From positions 1 to 48,449 of the IMG/VR virus record IMGVR_UViG_3300006737_007703: DNA of 48,449 nucleotides. One strand, written 5' to 3'. The stretch comes from a virus. Shown piece by piece: positions 1 to 48,449 of the stretch. The number at the start of each line of letters is the position of its first letter. Positions within the stretch are counted from its first letter, which is position 1. The position numbers and the translations under genes were made by a program. The notes beneath the pieces were generated by a model. It made no database searches and was not told the DNA's origin. It was given only the letters and a program-made list of their open reading frames with translations.

Positions 1-1005
1 ACCAGCTTTAAAGCCTCCTTCAATACCTTTTACAATAACTGATACAGCATTATGACTATGCAAACTCTCATTATGAGAAGCAACAATCTTAAAGTCTAAG
101 ATACGAGATTCATTAGTAAGCTTTTCATAAAGCAATCTTACAGCATCTTCAACAAACTTTAAGTAAGCACCGTTCTTTTCAGCAAATGCTTGCTCATCTT
201 CTCTCTTAACCATAACTTGCGTTTCAGTTTGTAAAGCTGCTAAACATAACTCTTGAATATCTTCAATCCAAAGCATATCCTCAAATCTAACACTTACACG
301 AGCAACACTTCTTTGACTATGAGGTACAGTAGCTCTATTACGATACTTTTCAGCATGCTCACTCAACTCAAAGCTACAAGGACAGGCAGAAGAATAAACA
401 AAATCAAAATGAATATATTTCTTAAACTCACCTTCTTTAGTTAAGTCGCCTTCAAATACAACATCGTAATATTGATAACCTTCTAAACCACTACGTAAAC
501 TATTCTGCTTGATAGGATAAGAAATCTTAAGCATTATTCTTGAGTCAAAGCATTTAAGATTATTTTTATAAGTTTCTAAAACATCTTTAATCTTATCAAT
601 ACTAAACGTCTCGTCTTTGTGATCATAAAAGCTTCTCATAATACGAGACATATTAATACCTTTCTTATGAGCTTCTAAACTAACACTACCGGTAACACTA
701 GTTTCAAGTTCAATAGTTTTACCATTACGTTTCTTATAAGTAAGAGGCAGTTTAAAGTTATGAATACCAACTTGCTGAATAGGTACAGCAGCTCCTTGAA
801 TTAGACTCGAAGGTCCATTCTGTAAATCAGGTAAAGAAGAAATATATTCTTTACTAGCATCAACATTATCATCATAAACTCTAATAGGGGGAAAATAACT
901 CTTACTATATTCCTCACCCATTAACTTCTTAGCAATAACATCTTTTTCACCGGTTAGCTCATCATCATCACCTAACCACTCATAATTAGTATCTTTTTTA
1001 CTCAT
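1..1005 (-). CDS. folE2: GTP cyclohydrolase FolE2 (type IB), 3' end cut by window edge
   Basis: The reading frame is open from ATG at 1005 to base 1 (335 codons, no stop), so the gene runs off the left edge. Family knowledge: FolE2 converts GTP to dihydroneopterin triphosphate, the first step of folate and 7-deazaguanine synthesis. Seen: about 75 N-terminal residues without recognisable motifs, then the FolE2 core with NMSRIMRSF at 118-126, the SSACPCS motif at 205-211 (catalytic/metal Cys region), HSQRS at 229-233 and a His-rich HSHNAVSVI near 316. The last motif lies close to the usual C-terminus, so few residues are missing. A sigma70-like promoter lies 10 bases upstream. Neighbouring queD-like and queE genes point to 7-deazaguanine rather than folate. 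No adjacent gene looks co-transcribed inside the window. Confidence 0.93.
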   Translation of the reverse strand, partial: MSKKDTNYEWLGDDDELTGEKDVIAKKLMGEEYSKSYFPPIRVYDDNVDASKEYISSLPDLQNGPSSLIQGAAVPIQQVGIHNFKLPLTYKKRNGKTIELETSVTGSVSLEAHKKGINMSRIMRSFYDHKDETFSIDKIKDVLETYKNNLKCFDSRIMLKISYPIKQNSLRSGLEGYQYYDVVFEGDLTKEGEFKKYIHFDFVYSSACPCSFELSEHAEKYRNRATVPHSQRSVARVSVRFEDMLWIEDIQELCLAALQTETQVMVKREDEQAFAEKNGAYLKFVEDAVRLLYEKLTNESRILDFKIVASHNESLHSHNAVSVIVKGIEGGFKAG

Positions 1006-1015
1006 TTATATGATT

Positions 1016-1043
1016 ATTATATTTACATATTTTAGGTAATCAA
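1016..1043 (-). promoter_or_regulatory. sigma70-like promoter of folE2
   Basis: On the minus strand, TTGATT (1038-1043) is followed by 16 bases and then TATAAT (1016-1021), 10 bases before the folE2 ATG. It has the same -35/16 bp/-10 layout as the promoters of queD and queE. Confidence 0.7.
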
Positions 1044-1044
1044 G

Positions 1045-1052
1045 AATAAATA
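1045..1052 (+). promoter_or_regulatory. T4-type late promoter AATAAATA
   Basis: AATAAATA matches the T4 late consensus TATAAATA at 7 of 8 bases. It lies 5 bases before the GTG at 1058, which puts the expected transcription start on the start codon. There is no Shine-Dalgarno sequence, so it supports this GTG as a leaderless start. Confidence 0.6.
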
Positions 1053-1057
1053 TCAAT

Positions 1058-2095
1058 GTGAGAAAGTTATCCCATAAAGAAGTTTTAACTGAAGGATTTG
1101 GTTCATTTATGAAAAAGGTAGGAGCTGGTCTTGGAGCTGCTACGCGTGAGGTAGGAAAGCAGTTAGCCAAAGATGCACCAGCATTGGTTGGTGCTGCAAA
1201 GGGTGTAGCTGGTATAGCAAAGGATATTAATGCTACTGATCCTTTAAAGGCGGTACAAAAGTATTTTACAGATGACGATTATGCAAGAGAGCATTATAAG
1301 GATGATATTCGAGCTAGAAATGCATTAGGACGCCCTACCCAAGATCCAAATAATAAAAATATATTTATTATACCTATAAACCAAGGTACTTTTGTAGATG
1401 AAAAGGGCGGTAAAGAAGAGGTTAGGGATCTTACCGGTGGTACAATTAAAGTTCTTCAATCAGCTGATAATACATACCAATTTACTTCTGTTACTTCAAA
1501 AGATGGAAAAGCTATAGGTCCAGCTGGTGGAGCTCCAAAACCAGACCCGGGTCCTGAATCTCCTGCACCTGATCCCGGTGGTGGTAAGCCAGGCCCAGAA
1601 CCTAAACCATCACCGGAACCTACACCTACACCTACACCAGCACCAGGACGTGACGGTAGAGACGGTAGAGATGGTAGAGATGGTGGCGCGACCCCACCTC
1701 CAAGTCCTCCAAAACCAAAGCCTAAACCTGGAGCTAAGCCACCACCATTACCAAAACCAAAACCAGGGGCTGAGCCACCACCATTACCAGAAGCTGAAAA
1801 AGTAACTGAAGTTAGCTTTATACCTAAATTAAAAGAATTTACATTGAAAAACCATAAAGGTAAAGGACATAATGATCAAATAGTAGTTAAAGATTTTGTA
1901 AAGGGGTTAGCTCGAGCAAAAGGTAAATCTACATATGTTAAAAATTATCCCAGGGAAGCGGGTAAGTATAAAAAAGATCAGAAGGCATGGAGTAATAGAG
2001 AGCTTGATGAATTTATTACTAGATTAAAAAGAGCAGGGGTTTTATCAGAAAGTCAAAAAAATCTGCTGAGACACTTGCATTTAATGTCTAGCTAG
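1058..2095 (+). CDS. Proline-rich, collagen-like late protein (unknown function)
   Basis: A 345-residue protein starting at GTG, chosen because a late promoter lies 5 bases upstream. I do not recognise a family. Visible parts: an N-terminal LTEGFGSF segment followed by an Ala/Gly/Lys-rich amphipathic stretch (about 1-60); a mixed domain (about 60-155); a long Pro/Lys/Gly-rich linker (about 155-250) holding a collagen-like run of four GRD triplets near 198-209; and a basic C-terminal domain rich in Lys and Arg (about 250-345). The late promoter suggests a virion or assembly protein. The flexible linker fits a spacer between two folded ends, but this is inference. A possible terminator follows the stop codon. 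Confidence 0.75.
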   Translation: MRKLSHKEVLTEGFGSFMKKVGAGLGAATREVGKQLAKDAPALVGAAKGVAGIAKDINATDPLKAVQKYFTDDDYAREHYKDDIRARNALGRPTQDPNNKNIFIIPINQGTFVDEKGGKEEVRDLTGGTIKVLQSADNTYQFTSVTSKDGKAIGPAGGAPKPDPGPESPAPDPGGGKPGPEPKPSPEPTPTPTPAPGRDGRDGRDGRDGGATPPPSPPKPKPKPGAKPPPLPKPKPGAEPPPLPEAEKVTEVSFIPKLKEFTLKNHKGKGHNDQIVVKDFVKGLARAKGKSTYVKNYPREAGKYKKDQKAWSNRELDEFITRLKRAGVLSESQKNLLRHLHLMSS

Positions 2096-2115
2096 AATAA
2101 TTACCGATGTGGGAC

Positions 2116-2141
2116 GAGGGAGAGCCTCTTAATTTTTTTTT
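2116..2141 (+). terminator. Possible rho-independent terminator
   Basis: A short stem GAGG/CCTC (2116-2119 with 2125-2128, loop GAGAG) is followed after four bases by nine T (2133-2141). The stem is weak at 4 bp, but the T tract sits between a late gene and the promoter of the next gene. Confidence 0.4.
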
Positions 2142-2146
2142 CTTAG

Positions 2147-2174
2147 TTGATATTCTCTACTCTTTTAGTATAAT
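2147..2174 (+). promoter_or_regulatory. sigma70-like promoter of queD-like gene
   Basis: TTGATA (2147-2152), a 16-bp spacer and a perfect TATAAT (2169-2174), then 6 bases to ATG 2181. The expected +1 falls on the ATG, predicting a leaderless mRNA. Confidence 0.75.
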
Positions 2175-2180
2175 AATATT

Positions 2181-2876
2181 ATGATTTATACGTCTTCAAA
2201 AAGAATTGAACTTGGATCAACAGCTTTTCGTCAACCTAATGCTGAATCTCATTGCAAGTTCGTACATGGATATCAACTTAATGCAGAATTAACTTTTGGC
2301 TGTAAAGAGCTAGATAATAATAATTGGGTATATGATTTCGGTGCTTTAAAAGAACTTAAAAATATTTTCAACAATCAATTTGATCATACCTTAGTAATTG
2401 CAGCTAATGATATTCACAAAGATAAGTTTATTGCTTTAAGTGAGGTTGGTGCTGCAGATGTAAGAATTATGGAAGGTGGTGTTGGTATTGAAAAGTTTGC
2501 TGAATGGGTATTTAAAACAGCTGATACGTATATTGATGAAACTACTGAAGGTCGGGTATGGGTAGAAAATGTTACTGTATATGAACATGGTAATAATTCG
2601 GCCTCATGCTCGAGACCTCTTAAAGAAGATACTTTATATAAAGATGAAGAAGGTACTACTACATATGTTACTCACGAAGAACTTAATAAACAATGGGAGA
2701 AGAGCTGGAAAGAGTGGCAACAAAATCAAGAGAAATCACAAGAAGAAGAAGTAGTACAACAATCTGGAACTACGCCTTCCCCAGAACAGGTAGATACTTC
2801 CAAAGCAGCTCCTGTTGGAGGCCAAAACGTCTCACAGGGGAAGAGTAATTGGTTTGAAGGTACTTCTTGGGGTTAA
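2181..2876 (+). CDS. queD: QueD/PTPS-like 6-carboxytetrahydropterin synthase
   Basis: The family (PF01242) converts dihydroneopterin triphosphate to 6-carboxy-tetrahydropterin, the second step to 7-deazaguanine. Seen in the 231-residue product: CKFVHG at 25-30 matches the family's C-x3-HG motif with the catalytic Cys, VYDFGALKE near 49-57 matches the substrate-side DFxxLK motif, FDH near 67-69 matches the catalytic Asp-His, and VTVYEHG near 135-141 matches the late Glu motif. Odd points: two of the three usual zinc-binding His appear replaced (H31 is Tyr; the first is probably Phe16), and residues from about 160 form a Gln/Glu/Ser-rich tail absent from normal QueD. It could be a divergent enzyme or a paralogue with a new role. 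Its neighbours folE2 and queE support the pathway. The 3' end overlaps convergent phoH by 4 bases. Confidence 0.75.
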   Translation: MIYTSSKRIELGSTAFRQPNAESHCKFVHGYQLNAELTFGCKELDNNNWVYDFGALKELKNIFNNQFDHTLVIAANDIHKDKFIALSEVGAADVRIMEGGVGIEKFAEWVFKTADTYIDETTEGRVWVENVTVYEHGNNSASCSRPLKEDTLYKDEEGTTTYVTHEELNKQWEKSWKEWQQNQEKSQEEEVVQQSGTTPSPEQVDTSKAAPVGGQNVSQGKSNWFEGTSWG

Positions 2877-3601
2877 GCTCCTAAAATTTTACAGATGAAT
2901 CGTAGTATTTTACTTCTTACGATTTCAGAGTTACCGAATCTAAAAGAGCTTATTCCATTATCAACGCAATCGACGGTTGAGAATTTTTGAAATACTTCAT
3001 TAAAACCTGATTTATTAATATCAGATTGATGTGTATCACCACAGACAATATACTTTGTTTTTCTACCGAAACGTGTTAAAATTGTAGTAAGTTCCCCTTT
3101 AGTTAAGTTTTGTGCTTCATCTACTATAACTACGCAGTTATTAAACGTTAAACCTCTTACGAAGTTAACCGGTATAGCTTCTATCATTCCTTTATTTTTA
3201 AGTATACCGCAGGTACTATCACTAGTAATCTCTCTTACCTTTTCAAGTAAAGGCATTGCATATGGTAAAAACTTGTCATCAACCTCCCCTGGTAGGGATC
3301 CTAAGCTTTTAGCTGCAGATTCAATTACAGAGCGTATATAAATTACTTTATCAACTTTTTCTTCCCTAAGCTCCTCTAAAGCAGCATATATTGCTATATA
3401 TGTTTTAGCTGAACCTGCCGGGCCGTCGACTAGTACCATATTTGTTGTAGAGTTTCGAATTTGTGAATAAAATTCCTTATGGTTATGATTAAGATAAAAA
3501 GGTTTCTTAATTTTGAAATCAAGTAAGAAATTGTCTTTCATTTGTTCCTCGATATCTTCCAACTGAGTTTCGCGAACAAGTCGCGTGGTTTTTTTTCTCA
3601 T
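2873..3601 (-). CDS. phoH: PhoH-like ATPase
   Basis: A 242-residue P-loop ATPase of the PhoH family, common in marine phages; its exact role is unsettled (RNA metabolism or phosphate-stress links have been proposed). Seen: Walker A GPAGSAKT at 60-67, an SLGSLPGEVDDK motif near 99-110 typical of PhoH, Walker B VVIVDEAQN at 157-165 and a GDTHQSDI segment near 195. The N-terminal 35 residues are a charged extension. Length is close to other phage PhoH proteins. A late-type promoter lies 9 bases upstream, and queE starts divergently on the other strand. Confidence 0.9.
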   Translation of the reverse strand: MRKKTTRLVRETQLEDIEEQMKDNFLLDFKIKKPFYLNHNHKEFYSQIRNSTTNMVLVDGPAGSAKTYIAIYAALEELREEKVDKVIYIRSVIESAAKSLGSLPGEVDDKFLPYAMPLLEKVREITSDSTCGILKNKGMIEAIPVNFVRGLTFNNCVVIVDEAQNLTKGELTTILTRFGRKTKYIVCGDTHQSDINKSGFNEVFQKFSTVDCVDNGISSFRFGNSEIVRSKILRFICKILGA

Positions 3602-3610
3602 GTCTACTAT

Positions 3611-3618
3611 TATTTATG
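3611..3618 (-). promoter_or_regulatory. T4-late-like promoter of phoH
   Basis: CATAAATA on the minus strand, 9 bases before the phoH ATG (7 of 8 matches to TATAAATA). It sits back to back with the queE promoter in a 52-base divergent gap. Confidence 0.45.
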
Positions 3619-3646
3619 TTGAAATACCCTAAATTTAATATATTAT
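3619..3646 (+). promoter_or_regulatory. sigma70-like promoter of queE
   Basis: TTGAAA (3619-3624), 16 bp, TATTAT (3641-3646), then 7 bases to ATG 3654. Same layout as the folE2 and queD promoters. Confidence 0.65.
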
Positions 3647-3653
3647 TACGTAT

Positions 3654-4409
3654 ATGATTGACTGTGATAAAGAAACGTTGTTAATATCTGATGATAAAGC
3701 TTTCTATACCCTTGAGGGTGAAGGTGAATTTGTAGGTATGCCTTCGGTATTTTTTAGAATGGCAATGTGTAATTTAACTTGCGAAGGATTTGCTTCTGAA
3801 GACTCACCTCATGGTTGTGATTCTTTTGTTTCATGGTCTATTAAGAATAAGATGACTTTTAATGAAATATTTGAATATTTTGAAGAGCATCACTTAGTAG
3901 ATAAGTTAAAAGCTGGTGCTATTTTTAAGCTTACAGGTGGTGAACCTATGGTACAGCAAAAGCAATTGCTTAAATTTATAGAAGCTTTTATTAATAAGTA
4001 TGATTTTCACCCTATAATTGATTTTGAAACTAATGCTACTATTAAACCTGATGAAAAATGGGTAACTCACTATAGAGCTACCTTTACTACATCTCCTAAA
4101 TTAACTACTAATGGTGATCCGGAAAAGAGAACCTATAAGCCTGAAGTATTAAAGTGGCATAGAGATGTAGGATCCGGATTTAAATTTGTTATTAATGCTT
4201 CTGAGGATATAGATGAGATTTGGCGTAAGTATGTTGATGATGGTGAGATTAATATACCTAAAAGTAGGATTTGGTTTATGCCCTGTAGTGGGAGTAGAAA
4301 AGAGCATATAGAAAAAGCTCCTGCGGTAGCTGAATATGCGAAAGGTATGAATGTAAATTTCTCACCTCGTTTACATTTATGCATATGGGATATGGCATTA
4401 AAAGTCTAA
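3654..4409 (+). CDS. queE: QueE-like 7-carboxy-7-deazaguanine synthase (radical SAM)
   Basis: QueE is a radical-SAM enzyme that turns 6-carboxy-tetrahydropterin into 7-carboxy-7-deazaguanine (CDG), the third step of the pathway. Seen in 251 residues: FYTLEGEGEFVGMPSVFFR at 17-35, the QueE N-terminal signature; cluster Cys at 39, 43 and 55 (CNLTC, then CDSF); LTGGEP near 99-104, the SAM-binding GGE motif; and a conserved C-terminal segment ending RLHLCIWD. Odd: the usual Cx3Cx2C is stretched to Cx3C-x11-C by an insert of about nine residues. Some other QueE proteins also have expanded cluster motifs. No queC, queF or DpdA transglycosylase is visible here, so the end product is unknown. Confidence 0.88.
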   Translation: MIDCDKETLLISDDKAFYTLEGEGEFVGMPSVFFRMAMCNLTCEGFASEDSPHGCDSFVSWSIKNKMTFNEIFEYFEEHHLVDKLKAGAIFKLTGGEPMVQQKQLLKFIEAFINKYDFHPIIDFETNATIKPDEKWVTHYRATFTTSPKLTTNGDPEKRTYKPEVLKWHRDVGSGFKFVINASEDIDEIWRKYVDDGEINIPKSRIWFMPCSGSRKEHIEKAPAVAEYAKGMNVNFSPRLHLCIWDMALKV

Positions 4410-4412
4410 ACA

Positions 4413-4420
4413 AGTAAATA
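4413..4420 (+). promoter_or_regulatory. Late-like promoter of the kinase/glycosyltransferase operon
   Basis: AGTAAATA, 5 bases before ATG 4426. The same AGTAAATA plus 5-base arrangement precedes the gp31-like gene at 25528. It matches TATAAATA at 6 of 8 positions. Confidence 0.45.
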
Positions 4421-4425
4421 AGCAT

Positions 4426-5163
4426 ATGCGTATATCGATATCAGGCACTGCACATAGCGGTAAAAGTTCTTTGGTAAAAAGTTTTTTATATACCTGGAAA
4501 AATTATAAGAGTCCTGAAAAGACTTATAGAGACCTTTTAAAAGAAGAAGGGTTAGATCATTCATCTAAGACGACGACTGATACTCAGGAACGTATCTTAG
4601 ATTTTATGATTGATCAATTGCAATCATATGATGATACGAGTAAAGTTATTTATGATAGGTGTCCTCTGGACAACATTGCTTATAGTATGTGGTGTCATGA
4701 TAAAAATAAAGAAGGTTTTACGCGAGAGTTTATTTCGAAGCAAATTACTCTAGTACGTGAATCTATGAGACATTTAGATATTATTTTTATCTGTCGATAT
4801 AATGAACAAGTTGGTAAAACTACTGAAAAGGAAAATGAACTAAGGGAGAAAGATCCATCTTATATTAAAGAGGTAGATAATATTTTATATTCACTGTACC
4901 AGCAGTGGATGCAAAATCCAGAATCAAATGTATTCTTTCCTAAAGAAGATGTACCATGTTTAATTGTCTTGCCAGATGATCAACAACAACGTATTGACTT
5001 GATAGCAGAATATGTTAACCCACAGGGTGAGTTATTTGCTGACGAAGAATCTATTCTTAATCCAGATAATCTAAATGAATTAGAACAACTGGTTAAAAGT
5101 CAGCAAGCGAGTCTAGATCAGGAAGAAAAGGAAAAAGAACTCCTTAAAAAGTTTGGTATATGA
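4426..5163 (+). CDS. P-loop kinase-like ATPase (AAA_28/deoxynucleoside-kinase type)
   Basis: A 245-residue protein with Walker A GTAHSGKSS at 7-15 and a DRCPLDNIAY segment near 79-88, like the DR-x-xxD substrate/lid region of nucleoside and NadR-type kinases. The C-terminal 60 residues are Glu/Gln/Lys-rich and probably helical. Substrate unknown: a nucleoside, nucleotide or nicotinamide riboside is possible. It is the first gene of a long operon; the next gene starts 4 bases before its stop (ATGA overlap). No Shine-Dalgarno sequence is present; a late-like box sits 5 bases upstream. Confidence 0.75.
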   Translation: MRISISGTAHSGKSSLVKSFLYTWKNYKSPEKTYRDLLKEEGLDHSSKTTTDTQERILDFMIDQLQSYDDTSKVIYDRCPLDNIAYSMWCHDKNKEGFTREFISKQITLVRESMRHLDIIFICRYNEQVGKTTEKENELREKDPSYIKEVDNILYSLYQQWMQNPESNVFFPKEDVPCLIVLPDDQQQRIDLIAEYVNPQGELFADEESILNPDNLNELEQLVKSQQASLDQEEKEKELLKKFGI

Positions 5164-5993
5164 AACCTAAAATAGGTGTAGGTATTATTACTTGCGATAG
5201 ACCTGAGTTCTTCACTAAATGTAGAGACTCAATTAAGGATAATACTTATGATCATATAGTAGTAGTTAATGATGGCTTTGATGATGTAGTTAATCCACGG
5301 TCTGAAGTAATTAAAACTACAGGACGTGAGGGTGTAGGTAAGGGTAAAAATAAAGCTTTAAAATATCTTTATGAAAAGGAATGTGATTATTTCTTTCTCT
5401 TCGAGGATGATATGATAGTTTTAGATACTTCGGTTTTTGAAAAATATATTGAAGCGCATAAAATATCAGGTATACATCATTTTAACTACGGGCCAGGTTC
5501 GCCTTTTAATAGAAAGCAAACTATAAAGAATTTTGATTTACATAATAGACATGAATTAGATCAACACTCCGAACCCAATCCAAAATTAATAATAGATTAT
5601 AAAGAAACAAAAATATCACTTTTTGAGCATACCGTAGCTATGTTTTCTTTTTACACTAAGTTAATTCTAGATGAGGTGGGTTATATAGATGAAGATTTCT
5701 ATAATGCATGGGAGCATGTTGATCATACATACAATATAATTAAAGCTGGTTACCATCCACCGTTTTGGTATTTTGCGGATTTATACGATTCGCATAAATT
5801 ACTTACAGAAGCACCGCAAGCTATTGATAAGTCTTCAATTGCTGGTGATAGTGAGCAATGGAAAAAGAACGTATATGGTGGTAGGGAAATATACTTAAAA
5901 AAGCACGGTCATTATCCTAATGAACCGCCTTTTACTTCTAAAGAAGAAGTTTTAAGAATAGTTAAAGAACTAAAAAGTAATTATGGTACCTAA
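5160..5993 (+). CDS. GT-A fold glycosyltransferase
   Basis: 277 residues. It opens with a GT2-like strand and loop (GVGIITCDRPEFF, 6-18), followed by VVVNDG near 34-39. FLFEDDMIV near 79-87 supplies the acidic metal-binding motif (EDD in place of DXD). The C-terminal half has a conserved WEHVDHTYN acidic/His segment that could be catalytic. Substrate and acceptor are unknown. It starts within the stop of the kinase gene and ends 11 bases inside the next transferase gene, showing tight translational coupling. Family assignment is by pattern only. Confidence 0.78.
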   Translation: MKPKIGVGIITCDRPEFFTKCRDSIKDNTYDHIVVVNDGFDDVVNPRSEVIKTTGREGVGKGKNKALKYLYEKECDYFFLFEDDMIVLDTSVFEKYIEAHKISGIHHFNYGPGSPFNRKQTIKNFDLHNRHELDQHSEPNPKLIIDYKETKISLFEHTVAMFSFYTKLILDEVGYIDEDFYNAWEHVDHTYNIIKAGYHPPFWYFADLYDSHKLLTEAPQAIDKSSIAGDSEQWKKNVYGGREIYLKKHGHYPNEPPFTSKEEVLRIVKELKSNYGT

Positions 5994-6783
5994 AAGTTGT
6001 ATATATTATCTAGTATATGAACACCCGATTCATTTAAGAAGGCTAGAAGCTAGTCTTAAATTACTATCTGAAAATTTTACTAAAAAAAATCCATATCCTA
6101 TAGTTTTTGGACATGAAGGCTTATCTAAAGAAGCTAAAAATTTTATTAGAAAAGCAGCTCCTATTGAAGTAGATATATATTTTAAGCAAGTTGATTTTTC
6201 TTTACCAGATTATTCAGAAGAAATACTATCTAAAATACCAGAAAAATTTGTATGGGATGGTATATGGGATAAAAACGCTTTTTTTAGTATGGGATACAGG
6301 CATATGTGTAGATGGTTTTCAGGGGCTATGTATCTTGATCCTTTCTTTGATAAGGTTGATTATGTTATGAGACTTGATAGCGACTCTTATATTATAGATA
6401 ATATTAAAAATGACCCTTTTCAAGTTATGAAGGATAAAGATGCTATATATGGTTGGGTTGACACTTTTGTAGATGATGAAAATGTAATAGTAGGTTTAAA
6501 TGATTTTTGTCAGGACATAGCACCATCAGATAATGATATTCAATCAAATTTAGCATACGAAACAAACTTTTTCATTCAGAAATGTAGTTGGTTTAAATCT
6601 GATAAATGGATGAATTTCTTTAAACCTATTGATGAAAGTGGTTACATTTATAGTAGGCGCTGGGGCGACGCACCTATACATTATCAAGGTATAAAAAGAC
6701 TTGCTTCTGAAGATAAAGTAATTAAAATAGATATACCCTATCATCATGGAGGTGACTATCATGATGGTTTATTAAAAAAATGA
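5983..6783 (+). CDS. GT15-like (KRE2/MNT1-type) mannosyltransferase
   Basis: 266 residues resembling fungal alpha-1,2-mannosyltransferases of family GT15. Seen: GYRHMCRWFSG near 105-115, then VDYVMRLDSDSYI near 126-138, giving the Asp-x-Asp metal site; NFFIQKCSWFKS near 195-206; and SRRWGDAPIHYQGI near 224-237, matching the GT15 hallmark RWGDAP-H. Family knowledge: these enzymes transfer mannose from GDP-mannose with retention, in the Golgi of fungi; here there is no signal or membrane segment, so it would be cytosolic. The family is mostly eukaryotic, making this an unusual phage gene. It overlaps both neighbours. Confidence 0.75.
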   Translation: MVPKSCIYYLVYEHPIHLRRLEASLKLLSENFTKKNPYPIVFGHEGLSKEAKNFIRKAAPIEVDIYFKQVDFSLPDYSEEILSKIPEKFVWDGIWDKNAFFSMGYRHMCRWFSGAMYLDPFFDKVDYVMRLDSDSYIIDNIKNDPFQVMKDKDAIYGWVDTFVDDENVIVGLNDFCQDIAPSDNDIQSNLAYETNFFIQKCSWFKSDKWMNFFKPIDESGYIYSRRWGDAPIHYQGIKRLASEDKVIKIDIPYHHGGDYHDGLLKK

Positions 6784-7574
6784 AAATTTCAATATTAGTA
6801 CCAACAAGAGAGAGAATGAATCATCGTTTAACGTTGATTTTTTCTATATTATCTACTGTAGATGACATTAACAATGTAGATATATATTTCGGAGTAGATA
6901 AAGATGATCCTACTTTAAATACTATCAAAAAAATTGCTGCTGGTATAACTTGCTTAAAGGTAGTAGAGATAGAAAACAATGGTGAGTTCTTAGGACTAGG
7001 AAAGCTTTGGAATAAACTTGCCGATGAGTCAGATGCAGAAATTATTTCTATGATAAATGATGATTATGTATTCAAAACGCAAGGCTGGGATACAATGTTA
7101 TTAGAAGAATTCGCAAATATGCCTGAAGATAAGATTCAAGCCATACATTGTAATGATGAAAAACACGGTAAAGATTTACCGGTAAATTTATTCTGTCATA
7201 GAAGGTACGCTGAAGTACTAGGTCAATTTATGAGACCAGAATTTACAATCAACTGGGTTGATCAGTGGTTACATCAAATGTTTTTAGCGTTTGGTAGAAT
7301 AAAGTATAGAGATGACTATACTATTGAACATAGACATTGGGTATATGGTAAGAGAGGTCGCGACAGTACAGCAGAACGCATGGCAGTTGCAGATACAGCA
7401 GTAGTCGATAATCAGCCTGTTAGTCATAGTGATAATTTATGGCATCAAATGGTTGATGAAAGAATAGAAGATGTTAAAAAATTATCAGCTTATCTTAAAC
7501 AAGAACCTAATTGGTCAGTAGTTGATACAGGCAATAAAATAGTAAATTATGAAAATAGCCCTGTTACTACCTAG
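6780..7574 (+). CDS. GT-A glycosyltransferase, first of a tandem pair
   Basis: 264 residues. It begins MKISILVPTRERMNHRLT, typical of the GT2-like nucleotide-binding strand; IYFGVDKDDP near 37-46 and MINDDYVFKTQGWD near 91-104 give acidic metal-site candidates. The next gene has the same order of motifs (LLPSRNR, VLGVDEDDP, MVGDDMIFKTNDWD) and a shared RDST segment, so the two are paralogues from a tandem duplication. It starts on the last codon of the gene before it and overlaps its paralogue by 26 bases. Donor and acceptor unknown. Confidence 0.75.
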   Translation: MKISILVPTRERMNHRLTLIFSILSTVDDINNVDIYFGVDKDDPTLNTIKKIAAGITCLKVVEIENNGEFLGLGKLWNKLADESDAEIISMINDDYVFKTQGWDTMLLEEFANMPEDKIQAIHCNDEKHGKDLPVNLFCHRRYAEVLGQFMRPEFTINWVDQWLHQMFLAFGRIKYRDDYTIEHRHWVYGKRGRDSTAERMAVADTAVVDNQPVSHSDNLWHQMVDERIEDVKKLSAYLKQEPNWSVVDTGNKIVNYENSPVTT

Positions 7575-8280
7575 TAGAAATAGATTGAACAAGTTTCTAA
7601 CTTTCTTAACTAGTGTTTTAGCCACTACAAACAATATTAAAAATATACGTATTGTATTAGGGGTAGATGAAGATGACCCTATGTACGAGAAGTATGAGCG
7701 AATAGCTGATAATCTAGATTTTATAGATTTTATAACTTTTCCAGAAGGCTCCTTTAAGAAAGGAGGTTTATCAATTTACTGGAATACTATGGTTCAGAAA
7801 AATAACTATGATATTTTAGCAATGGTAGGTGACGATATGATTTTTAAAACTAATGATTGGGATAAAAAAATTATTGAAACTTTTAAGAGTAAACAAGATA
7901 ATATTCATTTAGTGTTTTGTAATGATGGTATGAGAGGACCTGGCAATAAGTACGAAAATGCACCACCTTTCCCAGTTAATTCTTTTCTTCATAGAGATTA
8001 CGTTGATACAGTAGGTTGGTACGTTCAAGATATTGAACCTAAAGGATTTCAAGATACATATTTAGATAAAATTTTTGAAGTATTAGATAGAAAAATATAC
8101 TATCATGATATAATAATTAAACATATGCATTTTTCTGAATACGGTAATAGAGACTCTACTACTGATTCAATTGAAAGTGATAGAGAAGGTATATGGGATA
8201 ATAATGATATATGGGAACAAAAGTTATTACCTAGGGTTTACCAAGAAGAAAAAATACTTAGAGAAAAATTTAAAATATGA
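7549..8280 (+). CDS. GT-A glycosyltransferase, second of a tandem pair
   Basis: 243 residues, paralogous to the upstream gene. It opens MKIALLLPSRNRLNKF, has LGVDEDDP near 37-44 and MVGDDMIFKTNDWDKKI near 90-106, the likely metal-binding DD, and HMHFSEYGNRDST in the C-terminal third, aligned with HRHWVYGKRGRDST in its partner. The start overlaps the upstream gene by 26 bases; this ATG is used because the motif begins immediately after it. A 7-bp inverted repeat (CTCCTTT/AAAGGAG, 7749-7765) inside the gene is probably chance. Confidence 0.73.
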   Translation: MKIALLLPSRNRLNKFLTFLTSVLATTNNIKNIRIVLGVDEDDPMYEKYERIADNLDFIDFITFPEGSFKKGGLSIYWNTMVQKNNYDILAMVGDDMIFKTNDWDKKIIETFKSKQDNIHLVFCNDGMRGPGNKYENAPPFPVNSFLHRDYVDTVGWYVQDIEPKGFQDTYLDKIFEVLDRKIYYHDIIIKHMHFSEYGNRDSTTDSIESDREGIWDNNDIWEQKLLPRVYQEEKILREKFKI

Positions 8281-9188
8281 TAGATGAATCCAAAATATTA
8301 GTAACAGGTGGTAGGGGCTTAGTTGGCTCCTGTGTAAAGGGTTATCATAAACCCAGTTCAGAAGATTTAGATCTAATGGACTTTAAAGCTGTAGACAATT
8401 ATATAGCGCTTAATAGAATCGAATATGTTATTCATTGCGCTGCGTTAGTAGGCGGGGTAAAGGAAAATACAGAGAGATTAGGTGAGTTCTTTTATAAAAA
8501 TATGCAAATGAACCTTAATGTTTTAGAAGCATGTAGAATTAATAAAGTCAAAAAGGTAGTTTCATTATTAACCACTTGCATCTTTCCCGCAGAAAATATA
8601 AAGTATCCTCTTACTCATGATCAACTTCATAACGGAGCTCCACATGAGTCAAATTATGGATATGCGCATGCAAAACGAATGCTTGAAGTAAACGCAAGAG
8701 CATATAGAGATCAATATGGGATGAATATAGTTAATATAGTTCCTTGTAATGTTTATGGACCTAGAGATAATTTTAACTTACAGAGCTCTCACCTAGTTCC
8801 AGGATTAATACATAAAGCTTTTATAGCAAAGCAAAATAATGAACCTTTAAAAGTTTGGGGTGACGGTTCACCTAAAAGGGAATTTATATATAGCGAAGAC
8901 TTAGGTAAAATTATTGATTGGTCGTTGCAGCATTATGAACTACCTGAGCCATTAATTGTTTCATCAGATAATGAAATTAGTATTAAAGAAGTAGCAGAAA
9001 GAATACGAGATATATTTGATCTACCAGGCATTGAGTATGAGACAGATATGCCTAAAGGTCAATATAGAAAGCCCTCAGATAATACTCTACTTAAAAGCTT
9101 ATTAGATTTCCCATATACATCTTTTAATGAGGGTTTAAAAGATACTGTAGAATGGTTTAACAATAATTACGAGACACTAAGAAAATGA
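8277..9188 (+). CDS. GDP-L-fucose synthase-like epimerase/reductase (Fcl or ColC type)
   Basis: 303-residue short-chain dehydrogenase. Family role: 3,5-epimerisation and 4-reduction of GDP-4-keto-6-deoxy-mannose to GDP-L-fucose, or of the 3-deoxy analogue to GDP-L-colitose. Seen: GGRGLVG at 11-17 (NADPH-binding GxxGxxG), TTCIFP with C101, YGYAHAK with Y129 and K133, and SSHLVPGL with H172. These match the Cys, Tyr, Lys and His of GDP-fucose synthase. From memory, the region from TTCIFP to the C-terminal EWFNNNYE segment resembles the animal enzyme (TSTA3) more than E. coli WcaG. The next gene encodes a ColD-like enzyme and Gmd lies at 22516, so the full GDP-mannose branch is present. Confidence 0.87.
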   Translation: MIDESKILVTGGRGLVGSCVKGYHKPSSEDLDLMDFKAVDNYIALNRIEYVIHCAALVGGVKENTERLGEFFYKNMQMNLNVLEACRINKVKKVVSLLTTCIFPAENIKYPLTHDQLHNGAPHESNYGYAHAKRMLEVNARAYRDQYGMNIVNIVPCNVYGPRDNFNLQSSHLVPGLIHKAFIAKQNNEPLKVWGDGSPKREFIYSEDLGKIIDWSLQHYELPEPLIVSSDNEISIKEVAERIRDIFDLPGIEYETDMPKGQYRKPSDNTLLKSLLDFPYTSFNEGLKDTVEWFNNNYETLRK

Positions 9189-10321
9189 TTAAATGGCCAC
9201 TAATGGATAATGCGATCCCTTTGGATCAACGTACAGCTCTTTCAGACTTTATACTAAATGGTGATAAATTTTCACAAGGTAAATATGTTAGAGAGTTTGA
9301 AGAAGAGTGGTCAAAATGGCAAGGTTGTAAATATTCTGTTTTTGTAAACTCTGGATCATCTGCTAATTTTTTAGCGGTACACGCACTAAATAACTACGAT
9401 GAAACTAAAGGCTGGGTATCTCAAGCCTGTACCTGGTCTACTACAGTATCGCCTATAATATTATCTAAAAATAAATTAAGCTTATGTGATGTTAATTTAC
9501 CTAATTTAGATCCGGATCTCCATACCTTAGAATATATTTTTAATTTAAATAAACCTAAATACTTATTCTTAGCTCACTTACTAGGTTTTTGTGCTTTATC
9601 ACAAGAACTATTAGATCTTTGTAAAAAGTATAATGTCGAGCTACTTGAAGATTGCTGTGAATCTCATGGAACCACATATGATGGAGTAAAAATAGGTAAT
9701 TTCGGTAAAGTATCTACGTTTTCATTTTATTATGGTCATCACATGACTACCATTGAAGGGGGAATGGTATGCACAAATGATAAAGATATATATGAAAAAC
9801 TTTTATTGCTTAGATCTCATGGGTTATTAAGAGAACTGCCAGAGGAAAGTCAGCAAAAGTATAAGAAAGTAAATAAAAATTTTACCTTTATAACTCCTGG
9901 GTTTAATGTAAGATCGTGCGAATTAAATGCATACTTAGGTTTATTACAATTAAAAAATTTAGATAAACATAATAAAATTAGACAAGATAACTTTAATCAT
10001 TTTGCTAAAAATTTAGATAATAAAAAATATTTTAATAATTTTAAAGTAGAAGGTAACAGTAGTTTTTGTTTTCCTATTATTACTAAAAATAAAGATCAAA
10101 AAGATATATTATTAGAAAAATTAACTAAAGAGGGTATTGAAACCAGGCCAGTTATAGCTGGTAATCTTTACAACCATCCATTTATCGATGGAGTAGTTGA
10201 TAAGATAATGAATGTAGATGATAAAGCTAATTACGTTCATGAAAATGGCTTTTATGTAGGTAACAATCATAATATATCTATAACTGAAGTAGATTGGTTG
10301 CTTAATCTTTTAAATGAATAA
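9185..10321 (+). CDS. DegT-family PLP enzyme with His replacing Lys (ColD-like 3-dehydratase)
   Basis: 378 residues of the DegT/DnrJ/EryC1/StrS fold. Seen: FVNSGSSANFLAV at 53-65 (PLP phosphate loop), LLEDCCESHG near 153-162 (Asp to PLP nitrogen), and STFSFYYGHHMTTIEGGMV at 177-195. In aminotransferases of this family that last motif holds the PLP Lys; here H185 is at that place. Known exceptions with His are ColD (GDP-4-keto-6-deoxy-mannose 3-dehydratase) and the RfbH/E1 group, which remove the C3 hydroxyl. Length and the Fcl/ColC-like gene next door fit ColD. So it probably makes a 3,6-dideoxy sugar precursor rather than an amino sugar. It overlaps both neighbours by 4-8 bases. Confidence 0.85.
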   Translation: MIKWPLMDNAIPLDQRTALSDFILNGDKFSQGKYVREFEEEWSKWQGCKYSVFVNSGSSANFLAVHALNNYDETKGWVSQACTWSTTVSPIILSKNKLSLCDVNLPNLDPDLHTLEYIFNLNKPKYLFLAHLLGFCALSQELLDLCKKYNVELLEDCCESHGTTYDGVKIGNFGKVSTFSFYYGHHMTTIEGGMVCTNDKDIYEKLLLLRSHGLLRELPEESQQKYKKVNKNFTFITPGFNVRSCELNAYLGLLQLKNLDKHNKIRQDNFNHFAKNLDNKKYFNNFKVEGNSSFCFPIITKNKDQKDILLEKLTKEGIETRPVIAGNLYNHPFIDGVVDKIMNVDDKANYVHENGFYVGNNHNISITEVDWLLNLLNE

Positions 10322-11018
10322 ACTCGGTATAATACAGCCAGGTAGATTAGGTGACTTAATTATATGTCTACCTGCAGCAAAATATTTATCTGAAAAGGGC
10401 TACAAAGTATACTGGCCTATATTTGATAAGTATGTTAAAATGTTTGAAGAGGTAGTTGACTACGTTAACTTTTTACCGGTAAGTGATAATGTTTATACAT
10501 GTGTAAAAGAGTCGTATGAAGCTTTATCTGATAATAACGTAGAATTAATTAAAGATATAGCTGCTACCTTTCCTGATAGTACCTCAACGGAGATGTATGT
10601 AGCGCTTGGTGACGGTAAAGAGCAACCATTTGATTTATTTAAATATAACTTACTTAGTGTACCTATTGAAGAAAAATGGAACTTCAAAATTAATAGAAAT
10701 TATATTGAAGAAGAAAAACTTTATAATAAGTTAGTTAAAAATAAAAAATATGCTGTCGTTAATTTAAAACATTCAAGAGGTAAACTTAATTATAAGTTTG
10801 ATTTTAAAGATGGACAACTTATAGAAATGAATGAAAATTATAGTATATTTTATTGGTTAAAGATTTTAGAAGAAGCTACTACTATAGCTTTGGTTGAGAG
10901 TAGCATTTCAAATTTAGTAGAACAGCTTAACATTAATAATAAAAAAATATTATTTAAAAAAGAAGATAACCACTTTATGAAGTTACCGGTTATGAAGAAT
11001 GAATGGAAGATTATATGA
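10314..11018 (+). CDS. GT9-like (heptosyltransferase-type) GT-B protein
   Basis: 234 residues, starting KLGIIQPGRLGDLIICLP (3-20), the glycine-rich opening typical of ADP-heptose:LPS heptosyltransferases and relatives (GT9). A late ALVESSISNLVEQL segment sits where GT9 proteins bind the nucleotide. It is shorter than the usual 320-350 residues, so one of the two GT-B domains is reduced. Donor unknown; a link to the HldE-like enzymes at 18557-20318 is possible but unproven. The stop overlaps the next start (ATGA). Confidence 0.65.
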   Translation: MNKLGIIQPGRLGDLIICLPAAKYLSEKGYKVYWPIFDKYVKMFEEVVDYVNFLPVSDNVYTCVKESYEALSDNNVELIKDIAATFPDSTSTEMYVALGDGKEQPFDLFKYNLLSVPIEEKWNFKINRNYIEEEKLYNKLVKNKKYAVVNLKHSRGKLNYKFDFKDGQLIEMNENYSIFYWLKILEEATTIALVESSISNLVEQLNINNKKILFKKEDNHFMKLPVMKNEWKII

Positions 11019-11797
11019 AAAGAGTAGCGTTTACAATTATATTAAATGGTCATAGACATTTAGTTCATAAAAACTATTATGATACTATGAGTAAAAATTT
11101 TGATCTATGGGTAATAGTAGAAGGTTTATCTAATCCAGGTGGTTCAACCTCATGGTGTAATGAATTAGATTCTAAGTTTCATAATAATTTTATATCAAAT
11201 GACGGGACAAGTGAGTTTTTAGATAATAATAAAAAGGATAATGTAATTGTAGTTAGACCGGAAAATAGACCTTGGGATAGTAAAGATGAACAAGTAAATG
11301 CTGCTATTATTGAGATAAAAAAGCATTATGAAGAATGCTATCTATGGCAAATAGATATAGATGAGCAATGGTCTATAGATCAGTTACAAGAGTCTGAAGA
11401 ACATTTAGAGCAAAATAAAGGTAAAACTGGCTGTTTTCTTTGTAACTATTTTGTAGGTACTAATCAATTAGTTTTTGGTGAATGGGGTGAAGGTACTGGA
11501 GGACCTTATCGTAGACTTTGGAAATGGAAAGGTGAGAGTTTTAAAACTCATGAACCACCTCAACTTGATGGTAAAAATGGACCAGGATTTTTAATACCTG
11601 TTAGGTTTAATCATTATGCTTATTACTTCGAAGAAGATGTAAAGTTTAAAGAAGAATATTACGGTAATTATGATGGTTTATATGAAAGATGGCTTAAGGT
11701 TCAAGAAAATAGAGGTACTATACCGGTATCTGAATTATTAGGACCTAATTTAATGTGGAGTTTTACAAAAACTAATATAAAATATATAAATGGCTAA
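11015..11797 (+). CDS. Putative GT-A glycosyltransferase
   Basis: 260 residues from ATG 11015, chosen over ATG 11003 because it forms an ATGA overlap with the upstream stop and starts directly at the first strand (MKRVAFTIILNGHRH). LWQIDIDEQW near 108-117 provides a DxD-type metal site. A C-terminal FNHYAYYFEEDVKFKEEYYG segment is seen in other sugar transferases that use an aromatic/His acceptor site; this is inference. No signal peptide. Exact family not recognised. Confidence 0.65.
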   Translation: MKRVAFTIILNGHRHLVHKNYYDTMSKNFDLWVIVEGLSNPGGSTSWCNELDSKFHNNFISNDGTSEFLDNNKKDNVIVVRPENRPWDSKDEQVNAAIIEIKKHYEECYLWQIDIDEQWSIDQLQESEEHLEQNKGKTGCFLCNYFVGTNQLVFGEWGEGTGGPYRRLWKWKGESFKTHEPPQLDGKNGPGFLIPVRFNHYAYYFEEDVKFKEEYYGNYDGLYERWLKVQENRGTIPVSELLGPNLMWSFTKTNIKYING

Positions 11798-12614
11798 ACA
11801 TATCGACGGTAATAATTTCTTAAGACATCATATTAAGAATAATAAATCTTTTGCAGCAGGTAAAATAGGTGGTACAGAACTTAAATTATTGTATACATAT
11901 TTAAGTGGTCAAATGATACCCCCAGATCTTAAGGTAGAAGCAGAAGATGTATCTGGTCTAGTACCAACTAATAAAGAAACCTTAGAATGGTTTTCTACTA
12001 CATTTTTAGAAGCTTTAAGTAGAATGGACCTTCTTTGTAAGTGGAGTGCTATTATACCTCAATTAGAAGAAGAGTTAATTAATGAAAAAACTAAAGCCTA
12101 TACAACACCTTTACAACATATTGAACCATACTTTTTTGATAATCCATGGACTGAATGTTTAGAAGGTAAAAGGGTATTAGTATTTTCACCTTTTGCAGAT
12201 AGTATAGATAAAAATTTTACTAAATTAGATAAAATATGGAATAATAAGATAAAGCCTAATTTTGATATTATACCATATCGATATCCTACCTCGATAACTA
12301 TTACTAAAGATAGTAAGTCAAAATCTGCTAAAGAAATTTACAATAAGTTTAAAACGATTATACATACAGAAGATTTTGATGTAGGTATATTTGGTACTGG
12401 TTATACTGGTTTGTTATTTGCGTCGGAATGTAAAGTTATAGGTAAATCTGGTATACATCTAGGCGGAGCTACTCAAATGCTTTTTGGAGTATTAGGTAAT
12501 AGATGGAAAGCTATAAAGGAATTTGAACCATTTATTAATGAACACTGGACGACTCCAACAAAAGATGAAACTCCGGAAAGAGTTAATGTAGTAGAAGAAG
12601 CTTGCTATTGGTAA
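11790..12614 (+). CDS. GT-D-fold-like putative glycosyltransferase
   Basis: 274 residues. An early AAGKIGGTEL segment (22-31) resembles the R-x-GDGE motif of GT-D fold transferases, with GTE in place of DGE. The C-terminal half has DVGIFGTGYTGLLFASECK and an IHLGGATQMLFGVLGNRWK stretch, matching the second conserved block of that group (glycine-rich loop plus G-x-RW). Whether it is active with the altered DGE motif is unclear. It overlaps the previous gene by 8 bases and shares TAATG with the next one. Confidence 0.55.
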   Translation: MAKHIDGNNFLRHHIKNNKSFAAGKIGGTELKLLYTYLSGQMIPPDLKVEAEDVSGLVPTNKETLEWFSTTFLEALSRMDLLCKWSAIIPQLEEELINEKTKAYTTPLQHIEPYFFDNPWTECLEGKRVLVFSPFADSIDKNFTKLDKIWNNKIKPNFDIIPYRYPTSITITKDSKSKSAKEIYNKFKTIIHTEDFDVGIFGTGYTGLLFASECKVIGKSGIHLGGATQMLFGVLGNRWKAIKEFEPFINEHWTTPTKDETPERVNVVEEACYW

Positions 12615-13396
12615 TGAATGATGTTTATGTACAGTTCGACCCGGCTGGTAGGATGGGTAATCGTATGTTTCAATATGCATTTGGTTGGTTGTTAGCTAAG
12701 GAAAGAAAATGTACACTATATCATGAGGGATTACCTAATTTTAATATACCACCTAATTTAGAATCTCTTCAATCAACTAAAGGTATAACTAAAACTAGAT
12801 CTATTGGTGATCAAAAAGTTAACTTTAATAAACTAGTTGAGGATGAAAACGCTATAGTAGTAGATAGCTATTTACAAAGAGCAGAGTATTATATAAAACA
12901 TAGAGATATATTAAGGAAATTATTCTCTATAAGAGAAAATCACGAAAGCATTAATAAAGATAAACTTATAGTACATGTTCGCGAAACCGATTACCACCAG
13001 GTAAATTGTTTTTTAGGTTATGATTTTTATAAAAACTTAATAAAAAATTCGGGCTTTACTGATATAGGTATTATTACTGATAACTCATATTGTGAAACTG
13101 TTCAAAAACTATTATCTGATGGCTGTGAGATAATCTCAGATGGCTTAGTAGATAAATTCGAGTTATTCAGTAATCAACGATCTATGAATGACTGGATGGT
13201 GCTACTATTAAGCGAAAATATAGCTCTTTCACAATCATCATTTTCATGGTGGGCAGCTTTTTTAGGTTATCATAAAAAAATAATTTTTCCATATTCGCAA
13301 AATGTAAATATGTGGCCTGTAGATACAAGCGGTGATGTTCAAGATCTATTTTTTGATTTTGACAATAGTAATGTTAAATATATTTGTAATGGCTGA
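12614..13396 (+). CDS. Alpha-1,2-fucosyltransferase-like (GT11)
   Basis: 260 residues from ATG 12614 (TAATG overlap; a TTG 12 bases earlier is less likely). Family knowledge: GT11 enzymes transfer L-fucose from GDP-fucose in alpha-1,2 linkage. Seen: AGRMGNRMFQYAFGWLLA near 11-28, the GT11 G-x-GN-x-x-FQ-YA motif; VDSYLQRAEYY near 85-95; LIVHVRETDYH near 118-128, the donor-binding HxRxxDY motif; and SQSSFSWWAAFLG near 208-220, the SxFSWW motif. All GT11 signature blocks are present. Gmd and the Fcl-like gene in this window could supply its donor. A second GT11 gene lies at 23487. Confidence 0.87.
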   Translation: MNDVYVQFDPAGRMGNRMFQYAFGWLLAKERKCTLYHEGLPNFNIPPNLESLQSTKGITKTRSIGDQKVNFNKLVEDENAIVVDSYLQRAEYYIKHRDILRKLFSIRENHESINKDKLIVHVRETDYHQVNCFLGYDFYKNLIKNSGFTDIGIITDNSYCETVQKLLSDGCEIISDGLVDKFELFSNQRSMNDWMVLLLSENIALSQSSFSWWAAFLGYHKKIIFPYSQNVNMWPVDTSGDVQDLFFDFDNSNVKYICNG

Positions 13397-14114
13397 AATA
13401 ACTGTAGATGACCCGTTAGGTAGAATGATTCGTGATACTGTTCAAATTATCGGATTAAAAAATAATTTAGAAATAGGAGCATGGGATGGTTCGGGTGCTA
13501 CACAATGCTTTATAGAAGGTATGAGAGGGTTTGAAGAAAAATCTCTTAAAAGTATTGAAATAGATGAGGAGAGATTTTTACAATTAAAGGATAGAGTAAA
13601 AGAATATGATTGGATTGAATGTATACATGATTCATCTATAAGTCCTGATGTCTTACCTCCATTCGAATATATGTGGGACTCTATTCATTTTAAATGCCCA
13701 ATAGAAAAAATGAGTTATGATGAAAAGCAAGTTGAGAAGGCTGGGCTAAAAAGGTGGTATGATAGAGATAAAAAGTTAATGTCTATCTTTGAGGGTTATT
13801 TACACACTGATAAAGATTATTACGATTCAGTATTAATAGATGGGGGTGAATGGTGTGGTTATGATGAGTTTTTATTACTTAAAGATAGAACAGATGTTTT
13901 CTTTTTAGATGATTGTCATGTAGCTTATAAAACTAGTAAAGTATTTGATGTACTTAAAAATGATAATAATTGGGGATGTTTAATGAATTGTGTGCCCCCT
14001 CATCCTCGCGCAAGAAATGGATCTGCGGTATTTATAAGAAATGAAAGACATCAGCAATATTTGCAAAAAAGGGATTGGGTCGATACTCGTGATATTAATA
14101 ATATAAATGCATGA
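13389..14114 (+). CDS. Class I SAM methyltransferase-like protein
   Basis: 241 residues from ATG 13389; an upstream in-frame ATG at 13332 lies inside the previous gene and would add residues of no family character. LEIGAWDGSGATQCFIEGM near 25-43 is a SAM-binding motif I, SIEIDEERFLQL follows as motif II, and DSVLIDGG plus VFFLDDCH appear further on. It probably methylates a sugar or other small acceptor given its glycosyltransferase neighbours, but no acceptor can be read from the sequence. Overlaps are 8 bases on both sides. Confidence 0.7.
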   Translation: MAEITVDDPLGRMIRDTVQIIGLKNNLEIGAWDGSGATQCFIEGMRGFEEKSLKSIEIDEERFLQLKDRVKEYDWIECIHDSSISPDVLPPFEYMWDSIHFKCPIEKMSYDEKQVEKAGLKRWYDRDKKLMSIFEGYLHTDKDYYDSVLIDGGEWCGYDEFLLLKDRTDVFFLDDCHVAYKTSKVFDVLKNDNNWGCLMNCVPPHPRARNGSAVFIRNERHQQYLQKRDWVDTRDINNINA

Positions 14115-14877
14115 TCGTGAAGTCATAATTTACCAACCATGGGGTGGATTAGGGGATAATTTAGCACATACTCCTATACCTCGTTTATGTAGAGATTTAG
14201 GTTACAAATGCCTTTTAAGTAAAAAAAATAAATTTCGTAATAGTCAAATATACGAGTTATTATATAAAGATTTAGACTGTATAGATGGTACTACAGAAGA
14301 AATAAATGAAAGTTGGCAAAATGGTTATACGCAAATAAACAAACCAGGTTGGAACCATATAAGACATGTACAGCTAGGTTATGGGTTTAAAACAGCTCCT
14401 TACTACTATCCTATAATTAATTATCAACCTAAATTTATAAAAGAGTTGGAGGATGTAACTTTAGTGGACCTATCCGGAGATCATTGTTATACTTATTTTC
14501 CGCATCTTTATAATAGAGATAATCTTTTAAAAATATGTAATCGATTAGTAGAGGTTTATAAATTACAAAATTTACTTACTGTTGAAAAAAATAATATAGA
14601 TAATACAGATATAAAAATTACTAACGAAATATATAAAATAGATTCTCTTTTTAAATATTCAGATATTATTTATTCTTGTAAAAATTTTATTTGTATCGAT
14701 TCTGGACCAGGTAATCTAGCTTGCACTATAAAGAATCAATTTAAAACTAATACTAATATTTTTATTATTGGTATGTCACATCAACTACCTCCAAATAAGT
14801 ATGATACGTATAACTACGTAAATGCTAATTATATAACTTCTGATACGTATACAATAATAAAAAGTAATGAAAACTAG
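14107..14877 (+). CDS. GT-B glycosyltransferase-like protein (GT9-like)
   Basis: 256 residues, opening with VIIYQPWGGLGDNLAHTP (6-23), a glycine-rich GT-B N-terminal loop like that of GT9. Near the C-terminus, FICIDSGPGNLACTI corresponds to the donor-site D-S-G-P/SGPGNLA block of GT9 proteins. This makes it a better GT9 candidate than the gene at 10314, though still shorter than typical. Donor unknown. It overlaps neighbours by 8 and 11 bases. Confidence 0.62.
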   Translation: MHDREVIIYQPWGGLGDNLAHTPIPRLCRDLGYKCLLSKKNKFRNSQIYELLYKDLDCIDGTTEEINESWQNGYTQINKPGWNHIRHVQLGYGFKTAPYYYPIINYQPKFIKELEDVTLVDLSGDHCYTYFPHLYNRDNLLKICNRLVEVYKLQNLLTVEKNNIDNTDIKITNEIYKIDSLFKYSDIIYSCKNFICIDSGPGNLACTIKNQFKTNTNIFIIGMSHQLPPNKYDTYNYVNANYITSDTYTIIKSNEN

Positions 14878-15718
14878 TATTATTTTATTTCATAAAGGCA
14901 CTCTACCTTTTTATATAAAAACGTGCATTGAGCAATTACACAAAACTCAAACTAAATGTGATATATATCTCCTTACTGATCTTAACGTTACTAGCGGCGA
15001 TTTTCATGTAATTAATATAAACGATTACCCATGCCCGTGGATAGAGAATTTAGATTTTTATAAAACTCATGAAGACCCTTTATGGAGAACCTCGTTTGAA
15101 AGATTCTTTTATATAAATGCGTTTATACAAGATAAAAAAATTAATAATGTAGTTCATTTCGATAGCGATGTAATGTTATATAAAGACATTAATGATATTA
15201 AAGATTTATTATATAATAATATTAAAGAAATAGGTATTACCCCTCATAAAGAAAATGAATTAGTATGTGGTTTCATGTATATAAAAAATAGCAATTCTTT
15301 ACAGGTTCTTTGTGATGAATTATTGCATGTAGCTAGCGTAGGTGAAAAAATATTACAGGAAAAATTTAATCAAATGCCTCATGAGATGAGATTAATGGGA
15401 TATATTGATCAAAAATTAAGAGATCAAAAATATATTATAAGATTACCAATTACACCATATAATTCAGGAAATAATTTGTTTAAGGAATTTAAAGGAGTCT
15501 TTGATCCAAGTACTTACGGTCAATATTTTGGTAATAATAATCAAGTTCATGAAAACGATATAAACCGGTTAGCTGATAGATATATAGGTAATAAAGTTCA
15601 TCCCACTTTCGGATCTGATAAAAAACCTATTTTGAAGTTAAATGATGGAAGTATTATACCTATCTTTAACCTTCATATACATAATAAAAAATTACATGAG
15701 TACTATAGTTTCAGGTGA
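14867..15718 (+). CDS. GT-A glycosyltransferase
   Basis: 283 residues. NNVVHFDSDVMLYKDI near 92-107 contains the D-x-D motif expected at the end of the GT-A nucleotide-binding domain. The N-terminus (MKTSIILFHKGTLPFYI) is the first strand, and LWRTSFERFFYINAFI before the DxD is the helix often seen in hexosyltransferases. The C-terminal third, including an FNLHIHNKKLHEYY stretch, may bind the acceptor. Family not resolved. The gene overlaps the following one by 23 bases. Confidence 0.68.
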   Translation: MKTSIILFHKGTLPFYIKTCIEQLHKTQTKCDIYLLTDLNVTSGDFHVININDYPCPWIENLDFYKTHEDPLWRTSFERFFYINAFIQDKKINNVVHFDSDVMLYKDINDIKDLLYNNIKEIGITPHKENELVCGFMYIKNSNSLQVLCDELLHVASVGEKILQEKFNQMPHEMRLMGYIDQKLRDQKYIIRLPITPYNSGNNLFKEFKGVFDPSTYGQYFGNNNQVHENDINRLADRYIGNKVHPTFGSDKKPILKLNDGSIIPIFNLHIHNKKLHEYYSFR

Positions 15719-16520
15719 ATTATTACAAAGCTTATGTGAAGTAAGCTTTTATAAAAAATTAGATAGCATAAAAATAGATCAATTAAAATCTATGAATCAA
15801 AATGTATTATCTATTGATGAAGTGTCTGTAACTGATATATCTAAATATAAAACTATATTTATATATGTTGATTTTATTCATGAATTTATGGATAAATTTG
15901 CTAATTACTTAGCAAAAGAAACTGTTATTATGACCCATAACGGTGATGTTAATATTAGTAATGAATATGTAAAATACTTAGATAATCCAAAAATTAAAAA
16001 ATGGTATTGTCAAAATCGAGCAATCCATCATAAAAAACTTTTTTCTATTCCGATTGGAATAGCTAACTCTCAATGGAATCACGGTAATCAAGAAAGATTA
16101 ATCAATAGCAAGATTCATAGTCAAAATAAAGAATATCTTGTATACAAAAATTTTGATACAGGTACTAATGAAAGTGAAAGAGGAATATGTAATATTATTA
16201 CAGGTAAAAACGGTATTCCTATGAGTAAAAAGATAGATATAGATACGTATTTAACTTATATAGCTAAAAGTAAGTTTGTTATATCTCCCCCGGGCAATGG
16301 ATTAGATTGTCACAGAATATGGGAAAGTTTATATCTTAAAACTATACCTATAGTACTTAAACATGAATGTTTTTCTCAATTCAAACATTTACCTATTCTA
16401 TTTGTAGAAAGATGGGAAGATATAACTATACCATTTTTAAGAGAGAAGGCCTTAGAAGAAAAAGATTGGGATATTAAAGAACTTACTTTAGACTTTTGGA
16501 GAAAAGAAATCCTTATCTAG
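15696..16520 (+). CDS. Exostosin/GT47-like glycosyltransferase
   Basis: 274 residues from ATG 15696; the earlier in-frame ATG at 15642 lies deep inside the previous gene and adds a non-homologous stretch. The C-terminal half has KSKFVISPPGNGLDCHRIWE followed by SLYLKTIPIVLKHECFS, the donor-binding pattern of exostosin-type GT-B enzymes (G-x-G/D-x-x-R-x-wE-x-l-x-x-G-x-iPvv). It is the last gene of the plus-strand operon and converges with the HAD gene, with 33 bases of coding overlap between the strands. Confidence 0.65.
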   Translation: MSTIVSGELLQSLCEVSFYKKLDSIKIDQLKSMNQNVLSIDEVSVTDISKYKTIFIYVDFIHEFMDKFANYLAKETVIMTHNGDVNISNEYVKYLDNPKIKKWYCQNRAIHHKKLFSIPIGIANSQWNHGNQERLINSKIHSQNKEYLVYKNFDTGTNESERGICNIITGKNGIPMSKKIDIDTYLTYIAKSKFVISPPGNGLDCHRIWESLYLKTIPIVLKHECFSQFKHLPILFVERWEDITIPFLREKALEEKDWDIKELTLDFWRKEILI

Positions 16521-16814
16521 GCAACCTTTATCATCTACAAAAATATCAGCGCCAGGTTTACCTAAAAATAAATCATGATATTTTAAGTTCCATGAATCAA
16601 GCTGCTCTTTAGTAAGGTTATAATATTTCGCGTACGCTTTTATAGGGTTATTATTAGTACTACCCATACCTCTAGCAGTTAACACGTATATTGTATGACC
16701 ATCTTCATATAAACTATTAACATAATCAATTCGCTCTTTTATAGGAGTACTATCTCTATAATCACTACCTTCTGTAACACATAGCGTGTTATCAACATCA
16801 AAACAATAAGTCAT
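16488..16814 (-). CDS. Small HAD-family phosphatase (capsule-biosynthesis type)
   Basis: 108 residues. YCFDVDNTLC at 3-12 gives the HAD nucleophile motif D-x-D-x-T (D6, D8); YVLTARGMG near 43-51 gives motif II Thr/Ser; LFLGKPGADIFVDDKG near 84-99 gives the Lys and the acidic motif IV. This small form is common in capsule and sugar-nucleotide clusters. Inference: it removes a phosphate from a sugar bisphosphate, the role GmhB plays in heptose synthesis, since kinase, isomerase and nucleotidyltransferase are in the same operon. Its ATG overlaps the transaldolase stop by one base. It is the last gene of the minus operon. Confidence 0.8.
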   Translation of the reverse strand: MTYCFDVDNTLCVTEGSDYRDSTPIKERIDYVNSLYEDGHTIYVLTARGMGSTNNNPIKAYAKYYNLTKEQLDSWNLKYHDLFLGKPGADIFVDDKGCLDKDFFSPKV

Positions 16815-17494
16815 TATATCCAGTTTTTAAAGTCATTAGTAAATTGCTCGATTGAAGCAGTTGTACCAGGGTGCGTAGAACTTTCTTTAACTACATTAAA
16901 ACCTGCAGTTACGATATGAGAACCAGAACTCCAAGCATCTGTAATATCTTCAGGTTTTCTAATACTACCAGAAATAATTTCGCAATTTAAATTATTCTCT
17001 TTAATAAATTCATTAGTTTCTTGAAGAGCAAAATGTACCGGTACTTTGCTATCTCTAGCTCTATTATAGAATAGAGAAACATATCTAGCACCAGCAGCTG
17101 CTCCGAGCATTAATTGAGCACTTGTATAACAACACGTACAATTAATATCAACTCCTATACCAGCTAATGATTCAATTACAGGAAGCTCATTCCACCCAAT
17201 AGGAATTTTAATATTTAAATTATCATAGTCGATATGTTTTTTCAAGCTAATTGCTTGTTGTTTAATCTCTTCTGGTTCAATTGCAAACACTTCAACACTA
17301 AAAGGAATTTCATTACCGGTAATATCACTCTTATCTTTCAAAAGGTTAGCAATTTTTTGCATATGTTCAATATAATCAGCTTTAGGCTCTTTTGACATAA
17401 GGGACGGGTTAGTAGTTACCCCGCTAATTATACCTCTATCGATAGATTCAGATATTTCGTCAATATTAGCTGTGTCAATAAATAATTCTCGCAT
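16814..17494 (-). CDS. talC: TalC/FSA-type transaldolase
   Basis: 226 residues starting MRELFIDTANIDEI. The start at 17494 is supported by a sigma70-like promoter 5 bases upstream; a longer in-frame version from 17530 would add a non-conserved basic leader. Seen: SGVTTNPSLM at 24-33, the Schiff-base Lys at K96 in LNIKIPIGW, and GAAAGARYVSLFYNRARD near 131-148. The family moves a dihydroxyacetone unit between sugar phosphates (transaldolase) or cleaves fructose-6-phosphate. Similar genes occur in cyanophages, where they bend host metabolism toward the pentose phosphate pathway. Here it sits in a sugar-nucleotide operon, so it may feed pentose or heptose phosphate to its neighbours. Confidence 0.88.
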   Translation of the reverse strand: MRELFIDTANIDEISESIDRGIISGVTTNPSLMSKEPKADYIEHMQKIANLLKDKSDITGNEIPFSVEVFAIEPEEIKQQAISLKKHIDYDNLNIKIPIGWNELPVIESLAGIGVDINCTCCYTSAQLMLGAAAGARYVSLFYNRARDSKVPVHFALQETNEFIKENNLNCEIISGSIRKPEDITDAWSSGSHIVTAGFNVVKESSTHPGTTASIEQFTNDFKNWI

Positions 17495-17499
17495 AATAT

Positions 17500-17527
17500 A
17501 TTTTATAATAAGTTTTTTAATTTTCAA
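17500..17527 (-). promoter_or_regulatory. Internal sigma70-like promoter before transaldolase
   Basis: Minus strand: TTGAAA (17522-17527), 16 bp, TAAAAT (17500-17505), then 5 bases to ATG 17494. It overlaps the 3' end of the cupin gene and would allow separate transcription of the last two genes. Confidence 0.65.
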
Positions 17528-17957
17528 CAAATTTATATGTTTTACCGTCTTCTACTATATGCGAATCATTATCATCATCTGTAGTACTTACCTCTATAAT
17601 AACAGTATCCTGTATAGCCATACGCATATGCATTAAACCAACAGGTATATGTATTACATCTCCTTCATTTAGAATAATTGATTTATTCTCTGCTCTCCCT
17701 ATTCTTAAACCTAATTTAAGTTGACCCTTATCGATATAATAAGATTCTTTTTTATGTACATGATACTCCATGCTACTTTGAGTCCCCGCTCTCATAAAAA
17801 TTTTCTTTATACTATAGCCATCTTGATCAAAAAGCGTCGACATATCACCCCAGTATTTTTCTTCAGCTTTAACTACTTGCTCTACGCTTGGTAGCTCTCT
17901 TATTCCATATTTGTTATCTTTGTCCATAATATTTTGTTGTTCCATGTTTTCTATCAA
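17517..17957 (-). CDS. Cupin-domain protein, mannose-6-phosphate-isomerase-like
   Basis: 146 residues. A single cupin barrel: EYHVHKKESYYIDKGQLKL near 75-93 holds the first metal-binding set (H-x-H-x4-E), and DVIHIPVGLMHMRM near 107-120 holds the second (His). IEVSTTDDDNDSH follows, as in type II phosphomannose isomerase cupin domains. It may isomerise a sugar phosphate or bind one; mannose-6-phosphate supply for the Gmd/fucose branch is one possibility. The true start may be a later Met (for example MDKDNKYG at 17927). It overlaps the AraD-like gene by 44 bases. Confidence 0.72.
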   Translation of the reverse strand: MIENMEQQNIMDKDNKYGIRELPSVEQVVKAEEKYWGDMSTLFDQDGYSIKKIFMRAGTQSSMEYHVHKKESYYIDKGQLKLGLRIGRAENKSIILNEGDVIHIPVGLMHMRMAIQDTVIIEVSTTDDDNDSHIVEDGKTYKFVEN

Positions 17958-18633
17958 AATGTTTATCTAATAAACACTTAGATAGTTTGTGATCACAAAC
18001 TTTTATCTTTTCAGTTAAGAAAGCTAATTTAGCTATCTCCTCTATTACTATAGCATTTTCTAATGCTTGTTGTTTTGTAGTACCCCAAACATACACCCCA
18101 TGGTTTGGTAACAAACACCCAGGCATTTTATTGTAATCTATTTTATTATCCTTAAAATAATTCACAATACTCAACCCTATATTTCTTTCGTAATTATTCT
18201 CTATTTCATTTTTGAGTAAATCGTAGACTATAGGTACATCACCGTAAAAATAGTCAGCATGAGTCGTACCGTAGCAGTTAATAGGTCTTCTAGCTTGTGC
18301 AAAAGCAGTGCAATATTGAGAATGGGTATGAATAATATAGTTTACCTCCTTAAAGCTTTTATATAGCTCGATATGAGTTGGAGTATCTACCGAGGGAGAT
18401 TTACCCCTTGCGGTAGTACCGGTAGTAATGGTTACTCTACTTAAGTTACCTACTTCAAGTTTATATACGTCTATACCCGAAGGCTTTATAATTACCTGAT
18501 TGTTAACTCTATCGATACCACTAGCATTACCCCACGTTAGCTTAACTAGACCCCTATTAACAATTTCTTGATTTAGTTGTATAACGTTCTGATATAATTG
18601 ATTTAAATAGTTCATAACTTGGAGGAGTTGCAC
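17914..18633 (-). CDS. L-ribulose-5-phosphate 4-epimerase-like (AraD/UlaF, class II aldolase fold)
   Basis: 239 residues, or 233 from Met at 18615. Family knowledge: AraD interconverts L-ribulose-5-phosphate and D-xylulose-5-phosphate using a zinc ion. Seen: LTWGNASG at 32-39 (phosphate site), YIIHTHSQY at 99-107 with two zinc His (H102, H104), GTTHADYFYGDVP at 122-134, LPNHGVYVWG at 175-184 (third zinc His, H178) and a C-terminal LLDKHFDRKHG segment ending YYGQR. The THADYFYG block and this C-terminus are characteristic of AraD rather than fuculose-phosphate aldolases. It lies between the cupin and kinase genes, overlapping both. It is probably the entry step from the pentose phosphate pool. 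Confidence 0.85.
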   Translation of the reverse strand: MQLLQVMNYLNQLYQNVIQLNQEIVNRGLVKLTWGNASGIDRVNNQVIIKPSGIDVYKLEVGNLSRVTITTGTTARGKSPSVDTPTHIELYKSFKEVNYIIHTHSQYCTAFAQARRPINCYGTTHADYFYGDVPIVYDLLKNEIENNYERNIGLSIVNYFKDNKIDYNKMPGCLLPNHGVYVWGTTKQQALENAIVIEEIAKLAFLTEKIKVCDHKLSKCLLDKHFDRKHGTTKYYGQR

Positions 18634-19456
18634 CTTTTGTTTCTGTTGCTAAGCTAGCCCATATATTACAATAATCTAAAGCTTTCAAGGAATTATCTAA
18701 ACTAACTAAAGATGCCATAGCTGTAAAGCTATCCCCCGCACCGCAAGTATCAACAACTTTTGCCTGTCTTGGTGGATAAATTATGCCGTTATATTTACAG
18801 CCTCTGCTACCTAAAGTAGTAATACTTTCTGATCTCAAGTTATAAAATTGCTCTTCATCTTCATTTAAAATAAATAATGAGCAATTTTCGAATTTTTTTA
18901 ATTTAAGGTCTTTCTTTCCACCCCAATCAGAAAGCTGAGTATTTACTATACAAGGCTTCTTTTTACTTCTACAAAGCTTAATTGTAGAAATAGTTAAATT
19001 TTCAGATAAAAAACCTCCTCTATAATCACTTAGAATAACCGAATCATATTCATCAATTATTCTTACTAATTCACTTAAAATTCTATTTTCATCATCTTTA
19101 CTTAAAACTAAAATACTTCCACGATTTACCTGAAGATGCTTATAGCTATTGCCCTTGCGGCTTACGTAAAATCTACTTTTTATATTATGCTGTCTATCTA
19201 GATTAAAGTATTTTACGTTATTTTCTTTTAATGTGTCCGCTATAGTAGAATCATTAAATGCAGTAAAGAAGCAAACCTCCCGCTCTAAAGCTCTTAAGTT
19301 CATTACAAGATTTCCTGCTCCCCCAAGCTGCTTTTTTTTAGAAACATATTCAGCCTTGAGAGTTGGTGACTCTAGTGAAAGACCAACTGCTCTCGTATAC
19401 AAATATTCATCAGAGATTAAATCTCCTATTACTAAAACTTTTTTACGATTTAACAT
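18557..19456 (-). CDS. PfkB/HldE-type sugar-phosphate kinase
   Basis: 299 residues of the ribokinase fold, closest by eye to the N-terminal kinase domain of HldE (RfaE), which phosphorylates C1 of D-glycero-D-manno-heptose 7-phosphate. Seen: KVLVIGDLISDEYLYTR at 5-21, KKKQLGGAGNLVMNLRAL near 41-58 (substrate GG motif) and VVDTCGAGDSFTAMASL near 239-255 with the catalytic Asp and the anion hole. Several HldE positions are changed: the R-I-S-PEAP block reads LSLESP. A different substrate, such as a pentose 5-phosphate, is therefore possible. The nucleotidyltransferase half of HldE is encoded in the upstream gene, overlapping this one by 14 bases. Confidence 0.85.
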   Translation of the reverse strand: MLNRKKVLVIGDLISDEYLYTRAVGLSLESPTLKAEYVSKKKQLGGAGNLVMNLRALEREVCFFTAFNDSTIADTLKENNVKYFNLDRQHNIKSRFYVSRKGNSYKHLQVNRGSILVLSKDDENRILSELVRIIDEYDSVILSDYRGGFLSENLTISTIKLCRSKKKPCIVNTQLSDWGGKKDLKLKKFENCSLFILNEDEEQFYNLRSESITTLGSRGCKYNGIIYPPRQAKVVDTCGAGDSFTAMASLVSLDNSLKALDYCNIWASLATETKGATPPSYELFKSIISERYTTKSRNC

Positions 19457-20318
19457 TTTCTCTAACCTTTTCTATAACTTTAGTTGTGGAGTATGTAACT
19501 TTATCAAATAAAGGAGCGACTTTAATTTGAATATGATCTGGAATATTATCTCTTTTTCTTATCTCTTCTGCTGTAAACTCACCACCTTTAACAACTATAT
19601 CTGGATTAATATCATTTATTATATCTTCAGTTTTAATATTATCAAAAATTACTACCTCATCTACTACAGATAAGGAAGAAAGAATATTTTTTCTATCGCT
19701 TTCATTAGTTACTGGTCTTTCTGGACCTTTTAATTCTTTAGTAGCCCTATCTGAATTTATACCAACAACTAATTTGTCTCCTAAACTCTTAGCAAAATTT
19801 AAAACTTCAATATGACCTAAATGTAACAAGTCAAAAATACCATTAGTAAAAACTACCGTTTCAGGCTTATGATCTGATATTTTTTCAACTCGTTTTACAT
19901 GTCTTCCTTCACCAAAAGGTGTATCAAGCCACTGCTCTAAAATTTCCTTAGCATTTCTTGTAGTAGATATCCAACTACCTAAACACAATACATTAGAATT
20001 ATTATGCTCTCTACATTTTGGAGCAGAATCTAAATTATGAACTAATGCCGCTCTTACATTTTTAAATCTATTAGCTGCTATACTCATTCCTACCCCTGTT
20101 CCGCAAATAAGAATGCCCTTTTCTATGTCTCCGTTATGTACTATAGAACTAAGTTGATTCGCGTAATCAACATAATCTACGCTATCAACATCACTATAAG
20201 GCCCTATATCGATAGGATTATAACCTGCCTCTTTGAGTATACTTTTCAACTCACGCTTTAACACTACACCGTTATGATCACTAGCTAAAACTATATTTTT
20301 GTCTATCGTTTTCAACAC
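19443..20318 (-). CDS. RpiB-type isomerase fused to HldE-type nucleotidyltransferase
   Basis: 291 residues in two domains. Residues 1-145 match ribose-5-phosphate isomerase B / LacAB: LASDHNG at 11-17 and GILICGTGVGMSIAAN at 68-83 with catalytic C72. Residues 150-291 match the HldE C-terminal nucleotidyltransferase: FTNGIFDLLHLGHIEVL at 157-173 with HxGH at 166-169, VVGINSD at 184-190, DIVVKGGEFT at 240-249 and a YSTTK near the end. I know of no standard enzyme with this pair; it joins ketose-aldose isomerisation and sugar-1-phosphate activation in one chain. Start: GTG 20318, or TTG 20315, which lies exactly 6 bases after the -10 box. First gene of the operon. Confidence 0.9.
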   Translation of the reverse strand: MLKTIDKNIVLASDHNGVVLKRELKSILKEAGYNPIDIGPYSDVDSVDYVDYANQLSSIVHNGDIEKGILICGTGVGMSIAANRFKNVRAALVHNLDSAPKCREHNNSNVLCLGSWISTTRNAKEILEQWLDTPFGEGRHVKRVEKISDHKPETVVFTNGIFDLLHLGHIEVLNFAKSLGDKLVVGINSDRATKELKGPERPVTNESDRKNILSSLSVVDEVVIFDNIKTEDIINDINPDIVVKGGEFTAEEIRKRDNIPDHIQIKVAPLFDKVTYSTTKVIEKVRENVKS

Positions 20319-20321
20319 TAT

Positions 20322-20349
20322 ATTTTATATAACTATTTGCATTTATCAA
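20322..20349 (-). promoter_or_regulatory. sigma70-like promoter of the sugar-nucleotide operon
   Basis: Minus strand: TTGATA (20344-20349), 16 bp, TAAAAT (20322-20327). GTG 20318 follows after 3 bases and TTG 20315 after 6. The plus-strand gene at 20374 starts divergently from the same 55-base gap, with a possible -10 TATATT at 20362-20367. Confidence 0.65.
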
Positions 20350-20373
20350 CCACATCTCTTATATATTATATTG

Positions 20374-21072
20374 ATGTCTTTAAGTAGCGATAAAATTAGA
20401 GAGCTATATGAAAAATTTGTAAAGGTAAATTATACAAATGAATATAAGAACAGGTACGTACCTTTACCTTTAGAAAAAAATAATAAGAAGTGGAAATGGG
20501 AAGGTAAAGATTTTCCTAGAGTTATATCATTGTTAGAATTTGAATCCTATATCGAAAAATATAACTTTCAAATTGAAAAGCTTCTTCTTTTTAATGGTGA
20601 ACAGGATCCGGAAATTGAATATTTAAAAGGTAGATATAAAAGCTATCTAAATGTAAATTATGAAGATAATGAAGAAAAATACGATTTACATAACTTACAG
20701 TTAAAGCAAAATAATTTTGATTTTTGCATTTTATCACAGACGCTAGAGCATGTATATAATCCCTCTCTTTGTCTTAAAAATATAAAAAAGTATCTAGCAG
20801 ATAGTGGTTATCTTTATATTAATGTACCAGCTTGTAACGCACCACACAGTGAACCATTTCACTACTATATAGGCTATACACCTATGGGATTGGCTGCCCT
20901 AGCTGAAGAAAATGGTTATAAGGTAAAAGAAATAGGTCAATGGGGAAATGAAGAATATTTAGTTAAACTTTGGACAAGAAATCCAGGGTGGAGTGAATAT
21001 AGACAGCTTGAAACCCCAGGTGTAAATGAAATAGAAAATCCAGTAATAACATGGGCACTTTTACAAAAATAG
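20374..21072 (+). CDS. SAM-dependent methyltransferase-like protein
   Basis: 232 residues from ATG 20374, which follows a TATATT by 6 bases; an upstream in-frame ATG would lie within the divergent gene. The DFCILSQTLEHVYNP motif near 107-121 and YLYINVPAC near 136-144 are the motif IV/post-IV blocks of type 11/23 methyltransferases. The usual N-terminal glycine-rich SAM loop is not clear (IEKLLLFNGEQDPEI instead), so activity is uncertain. Its neighbours make a sugar or glycan substrate likely. Confidence 0.65.
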   Translation: MSLSSDKIRELYEKFVKVNYTNEYKNRYVPLPLEKNNKKWKWEGKDFPRVISLLEFESYIEKYNFQIEKLLLFNGEQDPEIEYLKGRYKSYLNVNYEDNEEKYDLHNLQLKQNNFDFCILSQTLEHVYNPSLCLKNIKKYLADSGYLYINVPACNAPHSEPFHYYIGYTPMGLAALAEENGYKVKEIGQWGNEEYLVKLWTRNPGWSEYRQLETPGVNEIENPVITWALLQK

Positions 21073-21914
21073 GCTTACTATGTTTAGATGATCAAGAAGA
21101 AGTTGGTCATATAAATTTTGATAATTTTAGAAAAGCTTTAAAAAATTATTTTAAAGATAGTAGCTTTATCGATATAATTTCGAAAGAACAACTACCTGAA
21201 ATTGATTTACTTATTATAGTAGATGAACATTTCATACCACATGTAAATGTATGGAAAAATGATGACTTTATTAATACGCTAAATGAACTTAATTTAAAAG
21301 TTTTACTATTCAATATAGAAAAAATATTTAGTAGCCAATTTCCATGGAATGCAGATCACCAAAGGAAGGTTGAAACCATCAATAACTTGACACAATTATT
21401 TGGTGATTTAGAAGATCGTAAAATAAAAGGTGCTATTTTAAATAAACATGGCCTTTTATCTAAAAGTCAAAAATTAAAGGTAGAGAATACAGAAAAGAAA
21501 AATAGTATAGTTTTTTTAGGACAAGCAGAAGGTCCTCAGTATCATAGAAGACAGCAAATCTTAAATTATATAAGCAGTAGATCTACTAAAATTCCTCTAG
21601 AAATAAAAGTAACTAATAGAAAACTAACCTATCAAGAATATTTAGAAATTTTATCAAGTTATAAATACGTTCTTAACCCGCTAGGGTGTGGTGATTTTAT
21701 AAATTTAAGATTTTATGAAGCTTTGGAGTTAGGTTGTATACCTATCCAGCAAGTAACACCAGAAATGCTAGAAGCTTATAGTAAGGAGCTTAAATATAGT
21801 ATTAATTTTATTCACCCTGAAGATATAAATCTCAAAAAAGAATACAAATATATGGATTACTACTTAGAAGATTATTTTGAAGAATTAAACCTAGAAAGTA
21901 TATTGAATTCCTAG
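21051..21914 (+). CDS. Exostosin-like GT-B glycosyltransferase
   Basis: 287 residues. A C-terminal block, SYKYVLNPLGCGDFINLRFY, followed by EALELGCIPIQQ, has the exostosin/GT47-like donor-site pattern also seen in the protein at 15696. The N-terminal half is alpha/beta without clear motifs. It overlaps the methyltransferase gene by 22 bases. Substrate unknown. Confidence 0.6.
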   Translation: MGTFTKIGLLCLDDQEEVGHINFDNFRKALKNYFKDSSFIDIISKEQLPEIDLLIIVDEHFIPHVNVWKNDDFINTLNELNLKVLLFNIEKIFSSQFPWNADHQRKVETINNLTQLFGDLEDRKIKGAILNKHGLLSKSQKLKVENTEKKNSIVFLGQAEGPQYHRRQQILNYISSRSTKIPLEIKVTNRKLTYQEYLEILSSYKYVLNPLGCGDFINLRFYEALELGCIPIQQVTPEMLEAYSKELKYSINFIHPEDINLKKEYKYMDYYLEDYFEELNLESILNS

Positions 21915-21930
21915 AATATTATAATAATAT
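21903..21930 (+). promoter_or_regulatory. sigma70-like promoter of the DUF366-like gene
   Basis: TTGAAT (21903-21908), 16 bp, TAATAT (21925-21930), 7 bases to ATG 21938. The -10 is weaker than elsewhere, but its spacing fits the series. A TATAAT at 21920-21925 lacks a matching -35. Confidence 0.5.
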
Positions 21931-21937
21931 ATATTAT

Positions 21938-22519
21938 ATGATTATTGATCAACAAGTTTATAATGGAGACTTAATTCACGAGCGTTTTGCTTATAAGTTC
22001 TTTCGGAAAGAAGTATCACCCTTTGGTAATATTGTAGCTTTTAGAGCTCCTATGTATGTTAGTGACAACCTTATCGATTTAGAAGATACTCTAGCTAAAG
22101 ATTTTATTCACTCTGACGACTCTATTAATTTTTGCTGGGAGATACCTAATCTCTGTCCTCTAGGAGCTGTAGCTTTTCAACGGCTATTCAATACTACTAT
22201 TGCATCGATGGTAGGTCAATCGATTAATAAAAGTATATCTATGGATGGTGATGATATTATGGTAAATGATACGTTTATTGGAAGTGATGATAAAAAATAT
22301 GACCGCGGTAAAGTTAGTGTTTCTATTACCTATAGTAAAGATAACGTAGCGCTTGGTCATACTGGTATTAATATTAATGCTGGAAAGAAAGCTCCTGGAT
22401 TTGCTTATTCTTCAAATTTAGACGATTTACAAGTTCAAAACGTTATGGAGGCTGTTATCAGTGCCTTTAATAGCGAAGTAAAAGATCAGTGGATAGCAAC
22501 TACTAAAATTATTGTATGA
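21938..22519 (+). CDS. DUF366-like protein, possibly linked to 7-deazaguanine
   Basis: 193 residues. By eye it matches DUF366 (PF04017): a YNGDLIHERFAYKFF start at 9-23, NIVAFRAPMYVSDNLIDLED near 31-50, a later AFQRLFNTTIASM segment and GKVSVSITYSKDN followed by HTGINI in the second half. The biochemical role of this family is not settled to my knowledge. It has its own sigma70-like promoter, as folE2, queD and queE do, which is why I suspect a shared pathway; sequence alone does not show this. It overlaps gmd by 4 bases, so a role unrelated to guanine is equally open. Confidence 0.58.
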   Translation: MIIDQQVYNGDLIHERFAYKFFRKEVSPFGNIVAFRAPMYVSDNLIDLEDTLAKDFIHSDDSINFCWEIPNLCPLGAVAFQRLFNTTIASMVGQSINKSISMDGDDIMVNDTFIGSDDKKYDRGKVSVSITYSKDNVALGHTGININAGKKAPGFAYSSNLDDLQVQNVMEAVISAFNSEVKDQWIATTKIIV

Positions 22520-23487
22520 AAAGAGCTCTTATAACAGGTATTAATGGACAAGATGGTTCGTATTTAGCAGAATTTCTTTTAGAGAAAGGCTACCAAGTAT
22601 ACGGAACAGTAAAGCGAAATTCAGTTTCTGAAAATCAAACTGCAAGATTAGATAAAATATTTCCTAAAATAGTAGATAATTTAATATATGCAGATCTTAG
22701 TGATCTTTCTTCTCTTTTAAATGCAATTCATATATCTAGACCTAATGAGATTTATAATCTTGCTGCACAATCGCATGTGAGAATTAGCTTTGATCAACCG
22801 GTTTATACTGCGCTTACTACAGGAGTGGGTACGTTAAATTTACTTGAAGCTGCGAGAATTTATGATCCATCGGTAAAAATCTATCAGGCATCTTCATCAG
22901 AGATGTTTGGTAACAATATAGATGAGGATGGTTTTCAAAGAGAGACTACTCCAATGAGTCCAGTTTCACCGTACGGTTGTTCAAAAGTATTTTCTTATAA
23001 TATATGCAGAAACTATAGAAAGTCTTATAACATGCATGTATCAAATGGAATTTTATTCAATCATGAATCACCAAGAAGAGGAAGTAACTTTGTTACTTCA
23101 AAAGTAGTTAAGACTGCAGTACAAATTAAGAAAGGTCTAGCTACAGAACTTAGATTGGGTAATTTAGATGCTGCAAGGGATTGGGGTCATGCTAAAGACT
23201 ATGTTGAAGCTATGTGGCAAATACTACAACAAGATACTCCCGACGACTATGTTTGCGCTACAGGTATATCGCATACTGTCGGCGATTTAGTTAATTATAC
23301 CTTCAAAAAGTTAGATCTAGATCCAACACAGTACATAAAAACTGATGCAAAATATTTTAGACCTGAAGAGCTTGATGTTCTCAAAGGTGATAGCTCAAAG
23401 CTAAGAGACAGAGTAGGATGGGAACCTAAATATTCTTTTGAAGATCTAATTGATGAAATGATTGAATATTGGGATGAGAGAATATAG
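22516..23487 (+). CDS. gmd: GDP-mannose 4,6-dehydratase
   Basis: 323 residues. The enzyme converts GDP-D-mannose to GDP-4-keto-6-deoxy-D-mannose, the branch point to GDP-fucose, colitose, rhamnose and perosamine. Seen: LITGINGQDGSYLAEFLL at 5-22 (NADP-binding), the QSHVRISFDQP block near 85-95, SSSEMFG at 126-132, YGCSK at 153-157 (catalytic Tyr and Lys), FNHESPRRGSNFVTSK near 178-193 and RDWGHAKDYVEAMW near 227-240. All Gmd signatures are present and length is normal. Partner enzymes: the Fcl/ColC-like gene at 8277 and ColD-like gene at 9185. ATGA overlap with the preceding gene. Confidence 0.95.
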   Translation: MKRALITGINGQDGSYLAEFLLEKGYQVYGTVKRNSVSENQTARLDKIFPKIVDNLIYADLSDLSSLLNAIHISRPNEIYNLAAQSHVRISFDQPVYTALTTGVGTLNLLEAARIYDPSVKIYQASSSEMFGNNIDEDGFQRETTPMSPVSPYGCSKVFSYNICRNYRKSYNMHVSNGILFNHESPRRGSNFVTSKVVKTAVQIKKGLATELRLGNLDAARDWGHAKDYVEAMWQILQQDTPDDYVCATGISHTVGDLVNYTFKKLDLDPTQYIKTDAKYFRPEELDVLKGDSSKLRDRVGWEPKYSFEDLIDEMIEYWDERI

Positions 23488-24251
23488 TGATTATTCCTGA
23501 ACTATATGGAGGGTTAGGAAATAATCTCTTTCAAATAGCAGCTGCTTATGCTATAGCTAAAGAATTAAATTCTTTTGTAGCTATAAATTATAAAAAGCAT
23601 TGTAACCCTTGCTTCTTTCATCCTACTAAATATAAAAATAATATTTTTAAAAATATAGTAAGTACAGATTTAACGTTTTCAGAAACCTATAACGAGCCTA
23701 CTTTTACTTATTCAAAAATACCCGTTAAAAATAACATAATACTAAATGGTTATTTTCAAAGCTATAATTACTTTAAAAAATATCATAAAGAAGTTAAAAG
23801 TTTATTTAACTTTCCTAGATTAAGAAAAGTTAGAATAGATAGAGCTATTGCAAATATTGATGGTCAATTTATAATAAATCATATTAGACGAGGTGACTAC
23901 AAGGATAATAACGTATACTCGTTTATTTCAAAAGATTACTATAAGCAAGCTCAGGATTATATTCAAAGTAAAACAAAGACAAAATTAACAAATATTTTGG
24001 TAACTGATGATAAAGAAGCAGTTAGAAAAGAATTTGATAATGATCTAATTATTGAAACTCGAGATGAAATAGAAGACTTATACCTACTAACTAGAGGTAA
24101 ATATTTCGTTGGGTGTAATAGTACCTTTTCTTGGTGGGGAAGTTTTTTAAGTAATCATAAAATAGACATTTTTCCAAAAAAATGGTTTAATAAAGGAGGT
24201 GAGCTACTAAAATCAAAAGACATATATAGAGATAGTCTATTATGCATATAA
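23487..24251 (+). CDS. Alpha-1,2-fucosyltransferase-like (GT11)
   Basis: 254 residues from GTG 23487, sharing one base with the gmd stop. GT11 blocks seen: PELYGGLGNNLFQIAAAYA at 4-22, LNGYFQSYNYF near 91-101, FIINHIRRGDYKDN near 127-140 (donor-binding HIRRGDY) and GCNSTFSWWGSFLS near 209-222. It is closer to textbook GT11 than the copy at 12614, whose motif reads HVRETDY. Being directly downstream of gmd fits use of GDP-fucose. No signal sequence. Confidence 0.9.
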   Translation: MIIPELYGGLGNNLFQIAAAYAIAKELNSFVAINYKKHCNPCFFHPTKYKNNIFKNIVSTDLTFSETYNEPTFTYSKIPVKNNIILNGYFQSYNYFKKYHKEVKSLFNFPRLRKVRIDRAIANIDGQFIINHIRRGDYKDNNVYSFISKDYYKQAQDYIQSKTKTKLTNILVTDDKEAVRKEFDNDLIIETRDEIEDLYLLTRGKYFVGCNSTFSWWGSFLSNHKIDIFPKKWFNKGGELLKSKDIYRDSLLCI

Positions 24252-24254
24252 ATT

Positions 24255-24617
24255 ATGAATTTTTTTCAATTACAAAATAAATTATTTTACTCTAAAAAAG
24301 ATAATGCTGATTATTTAGATGCGGAAGGTGAACAAGCTTTTGTACCTTTCTTGTTTAATCGATGGCTTTCGTTTTATGATAAAAGTATGTCGATTTTTAC
24401 TAATGAAACTTTAAATAAATTTAGTACTATATTTGAAGATAAGCAGAGAGTGTATAGGCTATACTACTATCTTATTCCTAGGCTTAAGTGGAAAAAGATA
24501 TCCTATATTAAGAAAGTTAAGAAAGAAAAAGATGAAGATCTTAATTTAGAAATAATGGCTAAAAATAAAAATATATCAGTACGAGAACTTAAACAGTATA
24601 TTGAAGATTATGAGTAA
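24255..24617 (+). CDS. gp62-like DNA polymerase clamp-loader small subunit (candidate)
   Basis: 120 residues. FVPFLFNRWLSFYDKSMSIF near 30-49 followed by NETLNKFSTIF resembles the conserved core of short gp62-like clamp-loader subunits in marine T4-like phages (the PFLiNrxLSyy-type block), and YYYLIPRLKWKKISYIKK near 71-88 resembles their basic C-terminal block. In T4, gp62 with gp44 loads the gp45 sliding clamp. gp44, gp45 and the polymerase are not in this window. If it is not gp62, it is a conserved small basic phage protein. Confidence 0.5.
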   Translation: MNFFQLQNKLFYSKKDNADYLDAEGEQAFVPFLFNRWLSFYDKSMSIFTNETLNKFSTIFEDKQRVYRLYYYLIPRLKWKKISYIKKVKKEKDEDLNLEIMAKNKNISVRELKQYIEDYE

Positions 24618-25515
24618 AGCATTAGTTACCGGTGGTTGTGGATTTATTGGATCTAACTTAGTTGATAGATTAATTGATTTATTTGATGAGATAGTTGTTA
24701 TTGATAATTTATCTAGCGAAACAAATGAAAAATTTTATTATGCTAAAAATAAAAAGGTATCTTACTATAAAAGAGATATATGCGATTATGAAAATACACG
24801 TATCTTGTATGATGGAGTAGATGTTGTTTTTCACCTTGCAGCAGAATCGAGAATACAACCAACTTTAAAAAATCCTATTTTAGCCGCTAAGACTAATACT
24901 GTTGGTACTTGTACGGTATTACAGTGTTCAAATGAAGCAGGAGTTAAACGTGTTATATATAGTTCAACATCTTCTGGGTATGGATTAAAGAACAGTATAC
25001 CGCTTGATGAAGAAATGGAAGATGATTGCTTAAACCCTTACTCTGTAACTAAAGTAGCTGGAGAAAAATTATGCAAAATGTATTATGATATATATGGTTT
25101 AGAAACTATAGTATTTAGATATTTTAACGTTTACGGAGAACGTCACCCAATTAAAGGTCAATACGCGCCTGTCATTGGTATTTTTATTAGACAAAAGAAT
25201 GACGGGGAGCAGCTTACTGTAGTTGGAGATGGAGAAAAGACTAGAGACTTTACCCATGTTTATGATATTGTAGAGGGTAATATTTTAGCTGCTGATTTAA
25301 AAAATAAAAAACCAGTAGGTCAATTAATAAATTTGGGTACTGGTACTAATCATAGTATACTTAAAGTTGCTGAATTAGTAGGAGGGGATATAACCTTTAT
25401 TCCTGCTAGATTAGGTGAAGCACAAGATACAAAAGCTAATAATAGCAAAGCTAAAAAATTATTAGGTTGGGAACCTAAGGTTAAATTAGAGGATTGGATA
25501 AAAGCTAATAACTAA
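24610..25515 (+). CDS. NAD-dependent sugar-nucleotide epimerase (GalE-like)
   Basis: 301 residues from ATG 24610 (8-base ATGAGTAA overlap; a TTG 9 bases upstream is less likely). Seen: ALVTGGCGFIGSNLVDRL at 4-21, FHLAAESRIQP near 77-87, SSTSSGYG near 120-127 (active Ser/Thr), NPYSVTKVAGEKL near 144-156 with catalytic Tyr and Lys, and TRDFTHVYD near 217-225. It looks like UDP-glucose or UDP-GlcNAc 4-epimerases but could act on another nucleotide sugar. It is oddly placed between a clamp-loader-like gene and gp31. Confidence 0.82.
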   Translation: MSKALVTGGCGFIGSNLVDRLIDLFDEIVVIDNLSSETNEKFYYAKNKKVSYYKRDICDYENTRILYDGVDVVFHLAAESRIQPTLKNPILAAKTNTVGTCTVLQCSNEAGVKRVIYSSTSSGYGLKNSIPLDEEMEDDCLNPYSVTKVAGEKLCKMYYDIYGLETIVFRYFNVYGERHPIKGQYAPVIGIFIRQKNDGEQLTVVGDGEKTRDFTHVYDIVEGNILAADLKNKKPVGQLINLGTGTNHSILKVAELVGGDITFIPARLGEAQDTKANNSKAKKLLGWEPKVKLEDWIKANN

Positions 25516-25522
25516 GTAAATA
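25515..25522 (+). promoter_or_regulatory. Late-like promoter of the gp31-like gene
   Basis: AGTAAATA followed by 5 bases to ATG 25528, identical in layout to the box before 4426. A TTGGAT 17 bp upstream of TAAATA also allows a sigma70 reading, so the class is ambiguous. Confidence 0.4.
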
Positions 25523-25527
25523 GCTGT

Positions 25528-25947
25528 ATGGCAATGGCAAGTATAGACAATCTGGCACCTACTAGAAGTCTTATTGATTTAACTCAAAAAGATAAAGGTG
25601 ATTTCGGTTTAGATGATTATGATCTAGATTTTATTTTTGATGATATTCTACTAGTAGAATATGTCGATGAAACTGATGAGGGGGATGAAGTTATTAGAAA
25701 TGGAATTGTAGTACCTACAAATGCTCTTACTAAAGCATGGCGAAAGGGTAGGATTATCTTAGCAGGACCAGAAACCAAATATGCAAAAGAAGGAGACATT
25801 GTTATCTTTCCTAATAATATGGGAGTAAGTATTTCTAATATATCAGTTGCTGGTAAAAAGAAAGTAGAAAAGGGAATCTTTCTTAACGAAGAAAGAATGT
25901 TTGGTATTTGTAAACGCAAAGATGATAGTACAGAGAGCAGCTCTTAA
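25528..25947 (+). CDS. GroES-like co-chaperonin (T4 gp31 analogue)
   Basis: 139 residues. DDILLVEYVDETDEGDEV near 38-55, then GIVVPTN, GRIILAGPETKYAKEGDIVI and GVSISNI, give the order of GroES: N-terminal beta strand, a mobile-loop region, a G-x-V-xxxG-P turn and a KVGDxVlf-like strand. An N-terminal extension of about 35 residues and an acidic/Ser-rich tail are phage additions. In T4, gp31 replaces GroES on the host GroEL so that the large major capsid protein can fold. It overlaps the next gene by 26 bases. Confidence 0.82.
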   Translation: MAMASIDNLAPTRSLIDLTQKDKGDFGLDDYDLDFIFDDILLVEYVDETDEGDEVIRNGIVVPTNALTKAWRKGRIILAGPETKYAKEGDIVIFPNNMGVSISNISVAGKKKVEKGIFLNEERMFGICKRKDDSTESSS

Positions 25948-26299
25948 TTCTATATTACTAAATAACGTAGTAGATATTAGATTTGCAAGGAGAACCCCGA
26001 AGCCTGGGTTTCCCCCTACACGAAGGATGCTATGTACTAAATCAACAGAACTTTTAAATTCAACTAACGGTAGAATCACTCTTAACTATAAACCTCCTAA
26101 AGGAGGTCCACAAACAAATGTCGTAGAGCAAAATTTAATTATAGTTTGGGATATTTTAATGCAGTCATTTAGAACCATTAGTGCTGACCAAGTTAATCTT
26201 ATTGAGCAATGGCCAGCTAATGATGATTTTTGGGTACATTTTAATGAGAGTGTATATCCGATGTCAGCGGATCAAAAGTTAGAATTTTTAAAATCATGA
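25922..26299 (+). CDS. Small phage protein, WYL_2/SH3-barrel-like
   Basis: 125 residues from ATG 25922; an in-frame TTG at 25901 would lengthen it by 7. VDIRFARR near 17-24, TRRMLCTKSTELLNS near 32-46, YKPPKGGPQ near 57-65 and LIIVWDILMQSFRTI near 74-88 resemble the phage group I know as WYL_2 (Sm-like/SH3-barrel, DUF2693). The role is unknown; a nucleic-acid-binding barrel is a reasonable guess. It is coupled to gp31 upstream (overlap) and to the next gene (ATGA). A perfect AAGGAGGT at 26100-26107 is inside the coding sequence and appears incidental. Confidence 0.6.
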   Translation: MIVQRAALNSILLNNVVDIRFARRTPKPGFPPTRRMLCTKSTELLNSTNGRITLNYKPPKGGPQTNVVEQNLIIVWDILMQSFRTISADQVNLIEQWPANDDFWVHFNESVYPMSADQKLEFLKS

Positions 26300-26634
26300 A
26301 TTTTAATTTAGAAAAAGTCACTCAATCATTAAAGCCTCTGCTTTTATCTAACGTAGAGATACGAACAGATAAAAAATTGCTTAAGAGAGGTCGATTGAAG
26401 CTTTTTCAAATTAAACAATATAATGTTTTCTTAACATTAGAATATGAAGGTAAAACAAAAAACTTAGAATTACCTTACCCCTTTAGAATTGAACCTAGAG
26501 AAGATAGTCTCGTGTTTAATTATGAACTTAGTGCATTTATACCAGATAGAAATTCAATTTTTGTAAAATGCATGGATAGCAGTTCAAAATCTAAGCTTTA
26601 CGATAATCTATTATACTTCTTGATTACAGATTAG
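26296..26634 (+). CDS. Hypothetical protein, 112 aa
   Basis: Not recognised. ATGA overlap with the upstream gene supports translation. The N-terminal half is basic (KKLLKRGRLKLFQIK near 25-39) and the rest looks like alternating beta strands, which could form a small barrel. No catalytic motif, signal peptide or membrane segment. It lies between a WYL_2-like gene and the helicase, so a nucleic-acid role is possible only by position. Confidence 0.6.
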   Translation: MNFNLEKVTQSLKPLLLSNVEIRTDKKLLKRGRLKLFQIKQYNVFLTLEYEGKTKNLELPYPFRIEPREDSLVFNYELSAFIPDRNSIFVKCMDSSSKSKLYDNLLYFLITD

Positions 26635-26647
26635 ACTATAGTATAAT
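26620..26647 (+). promoter_or_regulatory. sigma70-like promoter of the helicase
   Basis: TTGATT (26620-26625), 16 bp, TATAAT (26642-26647), 5 bases to GTG 26653. The -35 lies within the end of the previous gene. Its position supports the GTG start. Confidence 0.75.
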
Positions 26648-26652
26648 AAGGC

Positions 26653-28287
26653 GTGATTGCCGGTCTTCTAAATAGCTTTCCTCAAGGATATGATCCTAAT
26701 CCGCAACAAGTAAAGCTTCTTAAAAATATAGATCAAGCATTTGAAGATGGTCATAAATTTGTAGTTTGTAATGCTCCTACCGGTTCAGGTAAATCGTTTA
26801 TATCAAAAACTATAGGTAATATAGCTAATCAATGCTCTAAAGAATATAGATCTACGGTAACTAGTTATTTAGCGTATAAACGAACACAGGGAGGAGGCTA
26901 TACGTATGAAGACGAATGCTTAGAGGAGAAGCCCTTTGGCTGCACAGCCTTAACTATTACTAAGGCTTTACAAGATCAATATAAAGATCTATTTAATGAT
27001 ATAGAAGTTTTAAAAGGTAAGTCTAACTATCAATGCTCTGTAGATGAAAGCTTTAATGTTGAAGTAGCTCCTTGTTTGCATTTACCTAAGATAAGAGAGG
27101 AATGTTGGAATAATAGAACTTGTCCATATTATGAGCAACGTAACGTAGCTCTTACATCACGGTTTAATACTTTAAATTATAATATGTTCTTCTCGTTACC
27201 TGAACATCTAAAAAGAAGACAGTATTTAATTTGCGATGAAGCCTCTGAGCTAGAAGATCAATTAGTTAAAGAGTTTTCTTGTAATATAAATTTTGATTTT
27301 TTAAAGAGATCAGATATTGAAATAAGACCGCTTTATACTAAAGGTAATAATGTAGCTAAGTGGATTAGCATATTGACTCTTGACTTAAAAGAAAGAATAG
27401 ATTGGCTCAAAGAAGTTATAACTACTACTTCTAAAGTTAAGCAAAAATATTTAATAGAGAAGAAAAGAGAGCTTATTAGTTTAAATAACTTACATTCGAA
27501 ACTTTCTCTAATTATAGAGACCTGGCATGATAGCGAATACGTATACGACAAAGATTCAAAAGGTATTACTTTTATGCCCCTTAAAGTAGATAAACTATCT
27601 AATTATCTTTTTAAATATGCTGATAAAGTAATATTAATGTCTGCTACTATTATTGATCCTTCTAATTTTTGTAAAACGCTTGGAATTAAAAAGTTTAAGT
27701 ATGTTGAAGCGGAGTCTTCCTTTGACTCGCAAAAAGCTCCTATATATTGCAATACTAAAGTAAAATTAAATTATTATAATATGGATAAGAATCTGCCTAA
27801 AATAGTAAAGCAGATAGATGAAATTTGCAAATTTCATGAAAATGATAAGGGTATTATTCATTCTAGAAATAAAAATATTACAACGTTTATAGCTGATAGA
27901 TTATCAGGTAGAAGATTCTTAGCGCGTGAACCTGGTGTACGTAACGAAGAAATACTGGAACAGCACGTAAACAGTAAAGATGCAACAGTACTTATATCAC
28001 CTTCTATGTCTTATGGAGTAGATTTAAGAGATGATTTAGCTAGATTTCAAATTATTATTAAAGCTCCTTATCTACCTACAAAAGATAAACGAATAGAAAA
28101 AATGATGAAAGATGATTTTATATGGTATGAGAATAAAATGCTTTGTTCTCTTATACAGTCATGCGGTCGAGGAGTAAGGTCTCATAAAGATTTTTGTACT
28201 ACGTATATTTTAGATGCAGCTATAGTAGAAAGTGTTATTAAAAATAGTCATAAGTTGCCAAAATACTTTATAGATAGGTTTTGCTAA
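26653..28287 (+). CDS. XPD/DinG-like SF2 helicase with predicted Fe-S cluster
   Basis: 544 residues from GTG 26653. Seen: Q-like PNPQQVKLL at 15-23, Walker A APTGSGKS at 41-48, four Cys at 128, 141, 151 and 157 in the spacing expected for the XPD/DinG 4Fe-4S domain, a DEAS motif II at 195-198 (variant DEAH), VILMSATI in motif III, and a C-terminal helicase domain ending SLIQSCGRGVRSHKD (motif VI QxxGRxxR). Family role: 5'-3' DNA unwinding in repair and replication of R-loops or damaged forks. It differs from T4 Dda and UvsW. The sigma70-like promoter suggests early expression. Confidence 0.88.
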   Translation: MIAGLLNSFPQGYDPNPQQVKLLKNIDQAFEDGHKFVVCNAPTGSGKSFISKTIGNIANQCSKEYRSTVTSYLAYKRTQGGGYTYEDECLEEKPFGCTALTITKALQDQYKDLFNDIEVLKGKSNYQCSVDESFNVEVAPCLHLPKIREECWNNRTCPYYEQRNVALTSRFNTLNYNMFFSLPEHLKRRQYLICDEASELEDQLVKEFSCNINFDFLKRSDIEIRPLYTKGNNVAKWISILTLDLKERIDWLKEVITTTSKVKQKYLIEKKRELISLNNLHSKLSLIIETWHDSEYVYDKDSKGITFMPLKVDKLSNYLFKYADKVILMSATIIDPSNFCKTLGIKKFKYVEAESSFDSQKAPIYCNTKVKLNYYNMDKNLPKIVKQIDEICKFHENDKGIIHSRNKNITTFIADRLSGRRFLAREPGVRNEEILEQHVNSKDATVLISPSMSYGVDLRDDLARFQIIIKAPYLPTKDKRIEKMMKDDFIWYENKMLCSLIQSCGRGVRSHKDFCTTYILDAAIVESVIKNSHKLPKYFIDRFC

Positions 28288-28293
28288 TAAATA
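28286..28293 (+). promoter_or_regulatory. T4-type late promoter of the gp15-like gene
   Basis: AATAAATA overlapping the helicase stop codon, then 6 bases to TTG 28300. It supports an otherwise weak TTG start and indicates late transcription of a tail gene. Confidence 0.6.
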
Positions 28294-28299
28294 TATATA

Positions 28300-29478
28300 T
28301 TGAAGAATAGAGCTTTTCATTTTGAGATTAAGGATCTTCTAACGCAGTTTGTAGCAGCGTTTGATGATACAGTTATTTCACGTTTCGATAGAAACAGAAA
28401 CCCTAAGCAGGATATTGAAGTACGTTATGTATTCGCTCCTAAGCAAAGGGTAATGTATGATATTGTTAATAGAGCGCAAAATTTAACTTTACCTGTTGTA
28501 GCAGTTAACTTAGCTAGTGTAACGAGAGATGAATCTCGTGTTTTTAATAAACTTACACCCACTTTTGTTCCTGGTAGTTTAACTGATGCTCCTGAGAAGT
28601 CATCTAAATTTCTAATGCCTGTTCCAGTTAATTTAGAAGTTAATATGTCAATAATGACTAGGTACATGGCAGATGCAGATCAGATAGTATCTAACTTTGC
28701 TCCATATAATAATCCTTATATTATATTATCTTGGAGAGTACCTCGAGATTTTGGAGCTGAATATGATCAAGAAATACGATCCGAGGTATTATGGTCAGGT
28801 AGTCTTAATTATAATGCGCCTACTGATACAACATATTCAGATAAATTTAGAGTAGTAATAGATACCTCTTTTACTATTAAGGGGTGGTTATTTCCAGAGC
28901 AAAAAGATACTGTTGGTACTATATATGAAGTTAATAATAACTTTATAAATGTTGATTTAAGAAATAGATTATATAACCCTCTAGATGAAACTGTTGAATT
29001 TTTATCTTATGAGCAACAAGGTTATTCAGCTTTATCAGGTTACAACGATTCAGTACCAACAAACTACTCAGAATTAGCTGCAATATCAGCCATTCCGGAG
29101 TTTACTAATATCTTTTATTCAACGACGGGTTCTATCTTCCCCATAAGAGGTAATACAGGAGCGTTAAGCAGTAGAGATAATGATTATATTTTATATGGTA
29201 AAAGATTTAGTTATAATAATAATTGGTATCTATCTTCAAATGTAGATGATTTCTTTTCGAACTATCAAGAAATCACTTCTGCTGTAAGCCCAACAATTAG
29301 CGGTTATAAATTAGATAATCAAAAGTTTAGCGTGGGTAATGATAACATAGCTACTATACACCTACCTACTAGTACACTCTCTGCAGCCGGTAAATTTACA
29401 TTTATTACATCTAACGAAGCAGGATGGGCATCATCATACGACGCGTTAAGTAGTGTACTTACCGTGTTAAAGTCTTAA
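28300..29478 (+). CDS. gp15-like tail sheath stabilisation/completion protein
   Basis: 392 residues from TTG 28300. The first 210 or so resemble T4 gp15, which caps the contractile tail and binds the neck: an initial strand with RNRNPKQDIEVRYVFAPKQR near 31-50, a VNMSIMTRYMADADQIVSNF block near 114-133 (in gp15, LSIFTRY...QIVEQILP) and FRVVIDTSFTIKGWLFPE near 186-203. The C-terminal 190 residues are an extension rich in Ser, Asn and Tyr that T4 gp15 lacks, perhaps a surface decoration. It ends convergently with a GT9-like gene (4-base overlap). Confidence 0.78.
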   Translation: MKNRAFHFEIKDLLTQFVAAFDDTVISRFDRNRNPKQDIEVRYVFAPKQRVMYDIVNRAQNLTLPVVAVNLASVTRDESRVFNKLTPTFVPGSLTDAPEKSSKFLMPVPVNLEVNMSIMTRYMADADQIVSNFAPYNNPYIILSWRVPRDFGAEYDQEIRSEVLWSGSLNYNAPTDTTYSDKFRVVIDTSFTIKGWLFPEQKDTVGTIYEVNNNFINVDLRNRLYNPLDETVEFLSYEQQGYSALSGYNDSVPTNYSELAAISAIPEFTNIFYSTTGSIFPIRGNTGALSSRDNDYILYGKRFSYNNNWYLSSNVDDFFSNYQEITSAVSPTISGYKLDNQKFSVGNDNIATIHLPTSTLSAAGKFTFITSNEAGWASSYDALSSVLTVLKS

Positions 29479-30362
29479 AAGTCTTTAAGTATTTCTTTAA
29501 CATCATGGATATGCTCGACATTTTCATAAGGGCATTCATGCATTACACCCGTAAAGTTGTAATCGAATATATAACTATCTATATGACCTTCAGGGTGTTC
29601 TATTGGCGGGGTAACGTTAATATGTTGATCGTAGCCAAAAATCTTAGGTGAAGTACCTACCCATACTACAGTAGAAGGCAGCCCCATTGCTGCAGCAGCA
29701 TGTTGTAAAGATGAATCGATAAGTAGCCTCTTATCTGAATATCTTAATAAATTAAATAATTCCTTCTTAGCTACCGTTTTTTCATATCGTATTACATTTT
29801 TAAGTTGAGGATGAAAGTCGTAGCATACATGAATTATTAAATATTTTTCATGAAGCTGATTAACAATATCTTGAGCTACTTCAGGATGTATATCTCTTAC
29901 CCAGGAGTAGGGATGCGGTTGATGATCTTTACCAGGTCCTCCAAAAGGCTGAAATATCATTATAGGTTTTGTTTTATTAATTTTAGCTAAACCTGGATCT
30001 ATCGCATCTTTCTCTCTAATATTAAAATTTAAATTTAATTTACCCTTCTCTCTCTTTACACCAATCATTTTACACCAAGTATCAATTAAGTGTAGTTTTT
30101 TTGTTACATGTGCAGTTTCTCGATAGGGATCATGAGAAAATATCTCAACCTCTTTATTTAAAATAAAATCTCTATAAAAATAAGGTACATTACCTATTCT
30201 ATAAACTCTTTCAACATCCTTATTACCTAAATAAACCTCTGGCCACGCGCATACTATAATAATTTTTTTATCGGGATATGTATTTTTATATGCACTTATA
30301 ACTGCCGTACTAGCAACATGCTTACCAATGCCTCCTTCAATATGAAAAATAGTTGTAGCCAT
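29475..30362 (-). CDS. GT9-like glycosyltransferase (heptosyltransferase type)
   Basis: 295 residues. TTIFHIEGGIGKHVASTAVI at 3-22 is the GT9-like N-terminal loop; PIMIFQPFGGPGKDHQPHP near 133-151 and RLLIDSSLQHAAAAMGLP near 213-230 are the two GT9 donor-site blocks, followed by VVWVGTSPKIFGY. It is the most complete GT9-like protein in the window. Donor unknown; ADP-heptose is the classic one. The gene stands alone on the minus strand between tail genes, an unusual place for a glycosyltransferase, and could modify tail or fibre proteins. Confidence 0.8.
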   Translation of the reverse strand: MATTIFHIEGGIGKHVASTAVISAYKNTYPDKKIIIVCAWPEVYLGNKDVERVYRIGNVPYFYRDFILNKEVEIFSHDPYRETAHVTKKLHLIDTWCKMIGVKREKGKLNLNFNIREKDAIDPGLAKINKTKPIMIFQPFGGPGKDHQPHPYSWVRDIHPEVAQDIVNQLHEKYLIIHVCYDFHPQLKNVIRYEKTVAKKELFNLLRYSDKRLLIDSSLQHAAAAMGLPSTVVWVGTSPKIFGYDQHINVTPPIEHPEGHIDSYIFDYNFTGVMHECPYENVEHIHDVKEILKDF

Positions 30363-30400
30363 TGATATAGTTAATCAATAAAAGGCGGTATTGCAACTTA

Positions 30401-31525
30401 CTACTGAGATAACATTAGGAAGGTGTTGCCACCACATACACATTTCCATACAACTCCTGCAACACCGGTATCTGCAGTAGGTAGAGCTGAAGCCATAAGA
30501 TATAGCGTACAAGCATGTAACATGTTAGAGCTTACAGAATCCATGTATGAAGCTCCAGCGATTGCTGAACTACTATGAGTACATTTAACTGTATTACAAC
30601 AACCACCGGCAATAAAGCTAGCATTTGCCCCGTCACATATAGTATTATTAAGACCACCTCCAACAGTTCCCAAAGTAGCATTAATTGAATTTTGTTTCCC
30701 TCCCCCTATGGCACCTGCATTAGACTTTACTTCATTTTGGTACCCACCAGCTATTGTAGAACATGCTGCGGTAGTATGATTGTCACAACCACCTCCTATA
30801 AATGACAATGTTCCACAGGCATCATTTTGTCTTCCTCCGCCTACTACATTAAAGTTAGATGATGCACTGTTACATTCCCCTCCTCCTATAACAATACAAC
30901 TTCCACAACCAACATTACAATGTCCTCCACCTATAAAAGAAAAAGATTTCGTTGCATTACAACAACCTCCAGCAATAACTGCACATGTACTTGATCCTAA
31001 ATTATTTTCAACCCCACCTAAAATACTAGAAGCAGTTCCTGATATTACATGCTCACTTCCTATATAAGCTGATCCTGTAGCTGCTATATTTCTACCAGAA
31101 CTTAGATTACCTGAAGTAGTTATACCACCTACACCAGCAGATAAAAGTGAGGTACCTTCAATACTACTTGCTGTTAAATTAGTTGCTACCGAAATATTAT
31201 TAGCAGATAAAGGGCTACTTCCAGCAGCTAAGCTTCCTGCAGTTAAAGTTAACCCTGCTGTAGTAATAGAAGCAAAGGCTGGGCTATCTCCTGTTGAAAG
31301 ACCAAAACCAACAGTAGCTCCTCCAGCTCCTCCTAAAGTAACTACTCCTTGTTGGTTACCTGCTATATTAGTTGAACAAAAATACCTTGCATCTCCCTGT
31401 GCAGTTATACCCGAAAAAACACTACTTACTGAAGTTTGTCTAGTCTGGCCACATTGTACAAATGGTTGGGTCTCAAAACCCGATAGGTGAGTTGCTGCTG
31501 GAAGGTCTGAAATCTTTACGCCCAT
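30401..31525 (-). CDS. Tail-fibre/adhesin with YadA-like, Cys-rich beta-roll repeats
   Basis: 374 residues. Residues 1-150 resemble phage fibre shafts (MGVKISDLPAATHLSGFE start, Ser/Thr/Gly/Ala-rich). Residues about 165-320 form about nine repeats of roughly 15 residues with the core I-x-GGG-x-x-N (for example FIGGGHCN, VIGGGECN, VVGGGRQN, TIAGGYQN), as in the left-handed beta-roll of YadA-like trimeric adhesins. Unusual for this fold are many Cys, including CC pairs and WKCVCGG near the C-terminus, which may bind metal or form cross-links. A late promoter 5 bases upstream supports a structural role. It probably forms a trimer and recognises the host. Confidence 0.83.
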   Translation of the reverse strand: MGVKISDLPAATHLSGFETQPFVQCGQTRQTSVSSVFSGITAQGDARYFCSTNIAGNQQGVVTLGGAGGATVGFGLSTGDSPAFASITTAGLTLTAGSLAAGSSPLSANNISVATNLTASSIEGTSLLSAGVGGITTSGNLSSGRNIAATGSAYIGSEHVISGTASSILGGVENNLGSSTCAVIAGGCCNATKSFSFIGGGHCNVGCGSCIVIGGGECNSASSNFNVVGGGRQNDACGTLSFIGGGCDNHTTAACSTIAGGYQNEVKSNAGAIGGGKQNSINATLGTVGGGLNNTICDGANASFIAGGCCNTVKCTHSSSAIAGASYMDSVSSNMLHACTLYLMASALPTADTGVAGVVWKCVCGGNTFLMLSQ

Positions 31526-31530
31526 ACATT

Positions 31531-31538
31531 TATTTATT
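31531..31538 (-). promoter_or_regulatory. T4-type late promoter of the YadA-like fibre
   Basis: Minus-strand AATAAATA, 5 bases before ATG 31525. It overlaps by one base the -35 of the divergent promoter on the plus strand. Confidence 0.6.
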
Positions 31539-31565
31539 TGATTTTCTCATTTTATCATGTAAAAT
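31538..31565 (+). promoter_or_regulatory. sigma70-like promoter of the nuclease gene
   Basis: TTGATT (31538-31543), 16 bp, TAAAAT (31560-31565), exactly 6 bases to GTG 31572. Strong support for the GTG start and a leaderless transcript. Confidence 0.7.
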
Positions 31566-31571
31566 ATGTAA

Positions 31572-32267
31572 GTGAAAATTATTTTTGATCCGGAGTCACA
31601 TACGTATACTCATAAGGATACAGGGGAAAAGTTCGTTTCGGTTACTACTCTACTAGGTAAATTTAAAAAACCGTTTGATAAAGATAGGCATTCTGCGAGA
31701 GTAGCAGAAAGAGAGGGTGTTCCTCAAGAAATGGTCTTAGAGCTTTGGGAGCAAGAAAAAAATAAAGCTTGTGATAGAGGTACTGCTATACATGAATTAT
31801 TAGAAGAATATATTAAGTACGGCGAGACAGCAGATAATTATGGGTGGCTTTTTAAATCATATGATAAAGCAGTAGAGCGTCATATAGATAAATTTAAGGA
31901 TGTTCTTAGTGAGAATTTAGTATATGACGAAACGTTTAAAGTATCAGGTACTGCTGATTTAATATACGAACATAAAGGTAATGAATTTACTCTAGGTGAT
32001 TTTAAAACTAACAAAAAATTTAGATTTAGTTCTTCTTTTGGAGAAAGAATGTTAAAACCGTTAGATCATTTTCAAGTATGTGAGTTTAATACATACGCTT
32101 TACAGCTATCAATGTATGCTTATATGTATGAAAAGCTTTCTGGAAAAAAATGTAGAAAGTGTATCATTTTTTACTTAAATGATGATAGATTTTCTGGCTA
32201 CCATGTAAATTATTTAAAATCAGATGTAGAAAAATTATTTAAATACTATAAATTATCACAAGTTTAA
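31572..32267 (+). CDS. PD-(D/E)XK nuclease, RecB/Cas4-like
   Basis: 231 residues from GTG 31572. ACDRGTAIHELLEEY at 66-80 is the RecB-family motif with His74; VSGTADLI at 124-131 supplies D129; LGDFKTNK at 141-148 supplies the D-x-K catalytic pair (D143, K145); and ALQLSMYAYMYE near 175-187 is the QxxxY motif. These are the RecB/AddB-like PD-(D/E)XK exonuclease motifs in order. The substrate in the phage is unknown: host-DNA degradation or recombination are possible. The sigma70-like promoter suggests early expression. The next late promoter overlaps its last codons. Confidence 0.82.
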   Translation: MKIIFDPESHTYTHKDTGEKFVSVTTLLGKFKKPFDKDRHSARVAEREGVPQEMVLELWEQEKNKACDRGTAIHELLEEYIKYGETADNYGWLFKSYDKAVERHIDKFKDVLSENLVYDETFKVSGTADLIYEHKGNEFTLGDFKTNKKFRFSSSFGERMLKPLDHFQVCEFNTYALQLSMYAYMYEKLSGKKCRKCIIFYLNDDRFSGYHVNYLKSDVEKLFKYYKLSQV

Positions 32268-32273
32268 TAAATA
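32266..32273 (+). promoter_or_regulatory. T4-type late promoter
   Basis: AATAAATA over the nuclease stop codon, then 6 bases to ATG 32280. No Shine-Dalgarno sequence. Confidence 0.6.
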
Positions 32274-32279
32274 CTTTTT

Positions 32280-32495
32280 ATGGCTAAGAATTTAAATAAG
32301 AGTTTCGATGAAACTATAGAAAAGCTGTACGACACTTTATACGAAGTTAAGGAGGTATTAGATAAAGCTGAGGATGGAGAGTTAGAGCAAATGGCTGATA
32401 TATTAATTGAGAGTGTTGAAGAAGCTCTTACTGTAAATGAAGTTAATATCGAAGCTATAAAAGAACATATAGATAGTTTAAATGATTTAGAATAA
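32280..32495 (+). CDS. Small acidic helical protein, 71 aa
   Basis: Not recognised. 71 residues, rich in Glu, Asp, Leu and Lys, with heptad-like hydrophobic spacing (ETIEKLYDTLYEVKEVLDK near 11-29, then AIKEHIDSLNDL at the end), so a coiled coil or helical bundle. A longer frame on the opposite strand is a shadow: it lacks promoter and codon character. The late promoter 6 bases upstream suggests a virion or assembly component. Confidence 0.7.
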   Translation: MAKNLNKSFDETIEKLYDTLYEVKEVLDKAEDGELEQMADILIESVEEALTVNEVNIEAIKEHIDSLNDLE

Positions 32496-32520
32496 TACTG
32501 GAAGTAGGTAATATTCATAT

Positions 32521-32526
32521 TATAAT
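32521..32526 (+). promoter_or_regulatory. -10 box (TATAAT) before guaC
   Basis: Perfect TATAAT, 6 bases before ATG 32533, as for other leaderless-type genes here. The -35 region is poor (TGGAAG or CTGGAA at 16-17 bp), so an activator may be needed. Confidence 0.5.
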
Positions 32527-32532
32527 AATTAT

Positions 32533-33573
32533 ATGAGGATTGAAACCGAGCTGAAATATGACTTCGATGATGTCTTAATCAGGCCAAAAAGATCTACGTT
32601 AACGTCACGAAAAGAGGTCGACCTAACTAGAACATTTAAATTTAAATACGGTGGTTCATACCATGGTATACCGGTTATGGCTGCTAACATGGATGGTGTT
32701 GGTACGTTAGAAGTAGGAAGAACTTTAAGAGATTTAGATCTCTTTACTTGTTACAAGAAGGATATTGATGAAAAGGATCTTATTGAAGAGCTTCAAGATA
32801 ATCAAGGTAAACATGTAGCTGTAACAGTAGGTAGAAACGAGTTTGATTATGAGAGATTAGCTCGTATTAATAAGAAAGCTTTAGTACGTAATATTTGTAT
32901 TGATGTAGCAAATGGTTATACACAAGCTCTTGTTGACTTTATAAAGGTAGTAAGAAGAACGTTCCCTAAATGTAATATTATTGCGGGTAATGTTGTAACG
33001 GGTGAAATGGTAGAAGAGTTGCTTTTAGCTGGAGCAGATATTATTAAAGTTGGTATTGGGTCAGGAAGTGTTTGTACTACCCGGATAAAGACAGGAGTTG
33101 GTTATCCTCAGTTTAGTTGCATTGCCGAATGCGCTGACGCTGCTCATGGATTAGATGGTCATATCATAGCTGATGGCGGCTGTACTACCCCGGGTGATGT
33201 AGCTAAAGCGTTTGGTGCTGGTGCTGATTTTGTAATGCTTGGGTCGATGTTAGCTGGTTCAACAGAAGGAGGAGGTGAAAAGATTACTATCGATGATAAA
33301 GAGTATGTAGAGTTCTATGGAATGAGTAGTAAGAAGGCTAACGAGAAACATAACGGAGGCTTAAAGGACTATAGAACTTCAGAAGGACGTAGAGTTGTTC
33401 TGCCATACAAAGGACCTATGCGTTATATTGTTCAAGATATTTTAGGCGGGATAAGAAGTACATGTACGTATGTTGGAGCTGCTAAGCTAAAGCACTTAAG
33501 TAAGTGCGCTACGTTTGTTAGATGTACTAAAACTCATAGTAAAATTTATGAGTCTAATACTTTAGAAATATAA
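32533..33573 (+). CDS. guaC: GMP reductase
   Basis: 346 residues, same length class as E. coli GuaC. The reaction is GMP + NADPH to IMP + NH3. Seen: YDFDDVLIRPKRSTLTSR at 9-26 and EVDLTRTF, which are GuaC signatures; IIAGNVVTGEM near 149-159; KVGIGSGSVCTTR at 172-184 with catalytic C181; HIIADGGCTTPGDVAKAFGA near 213-232; and GMSSK before a GMP-reductase-type flap. These favour GMP reductase over IMP dehydrogenase (no CBS domains). This is rare in phages. It could move guanine nucleotides from host DNA into adenine nucleotides for this AT-rich genome, or alter GTP supply for 7-deazaguanine synthesis. A -10 box lies 6 bases upstream. Confidence 0.93.
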   Translation: MRIETELKYDFDDVLIRPKRSTLTSRKEVDLTRTFKFKYGGSYHGIPVMAANMDGVGTLEVGRTLRDLDLFTCYKKDIDEKDLIEELQDNQGKHVAVTVGRNEFDYERLARINKKALVRNICIDVANGYTQALVDFIKVVRRTFPKCNIIAGNVVTGEMVEELLLAGADIIKVGIGSGSVCTTRIKTGVGYPQFSCIAECADAAHGLDGHIIADGGCTTPGDVAKAFGAGADFVMLGSMLAGSTEGGGEKITIDDKEYVEFYGMSSKKANEKHNGGLKDYRTSEGRRVVLPYKGPMRYIVQDILGGIRSTCTYVGAAKLKHLSKCATFVRCTKTHSKIYESNTLEI

Positions 33574-33574
33574 A

Positions 33575-34393
33575 ATGTCTGAACCAAAAGTCTTAGTAGC
33601 TGTACCTACCTATGGTCGACCTTCTTATTTACCTAGATTAATAGCTAGCTTTAAAAAAATAAATTATAATAATAAAAAATTACTAATCATTAATGATGAT
33701 AATAGAGTAAAGTATAAGCTTGACAAGCCTGATGCAGAAATTGATATTTGTAATTTAGATTTACACTTAAATTTATCTGTTAAGCGTAATTTATTTGCAT
33801 CGTGGGATTGGGATATTTATATGCCTTTGGATGATGATGATATGTTTCTACCAGAGAGGATTAATAATCATGTAAGAAAGTATGAAGCTCATCCAGACAT
33901 AGTATGTTACAGAAATGAAGCAGCTTATTATTTTGGAGAGAATAGAGCTTACATTACTGACTATACTTCGTTTACAAATCATAGTTTAAAAAGGCAGGGG
34001 TGGTTTGAAAGTTTGGGATACACGTCTTTTGAAAGAAGTAACTTTGATGATCAGAGCATTCACCATAATATAGTTAACAGATGTGAATGTTTAATAGAAG
34101 CTGATTATTTAAATTTAGATTTTATATACTGGTGGGGAAATACAGATGATGAGACAAAGTATAGAAATACCTTTAATAGCGACATTATGAAAAATGAAAC
34201 TGTTGAACTAGCTTCTCAAAAAGATTATATAGGCAAGATTAACAAACAAGGTTATATAACTTTAAAGCCAGATTACGATTGCTATAATAAAATTACAGAT
34301 ATAATAAAGAGATTGAATGTATATAGAAGAACTGAACATAATATACATCTTAATCAAACTACAGCGAGCGAAAAAATAAAAATTAATTTTTAA
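33575..34393 (+). CDS. GT2-like glycosyltransferase
   Basis: 272 residues. VLVAVPTYGRPSYLPRLIAS at 6-25 is the GT2 opening; LLIINDDN near 36-43 and YMPLDDDDMFLPERI near 87-101 provide the metal-binding acidic motif. The rest has no recognised motif. It follows guaC by one base and precedes the rhamnose-type genes, so it may use the sugar made there. It has no membrane segment and would work in the cytosol. Confidence 0.78.
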   Translation: MSEPKVLVAVPTYGRPSYLPRLIASFKKINYNNKKLLIINDDNRVKYKLDKPDAEIDICNLDLHLNLSVKRNLFASWDWDIYMPLDDDDMFLPERINNHVRKYEAHPDIVCYRNEAAYYFGENRAYITDYTSFTNHSLKRQGWFESLGYTSFERSNFDDQSIHHNIVNRCECLIEADYLNLDFIYWWGNTDDETKYRNTFNSDIMKNETVELASQKDYIGKINKQGYITLKPDYDCYNKITDIIKRLNVYRRTEHNIHLNQTTASEKIKINF

Positions 34394-34394
34394 T

Positions 34395-35255
34395 ATGAAT
34401 ATAATAATACTAGGCAAAGGTTATGTTGGTAATCACCTGTTTAATACTCTAAGTGAGCACTCCGGTAGATATGGAGAGCGTCCTAACGTCCAAATTTTCT
34501 CAAAAGAAGAATTAGATTATACAGATGAAACTTCTTTAATGGAAGAAATTAACGTAATAGATGATACTTACATTATAAACTGCTCCGGCTTTACTGGTAG
34601 ACCTAATGTAGATGAAGGTGAAAACAAGAAAGAAGAATGCTGGAAATATAATGTACAGGTACCTCTTAATTTAAATAAGGTTTGTAATGAGACGGGTGCA
34701 GAGATTATTCATATTACTTCTGGTTGTATTTATACAGGGTATGAGAAAGAATGGGAAGAAGATGATACTCCTAATTTTGGAATTTATAGTAACGAAGCCT
34801 CTTTTTATTCTAAAAGTAAACATGCTTTCGAAACGCTAAGCGATACAGGTTTGCATTTGAGAATAAGAATGCCTTTTTGCGATACAATGCATGAACGGTC
34901 AGTGTTAACTAAAATATACAATTATGATAATTTAGTTGATACAATAAATTCTAAAACTTATATACCTGAACTTTGTAATTTTATACAACATTATATTAAA
35001 GAAGGTTACAAGGGTTATGAAACTATTCATTTTGTAAACAAGGAGCCTATATCAACAAAAGAAATAGTAGAAAAAATGAAAGCGGCTGGTATTGAAAATC
35101 CTAACTGGAAATGGAAAGAAATGGACCAATTAGGAATGAAAGCTAACAGATCAAATTGCATACTAGATACTACTAGACTAGAGCAACAATATAATTTTAA
35201 TATTAGTTCTGAGTATACTGCATTAGATAGAGCCCTTGAAAAAATGACTTCCTAG
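34395..35255 (+). CDS. NRS/ER-like 3,5-epimerase/4-reductase (RmlD-related)
   Basis: 286 residues. LGKGYVG at 6-12 is the NADPH loop; NCSGFTGRPNVDEGENKK at 62-79, HITSGCIYTGYE near 106-117, DDTPNFG at 123-129 and FYSKSKH with Y138 and K142 follow. From memory, the GRPNVD, SGCIY, EDDTPNF and LRIRMP blocks are those of plant and giant-virus UDP-rhamnose epimerase/reductase (UER/NRS-ER) more than bacterial RmlD. That enzyme turns NDP-4-keto-6-deoxyglucose into NDP-L-rhamnose in one protein, needing only a 4,6-dehydratase, which is encoded at 35712. It starts one base after the previous stop. Confidence 0.8.
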   Translation: MNIIILGKGYVGNHLFNTLSEHSGRYGERPNVQIFSKEELDYTDETSLMEEINVIDDTYIINCSGFTGRPNVDEGENKKEECWKYNVQVPLNLNKVCNETGAEIIHITSGCIYTGYEKEWEEDDTPNFGIYSNEASFYSKSKHAFETLSDTGLHLRIRMPFCDTMHERSVLTKIYNYDNLVDTINSKTYIPELCNFIQHYIKEGYKGYETIHFVNKEPISTKEIVEKMKAAGIENPNWKWKEMDQLGMKANRSNCILDTTRLEQQYNFNISSEYTALDRALEKMTS

Positions 35256-35263
35256 ATTAATAT
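35236..35263 (+). promoter_or_regulatory. sigma70-like promoter inside the rhamnose cassette
   Basis: TTGAAA (35236-35241), 16 bp, TAATAT (35258-35263), 5 bases to ATG 35269. It overlaps the end of the NRS/ER-like gene. Confidence 0.6.
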
Positions 35264-35268
35264 ATTAT

Positions 35269-35715
35269 ATGCACAAAGAAGGTTTATTGGGTTTTACCGC
35301 AGGTAATTTTGATTTATTACACCCGGGATATATTAGATGCTTTAGAGAGGCTAAGCGTCATTGTGATAAGTTTATAGTTTTTTTGCAGAAAGATCCCTCC
35401 TTGCATAGAAAGAGTAAATATAAACCAGTTATATCTCTCTACAATCGTTATGAAGCGTTAATGGCTATAAAATATATTGACGATGTCTATACATATCAAA
35501 CTGAAGAAGAGTTAGTTAATCTAATTAAATTCTGGAAACCTGATATTAGAATACTGGGCGAAGATTATATTGAAAAGGAATCTTTTACAGGAGATGATTT
35601 ACCCCCTAAAGTAATTTATACTACACGGTCGCATGAATGGTCGACCACTAAATTAAAAGATCTTATTACGTTACAAACAATTAAACAAAATCCAGATATA
35701 ATAAAGAAAAAATGA
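35269..35715 (+). CDS. Cytidylyltransferase-like nucleotidyltransferase
   Basis: 148 residues. GFTAGNFDLLHPGYIRCFRE at 8-27 is the nucleotidyltransferase opening with HPGY in place of HxGH; the second His is Tyr. KSKYKPVISLYNRYEALMAI near 47-66, DIRILGEDYIEK near 91-102 and a late STTKLKD complete the glycerol-3-phosphate cytidylyltransferase/HldE-C pattern. It may activate a sugar phosphate, but loss of the second motif His raises doubt about full activity. It lies between the two rhamnose enzymes. Cofactor and substrate unknown. Confidence 0.78.
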   Translation: MHKEGLLGFTAGNFDLLHPGYIRCFREAKRHCDKFIVFLQKDPSLHRKSKYKPVISLYNRYEALMAIKYIDDVYTYQTEEELVNLIKFWKPDIRILGEDYIEKESFTGDDLPPKVIYTTRSHEWSTTKLKDLITLQTIKQNPDIIKKK

Positions 35716-36692
35716 GTACGTACTTAGTTACTGGGGGTTGTGGATTTATAGGCTCTTATGTAGTAAAGGAGCTTTTAAAACTATCTGATACAGAGAAAAT
35801 TTATCAGATAGATAAGATGGGTATAGGCTCTAGTAAAGAAAATTTAATAACTGATGATCCAAGGGTACAAAATTACTGTTTTGATTTAGCTAATACTAAT
35901 CATTGGAAGTTAAACATGTCTAACTCTATACAATTTATAGATAGAGACGTTGATTATGTTTTACACTTAGCAGCTGAATCACATGTAGATAGATCTATTG
36001 AAGGTCCCTTAGCATTTATTGATAGTAATGTTAGAGGTACAGCAAATGTTCTAGAATTTGTAAAAGAGATGAAATCGAGAATGGTGCATGTCTCAACTGA
36101 TGAGGTATACGGTCATCTTACTGAAGACGATTCACCATTTTTAGAAACTCACCCGCTACAGCCTCGTTCTCCATATGCAGCTTCTAAAGCTAGCTCTGAT
36201 CTAGTAGTTCAATCATATATACATACATACGGTATTAACGCTTCAATTACAAGGTGCTGTAATAATTACGGGCCCCGACAGCATGAAGAAAAACTAATAC
36301 CTACTGTTATTAAATCGATTATAGAAGGTAAAAATATTCCTGTTTATGGGAAGGGAGATAATATTCGCGAATGGATCCATGCAGAAGATCATGCTAAAGC
36401 TATTATAGAAATAGCACATACTGTTGAAGATGTAAAAGAAATATACAATATTGAAGGATCTAGATCAGTGCGTAATATTGATTTAGTTAATGAAATAATT
36501 TCAACGCTTATAGAGAAATATCCTCAGTATAGTAGAGAAGGTGAATATATTGAATTCGTAAAGGATAGATTAGGTCATGATTTTAGATACGATTTAGATA
36601 CTATTCATCCTAAGCTACAAAGCGTAGTCGATCAAAAAAAATTCAACTTAGAGAAGACTGTAGAATATTATGTTAAAGGCTATCAAGCTTGA
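35712..36692 (+). CDS. rmlB: dTDP/UDP-glucose 4,6-dehydratase (RmlB-type)
   Basis: 326 residues. YLVTGGCGFIGSYVVKEL at 4-21, LHLAAESHVDRSIEGP at 84-99, HVSTDEVYG at 126-134 with T129, D130 and E131 (catalytic), SPYAASKASSDL at 153-164 with Y155 and K159, and RCCNNYGPRQHEEKLIP near 180-196. These match RmlB closely. It makes NDP-4-keto-6-deoxyglucose, the substrate for the NRS/ER-like protein. No RmlA or RmlC is visible, so the NDP-glucose would come from the host. It overlaps the previous gene by 4 bases. Confidence 0.93.
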   Translation: MSTYLVTGGCGFIGSYVVKELLKLSDTEKIYQIDKMGIGSSKENLITDDPRVQNYCFDLANTNHWKLNMSNSIQFIDRDVDYVLHLAAESHVDRSIEGPLAFIDSNVRGTANVLEFVKEMKSRMVHVSTDEVYGHLTEDDSPFLETHPLQPRSPYAASKASSDLVVQSYIHTYGINASITRCCNNYGPRQHEEKLIPTVIKSIIEGKNIPVYGKGDNIREWIHAEDHAKAIIEIAHTVEDVKEIYNIEGSRSVRNIDLVNEIISTLIEKYPQYSREGEYIEFVKDRLGHDFRYDLDTIHPKLQSVVDQKKFNLEKTVEYYVKGYQA

Positions 36693-36694
36693 AT

Positions 36695-37171
36695 TTAGCT
36701 AACTTTAAAAAATTTAACTAACATCTCTTCTTCTGTCATTTGCGTCTCTACAGTATCATTATCAACCTCCTCAGTATCACTATAGTAGCTGCTATATATA
36801 TCATCTTCTTCTTTACTATAATCGAAAGCGGATGAAGTAACTATTGTAGTTTCAAACCTACTCTTAATATCACCAATAATAATATGCTTTAAATGCTTTG
36901 CATCTGTTTCTTTTTCTGCCCTCTTTAAAAAATCTTTGATATCTTCTATCTTAAACTTTCCCTTCAACGCGTCAAAAGGATCTTCAAAAGTAGCCCATAT
37001 GTAAGGAGCCAGGTATTTTGATGTAATTAATGCGCAATCTCTAATAACATAATAGGCAGATTTATTATTAATATCCACGCCAATATCGGGTTTTTTATAA
37101 GCTCTAAGAGCGGGTTCCTTTAGTTTCGCTTGTTTTTCCTTACTATTGGCTAGAATTATTTCTTCAAACAT
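36695..37171 (-). CDS. Hypothetical protein, 158 aa, acidic tail
   Basis: Not recognised. The N-terminal 100 residues are mixed helix/strand with Lys-rich patches; residues from about 115 are Asp/Glu/Ser/Tyr-rich and probably disordered (a SKEEDDIYSSYYSD segment). A late promoter 5 bases upstream of the ATG suggests a late or virion protein. It converges with rmlB, 2 bases between stops. Confidence 0.65.
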   Translation of the reverse strand: MFEEIILANSKEKQAKLKEPALRAYKKPDIGVDINNKSAYYVIRDCALITSKYLAPYIWATFEDPFDALKGKFKIEDIKDFLKRAEKETDAKHLKHIIIGDIKSRFETTIVTSSAFDYSKEEDDIYSSYYSDTEEVDNDTVETQMTEEEMLVKFFKVS

Positions 37172-37176
37172 ATAAA

Positions 37177-37184
37177 TATTTATT
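37177..37184 (-). promoter_or_regulatory. T4-type late promoter
   Basis: Minus-strand AATAAATA, 5 bases before ATG 37171. It overlaps the -35 of the divergent promoter to the right. Confidence 0.55.
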
Positions 37185-37210
37185 TAAAATAATAGGAACT
37201 ACGATATAAT
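37183..37210 (+). promoter_or_regulatory. sigma70-like promoter with TAGGAACT element
   Basis: TTTAAA (37183-37188), 16 bp, TATAAT (37205-37210). TAGGAACT (37193-37200) lies four bases before the -10, exactly as upstream of the DUF932 gene. The ATG at 37211 touches the -10, while GTG 37217 is 6 bases from it. Confidence 0.55.
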
Positions 37211-37402
37211 ATGAGTGTGAAGAAGAGATTTCCCAAGAAACCTTTCGAATTCGGTAGATATATTATCGAATATAGAGAGAGTCGAGACGCTGTCTTGCGG
37301 TTTCTAAAGGAACGTCTCGATACTTTCGATGAAGCTAAGATTGCAAGAGATAAATTGCTTAGTCAAGGCTGCACAGAACCGGTTATTAAAAAAGTAGGAT
37401 GA
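37211..37402 (+). CDS. Small basic hypothetical protein, 61-63 aa
   Basis: 63 residues from ATG 37211, but a start at GTG 37217 (61 residues) is more likely: the -10 box ends at 37210, so an ATG-start mRNA would be transcribed without its first codons. The protein is basic (KKRFPKKPFEFGRY near the start) and otherwise predicted helical. Unknown function; it lies upstream of a zinc-peptidase-like gene with a 4-base overlap. Confidence 0.6.
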   Translation: MSVKKRFPKKPFEFGRYIIEYRESRDAVLRFLKERLDTFDEAKIARDKLLSQGCTEPVIKKVG

Positions 37403-37851
37403 TATTATTAGAACCTTCAAAGGGAATAAAGCAAGAAACTAAACTAGATTTTAAATTATTAGAAACTTTACTTACTACTATACTTGAGTATAATCATAAG
37501 AAAAAAATCTATCTAAAAGTAAAAGTACATAAAAGTAGAATACCTGGTACTTCGTATGTTCATCAAAAAACTAAGCGTAACTATTTGATTGGCTTAGATA
37601 CTAGCAATACTAAAAAAAGATATTTAATTAGCTCTCTACTACATGAAATACGTCATTGTCTACAGTTTAATCTCTTTGGTTTTTGGAATCACGCGGTTCA
37701 ATTTAAAAGCTGGAAAGAGTATTATACTTCTAGAGAAGAAGTAGATGCTAGAAAAATGGAACGGCTAACTACTCAATTAATTAAAATTTATGATTCTTCT
37801 ACTAAGTTAAATGATACGTTCAGAGATCTTGAACTTAGTAGAATGCGTTAG
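37399..37851 (+). CDS. Putative zinc metallopeptidase-like protein (HExxH)
   Basis: 150 residues. SSLLHEIRHCLQ near 78-89 holds H-E-x-x-H (H82, E83, H86), and REEVDARKME near 112-121 supplies a possible third ligand (E113 or E114), as in gluzincins and SprT-like or ImmA-like proteins. No other family mark is clear. Substrate unknown; a peptidase that acts on host proteins or processes phage proteins is possible. It ends just before the DUF932 promoter, whose TAGGAACT element shares the stop codon. Confidence 0.65.
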   Translation: MILLEPSKGIKQETKLDFKLLETLLTTILEYNHKKKIYLKVKVHKSRIPGTSYVHQKTKRNYLIGLDTSNTKKRYLISSLLHEIRHCLQFNLFGFWNHAVQFKSWKEYYTSREEVDARKMERLTTQLIKIYDSSTKLNDTFRDLELSRMR

Positions 37852-37866
37852 GAACTCTGATATAAT
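37839..37866 (+). promoter_or_regulatory. sigma70-like promoter of the DUF932 operon
   Basis: TAGAAT (37839-37844), 16 bp, TATAAT (37861-37866), with TAGGAACT at 37849-37856. Unlike the others it is followed by a 44-base A/C-rich leader containing repeated AAAC before ATG 37911. Confidence 0.55.
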
Positions 37867-37910
37867 AAAAGAGTAACAAGATAAAACAAACAAACAAACA
37901 ATAAAATAAA

Positions 37911-38735
37911 ATGGGATTCTTCACAGAAATCGAATCGTTAGAGCAAGTACCTCAATTTGAGGTTAGTAAAGAGCCGGTCTTTGATCGGAATAGTAATAGT
38001 ATTCCTGGAGCGTTTTCGCTACGGCGTACCGATACAGGTCATCATCTAGGTATGGTGGGTGAGAGTTATCGACCTATTCAAATGGAGGAAATGGTTGATG
38101 TTATTAATAAGGCGTCAAAGAAAATTGGCGATATTAACCATGTAGGCTATACTGAGTCGAAAAATGGTAAAAAATGCGTTATTCAATCTAAACTACCTGA
38201 GCCTATTAATGTAGATGGTGATAAGGTTAATCCTTATTTTTATACCGTGATTGATCATTCCGGTATGGGATCTAATAAAGTTGTCCCTTCTACTATTCGC
38301 ATTTCATGTGATAATGCTTTTCACCTTATTAAAAGCTCCGGAGATAATCGCGCTCATCACGCTAGTACCTTTGATGATAGAGTAAAATCTATGATTGATA
38401 GTATTATTACCTCAGTAGAGTCTGCTAAAAACTTTGAAGGTATTATGAAAAATCTTAAAGGACTTAAGTTTTCGAGAAACGAGATGGTAAAGCTTACGCA
38501 AAAATTAATTCCTGTTGAAGCGGAAGAGTCTACACGACGCGTTAATAAGCGTGAAAGAATCGTAGAGCTTTTTGAAAGTGGTAGAGGTAATTGCGGAGAA
38601 ACAAGATGGGATGCATTGAATGCTCTTACTGAATATGAAACTCATAACGGAAAGCAGTCCGCTGCTAAGTTTATCCGCAATATGACTAACTCTAATCTTT
38701 CGCGGAAAGGACTTACACTACTTACTGCCGCTTAA
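37911..38735 (+). CDS. DUF932 family protein
   Basis: 274 residues. The family (also annotated as phage/plasmid-like protein) is common in phages and plasmids, with no proven biochemical role. Seen: VFDRNSNSIPGAFSLRRTDT near 23-42, HLGMVGESYRPIQMEEM near 45-61, VIQSKLPEPI near 89-98, STIRISCDNAFHLI near 126-139, and a C-terminal half with LTQKLIPVEAEE and GNCGETRWDALNALTEYETH. These are the usual DUF932 blocks. A leader without Shine-Dalgarno precedes it. It starts a run of small genes overlapping in sequence. Confidence 0.85.
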   Translation: MGFFTEIESLEQVPQFEVSKEPVFDRNSNSIPGAFSLRRTDTGHHLGMVGESYRPIQMEEMVDVINKASKKIGDINHVGYTESKNGKKCVIQSKLPEPINVDGDKVNPYFYTVIDHSGMGSNKVVPSTIRISCDNAFHLIKSSGDNRAHHASTFDDRVKSMIDSIITSVESAKNFEGIMKNLKGLKFSRNEMVKLTQKLIPVEAEESTRRVNKRERIVELFESGRGNCGETRWDALNALTEYETHNGKQSAAKFIRNMTNSNLSRKGLTLLTAA

Positions 38736-38983
38736 TGATACAAGTTCATAGAGTATATCTCCCGTCGCCTATAGAACCAGGCGACGGGATACTCGCCGAC
38801 GCTACTTGGAGTTTAAATAATAATGAGGAGCCTGTAGTTGATAATCTAAAGGTATACTTTATATTAGATAGTAATGTTGGTGAAAATGTATCAAATGAGA
38901 TTGAATTGAATATATATCTATGGCTAGCGAGAATGGCATTAGAAGAGATTAAAACCTTTGTATTAAATGGAAGCGAATATTGA
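38735..38983 (+). CDS. Hypothetical protein, 82 aa
   Basis: Not recognised. Starts at a TAATG junction with DUF932. The protein begins MIQVHRVYLPSPIEPGDG and is otherwise acidic with a predicted helical end. Codons 9-23 are unusually GC-rich for this genome because they carry the perfect hairpin at 38761-38788. No enzyme motif. Confidence 0.6.
   Translation: MIQVHRVYLPSPIEPGDGILADATWSLNNNEEPVVDNLKVYFILDSNVGENVSNEIELNIYLWLARMALEEIKTFVLNGSEY
38761..38788 (+). promoter_or_regulatory. Strong RNA hairpin inside a coding region
   Basis: A perfect 10-bp inverted repeat, CCCGTCGCCT (38761-38770) and AGGCGACGGG (38779-38788), around an 8-base loop. It is GC-rich, unlike its surroundings, and not followed by a T run, so not a standard terminator. 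It begins 26 bases after the start codon of the 82-residue gene. Confidence 0.6.
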
Positions 38984-39149
38984 AAATTATATTTTTAGGT
39001 TAGATTCAATTGATAAACGAATCTTAGTTTATGAACGTGATGATATGAATGAAGCTTATAGCTTTATTGATATTGATAATGAAAATATTTCAGAAAAAGA
39101 TTTTCATTATGAAATTAGTGACTGGTACATGCAATTTATAAACAGATGA
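38967..39149 (+). CDS. Hypothetical acidic protein, 60 aa
   Basis: Not recognised. 60 residues, acidic, aromatic-rich, no motif. Starts 17 bases before the previous stop and shares ATGA with the next gene, which supports translation within this operon. Confidence 0.5.
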   Translation: MEANIENYIFRLDSIDKRILVYERDDMNEAYSFIDIDNENISEKDFHYEISDWYMQFINR

Positions 39150-39286
39150 AAAGAAAAAATACTACAGTAAAAGAACGAAAAGTTAAAAGGCGCCCGGGCT
39201 GCCCTTCTAAAAAGAAAAGCTCTAATAATAAAAACAGCAAGTGCTATAAAAAGAAGTATAGGGGCCAAGGTAAAACTAGAAAGTAA
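39146..39286 (+). CDS. 46-aa highly basic protein with AT-hook-like core
   Basis: ATG at 39146 overlaps the previous stop (ATGA) and its TAA overlaps the next ATG (TAATG), so it is embedded in an operon. Roughly half the 46 residues are Lys or Arg. KRRPGCPSKKK at 14-24 resembles the AT-hook core (R/K-G-R-P flanked by basic residues), with RPGCP in place of GRP. Two Cys (19 and 33) are present. Inference: a minor-groove DNA-binding or packaging protein for the AT-rich genome. Confidence 0.55.
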   Translation: MKRKNTTVKERKVKRRPGCPSKKKSSNNKNSKCYKKKYRGQGKTRK

Positions 39287-39843
39287 TGCCTAAGTGTTTA
39301 GTATTTAGCACAGTTACAGACAAAGATAAACGAGCTGTAGCTTTTAAGTATTGGATAAATGTTGAGAAAGACTATAGAACTGCTTTAGCGTATACAGGAT
39401 TTGATTATGATAGAGAGGAGGAGTTAGATGGTATTTCAAACTATTTTTTCAACTCTTCTGATAAATGTAATATAAAAAATTTCTTAACATTCTATAACTA
39501 TTTTAAAGATGAAAGTAAACATCAATACGATTATTATTTTCTAGTTAACAGTAACTTGCTCTTCCCCAATTATTTTTTACGCGATTATTTTAAAGAGTTA
39601 GCAATTATTAAAGCTGACATAAGTACTCCAGCCTTTGAAAAAGGTAGTAAGCATAAAAAACTTACTCAGCGGACTAATTGTAGAACGTTTGAAATTAATT
39701 CCTGTAGCGATGAAGTAGTATGTTTGTCTAAACGCGCAGTTAAAAAGTTAATATCCTTAGACAAAAAAGTAAAATTTAACTCGAAAACATTTGATGGCTT
39801 ATCATTCATGGCAATAAATTTTACTCCCATTAAATATGTTTAA
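39286..39843 (+). CDS. Hypothetical protein, possibly glycosyltransferase-like
   Basis: 185 residues. HQYDYYFLVNSNLLFPNYFL near 79-98, then IIKADISTPAFEKGSKHKKL near 107-126, recalls the order of strands around the active site in GT-A-like DUF707 proteins, but no clear DxD is present (VNSN instead), so it could be a non-catalytic relative or unrelated. The rest is basic. It lies between a basic protein and a fibre gene, with TAATG overlaps on both sides. Confidence 0.5.
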   Translation: MPKCLVFSTVTDKDKRAVAFKYWINVEKDYRTALAYTGFDYDREEELDGISNYFFNSSDKCNIKNFLTFYNYFKDESKHQYDYYFLVNSNLLFPNYFLRDYFKELAIIKADISTPAFEKGSKHKKLTQRTNCRTFEINSCSDEVVCLSKRAVKKLISLDKKVKFNSKTFDGLSFMAINFTPIKYV

Positions 39844-40454
39844 TGGGTAGATTTTTTAATTTTAAAGGTTTAAGTGGAATAAGAGTTTCTTTCGATCCGG
39901 AAGTAGTAGATGGTAATCAACTACTAACTTATAATTTTAGCTTAACGGGTAATCAGTTTAACGAGCCTAATCCCGTTTACCTTTCTGCGGGTAATGACTT
40001 ATCTTTGCTTAGAAATGATTCTAATTTTATTACTGCTAATCAAGCAGATGACAAATATTTAGAAAAATCTGGAGGTACAATTACCGGTAATTTAAAAGTA
40101 CAAGATACTTTTGCTATAGAACGAGAAGGTCACCGTATAGAACAAAAAAGTTTCGTTACTCAAAATATTGGTACTACAACTACTAAAGTTGCAGTATTTA
40201 GTAGAACAAATTTAAAGTTAGTAAAGTACCTTCTTACAATTTTTAGCGATTCAGGTTCTACCTCTTGTGAAGTTTTAGTCTCTCATAACGGAACATCTGT
40301 ATCTGGAACCGTTTACGGTATAGTTGATGCTCAAAATAATAGTGAATTAGACGATATTAGTATATCACTTTCGAATGACGAAGTATTTTTAAATATATCA
40401 TCAACAGATGAAGAAAGAACTGCTATAATTAAAGGAGAAGCTATATATTCTTAA
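39843..40454 (+). CDS. Short fibre protein with a shared tip domain
   Basis: 203 residues. The N-terminal 85 residues contain phrases typical of phage fibre proteins (NPVYLSAGNDLSLL near 37-50, SGGTITGNLKV near 76-86). Residues about 100-203 match, by eye, the C-terminal end of the protein at 40479: (K/S)-x-x-x-EVLVSHNGTSV versus EMLVSYNDTSV, and Y-(G/A)-I-(V/L)-D-(A/S)-Q. This suggests a common receptor-binding or trimerisation tip. It has no late promoter of its own that I can see and begins within the preceding stop (TAATG). Confidence 0.7.
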   Translation: MGRFFNFKGLSGIRVSFDPEVVDGNQLLTYNFSLTGNQFNEPNPVYLSAGNDLSLLRNDSNFITANQADDKYLEKSGGTITGNLKVQDTFAIEREGHRIEQKSFVTQNIGTTTTKVAVFSRTNLKLVKYLLTIFSDSGSTSCEVLVSHNGTSVSGTVYGIVDAQNNSELDDISISLSNDEVFLNISSTDEERTAIIKGEAIYS

Positions 40455-40462
40455 TGTTTCGA

Positions 40463-40470
40463 AATAAATA
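40463..40470 (+). promoter_or_regulatory. T4-type late promoter of the coiled-coil fibre
   Basis: AATAAATA, 8 bases before ATG 40479. The expected start of the mRNA is only about 3 bases upstream of the ATG. Confidence 0.6.
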
Positions 40471-40478
40471 TATACAGA

Positions 40479-42461
40479 ATGTTAGCTACTCAAGAAGTTG
40501 ATTTATCAGAAATTAAAAAGCTTGAAAACTTTTTAAAGGAAAGCTTACACTCACTTAAAAGAGAACTTAAAAACGATTCGTCTTTCTTGTTAAATAAGAT
40601 TAATAATCTAGATTACAAAAAGGTTATTACAGAAGATACAGAAAAAAACAATATTCTTCTTAAAAAAGAAATTGATTATGAGCTCGAATCATTTTATGAG
40701 CAAAAAGTTCTAGCCTTATCTCCAAGAATAGAAAATAATAAACAAGTCTTAGAAGAGTATGGAATTAAATTTAATTTACTTAAAGAGCAATTCGCAGAGG
40801 AAATAGCTAATTTAGTAAGAGCTGATGAAGCAACTGCTGATAAAGTTAGTGAAGCTTATAATAATTTAAATGTAAATTTACAAGAAAGCTTTTCTACGGC
40901 TTCACAAAAGGTAGAAGAAGTAAAGTCTCATTTAAATGAATCATTAAAGATAATTGATGAAGCTCATACTGATATAACATCTAAGGTTGATAATCTAAAA
41001 GAAGAGATGAATTCTTCCTCTTCTGTTCTTACAAATAAAATAACATCAATTAAAGATCAATTATCTAATTCAATAAAATTACTTGATGAAAAGTTATTAA
41101 AGAGAATAGATGATCAGACTTATAGTAAAGTAAAAGAAGATATATTTTTAAAATCTATTGAAAAAAGTAAAGAGTTAACTGAAAAGGTTGATAAAGATAA
41201 AAGTATACTTGAGCAAAAGCTAGAAGAAGCTGAACAATTAATTGAAAATAAGTATCAACAATCTAAGAAAGACTTACAACAATATAAAGATCTTTTAGAG
41301 AAAAAAGATTCTATACTTGAAGATAGTATTAGGACATCAACTAAAAAATATAATAGACTTCTTAATAGGAAAACTAAATCTGTTTATTCTTCAATAGAGG
41401 TTGTAAAGGAAGAATTAACAGAAAAAGCTGAAAAAGCTAATTTAAAAATAAATGAATATTTTAATTCCAGAATTAATAAAATTCAAACAGAATATGCTAC
41501 ACTAAATGATAATACAAAACAAGGTATTATTAGGCTTATAGAAGATAAAAAGAAGGTATTAAAGGAAGATATACAAAGAGAGATTAGAAGCTTAAAAGAT
41601 ATTATTAACAACGATGTAAAGAATGAAGTAAGGCAATTAAAAGATTTTATAACGGATAATATACCCGAGCAACCTGAAGAAGAGGAAGAAGAGTTTAATC
41701 CGGAGAAATTTAAATCTCAGTTTGAAAGTACAATCAATCAACGATTTAGTGATGAGCTAAGAAATTTACGACGTCATATAGAAAATTATGGTGGTGGAGG
41801 AGGATCTGTCGGAGTACAAGCCAAAGACAGTAATTTAGATGTAAAGAGCTTAGATGCATCACAGACCCTACTTTCAGGAGGTAGAGATTTAGCTGACATC
41901 TTTGCTAAAGCAGCTGATGCAGGAGTTACAAATGTAGTAGCTGGGGATGGTTTAACCGGAGGCGGGACAACGAGCACGGTAACTTTAAATGCCGCAGCCG
42001 GTGATGGTATAACTGTTAATGCAGATAGTATTCAGGTTAACAATACAGTAGCTAGAACTAATGCTACTAATACCTTTTCCCAATCTTTAAGCGCTAGTAA
42101 TAAAGTAGTTTTATCTGATGAATTACAACAAAGAAGCAATACTACTATAACTAAAAGAAATATTTTTAATGGCACCGTAGGGACTAGTGAAGCAACTATT
42201 AATACTTTTGATAAAGGAGGATTAAAATCTGCTAAATTAGTAGTAACATTATCAAAGAGTACTAAGCGTACTACATTCGAAATGTTAGTAAGCTATAATG
42301 ATACATCTGTTTTTTCTACTACATATGCTATTTTAGATTCTCAAGCTGATTCTTTACTAGAATCAGTAGATGCTAGTAGTTCAGGCTCAACAATTGATAT
42401 AGACATAACAGGGTCAGAAAGTGGTATAGCTTGTATAGTGGAAGGTACATCTTTTTATTAA
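40479..42461 (+). CDS. Long coiled-coil tail fibre
   Basis: 660 residues. Residues about 1-410 are nearly all helical, Glu/Lys/Leu-rich with heptad spacing, predicting an extended coiled-coil shaft. Then a glycine hinge (GGGGGSVG near 442-449), a LLSGGRDLADIFAKAADAG module, a GDGLTGGGTTSTVTL module and a C-terminal tip domain shared with the 39843 protein. GRDLADIF and GLTGGG are the same units repeated in the giant gene that follows, so the fibre genes exchange modules. A late promoter sits 8 bases upstream of the ATG. Likely a trimeric tail fibre. Confidence 0.8.
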   Translation: MLATQEVDLSEIKKLENFLKESLHSLKRELKNDSSFLLNKINNLDYKKVITEDTEKNNILLKKEIDYELESFYEQKVLALSPRIENNKQVLEEYGIKFNLLKEQFAEEIANLVRADEATADKVSEAYNNLNVNLQESFSTASQKVEEVKSHLNESLKIIDEAHTDITSKVDNLKEEMNSSSSVLTNKITSIKDQLSNSIKLLDEKLLKRIDDQTYSKVKEDIFLKSIEKSKELTEKVDKDKSILEQKLEEAEQLIENKYQQSKKDLQQYKDLLEKKDSILEDSIRTSTKKYNRLLNRKTKSVYSSIEVVKEELTEKAEKANLKINEYFNSRINKIQTEYATLNDNTKQGIIRLIEDKKKVLKEDIQREIRSLKDIINNDVKNEVRQLKDFITDNIPEQPEEEEEEFNPEKFKSQFESTINQRFSDELRNLRRHIENYGGGGGSVGVQAKDSNLDVKSLDASQTLLSGGRDLADIFAKAADAGVTNVVAGDGLTGGGTTSTVTLNAAAGDGITVNADSIQVNNTVARTNATNTFSQSLSASNKVVLSDELQQRSNTTITKRNIFNGTVGTSEATINTFDKGGLKSAKLVVTLSKSTKRTTFEMLVSYNDTSVFSTTYAILDSQADSLLESVDASSSGSTIDIDITGSESGIACIVEGTSFY

Positions 42462-42478
42462 ATTAGACATACATGCGG

Positions 42479-42486
42479 AATAAATA
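42479..42486 (+). promoter_or_regulatory. T4-type late promoter of the giant fibre
   Basis: AATAAATA, 28 bases before ATG 42515. This is the one late promoter here with a true leader, about 23 bases. Confidence 0.6.
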
Positions 42487-42491
42487 ATAGC

Positions 42492-42509
42492 GAGGGGAGA
42501 GTGAACCTC
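42492..42509 (+). promoter_or_regulatory. Leader hairpin with Shine-Dalgarno-like loop
   Basis: GAGG (42492-42495) pairs with CCTC (42506-42509); the loop starts GGAGAG, which is Shine-Dalgarno-like. The stem brings that sequence nearer to ATG 42515. It is one of the few Shine-Dalgarno-like signals in the window. Confidence 0.4.
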
Positions 42510-42514
42510 ATGTT

Positions 42515-45500
42515 ATGTCCAATAAAGATTTTAAGGTAAAGAACGGGCTTACTGTCACTGAAAGTTTATCAGTTGGAGCAGGAGCTAATGTAGTAGGCTT
42601 AAGTGCATCGTCAACACGTAACGGATTTGTTTCAGCAGGACGAGACTTAGCTGATATTTTTGGAGGAAGCGGATCTGGAACAATAGAAGGAGTAACTGCT
42701 GGTTCAGGTTTATCTGGAGGTGGTACATCTGGTACAGTTACTTTAACTGTAGGAAGAGGGGATGGAGTAACTATAACAGATAATACAGTAGCTGTTGATA
42801 GTACAGTAGTAAGAACTTCCGGTAATCAAACTATAGCAGGTTGTAAGACATTTTCCGATAACACAACAATAACTGGAAACTTATCTGTTACAGGAGACAT
42901 AACATGTATAGATACTACCATATCTACTACTTCAGCTCTTTCAGTAGTAAATGCTGGTACAGGACCAGCTTTATTTGTACAACAAGATGGTAGTCAACCT
43001 ATAGCTCACTTTGTTGACAAGAACGGAGATGATATATTCTTTAATGATAATGGTACTATTCAAACGCCTTACTTAAGCGCCGGTAGAAACACATGCTTTG
43101 GTAATTGCGTAGGTATAGGTACTAACTCACCGGACTATACTTTGGATGTAGCCGGTGACATTGGCGTTGACCAATACATCTACCACAACGGAGATCCTAA
43201 CACTTATCTTAATTTTACAGATGATAGACTTAGATTTAATATTGGTGGTATATCGTACATAGATTTAAACGATGCTGGCGCCCAGCCACATGATATTACA
43301 TTCAATGATGGTGGTAATAATGTAGATGTTACTATTAAGGGTACCGGTGCTAATGAAGGTAACCCGTTATTGAAGACTGATGCATCTACAAATAGGGTAG
43401 GAATCAACGGTATAGGTGCTCCTGAAGCCGAATTGGAGGTTGATGGTACTATTCTAGCCACTGGCTCCGATCCTCATATTGGTATTGGTACAACTTCACC
43501 CGGAGAAGCGCTTACTGTATCCGGAAACATAAGTTCTAATGGTAGTCTTAGTGCTTCAGGTTCAGGATTTAATTATTTGGAGGGAAGGCTTGGTATTAAT
43601 ACAAATAGACCAGATTATATGCTTGATGTAGCTGGTAGTGTTGGTATTGGGGCATGTCTTATCCACAACGGAGATGATGATACTTTCATTAGTTTTTCTG
43701 ATGATGATATTAATATTCAAGCAGGTGGTGTTAATTTTATAGACATTACTCAGGATACTAACAACGAAATCACTTTTAACGAAACAGGCGCAGACATAGA
43801 CTTTAGAGCTGAAGGAGACTCTGACACGCACTTACTTTTTGTTGATGCTGGTAATGATAAAATAGGTATAGGTACTGCTGCACCTGGAGAAAAACTTACC
43901 GTTGGAGGAAGTATAAGCTCTAATGGTCACTTTACAACAGAGTCATTAAGCGTTTCATCAACTAATAACGGTATCTTATCCGCTGGTCGGGATTTAGCTG
44001 ATATATTCGCTACTAGTGCAGGTAATGTAGATGGCTCTGGAACTGCAGATACTGTAACCCTTTGGGCTGATAGTAATACAATCTGTTCAAGTCCTGTTAC
44101 AAAAACTGAACTCGGTTGTTTAGACGGCTTAGCAGCTACTACAGCTGAACTAAATTGCTTAGATGGCTTAACAGCTACTACAGCTGAACTTAATTGCTTA
44201 GACGGCTTAACTTCGCAGACCTGTGAACTAAACTGCTTAGATGGTCTTAATTCTACAACAGCTGAACTTAATACTTTAGATGGCTTTACTGGCGATAAAG
44301 ATGATCTTAACTACGCAAAAGACTTAAAAGCAACCGGGGTAACAACTACGGAGTTTAATTGCTTAGACGGCTTAACTTCGCAGACCTGTGAACTAAACTG
44401 CTTAGATGGTCTTAATTCTACTACAACTGAACTTAATTGTCTTGATGGTTTAACAGCTACTACAGCTGAACTAAATAGAGTCGATGGGGTAACAGAGAAT
44501 GTACAACTTCAAACAGCTCAACTTAGCAGTATATCAGTTAAAACTATTGGTGAAAGCTCACAAACTATAGCAGGAGACCTAAGCTCAAATGGTCACTTTA
44601 CAACAGAGTCATTAAGTGTTTCATCAACAAATAATGGTATTTTATCTGCTGGAAGAGACTTAGCTGATATATTTGCGACAAGCGCAGGAAACATAACAGG
44701 TGTTACTGCAGGTACTGGTTTATCTGGTGGAGGAACTAATGGAGATGTTACATTAGATATAGGTAGAGGGGATGGTATAACTTTAACAAACAATGCAGTT
44801 GCTGTTGATGGTACAGTCTTAAGAACTACGGGAGCGGAAGCTACAGGCTTAAGCGCTACTTCTACTCTAAACGGTATAGTTTCCGCAGGACGTGATCTTG
44901 ATACTATATTTCAAACAGTTATAACAGGAGCTGCTTCAACTATTACTGATAGTAATGTTACAGGAGATAGAGCAGTTATATCAAATGGTGATGGTAAGAT
45001 TGCTGTAAGTAATGTTACAGCAACGGAATTAGGATGCCTTGATGGCTTAACTTCACAGACCTGTGAACTTAACTGCTTAGATGGTCTTAATTCTACTACA
45101 GCTGAACTTAATACCTTAGATGGGTTTACCGGGGATAAAGATGATCTCAACTACGCTAAAGATTTAAAAGCTACAGGTGTAACAACTACAGAATTTGATT
45201 GCCTTGATGGCTTAACTTCACAGACCTGTGAACTTAACTGCTTAGATGGTCTTAATTCTACTACAGCTGAACTTAACTGTCTTGATGGTTTAACTGCTAC
45301 TACAGCAGAGCTAAATTACTCTGATGGGGTTACAAGTAATATTCAAACGCAACTTGATAATACAGTTCATTTAACTGGTAAAGCCTCTCAAGCTGTCACA
45401 AGCAAGCTTAGCGCTACTGAACTTTATTCCGGGTCTGTATCAGTATCATCAACTAATGGTGGTATTATATCAGCAGGGAGAGATCTAGCAGATATATTTG

Positions 45501-48449
45501 CTACAACATCTGGTAATGTAGATGGGGAAGGAACTGCAGATACAGTAACTCTCTGGGCTGACAGTAATACAATCTGTTCAAGTCCTGTTACAAAAACTGA
45601 ACTCGGTTGTTTAGACGGCTTAGCAGCTACTACAGCTGAACTAAATTGCTTAGATGGCTTAACAGCTACTACAGCTGAGCTGAATACTTTAGATGGCTTT
45701 AATGGGGATGTTTCTGTTCTTAACTATGCTAAGACATTATGCGATACGGGTGTTACTGGTACGGAGTTTAATTGCTTAGACGGTCTTACTTCACAAACCT
45801 GCGAACTTAACTGCTTAGACGGATTAAACTCCACTACTGCTGAACTTAACTGCTTGGATGGTCTTACAGCCACTACTGCTGAACTCAATAGAGTTGACGG
45901 GGTAACTGAGAATATACAATTAGCAGTAGCTCAGTTAAGTAGTATAAAGCAAGACTGCATTACTCTTACCGCTAGCAGAGCTTTAGTCTCAAATGGTTCT
46001 GGTAAGGTAGGTGTAAGTGGTGTAACTTCAACTGAATTAGGTTGCTTAGATGGATTAACCTCTACTACAGCTGAGCTTAATACTTTAGATGGATTTACAG
46101 GAGATAAAGATGATCTTAACTATGCTAAGGATCTTAAAGCAACAGGAGTAACAACTACCGAGTTCGATTGTCTTGATGGATTAGCAGCTACTACAGCAGA
46201 GCTTAACTGCCTCGATGGACTAACATCAACTACTGCGGAGCTTAACTGCCTTGATGGATTAACAGCTACTACAGCAGAGCTTAATTTTTCAGATGGGGTT
46301 ACAAGTAATATTCAAGATCAAATAGATGCTACAGTTAAAACAACCGGTAATCAAACTGTAGCAGGGTGTAAAACATTTACAGGTAATACTACTATAACTG
46401 GAAATTTATCAGTAACAGGTGACATAACTTGTATAGATACAGTATTTTCTGTTACATCTGCACTCTCCGTAGTTAATGAAGGTACAGGTCCAGCTCTAGT
46501 AGTACAGCAAAATGGTTCAGAGCCTATAGCCCACTTTATAGATAAAAATGGAGATGATATATTCTTTAATGATAATGGTACTATACAGACTCCTTACTTA
46601 AGTTCTGGTAGAAACACTTGCTTTACTAATTGCATTTTTGTTTGCGGAGATGTAGATGTGAATGGTAATCTCGAAACAGATGCTATATCTATTAATGGTA
46701 CAACAGTTTCTTCTACAGCTGCTGAACTTAATTGCTTAGACGGTCTTACTTCGACTACAGCTGAGCTTAATACCTTAGATGGCTTTACAGGAGATAAAGA
46801 TGATCTTAACTATGCTAAGGATCTTAAAGCAACAGGAGTAACAACAACTGAGTTTAATTGCTTAGATGGTCTTTCTTCTACAACAGCTGAACTTAATACT
46901 TTAGATGGCTTTAACGGGGATGTTTCTGTTCTTAACTATGCTAAGACGCTATGTGATACAGGAGTTACAGGTACTGAGTTTAATTGCTTAGACGGTCTTA
47001 CTTCACAAACCTGCGAACTTAATTGCTTAGACGGATTAAACTCCACTACTGCTGAACTTAACTGCTTAGATGGATTGACATCAACTACTGCTGAACTTAA
47101 CTGCTTAGATGGTCTTACATCAACTACAGCAGAGCTAAATTACTCTGATGGGGTTACAAGTAATATTCAAACTCAATTAGATAATAAAGTTCAGTTAACT
47201 GGTAAAGTGTCGCAAGCTATCACAAGCAAGCTTAGCGCTAATGAACTTTATTCCAGGTCTGTATCAGTTTCTTCAACTAATGGTGGTATTATATCAGCAG
47301 GAAGAGACCTGGCAGATATATTTGCTATTAGTGCAGGAAATATAACTGGGGTAACAGCTGGTACTGGTCTTTCCGGAGGAGGTACTGAAGGAGATGTAAC
47401 AATAGATATTGGTAGAGGTGACGGAATAACTTTAACTAATGACGCTATAGCTGTTAATGATACTGTTTTAAGAACCACGGGCAATCAATCCATTGGAGGA
47501 GAGAAGACATTTACAGACGATATATCAATAGCAGGTAAAATTATTCATAATGGAGACACTGATACTTTCATTAATCTTACTGACGATGATATTAATATTC
47601 AAGCCGGGGGTGTTAATTTTATAGACATTACTCAGGATACTTCAAACGAAATTACTTTTAATGAAGGAGGAGCAGACATAGACTTTAGAGCTGAGGGATC
47701 CTCTAACACACATCTACTTTTTGTTAATGCAGGTAATAATAGGGTTGGTATTGGTACAGATGACCCAGACTATAAACTAGATGTAGCTGGAAGCATGGGT
47801 ATAAATGAGTACATTTATCATAATGGTGACGGTGACACATATCTTAGATTTGCTCCTAATGAGGTTAACTTAGTTGCTGGTGGAAAGTCTGCGATAAAAT
47901 ATGTAGCAGCTGATGGTAAGATTATTCTGAACAATACAAATGAAAATGTTGATGTTCATATAATGGCAGAAGATAATACTGAACTTCTAGCTACAGATGC
48001 AGCAAATAATAAAGTTGGTATTAATACTACTACACCTAATGAAGCGCTTACAGTTATAGGAAACATTAGCTCTAATGGTCATTTTAGTACAGAATCGTTA
48101 AATGTGTCATCAACTAACGGTGGTATTTTATCAGCCGGTAGAGACTTAGCTGATATATTTGCACAAGGTGGTACTGCTGTAGATGGTTCTGGGTCAGCTG
48201 ATACAGTAACTCTCTGGGCCGATAGCAATACACTTTGTAATAGCGTAGTAACAAAAACTGAATTAGGATGCCTCGATGGTCTTACAGCTACTACAGCAGA
48301 GTTAAATTGCTTAGACGGATTAACTTCGACTACAGCTGAACTGAATACTTTAGATGGATTTAATGGTGACGTCAATGATCTTAACTACGCTAAGACATTA
48401 TGCGATACCGGAGTAACTGGTACGGAGTTTAATTGCTTAGACGGTCTCA
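42515..48449 (+). CDS. Giant modular tail-fibre/adhesin, 3' end off the window
   Basis: The frame is open from ATG 42515 to base 48449 (1978 codons and one base, no stop), so the gene continues to the right. N-terminal part: GRDLADIF, GLSGGGTSG and an IYHNGDP-type module, interleaved with GIGTxxP and LDVAG segments typical of marine phage fibres. From about residue 528, blocks of a 13-residue repeat (T-T-A-E-L-N-C-L-D-G-L-T-x, about 37 LDG copies plus five D-G-V variants) alternate with those modules. The well-known version of this repeat has Ile, Leu or Tyr where this one has Cys. A late promoter lies upstream. Expected: a long trimeric fibre reaching from the tail; host-binding end not yet seen. 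Confidence 0.88.
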   Translation, partial: MSNKDFKVKNGLTVTESLSVGAGANVVGLSASSTRNGFVSAGRDLADIFGGSGSGTIEGVTAGSGLSGGGTSGTVTLTVGRGDGVTITDNTVAVDSTVVRTSGNQTIAGCKTFSDNTTITGNLSVTGDITCIDTTISTTSALSVVNAGTGPALFVQQDGSQPIAHFVDKNGDDIFFNDNGTIQTPYLSAGRNTCFGNCVGIGTNSPDYTLDVAGDIGVDQYIYHNGDPNTYLNFTDDRLRFNIGGISYIDLNDAGAQPHDITFNDGGNNVDVTIKGTGANEGNPLLKTDASTNRVGINGIGAPEAELEVDGTILATGSDPHIGIGTTSPGEALTVSGNISSNGSLSASGSGFNYLEGRLGINTNRPDYMLDVAGSVGIGACLIHNGDDDTFISFSDDDINIQAGGVNFIDITQDTNNEITFNETGADIDFRAEGDSDTHLLFVDAGNDKIGIGTAAPGEKLTVGGSISSNGHFTTESLSVSSTNNGILSAGRDLADIFATSAGNVDGSGTADTVTLWADSNTICSSPVTKTELGCLDGLAATTAELNCLDGLTATTAELNCLDGLTSQTCELNCLDGLNSTTAELNTLDGFTGDKDDLNYAKDLKATGVTTTEFNCLDGLTSQTCELNCLDGLNSTTTELNCLDGLTATTAELNRVDGVTENVQLQTAQLSSISVKTIGESSQTIAGDLSSNGHFTTESLSVSSTNNGILSAGRDLADIFATSAGNITGVTAGTGLSGGGTNGDVTLDIGRGDGITLTNNAVAVDGTVLRTTGAEATGLSATSTLNGIVSAGRDLDTIFQTVITGAASTITDSNVTGDRAVISNGDGKIAVSNVTATELGCLDGLTSQTCELNCLDGLNSTTAELNTLDGFTGDKDDLNYAKDLKATGVTTTEFDCLDGLTSQTCELNCLDGLNSTTAELNCLDGLTATTAELNYSDGVTSNIQTQLDNTVHLTGKASQAVTSKLSATELYSGSVSVSSTNGGIISAGRDLADIFATTSGNVDGEGTADTVTLWADSNTICSSPVTKTELGCLDGLAATTAELNCLDGLTATTAELNTLDGFNGDVSVLNYAKTLCDTGVTGTEFNCLDGLTSQTCELNCLDGLNSTTAELNCLDGLTATTAELNRVDGVTENIQLAVAQLSSIKQDCITLTASRALVSNGSGKVGVSGVTSTELGCLDGLTSTTAELNTLDGFTGDKDDLNYAKDLKATGVTTTEFDCLDGLAATTAELNCLDGLTSTTAELNCLDGLTATTAELNFSDGVTSNIQDQIDATVKTTGNQTVAGCKTFTGNTTITGNLSVTGDITCIDTVFSVTSALSVVNEGTGPALVVQQNGSEPIAHFIDKNGDDIFFNDNGTIQTPYLSSGRNTCFTNCIFVCGDVDVNGNLETDAISINGTTVSSTAAELNCLDGLTSTTAELNTLDGFTGDKDDLNYAKDLKATGVTTTEFNCLDGLSSTTAELNTLDGFNGDVSVLNYAKTLCDTGVTGTEFNCLDGLTSQTCELNCLDGLNSTTAELNCLDGLTSTTAELNCLDGLTSTTAELNYSDGVTSNIQTQLDNKVQLTGKVSQAITSKLSANELYSRSVSVSSTNGGIISAGRDLADIFAISAGNITGVTAGTGLSGGGTEGDVTIDIGRGDGITLTNDAIAVNDTVLRTTGNQSIGGEKTFTDDISIAGKIIHNGDTDTFINLTDDDINIQAGGVNFIDITQDTSNEITFNEGGADIDFRAEGSSNTHLLFVNAGNNRVGIGTDDPDYKLDVAGSMGINEYIYHNGDGDTYLRFAPNEVNLVAGGKSAIKYVAADGKIILNNTNENVDVHIMAEDNTELLATDAANNKVGINTTTPNEALTVIGNISSNGHFSTESLNVSSTNGGILSAGRDLADIFAQGGTAVDGSGSADTVTLWADSNTLCNSVVTKTELGCLDGLTATTAELNCLDGLTSTTAELNTLDGFNGDVNDLNYAKTLCDTGVTGTEFNCLDGL
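44101..48449 (+). repeat. 39-bp (13-residue) LDG repeat blocks in the giant fibre gene
   Basis: Six blocks, starting near 44101, 45016, 45595, 46036, 46723 and 48256, each of 4-8 repeats encoding (T/S)TAELN-C/T-LDG-L/F. Most copies use Cys at the central place. The first five blocks end with an LN-x-x-DGVTxNIQ variant and are separated by non-repeat modules; the sixth is cut by the edge. Neighbouring copies are nearly identical at DNA level, suggesting recent duplication or recombination. Confidence 0.85.

Follow-up and report, generated by a model that had tools for sequence, protein, structure and literature searches.

The window analysed here is the whole stretch of 48,449 nucleotides of the IMG/VR virus record IMGVR_UViG_3300006737_007703. 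Between positions 16488 and 20318, six genes on the minus strand overlap or abut one another and therefore look co-transcribed. In the order of transcription they encode a fusion of RpiB with an HldE_C-like nucleotidyltransferase, an HldE_N-like PfkB kinase, AraD, a cupin, TalC and a small HAD protein. The phage carrying this operon is marine. All enzyme families named in an earlier note on this DNA are present on this strand, but isomerase and nucleotidyltransferase, listed there separately, form a single fused protein. No description of this operon or gene set was found in the open-licence PMC literature.

The fusion protein (19443..20318, minus strand) comprises an RpiB-type ketose/aldose phosphate isomerase in residues 1-150 (Pfam LacAB_rpiB, 6e-49) and an HldE_C/RfaE2-type nucleotidyltransferase in residues 150-291 (CTP_transf_like, 6e-20). 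The RpiB domain scores above the TIGR01120 rpiB equivalog cut-off (152.4 versus 138.65 bits), and its catalytic Cys and His as well as the phosphate Arg/His are invariant across 14 relatives. The nucleotidyltransferase domain remains below the curated HldE cut-off (143.4 versus 181.5 bits). Both domains are fused in all 34 loci in which both were detected, some of these being overlapping copies of one contig. The HldE_N-like PfkB sugar-1-kinase (18557..19456, minus strand; TIGR02198, 2e-30) is likewise far below its curated HldE cut-off (TIGR02198, 106 versus 345 bits), and its AlphaFold model (pLDDT 92.9) has HldA of B. cenocepacia as best PDB match (E 1e-22, TM at most 0.79). In place of RISPEAPVPV the lid motif reads GLSLESPT. 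The motif R..P(E/D).P was present in 80 of 80 kinases without a linked RpiB, but in none of 25 with one. Furthermore, no HldD-like epimerase was detected near the 25 distinct RpiB-linked kinases, whereas the sister cassettes described below had one in 34 of 58 cases.

The AraD-type L-ribulose-5-phosphate 4-epimerase (17914..18633, minus strand, likely start ATG 18615; PRK08193 AraD, 5e-79) exceeds the PRK08193 AraD subfamily cut-off (265 versus 257), but not that of TIGR00760. It shows about 40% identity to E. coli AraD and contains the zinc ligands and the equivalents of D76, D120, H218 and Y229, whose roles are known from the E. coli enzyme. Zinc ligands and the D120 and Y229 equivalents are invariant in 15 aligned relatives. 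As the epimerase residues are kept, a function as plain aldolase was rejected. At the phosphate site S75 is exchanged for Val, and the resulting PSVD is invariant in the operon AraDs; PSSD is found in E. coli AraD, in three other AraDs and in a separate AraD of an archaeon-labelled MAG. PSVD might hint at a new AraD substrate.

The cupin (17517..17957, minus strand; Cupin_1, 3e-7; MannoseP_isomer, 7e-6) is a candidate sugar-phosphate isomerase/epimerase with invariant H66, E71 and H110. Its model (pLDDT 87) matched the CapF cupin, D-lyxose isomerases and cupin phosphoglucose isomerases, so the fold search returned several reactions without picking out a single one. The TalC-type transaldolase (16814..17530, minus strand, likely start ATG 17494; TAL_FSA, 2e-38) retains the Schiff-base K108 and the transaldolase-type E80, both invariant across 13 relatives. 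The last gene (16488..16814, minus strand; TIGR01689, 2e-10) encodes a small EcbF/BcbF-like HAD phosphatase, the candidate distal phosphatase, which matches phrog_1238 (3e-25) and has 9iqw and 1xpj as closest solved structures. The phrog_1238 label "phosphoheptose isomerase" is misleading for this protein. Phage annotations can be corrected from "phosphoheptose isomerase" to HAD phosphatase and from "cysteine dioxygenase" to cupin.

Outside the operon, a gene at 14107..14877 (plus strand, no Pfam hit) encodes a protein, here called Family A, which is possibly a diverged GT9-like glycosyltransferase. Many of the viral copies, and Prochlorococcus, have a homologue of it immediately 3' to the operon. 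An assignment of the window protein to GT9 was rejected, the profile comparison being too weak (3.4% probability). The SDR at 24601 is nearest to GalE, and no DNA sugar transferase was detected in the subset of window proteins scanned.

The order from the fusion gene to TalC is retained in 28 of 29 viral records (this one and 28 others), and on this ground a chance assembly of the gene set was rejected. The HAD gene follows next after TalC in 21 of these 28 and is out of reach at a contig end in one. The 29th record lacks AraD only, and TalC and the cupin occur in all 29. Some of these records are cyanophages with psbA. Cellular copies were detected in a Prochlorococcus single cell, in Patescibacteria and in other MAGs, where they lie in surface-polysaccharide clusters, usually with altered gene order; in five cellular loci a GT9 (heptosyltransferase-family) gene adjoins the operon. 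Besides the operon TalC, a 356-aa ORF of the Prochlorococcus SAG contains a further transaldolase-like gene, probably the host transaldolase. In the archaeon-labelled MAG the operon lacks AraD; the separate AraD lies at one end of a contig that also carries surface-glycan-type genes. Judged by an RpiB-NT profile search the operon is rare in cells: it was found in 1 of 350 Prochlorococcus-family genomes, in 2 of 380 and 1 of 395 genomes of two bacterial phyla and in 1 of 87 genomes of the phylum of the archaeon-labelled MAG, the starting genome being included in each count.

The gene set, its conservation, the catalytic residues and the folds are shown by the present data; all substrates, the nucleotide, the reaction order and the purpose of the sugar are inferred. 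Very probably the operon is dedicated to a single nucleotide-activated sugar that is destined for a surface glycan; the cellular copies lie in polysaccharide clusters. The proposal of the earlier note that an HldE logic of C1 kinase, distal phosphatase and nucleotidyltransferase is entered here through pentose-phosphate enzymes is supported. Alternatively, the pentose-phosphate genes might be ordinary carbon-flow genes beside an HldE-like cassette, without a part in sugar synthesis. TalC is indeed widespread among cyanophages as a metabolic gene (501 phage records matched, mostly cyanophages), but the operon TalC is only about 32% identical to cyanophage TalC, RpiB and nucleotidyltransferase are fused throughout, and the gene set also occurs in bacterial polysaccharide clusters. 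We regard this alternative as very unlikely.

The ADP-heptose pathway (GmhA, HldE, GmhB, HldD) likewise proceeds through C1 kinase, distal phosphatase and nucleotidyltransferase. In contrast to it, the operon has neither GmhA nor an adjoining HldD, its kinase and nucleotidyltransferase stay below the HldE cut-offs, and the RpiB-nucleotidyltransferase fusion, AraD and TalC are additional. Another related system is a sister cassette in the cyanophages P-SSM2, S-SSM7, S-CAM1, P-TIM68 and Sf-FS3, in which homologous genes for an HldE_C-like nucleotidyltransferase, an HldE_N-like kinase, a small HAD protein and a cupin are clustered. According to alignments and profile matches these four core genes are together in the operon, too. 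The sister cassette, however, is without adjoining RpiB, AraD and TalC, often contains an HldD-like heptose epimerase, and differs in its kinase, whose lid shows the R..P(E/D).P motif missing from the operon kinase. In P-TIM68 relatives it is accompanied by a transketolase. Among 43 viral records, which are partial and cover the two types of cassette, none matched GmhA (TIGR00441), and the best viral HldD score (TIGR02197) was 151.6 at a cut-off of 274.6; HldD is dispensable in some heptose routes. The absence of GmhA calls for a substitute. RpiB, proposed for this role earlier, is present but need not fill it. A further candidate isomerase is the cupin, which has its closest folds in CapF and sugar isomerases and is the candidate common to the operon and the HldD-bearing cassettes.

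An NDP-heptose of changed stereochemistry could be formed if TalC supplied sedoheptulose-7-P, AraD catalysed a C4 epimerisation or were accessory, RpiB or the cupin gave an aldoheptose-7-P, and kinase, HAD and nucleotidyltransferase led to ADP-heptose for the GT9 neighbour. Kinase and nucleotidyltransferase are nearest to heptose enzymes in sequence and fold, a GT9-family gene adjoins the operon in five cellular loci, the sister cassette has its HldD-like epimerase, and the transketolase of the P-TIM68 relatives would make S7P. However, RpiB and AraD keep their C5-phosphate features, one of the two isomerases would be superfluous, the RpiB-linked kinases all lack an HldD-like gene nearby, and the lid motif is lost. 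Moreover, operon and sister cassette stand side by side in locus L017, so their products probably differ. We consider a heptose rather unlikely, though a serious rival.

The earlier note had preferred a pentose. In such a route to NDP-L-arabinofuranose, AraD would convert D-xylulose-5-P to L-ribulose-5-P and RpiB, with LacAB-type stereochemistry, would form L-arabinose-5-P, followed by C1 kinase, HAD and nucleotidyltransferase; the ring would have to be a furanose, since O5 bears a phosphate at the kinase step. In this route TalC would serve only pentose phosphate supply. The complete set of AraD catalytic residues, the RpiB score over the equivalog cut-off, the divergence of kinase and nucleotidyltransferase from HldE, and the AraD located elsewhere in the archaeon-labelled MAG are consistent with this route. 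On the other hand, TalC and the cupin, both universal, would have no step in it, the GT9 neighbours indicate a larger sugar, and AraD is absent from locus L016 and its record. TalC, unneeded for a pentose, occurs in all viral copies and, in Prochlorococcus, beside another transaldolase-like gene. A pentose end product is not established, and we consider it unlikely, though again a serious rival. The precedent cited in the earlier note, phage RB69 with an HldE-like transferase, is wrong in detail. This T4-like phage likewise has an isomerase and a putative kinase/nucleotidyltransferase for a pentose (PMC6024577). However, the isomerase proposed there is of the SIS-domain type (KdsD/GutQ-like) and the second protein is RmlA/aminoglycoside-phosphotransferase-like (PMC6024577, PMC8056088), instead of RpiB, PfkB/HldE_N and HldE_C as in the operon, and the sugar goes to DNA. 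With different enzyme families, and cellular copies in polysaccharide clusters, a DNA arabinosylation as in RB69 was rejected as unsupported.

Our preferred but tentative reading is an octose formed by TalC extension of a C5 aldose phosphate, giving an (A)DP-octose. AraD would convert D-xylulose-5-P to L-ribulose-5-P and, together with RpiB, provide a C5 aldose 5-phosphate, onto which TalC would transfer the three dihydroxyacetone carbons of fructose-6-P or sedoheptulose-7-P. The resulting octulose 8-phosphate may be isomerised by the cupin to octose 8-phosphate and phosphorylated at C1 by the kinase. Removal of the distal phosphate would then fall to the small HAD, and addition of the nucleotide, probably AMP, to the HldE_C-like domain. 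A precedent is the lincosamide octose pathway (LmbR, LmbN, LmbP, LmbK, LmbO), in which R5P is the acceptor of the transaldolase LmbR, with F6P or S7P serving as its donor (PMC5854111), and the lmb cluster encodes, besides, an isomerase, a kinase, a phosphatase and a nucleotidyltransferase (PMC12945683). These five roles are united in one cluster (PMC12945683, PMC5854111). The likeness to the operon is by gene family only, with the cupin as putative isomerase; no AraD or RpiB is reported for the lincosamide pathway, and its product is an antibiotic rather than a surface glycan. Its isomerase, kinase and nucleotidyltransferase presumably belong to other families.

Apart from this precedent, the octose route is favoured by the constant presence of TalC, also beside the second Prochlorococcus transaldolase-like gene, by the equally constant cupin as isomerase candidate where GmhA is missing, by the C5-phosphate catalytic residues retained in RpiB and AraD, by the deviating kinase lid, by the lack of an HldD-like epimerase near the RpiB-linked kinases, by the GT9 neighbours and by the polysaccharide clusters around the cellular copies. 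Against it, octoses are rare in surface glycans and known GT9 enzymes use ADP-heptose. In four psbA-bearing records of more than 100 kb the operon TalC is the sole TalC, so it could at the same time fill the metabolic role that TalC usually has in cyanophages. The L016 operon lacks AraD, and Longimicrobiales and Acidobacteria genomes have only a standard TalC, located elsewhere.

The three possible products (C5, C7, C8) differ in mass and gene requirements and are directly testable with six small proteins. More tentatively still, phages, a Prochlorococcus and Patescibacteria may share an operon making a nucleotide-activated octose for surface glycans from a C5 aldose phosphate by a transaldolase step and an RpiB-nucleotidyltransferase fusion. 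Whatever its product, the operon would represent a route to a nucleotide sugar of which we found no description. It is carried by cyanophages, common to a Prochlorococcus and tiny-genome bacteria, and possibly yields an activated sugar with an unusually long carbon chain.

Six genes lie on the minus strand at positions 16488-20318 of the window, overlapping or abutting one another. Each of the enzyme families assigned to this operon in the earlier note was confirmed by profile searches. The RpiB-type isomerase and the HldE_C-like nucleotidyltransferase (NT), counted there as two proteins, are a single protein of 291 residues (RpiB-NT). In order of transcription, this fusion is followed by an HldE_N-like PfkB kinase, an AraD-type epimerase, a cupin, the transaldolase TalC and a small HAD phosphatase. 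Many glycan genes are found in this 48449-base virus record, together with T4-like genes for a gp15-type tail sheath stabiliser, a helicase and PhoH. The best relatives of its gp15, most of them from cyanophages, are 25-29% identical. A second HldE_C/TagD-like nucleotidyltransferase (35269-35715) is flanked by RmlD-like and RmlB-like genes, and this stretch (34395-36692) is perhaps a second nucleotide-sugar route. Furthermore, QueD-like and QueE-like genes at 2181-2876 and 3654-4409, scoring below the curated cut-offs, are possible pieces of a 7-deazaguanine pathway.

Contig scans with the fusion, the kinase and AraD, supplemented by a profile search over the loci, detected the operon in 29 viral records, one of them the window. 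None of the 29 lacks RpiB-NT, the kinase, the cupin or TalC, and AraD occurs in 28; in the remaining record (L016) AraD is absent from the operon as well as from the whole 37.6 kb sequence. The HAD gene adjoins TalC in 22 of the 29 records; one record is cut off by its contig end, and in six no HAD gene was found within the checked stretch. Seven of the operon records are from cyanophages, since they contain psbA/psbD-type genes scoring above the cut-off.

The RpiB domain exceeds its equivalog cut-off and the catalytic residues of AraD are kept, which favours C5 phosphates as the likely substrates at the RpiB/AraD step, judged from sequence. A pentose as the final nucleotide-activated sugar would, however, leave TalC and the cupin without a use, and we consider this the least likely of three products. 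In TalC the lysine that forms the Schiff base is retained, as is the glutamate typical of transaldolases. Structural matches to the cupin model (pLDDT 87.3) include CapF and D-lyxose isomerases as well as further cupins, none of which stands out. A heptose product is rather improbable, too, though somewhat less so than a pentose: RpiB and the cupin would be redundant with each other, and AraD would have to work on a seven-carbon ketose. GmhA was not found in any viral record searched.

We tentatively prefer an eight-carbon sugar as the predicted product, a route that would provide a step for every gene of the operon and that has a precedent in the lincosamide pathway (PMC12945683, PMC5854111). 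The ranking of the three products is a matter of judgement. The octose route was conceived post hoc with the data already seen, and the comparisons of the kinase lid motif and of HldD-like and GT9-family neighbours were each selected once these same loci had been inspected.

The kinase model (pLDDT 92.9) has HldA as its best structural match, followed by ribokinases. A lid motif R..P(E/D).P is present in all 80 kinases without a linked RpiB and also in B. cenocepacia HldA, while 24 of the 25 kinases with a linked RpiB show G.S[LA]E[ST]PT. As the RpiB-linked kinases form one group, the motif is a subfamily marker and not proof of a different substrate.

The cyanophages P-SSM2, S-SSM7, S-CAM1, P-TIM68 and Sf-FS3 possess a sister cassette with homologues of the NT, kinase, HAD and cupin genes, but, unlike in the operon, RpiB, AraD and TalC do not adjoin it. 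For the epimerases next to the cassettes of P-SSM2 and P-TIM68, HldD is the top match (210 and 185 bits, respectively); the best match of the SDR at position 24601 of the window is GalE. When each distinct kinase is counted once, 34 of 58 plain-NT kinases have an HldD-like gene no more than 6 kb away, compared to none of 25 RpiB-NT kinases. In one viral record (L017) both gene sets stand side by side, the cyanophage-type NT/kinase/cupin cassette (9812-11316) following directly on the RpiB-AraD operon. In cyanophage records the HAD phosphatase and the cupin are mislabelled as 'phosphoheptose isomerase' and 'cysteine dioxygenase', e.g. in L008 at 7716-8397.

The RpiB-NT fusion was also detected in seven cellular records by a genome contig scan and in an eighth (L224) by a phylum search. 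A Prochlorococcus single cell (L125) harbours the complete operon with polysaccharide genes on both sides, and a further transaldolase-like gene besides the operon TalC. Its flanking genes encode a sugar transferase and a protein of the ParA/AAA_31 type whose tail is rich in tyrosine and which is taken for a Wzc-like kinase. In the fusion tree Prochlorococcus falls within the phage clade (support 98/98 at the fork holding it); therefore, the operon was probably exchanged between phages and this host. A GmhA-like gene (65 bits; genome G034, contig C9:31-483) is situated at the edge of the contig bearing the Prochlorococcus operon.

Two Patescibacteria records contain every part of the operon, with cupin and HAD fused (L121, 10073-11338; L224, 5288-6418). 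An archaeon-labelled MAG (L120) has the operon without AraD, and an AraD of 305 bits is found at the end of a different contig with surface-glycan-type genes. The AraD of L122 (Longimicrobiales) and L123 (Acidobacteria) is of the PRK06557 type (scan run on L122), and both contigs stop after the cupin. In L124 the fusion is close to the contig end, and in L126 no operon part was found apart from the fusion. In five of the cellular records (L120, L121, L124, L126 and L224) a GT9-family gene is the direct neighbour of either the kinase or RpiB-NT (Pfam match checked for L121 only). In the phage, a large glycosyltransferase region encloses the operon. Judged from the cellular copies, its sugar is probably used in a surface polysaccharide.
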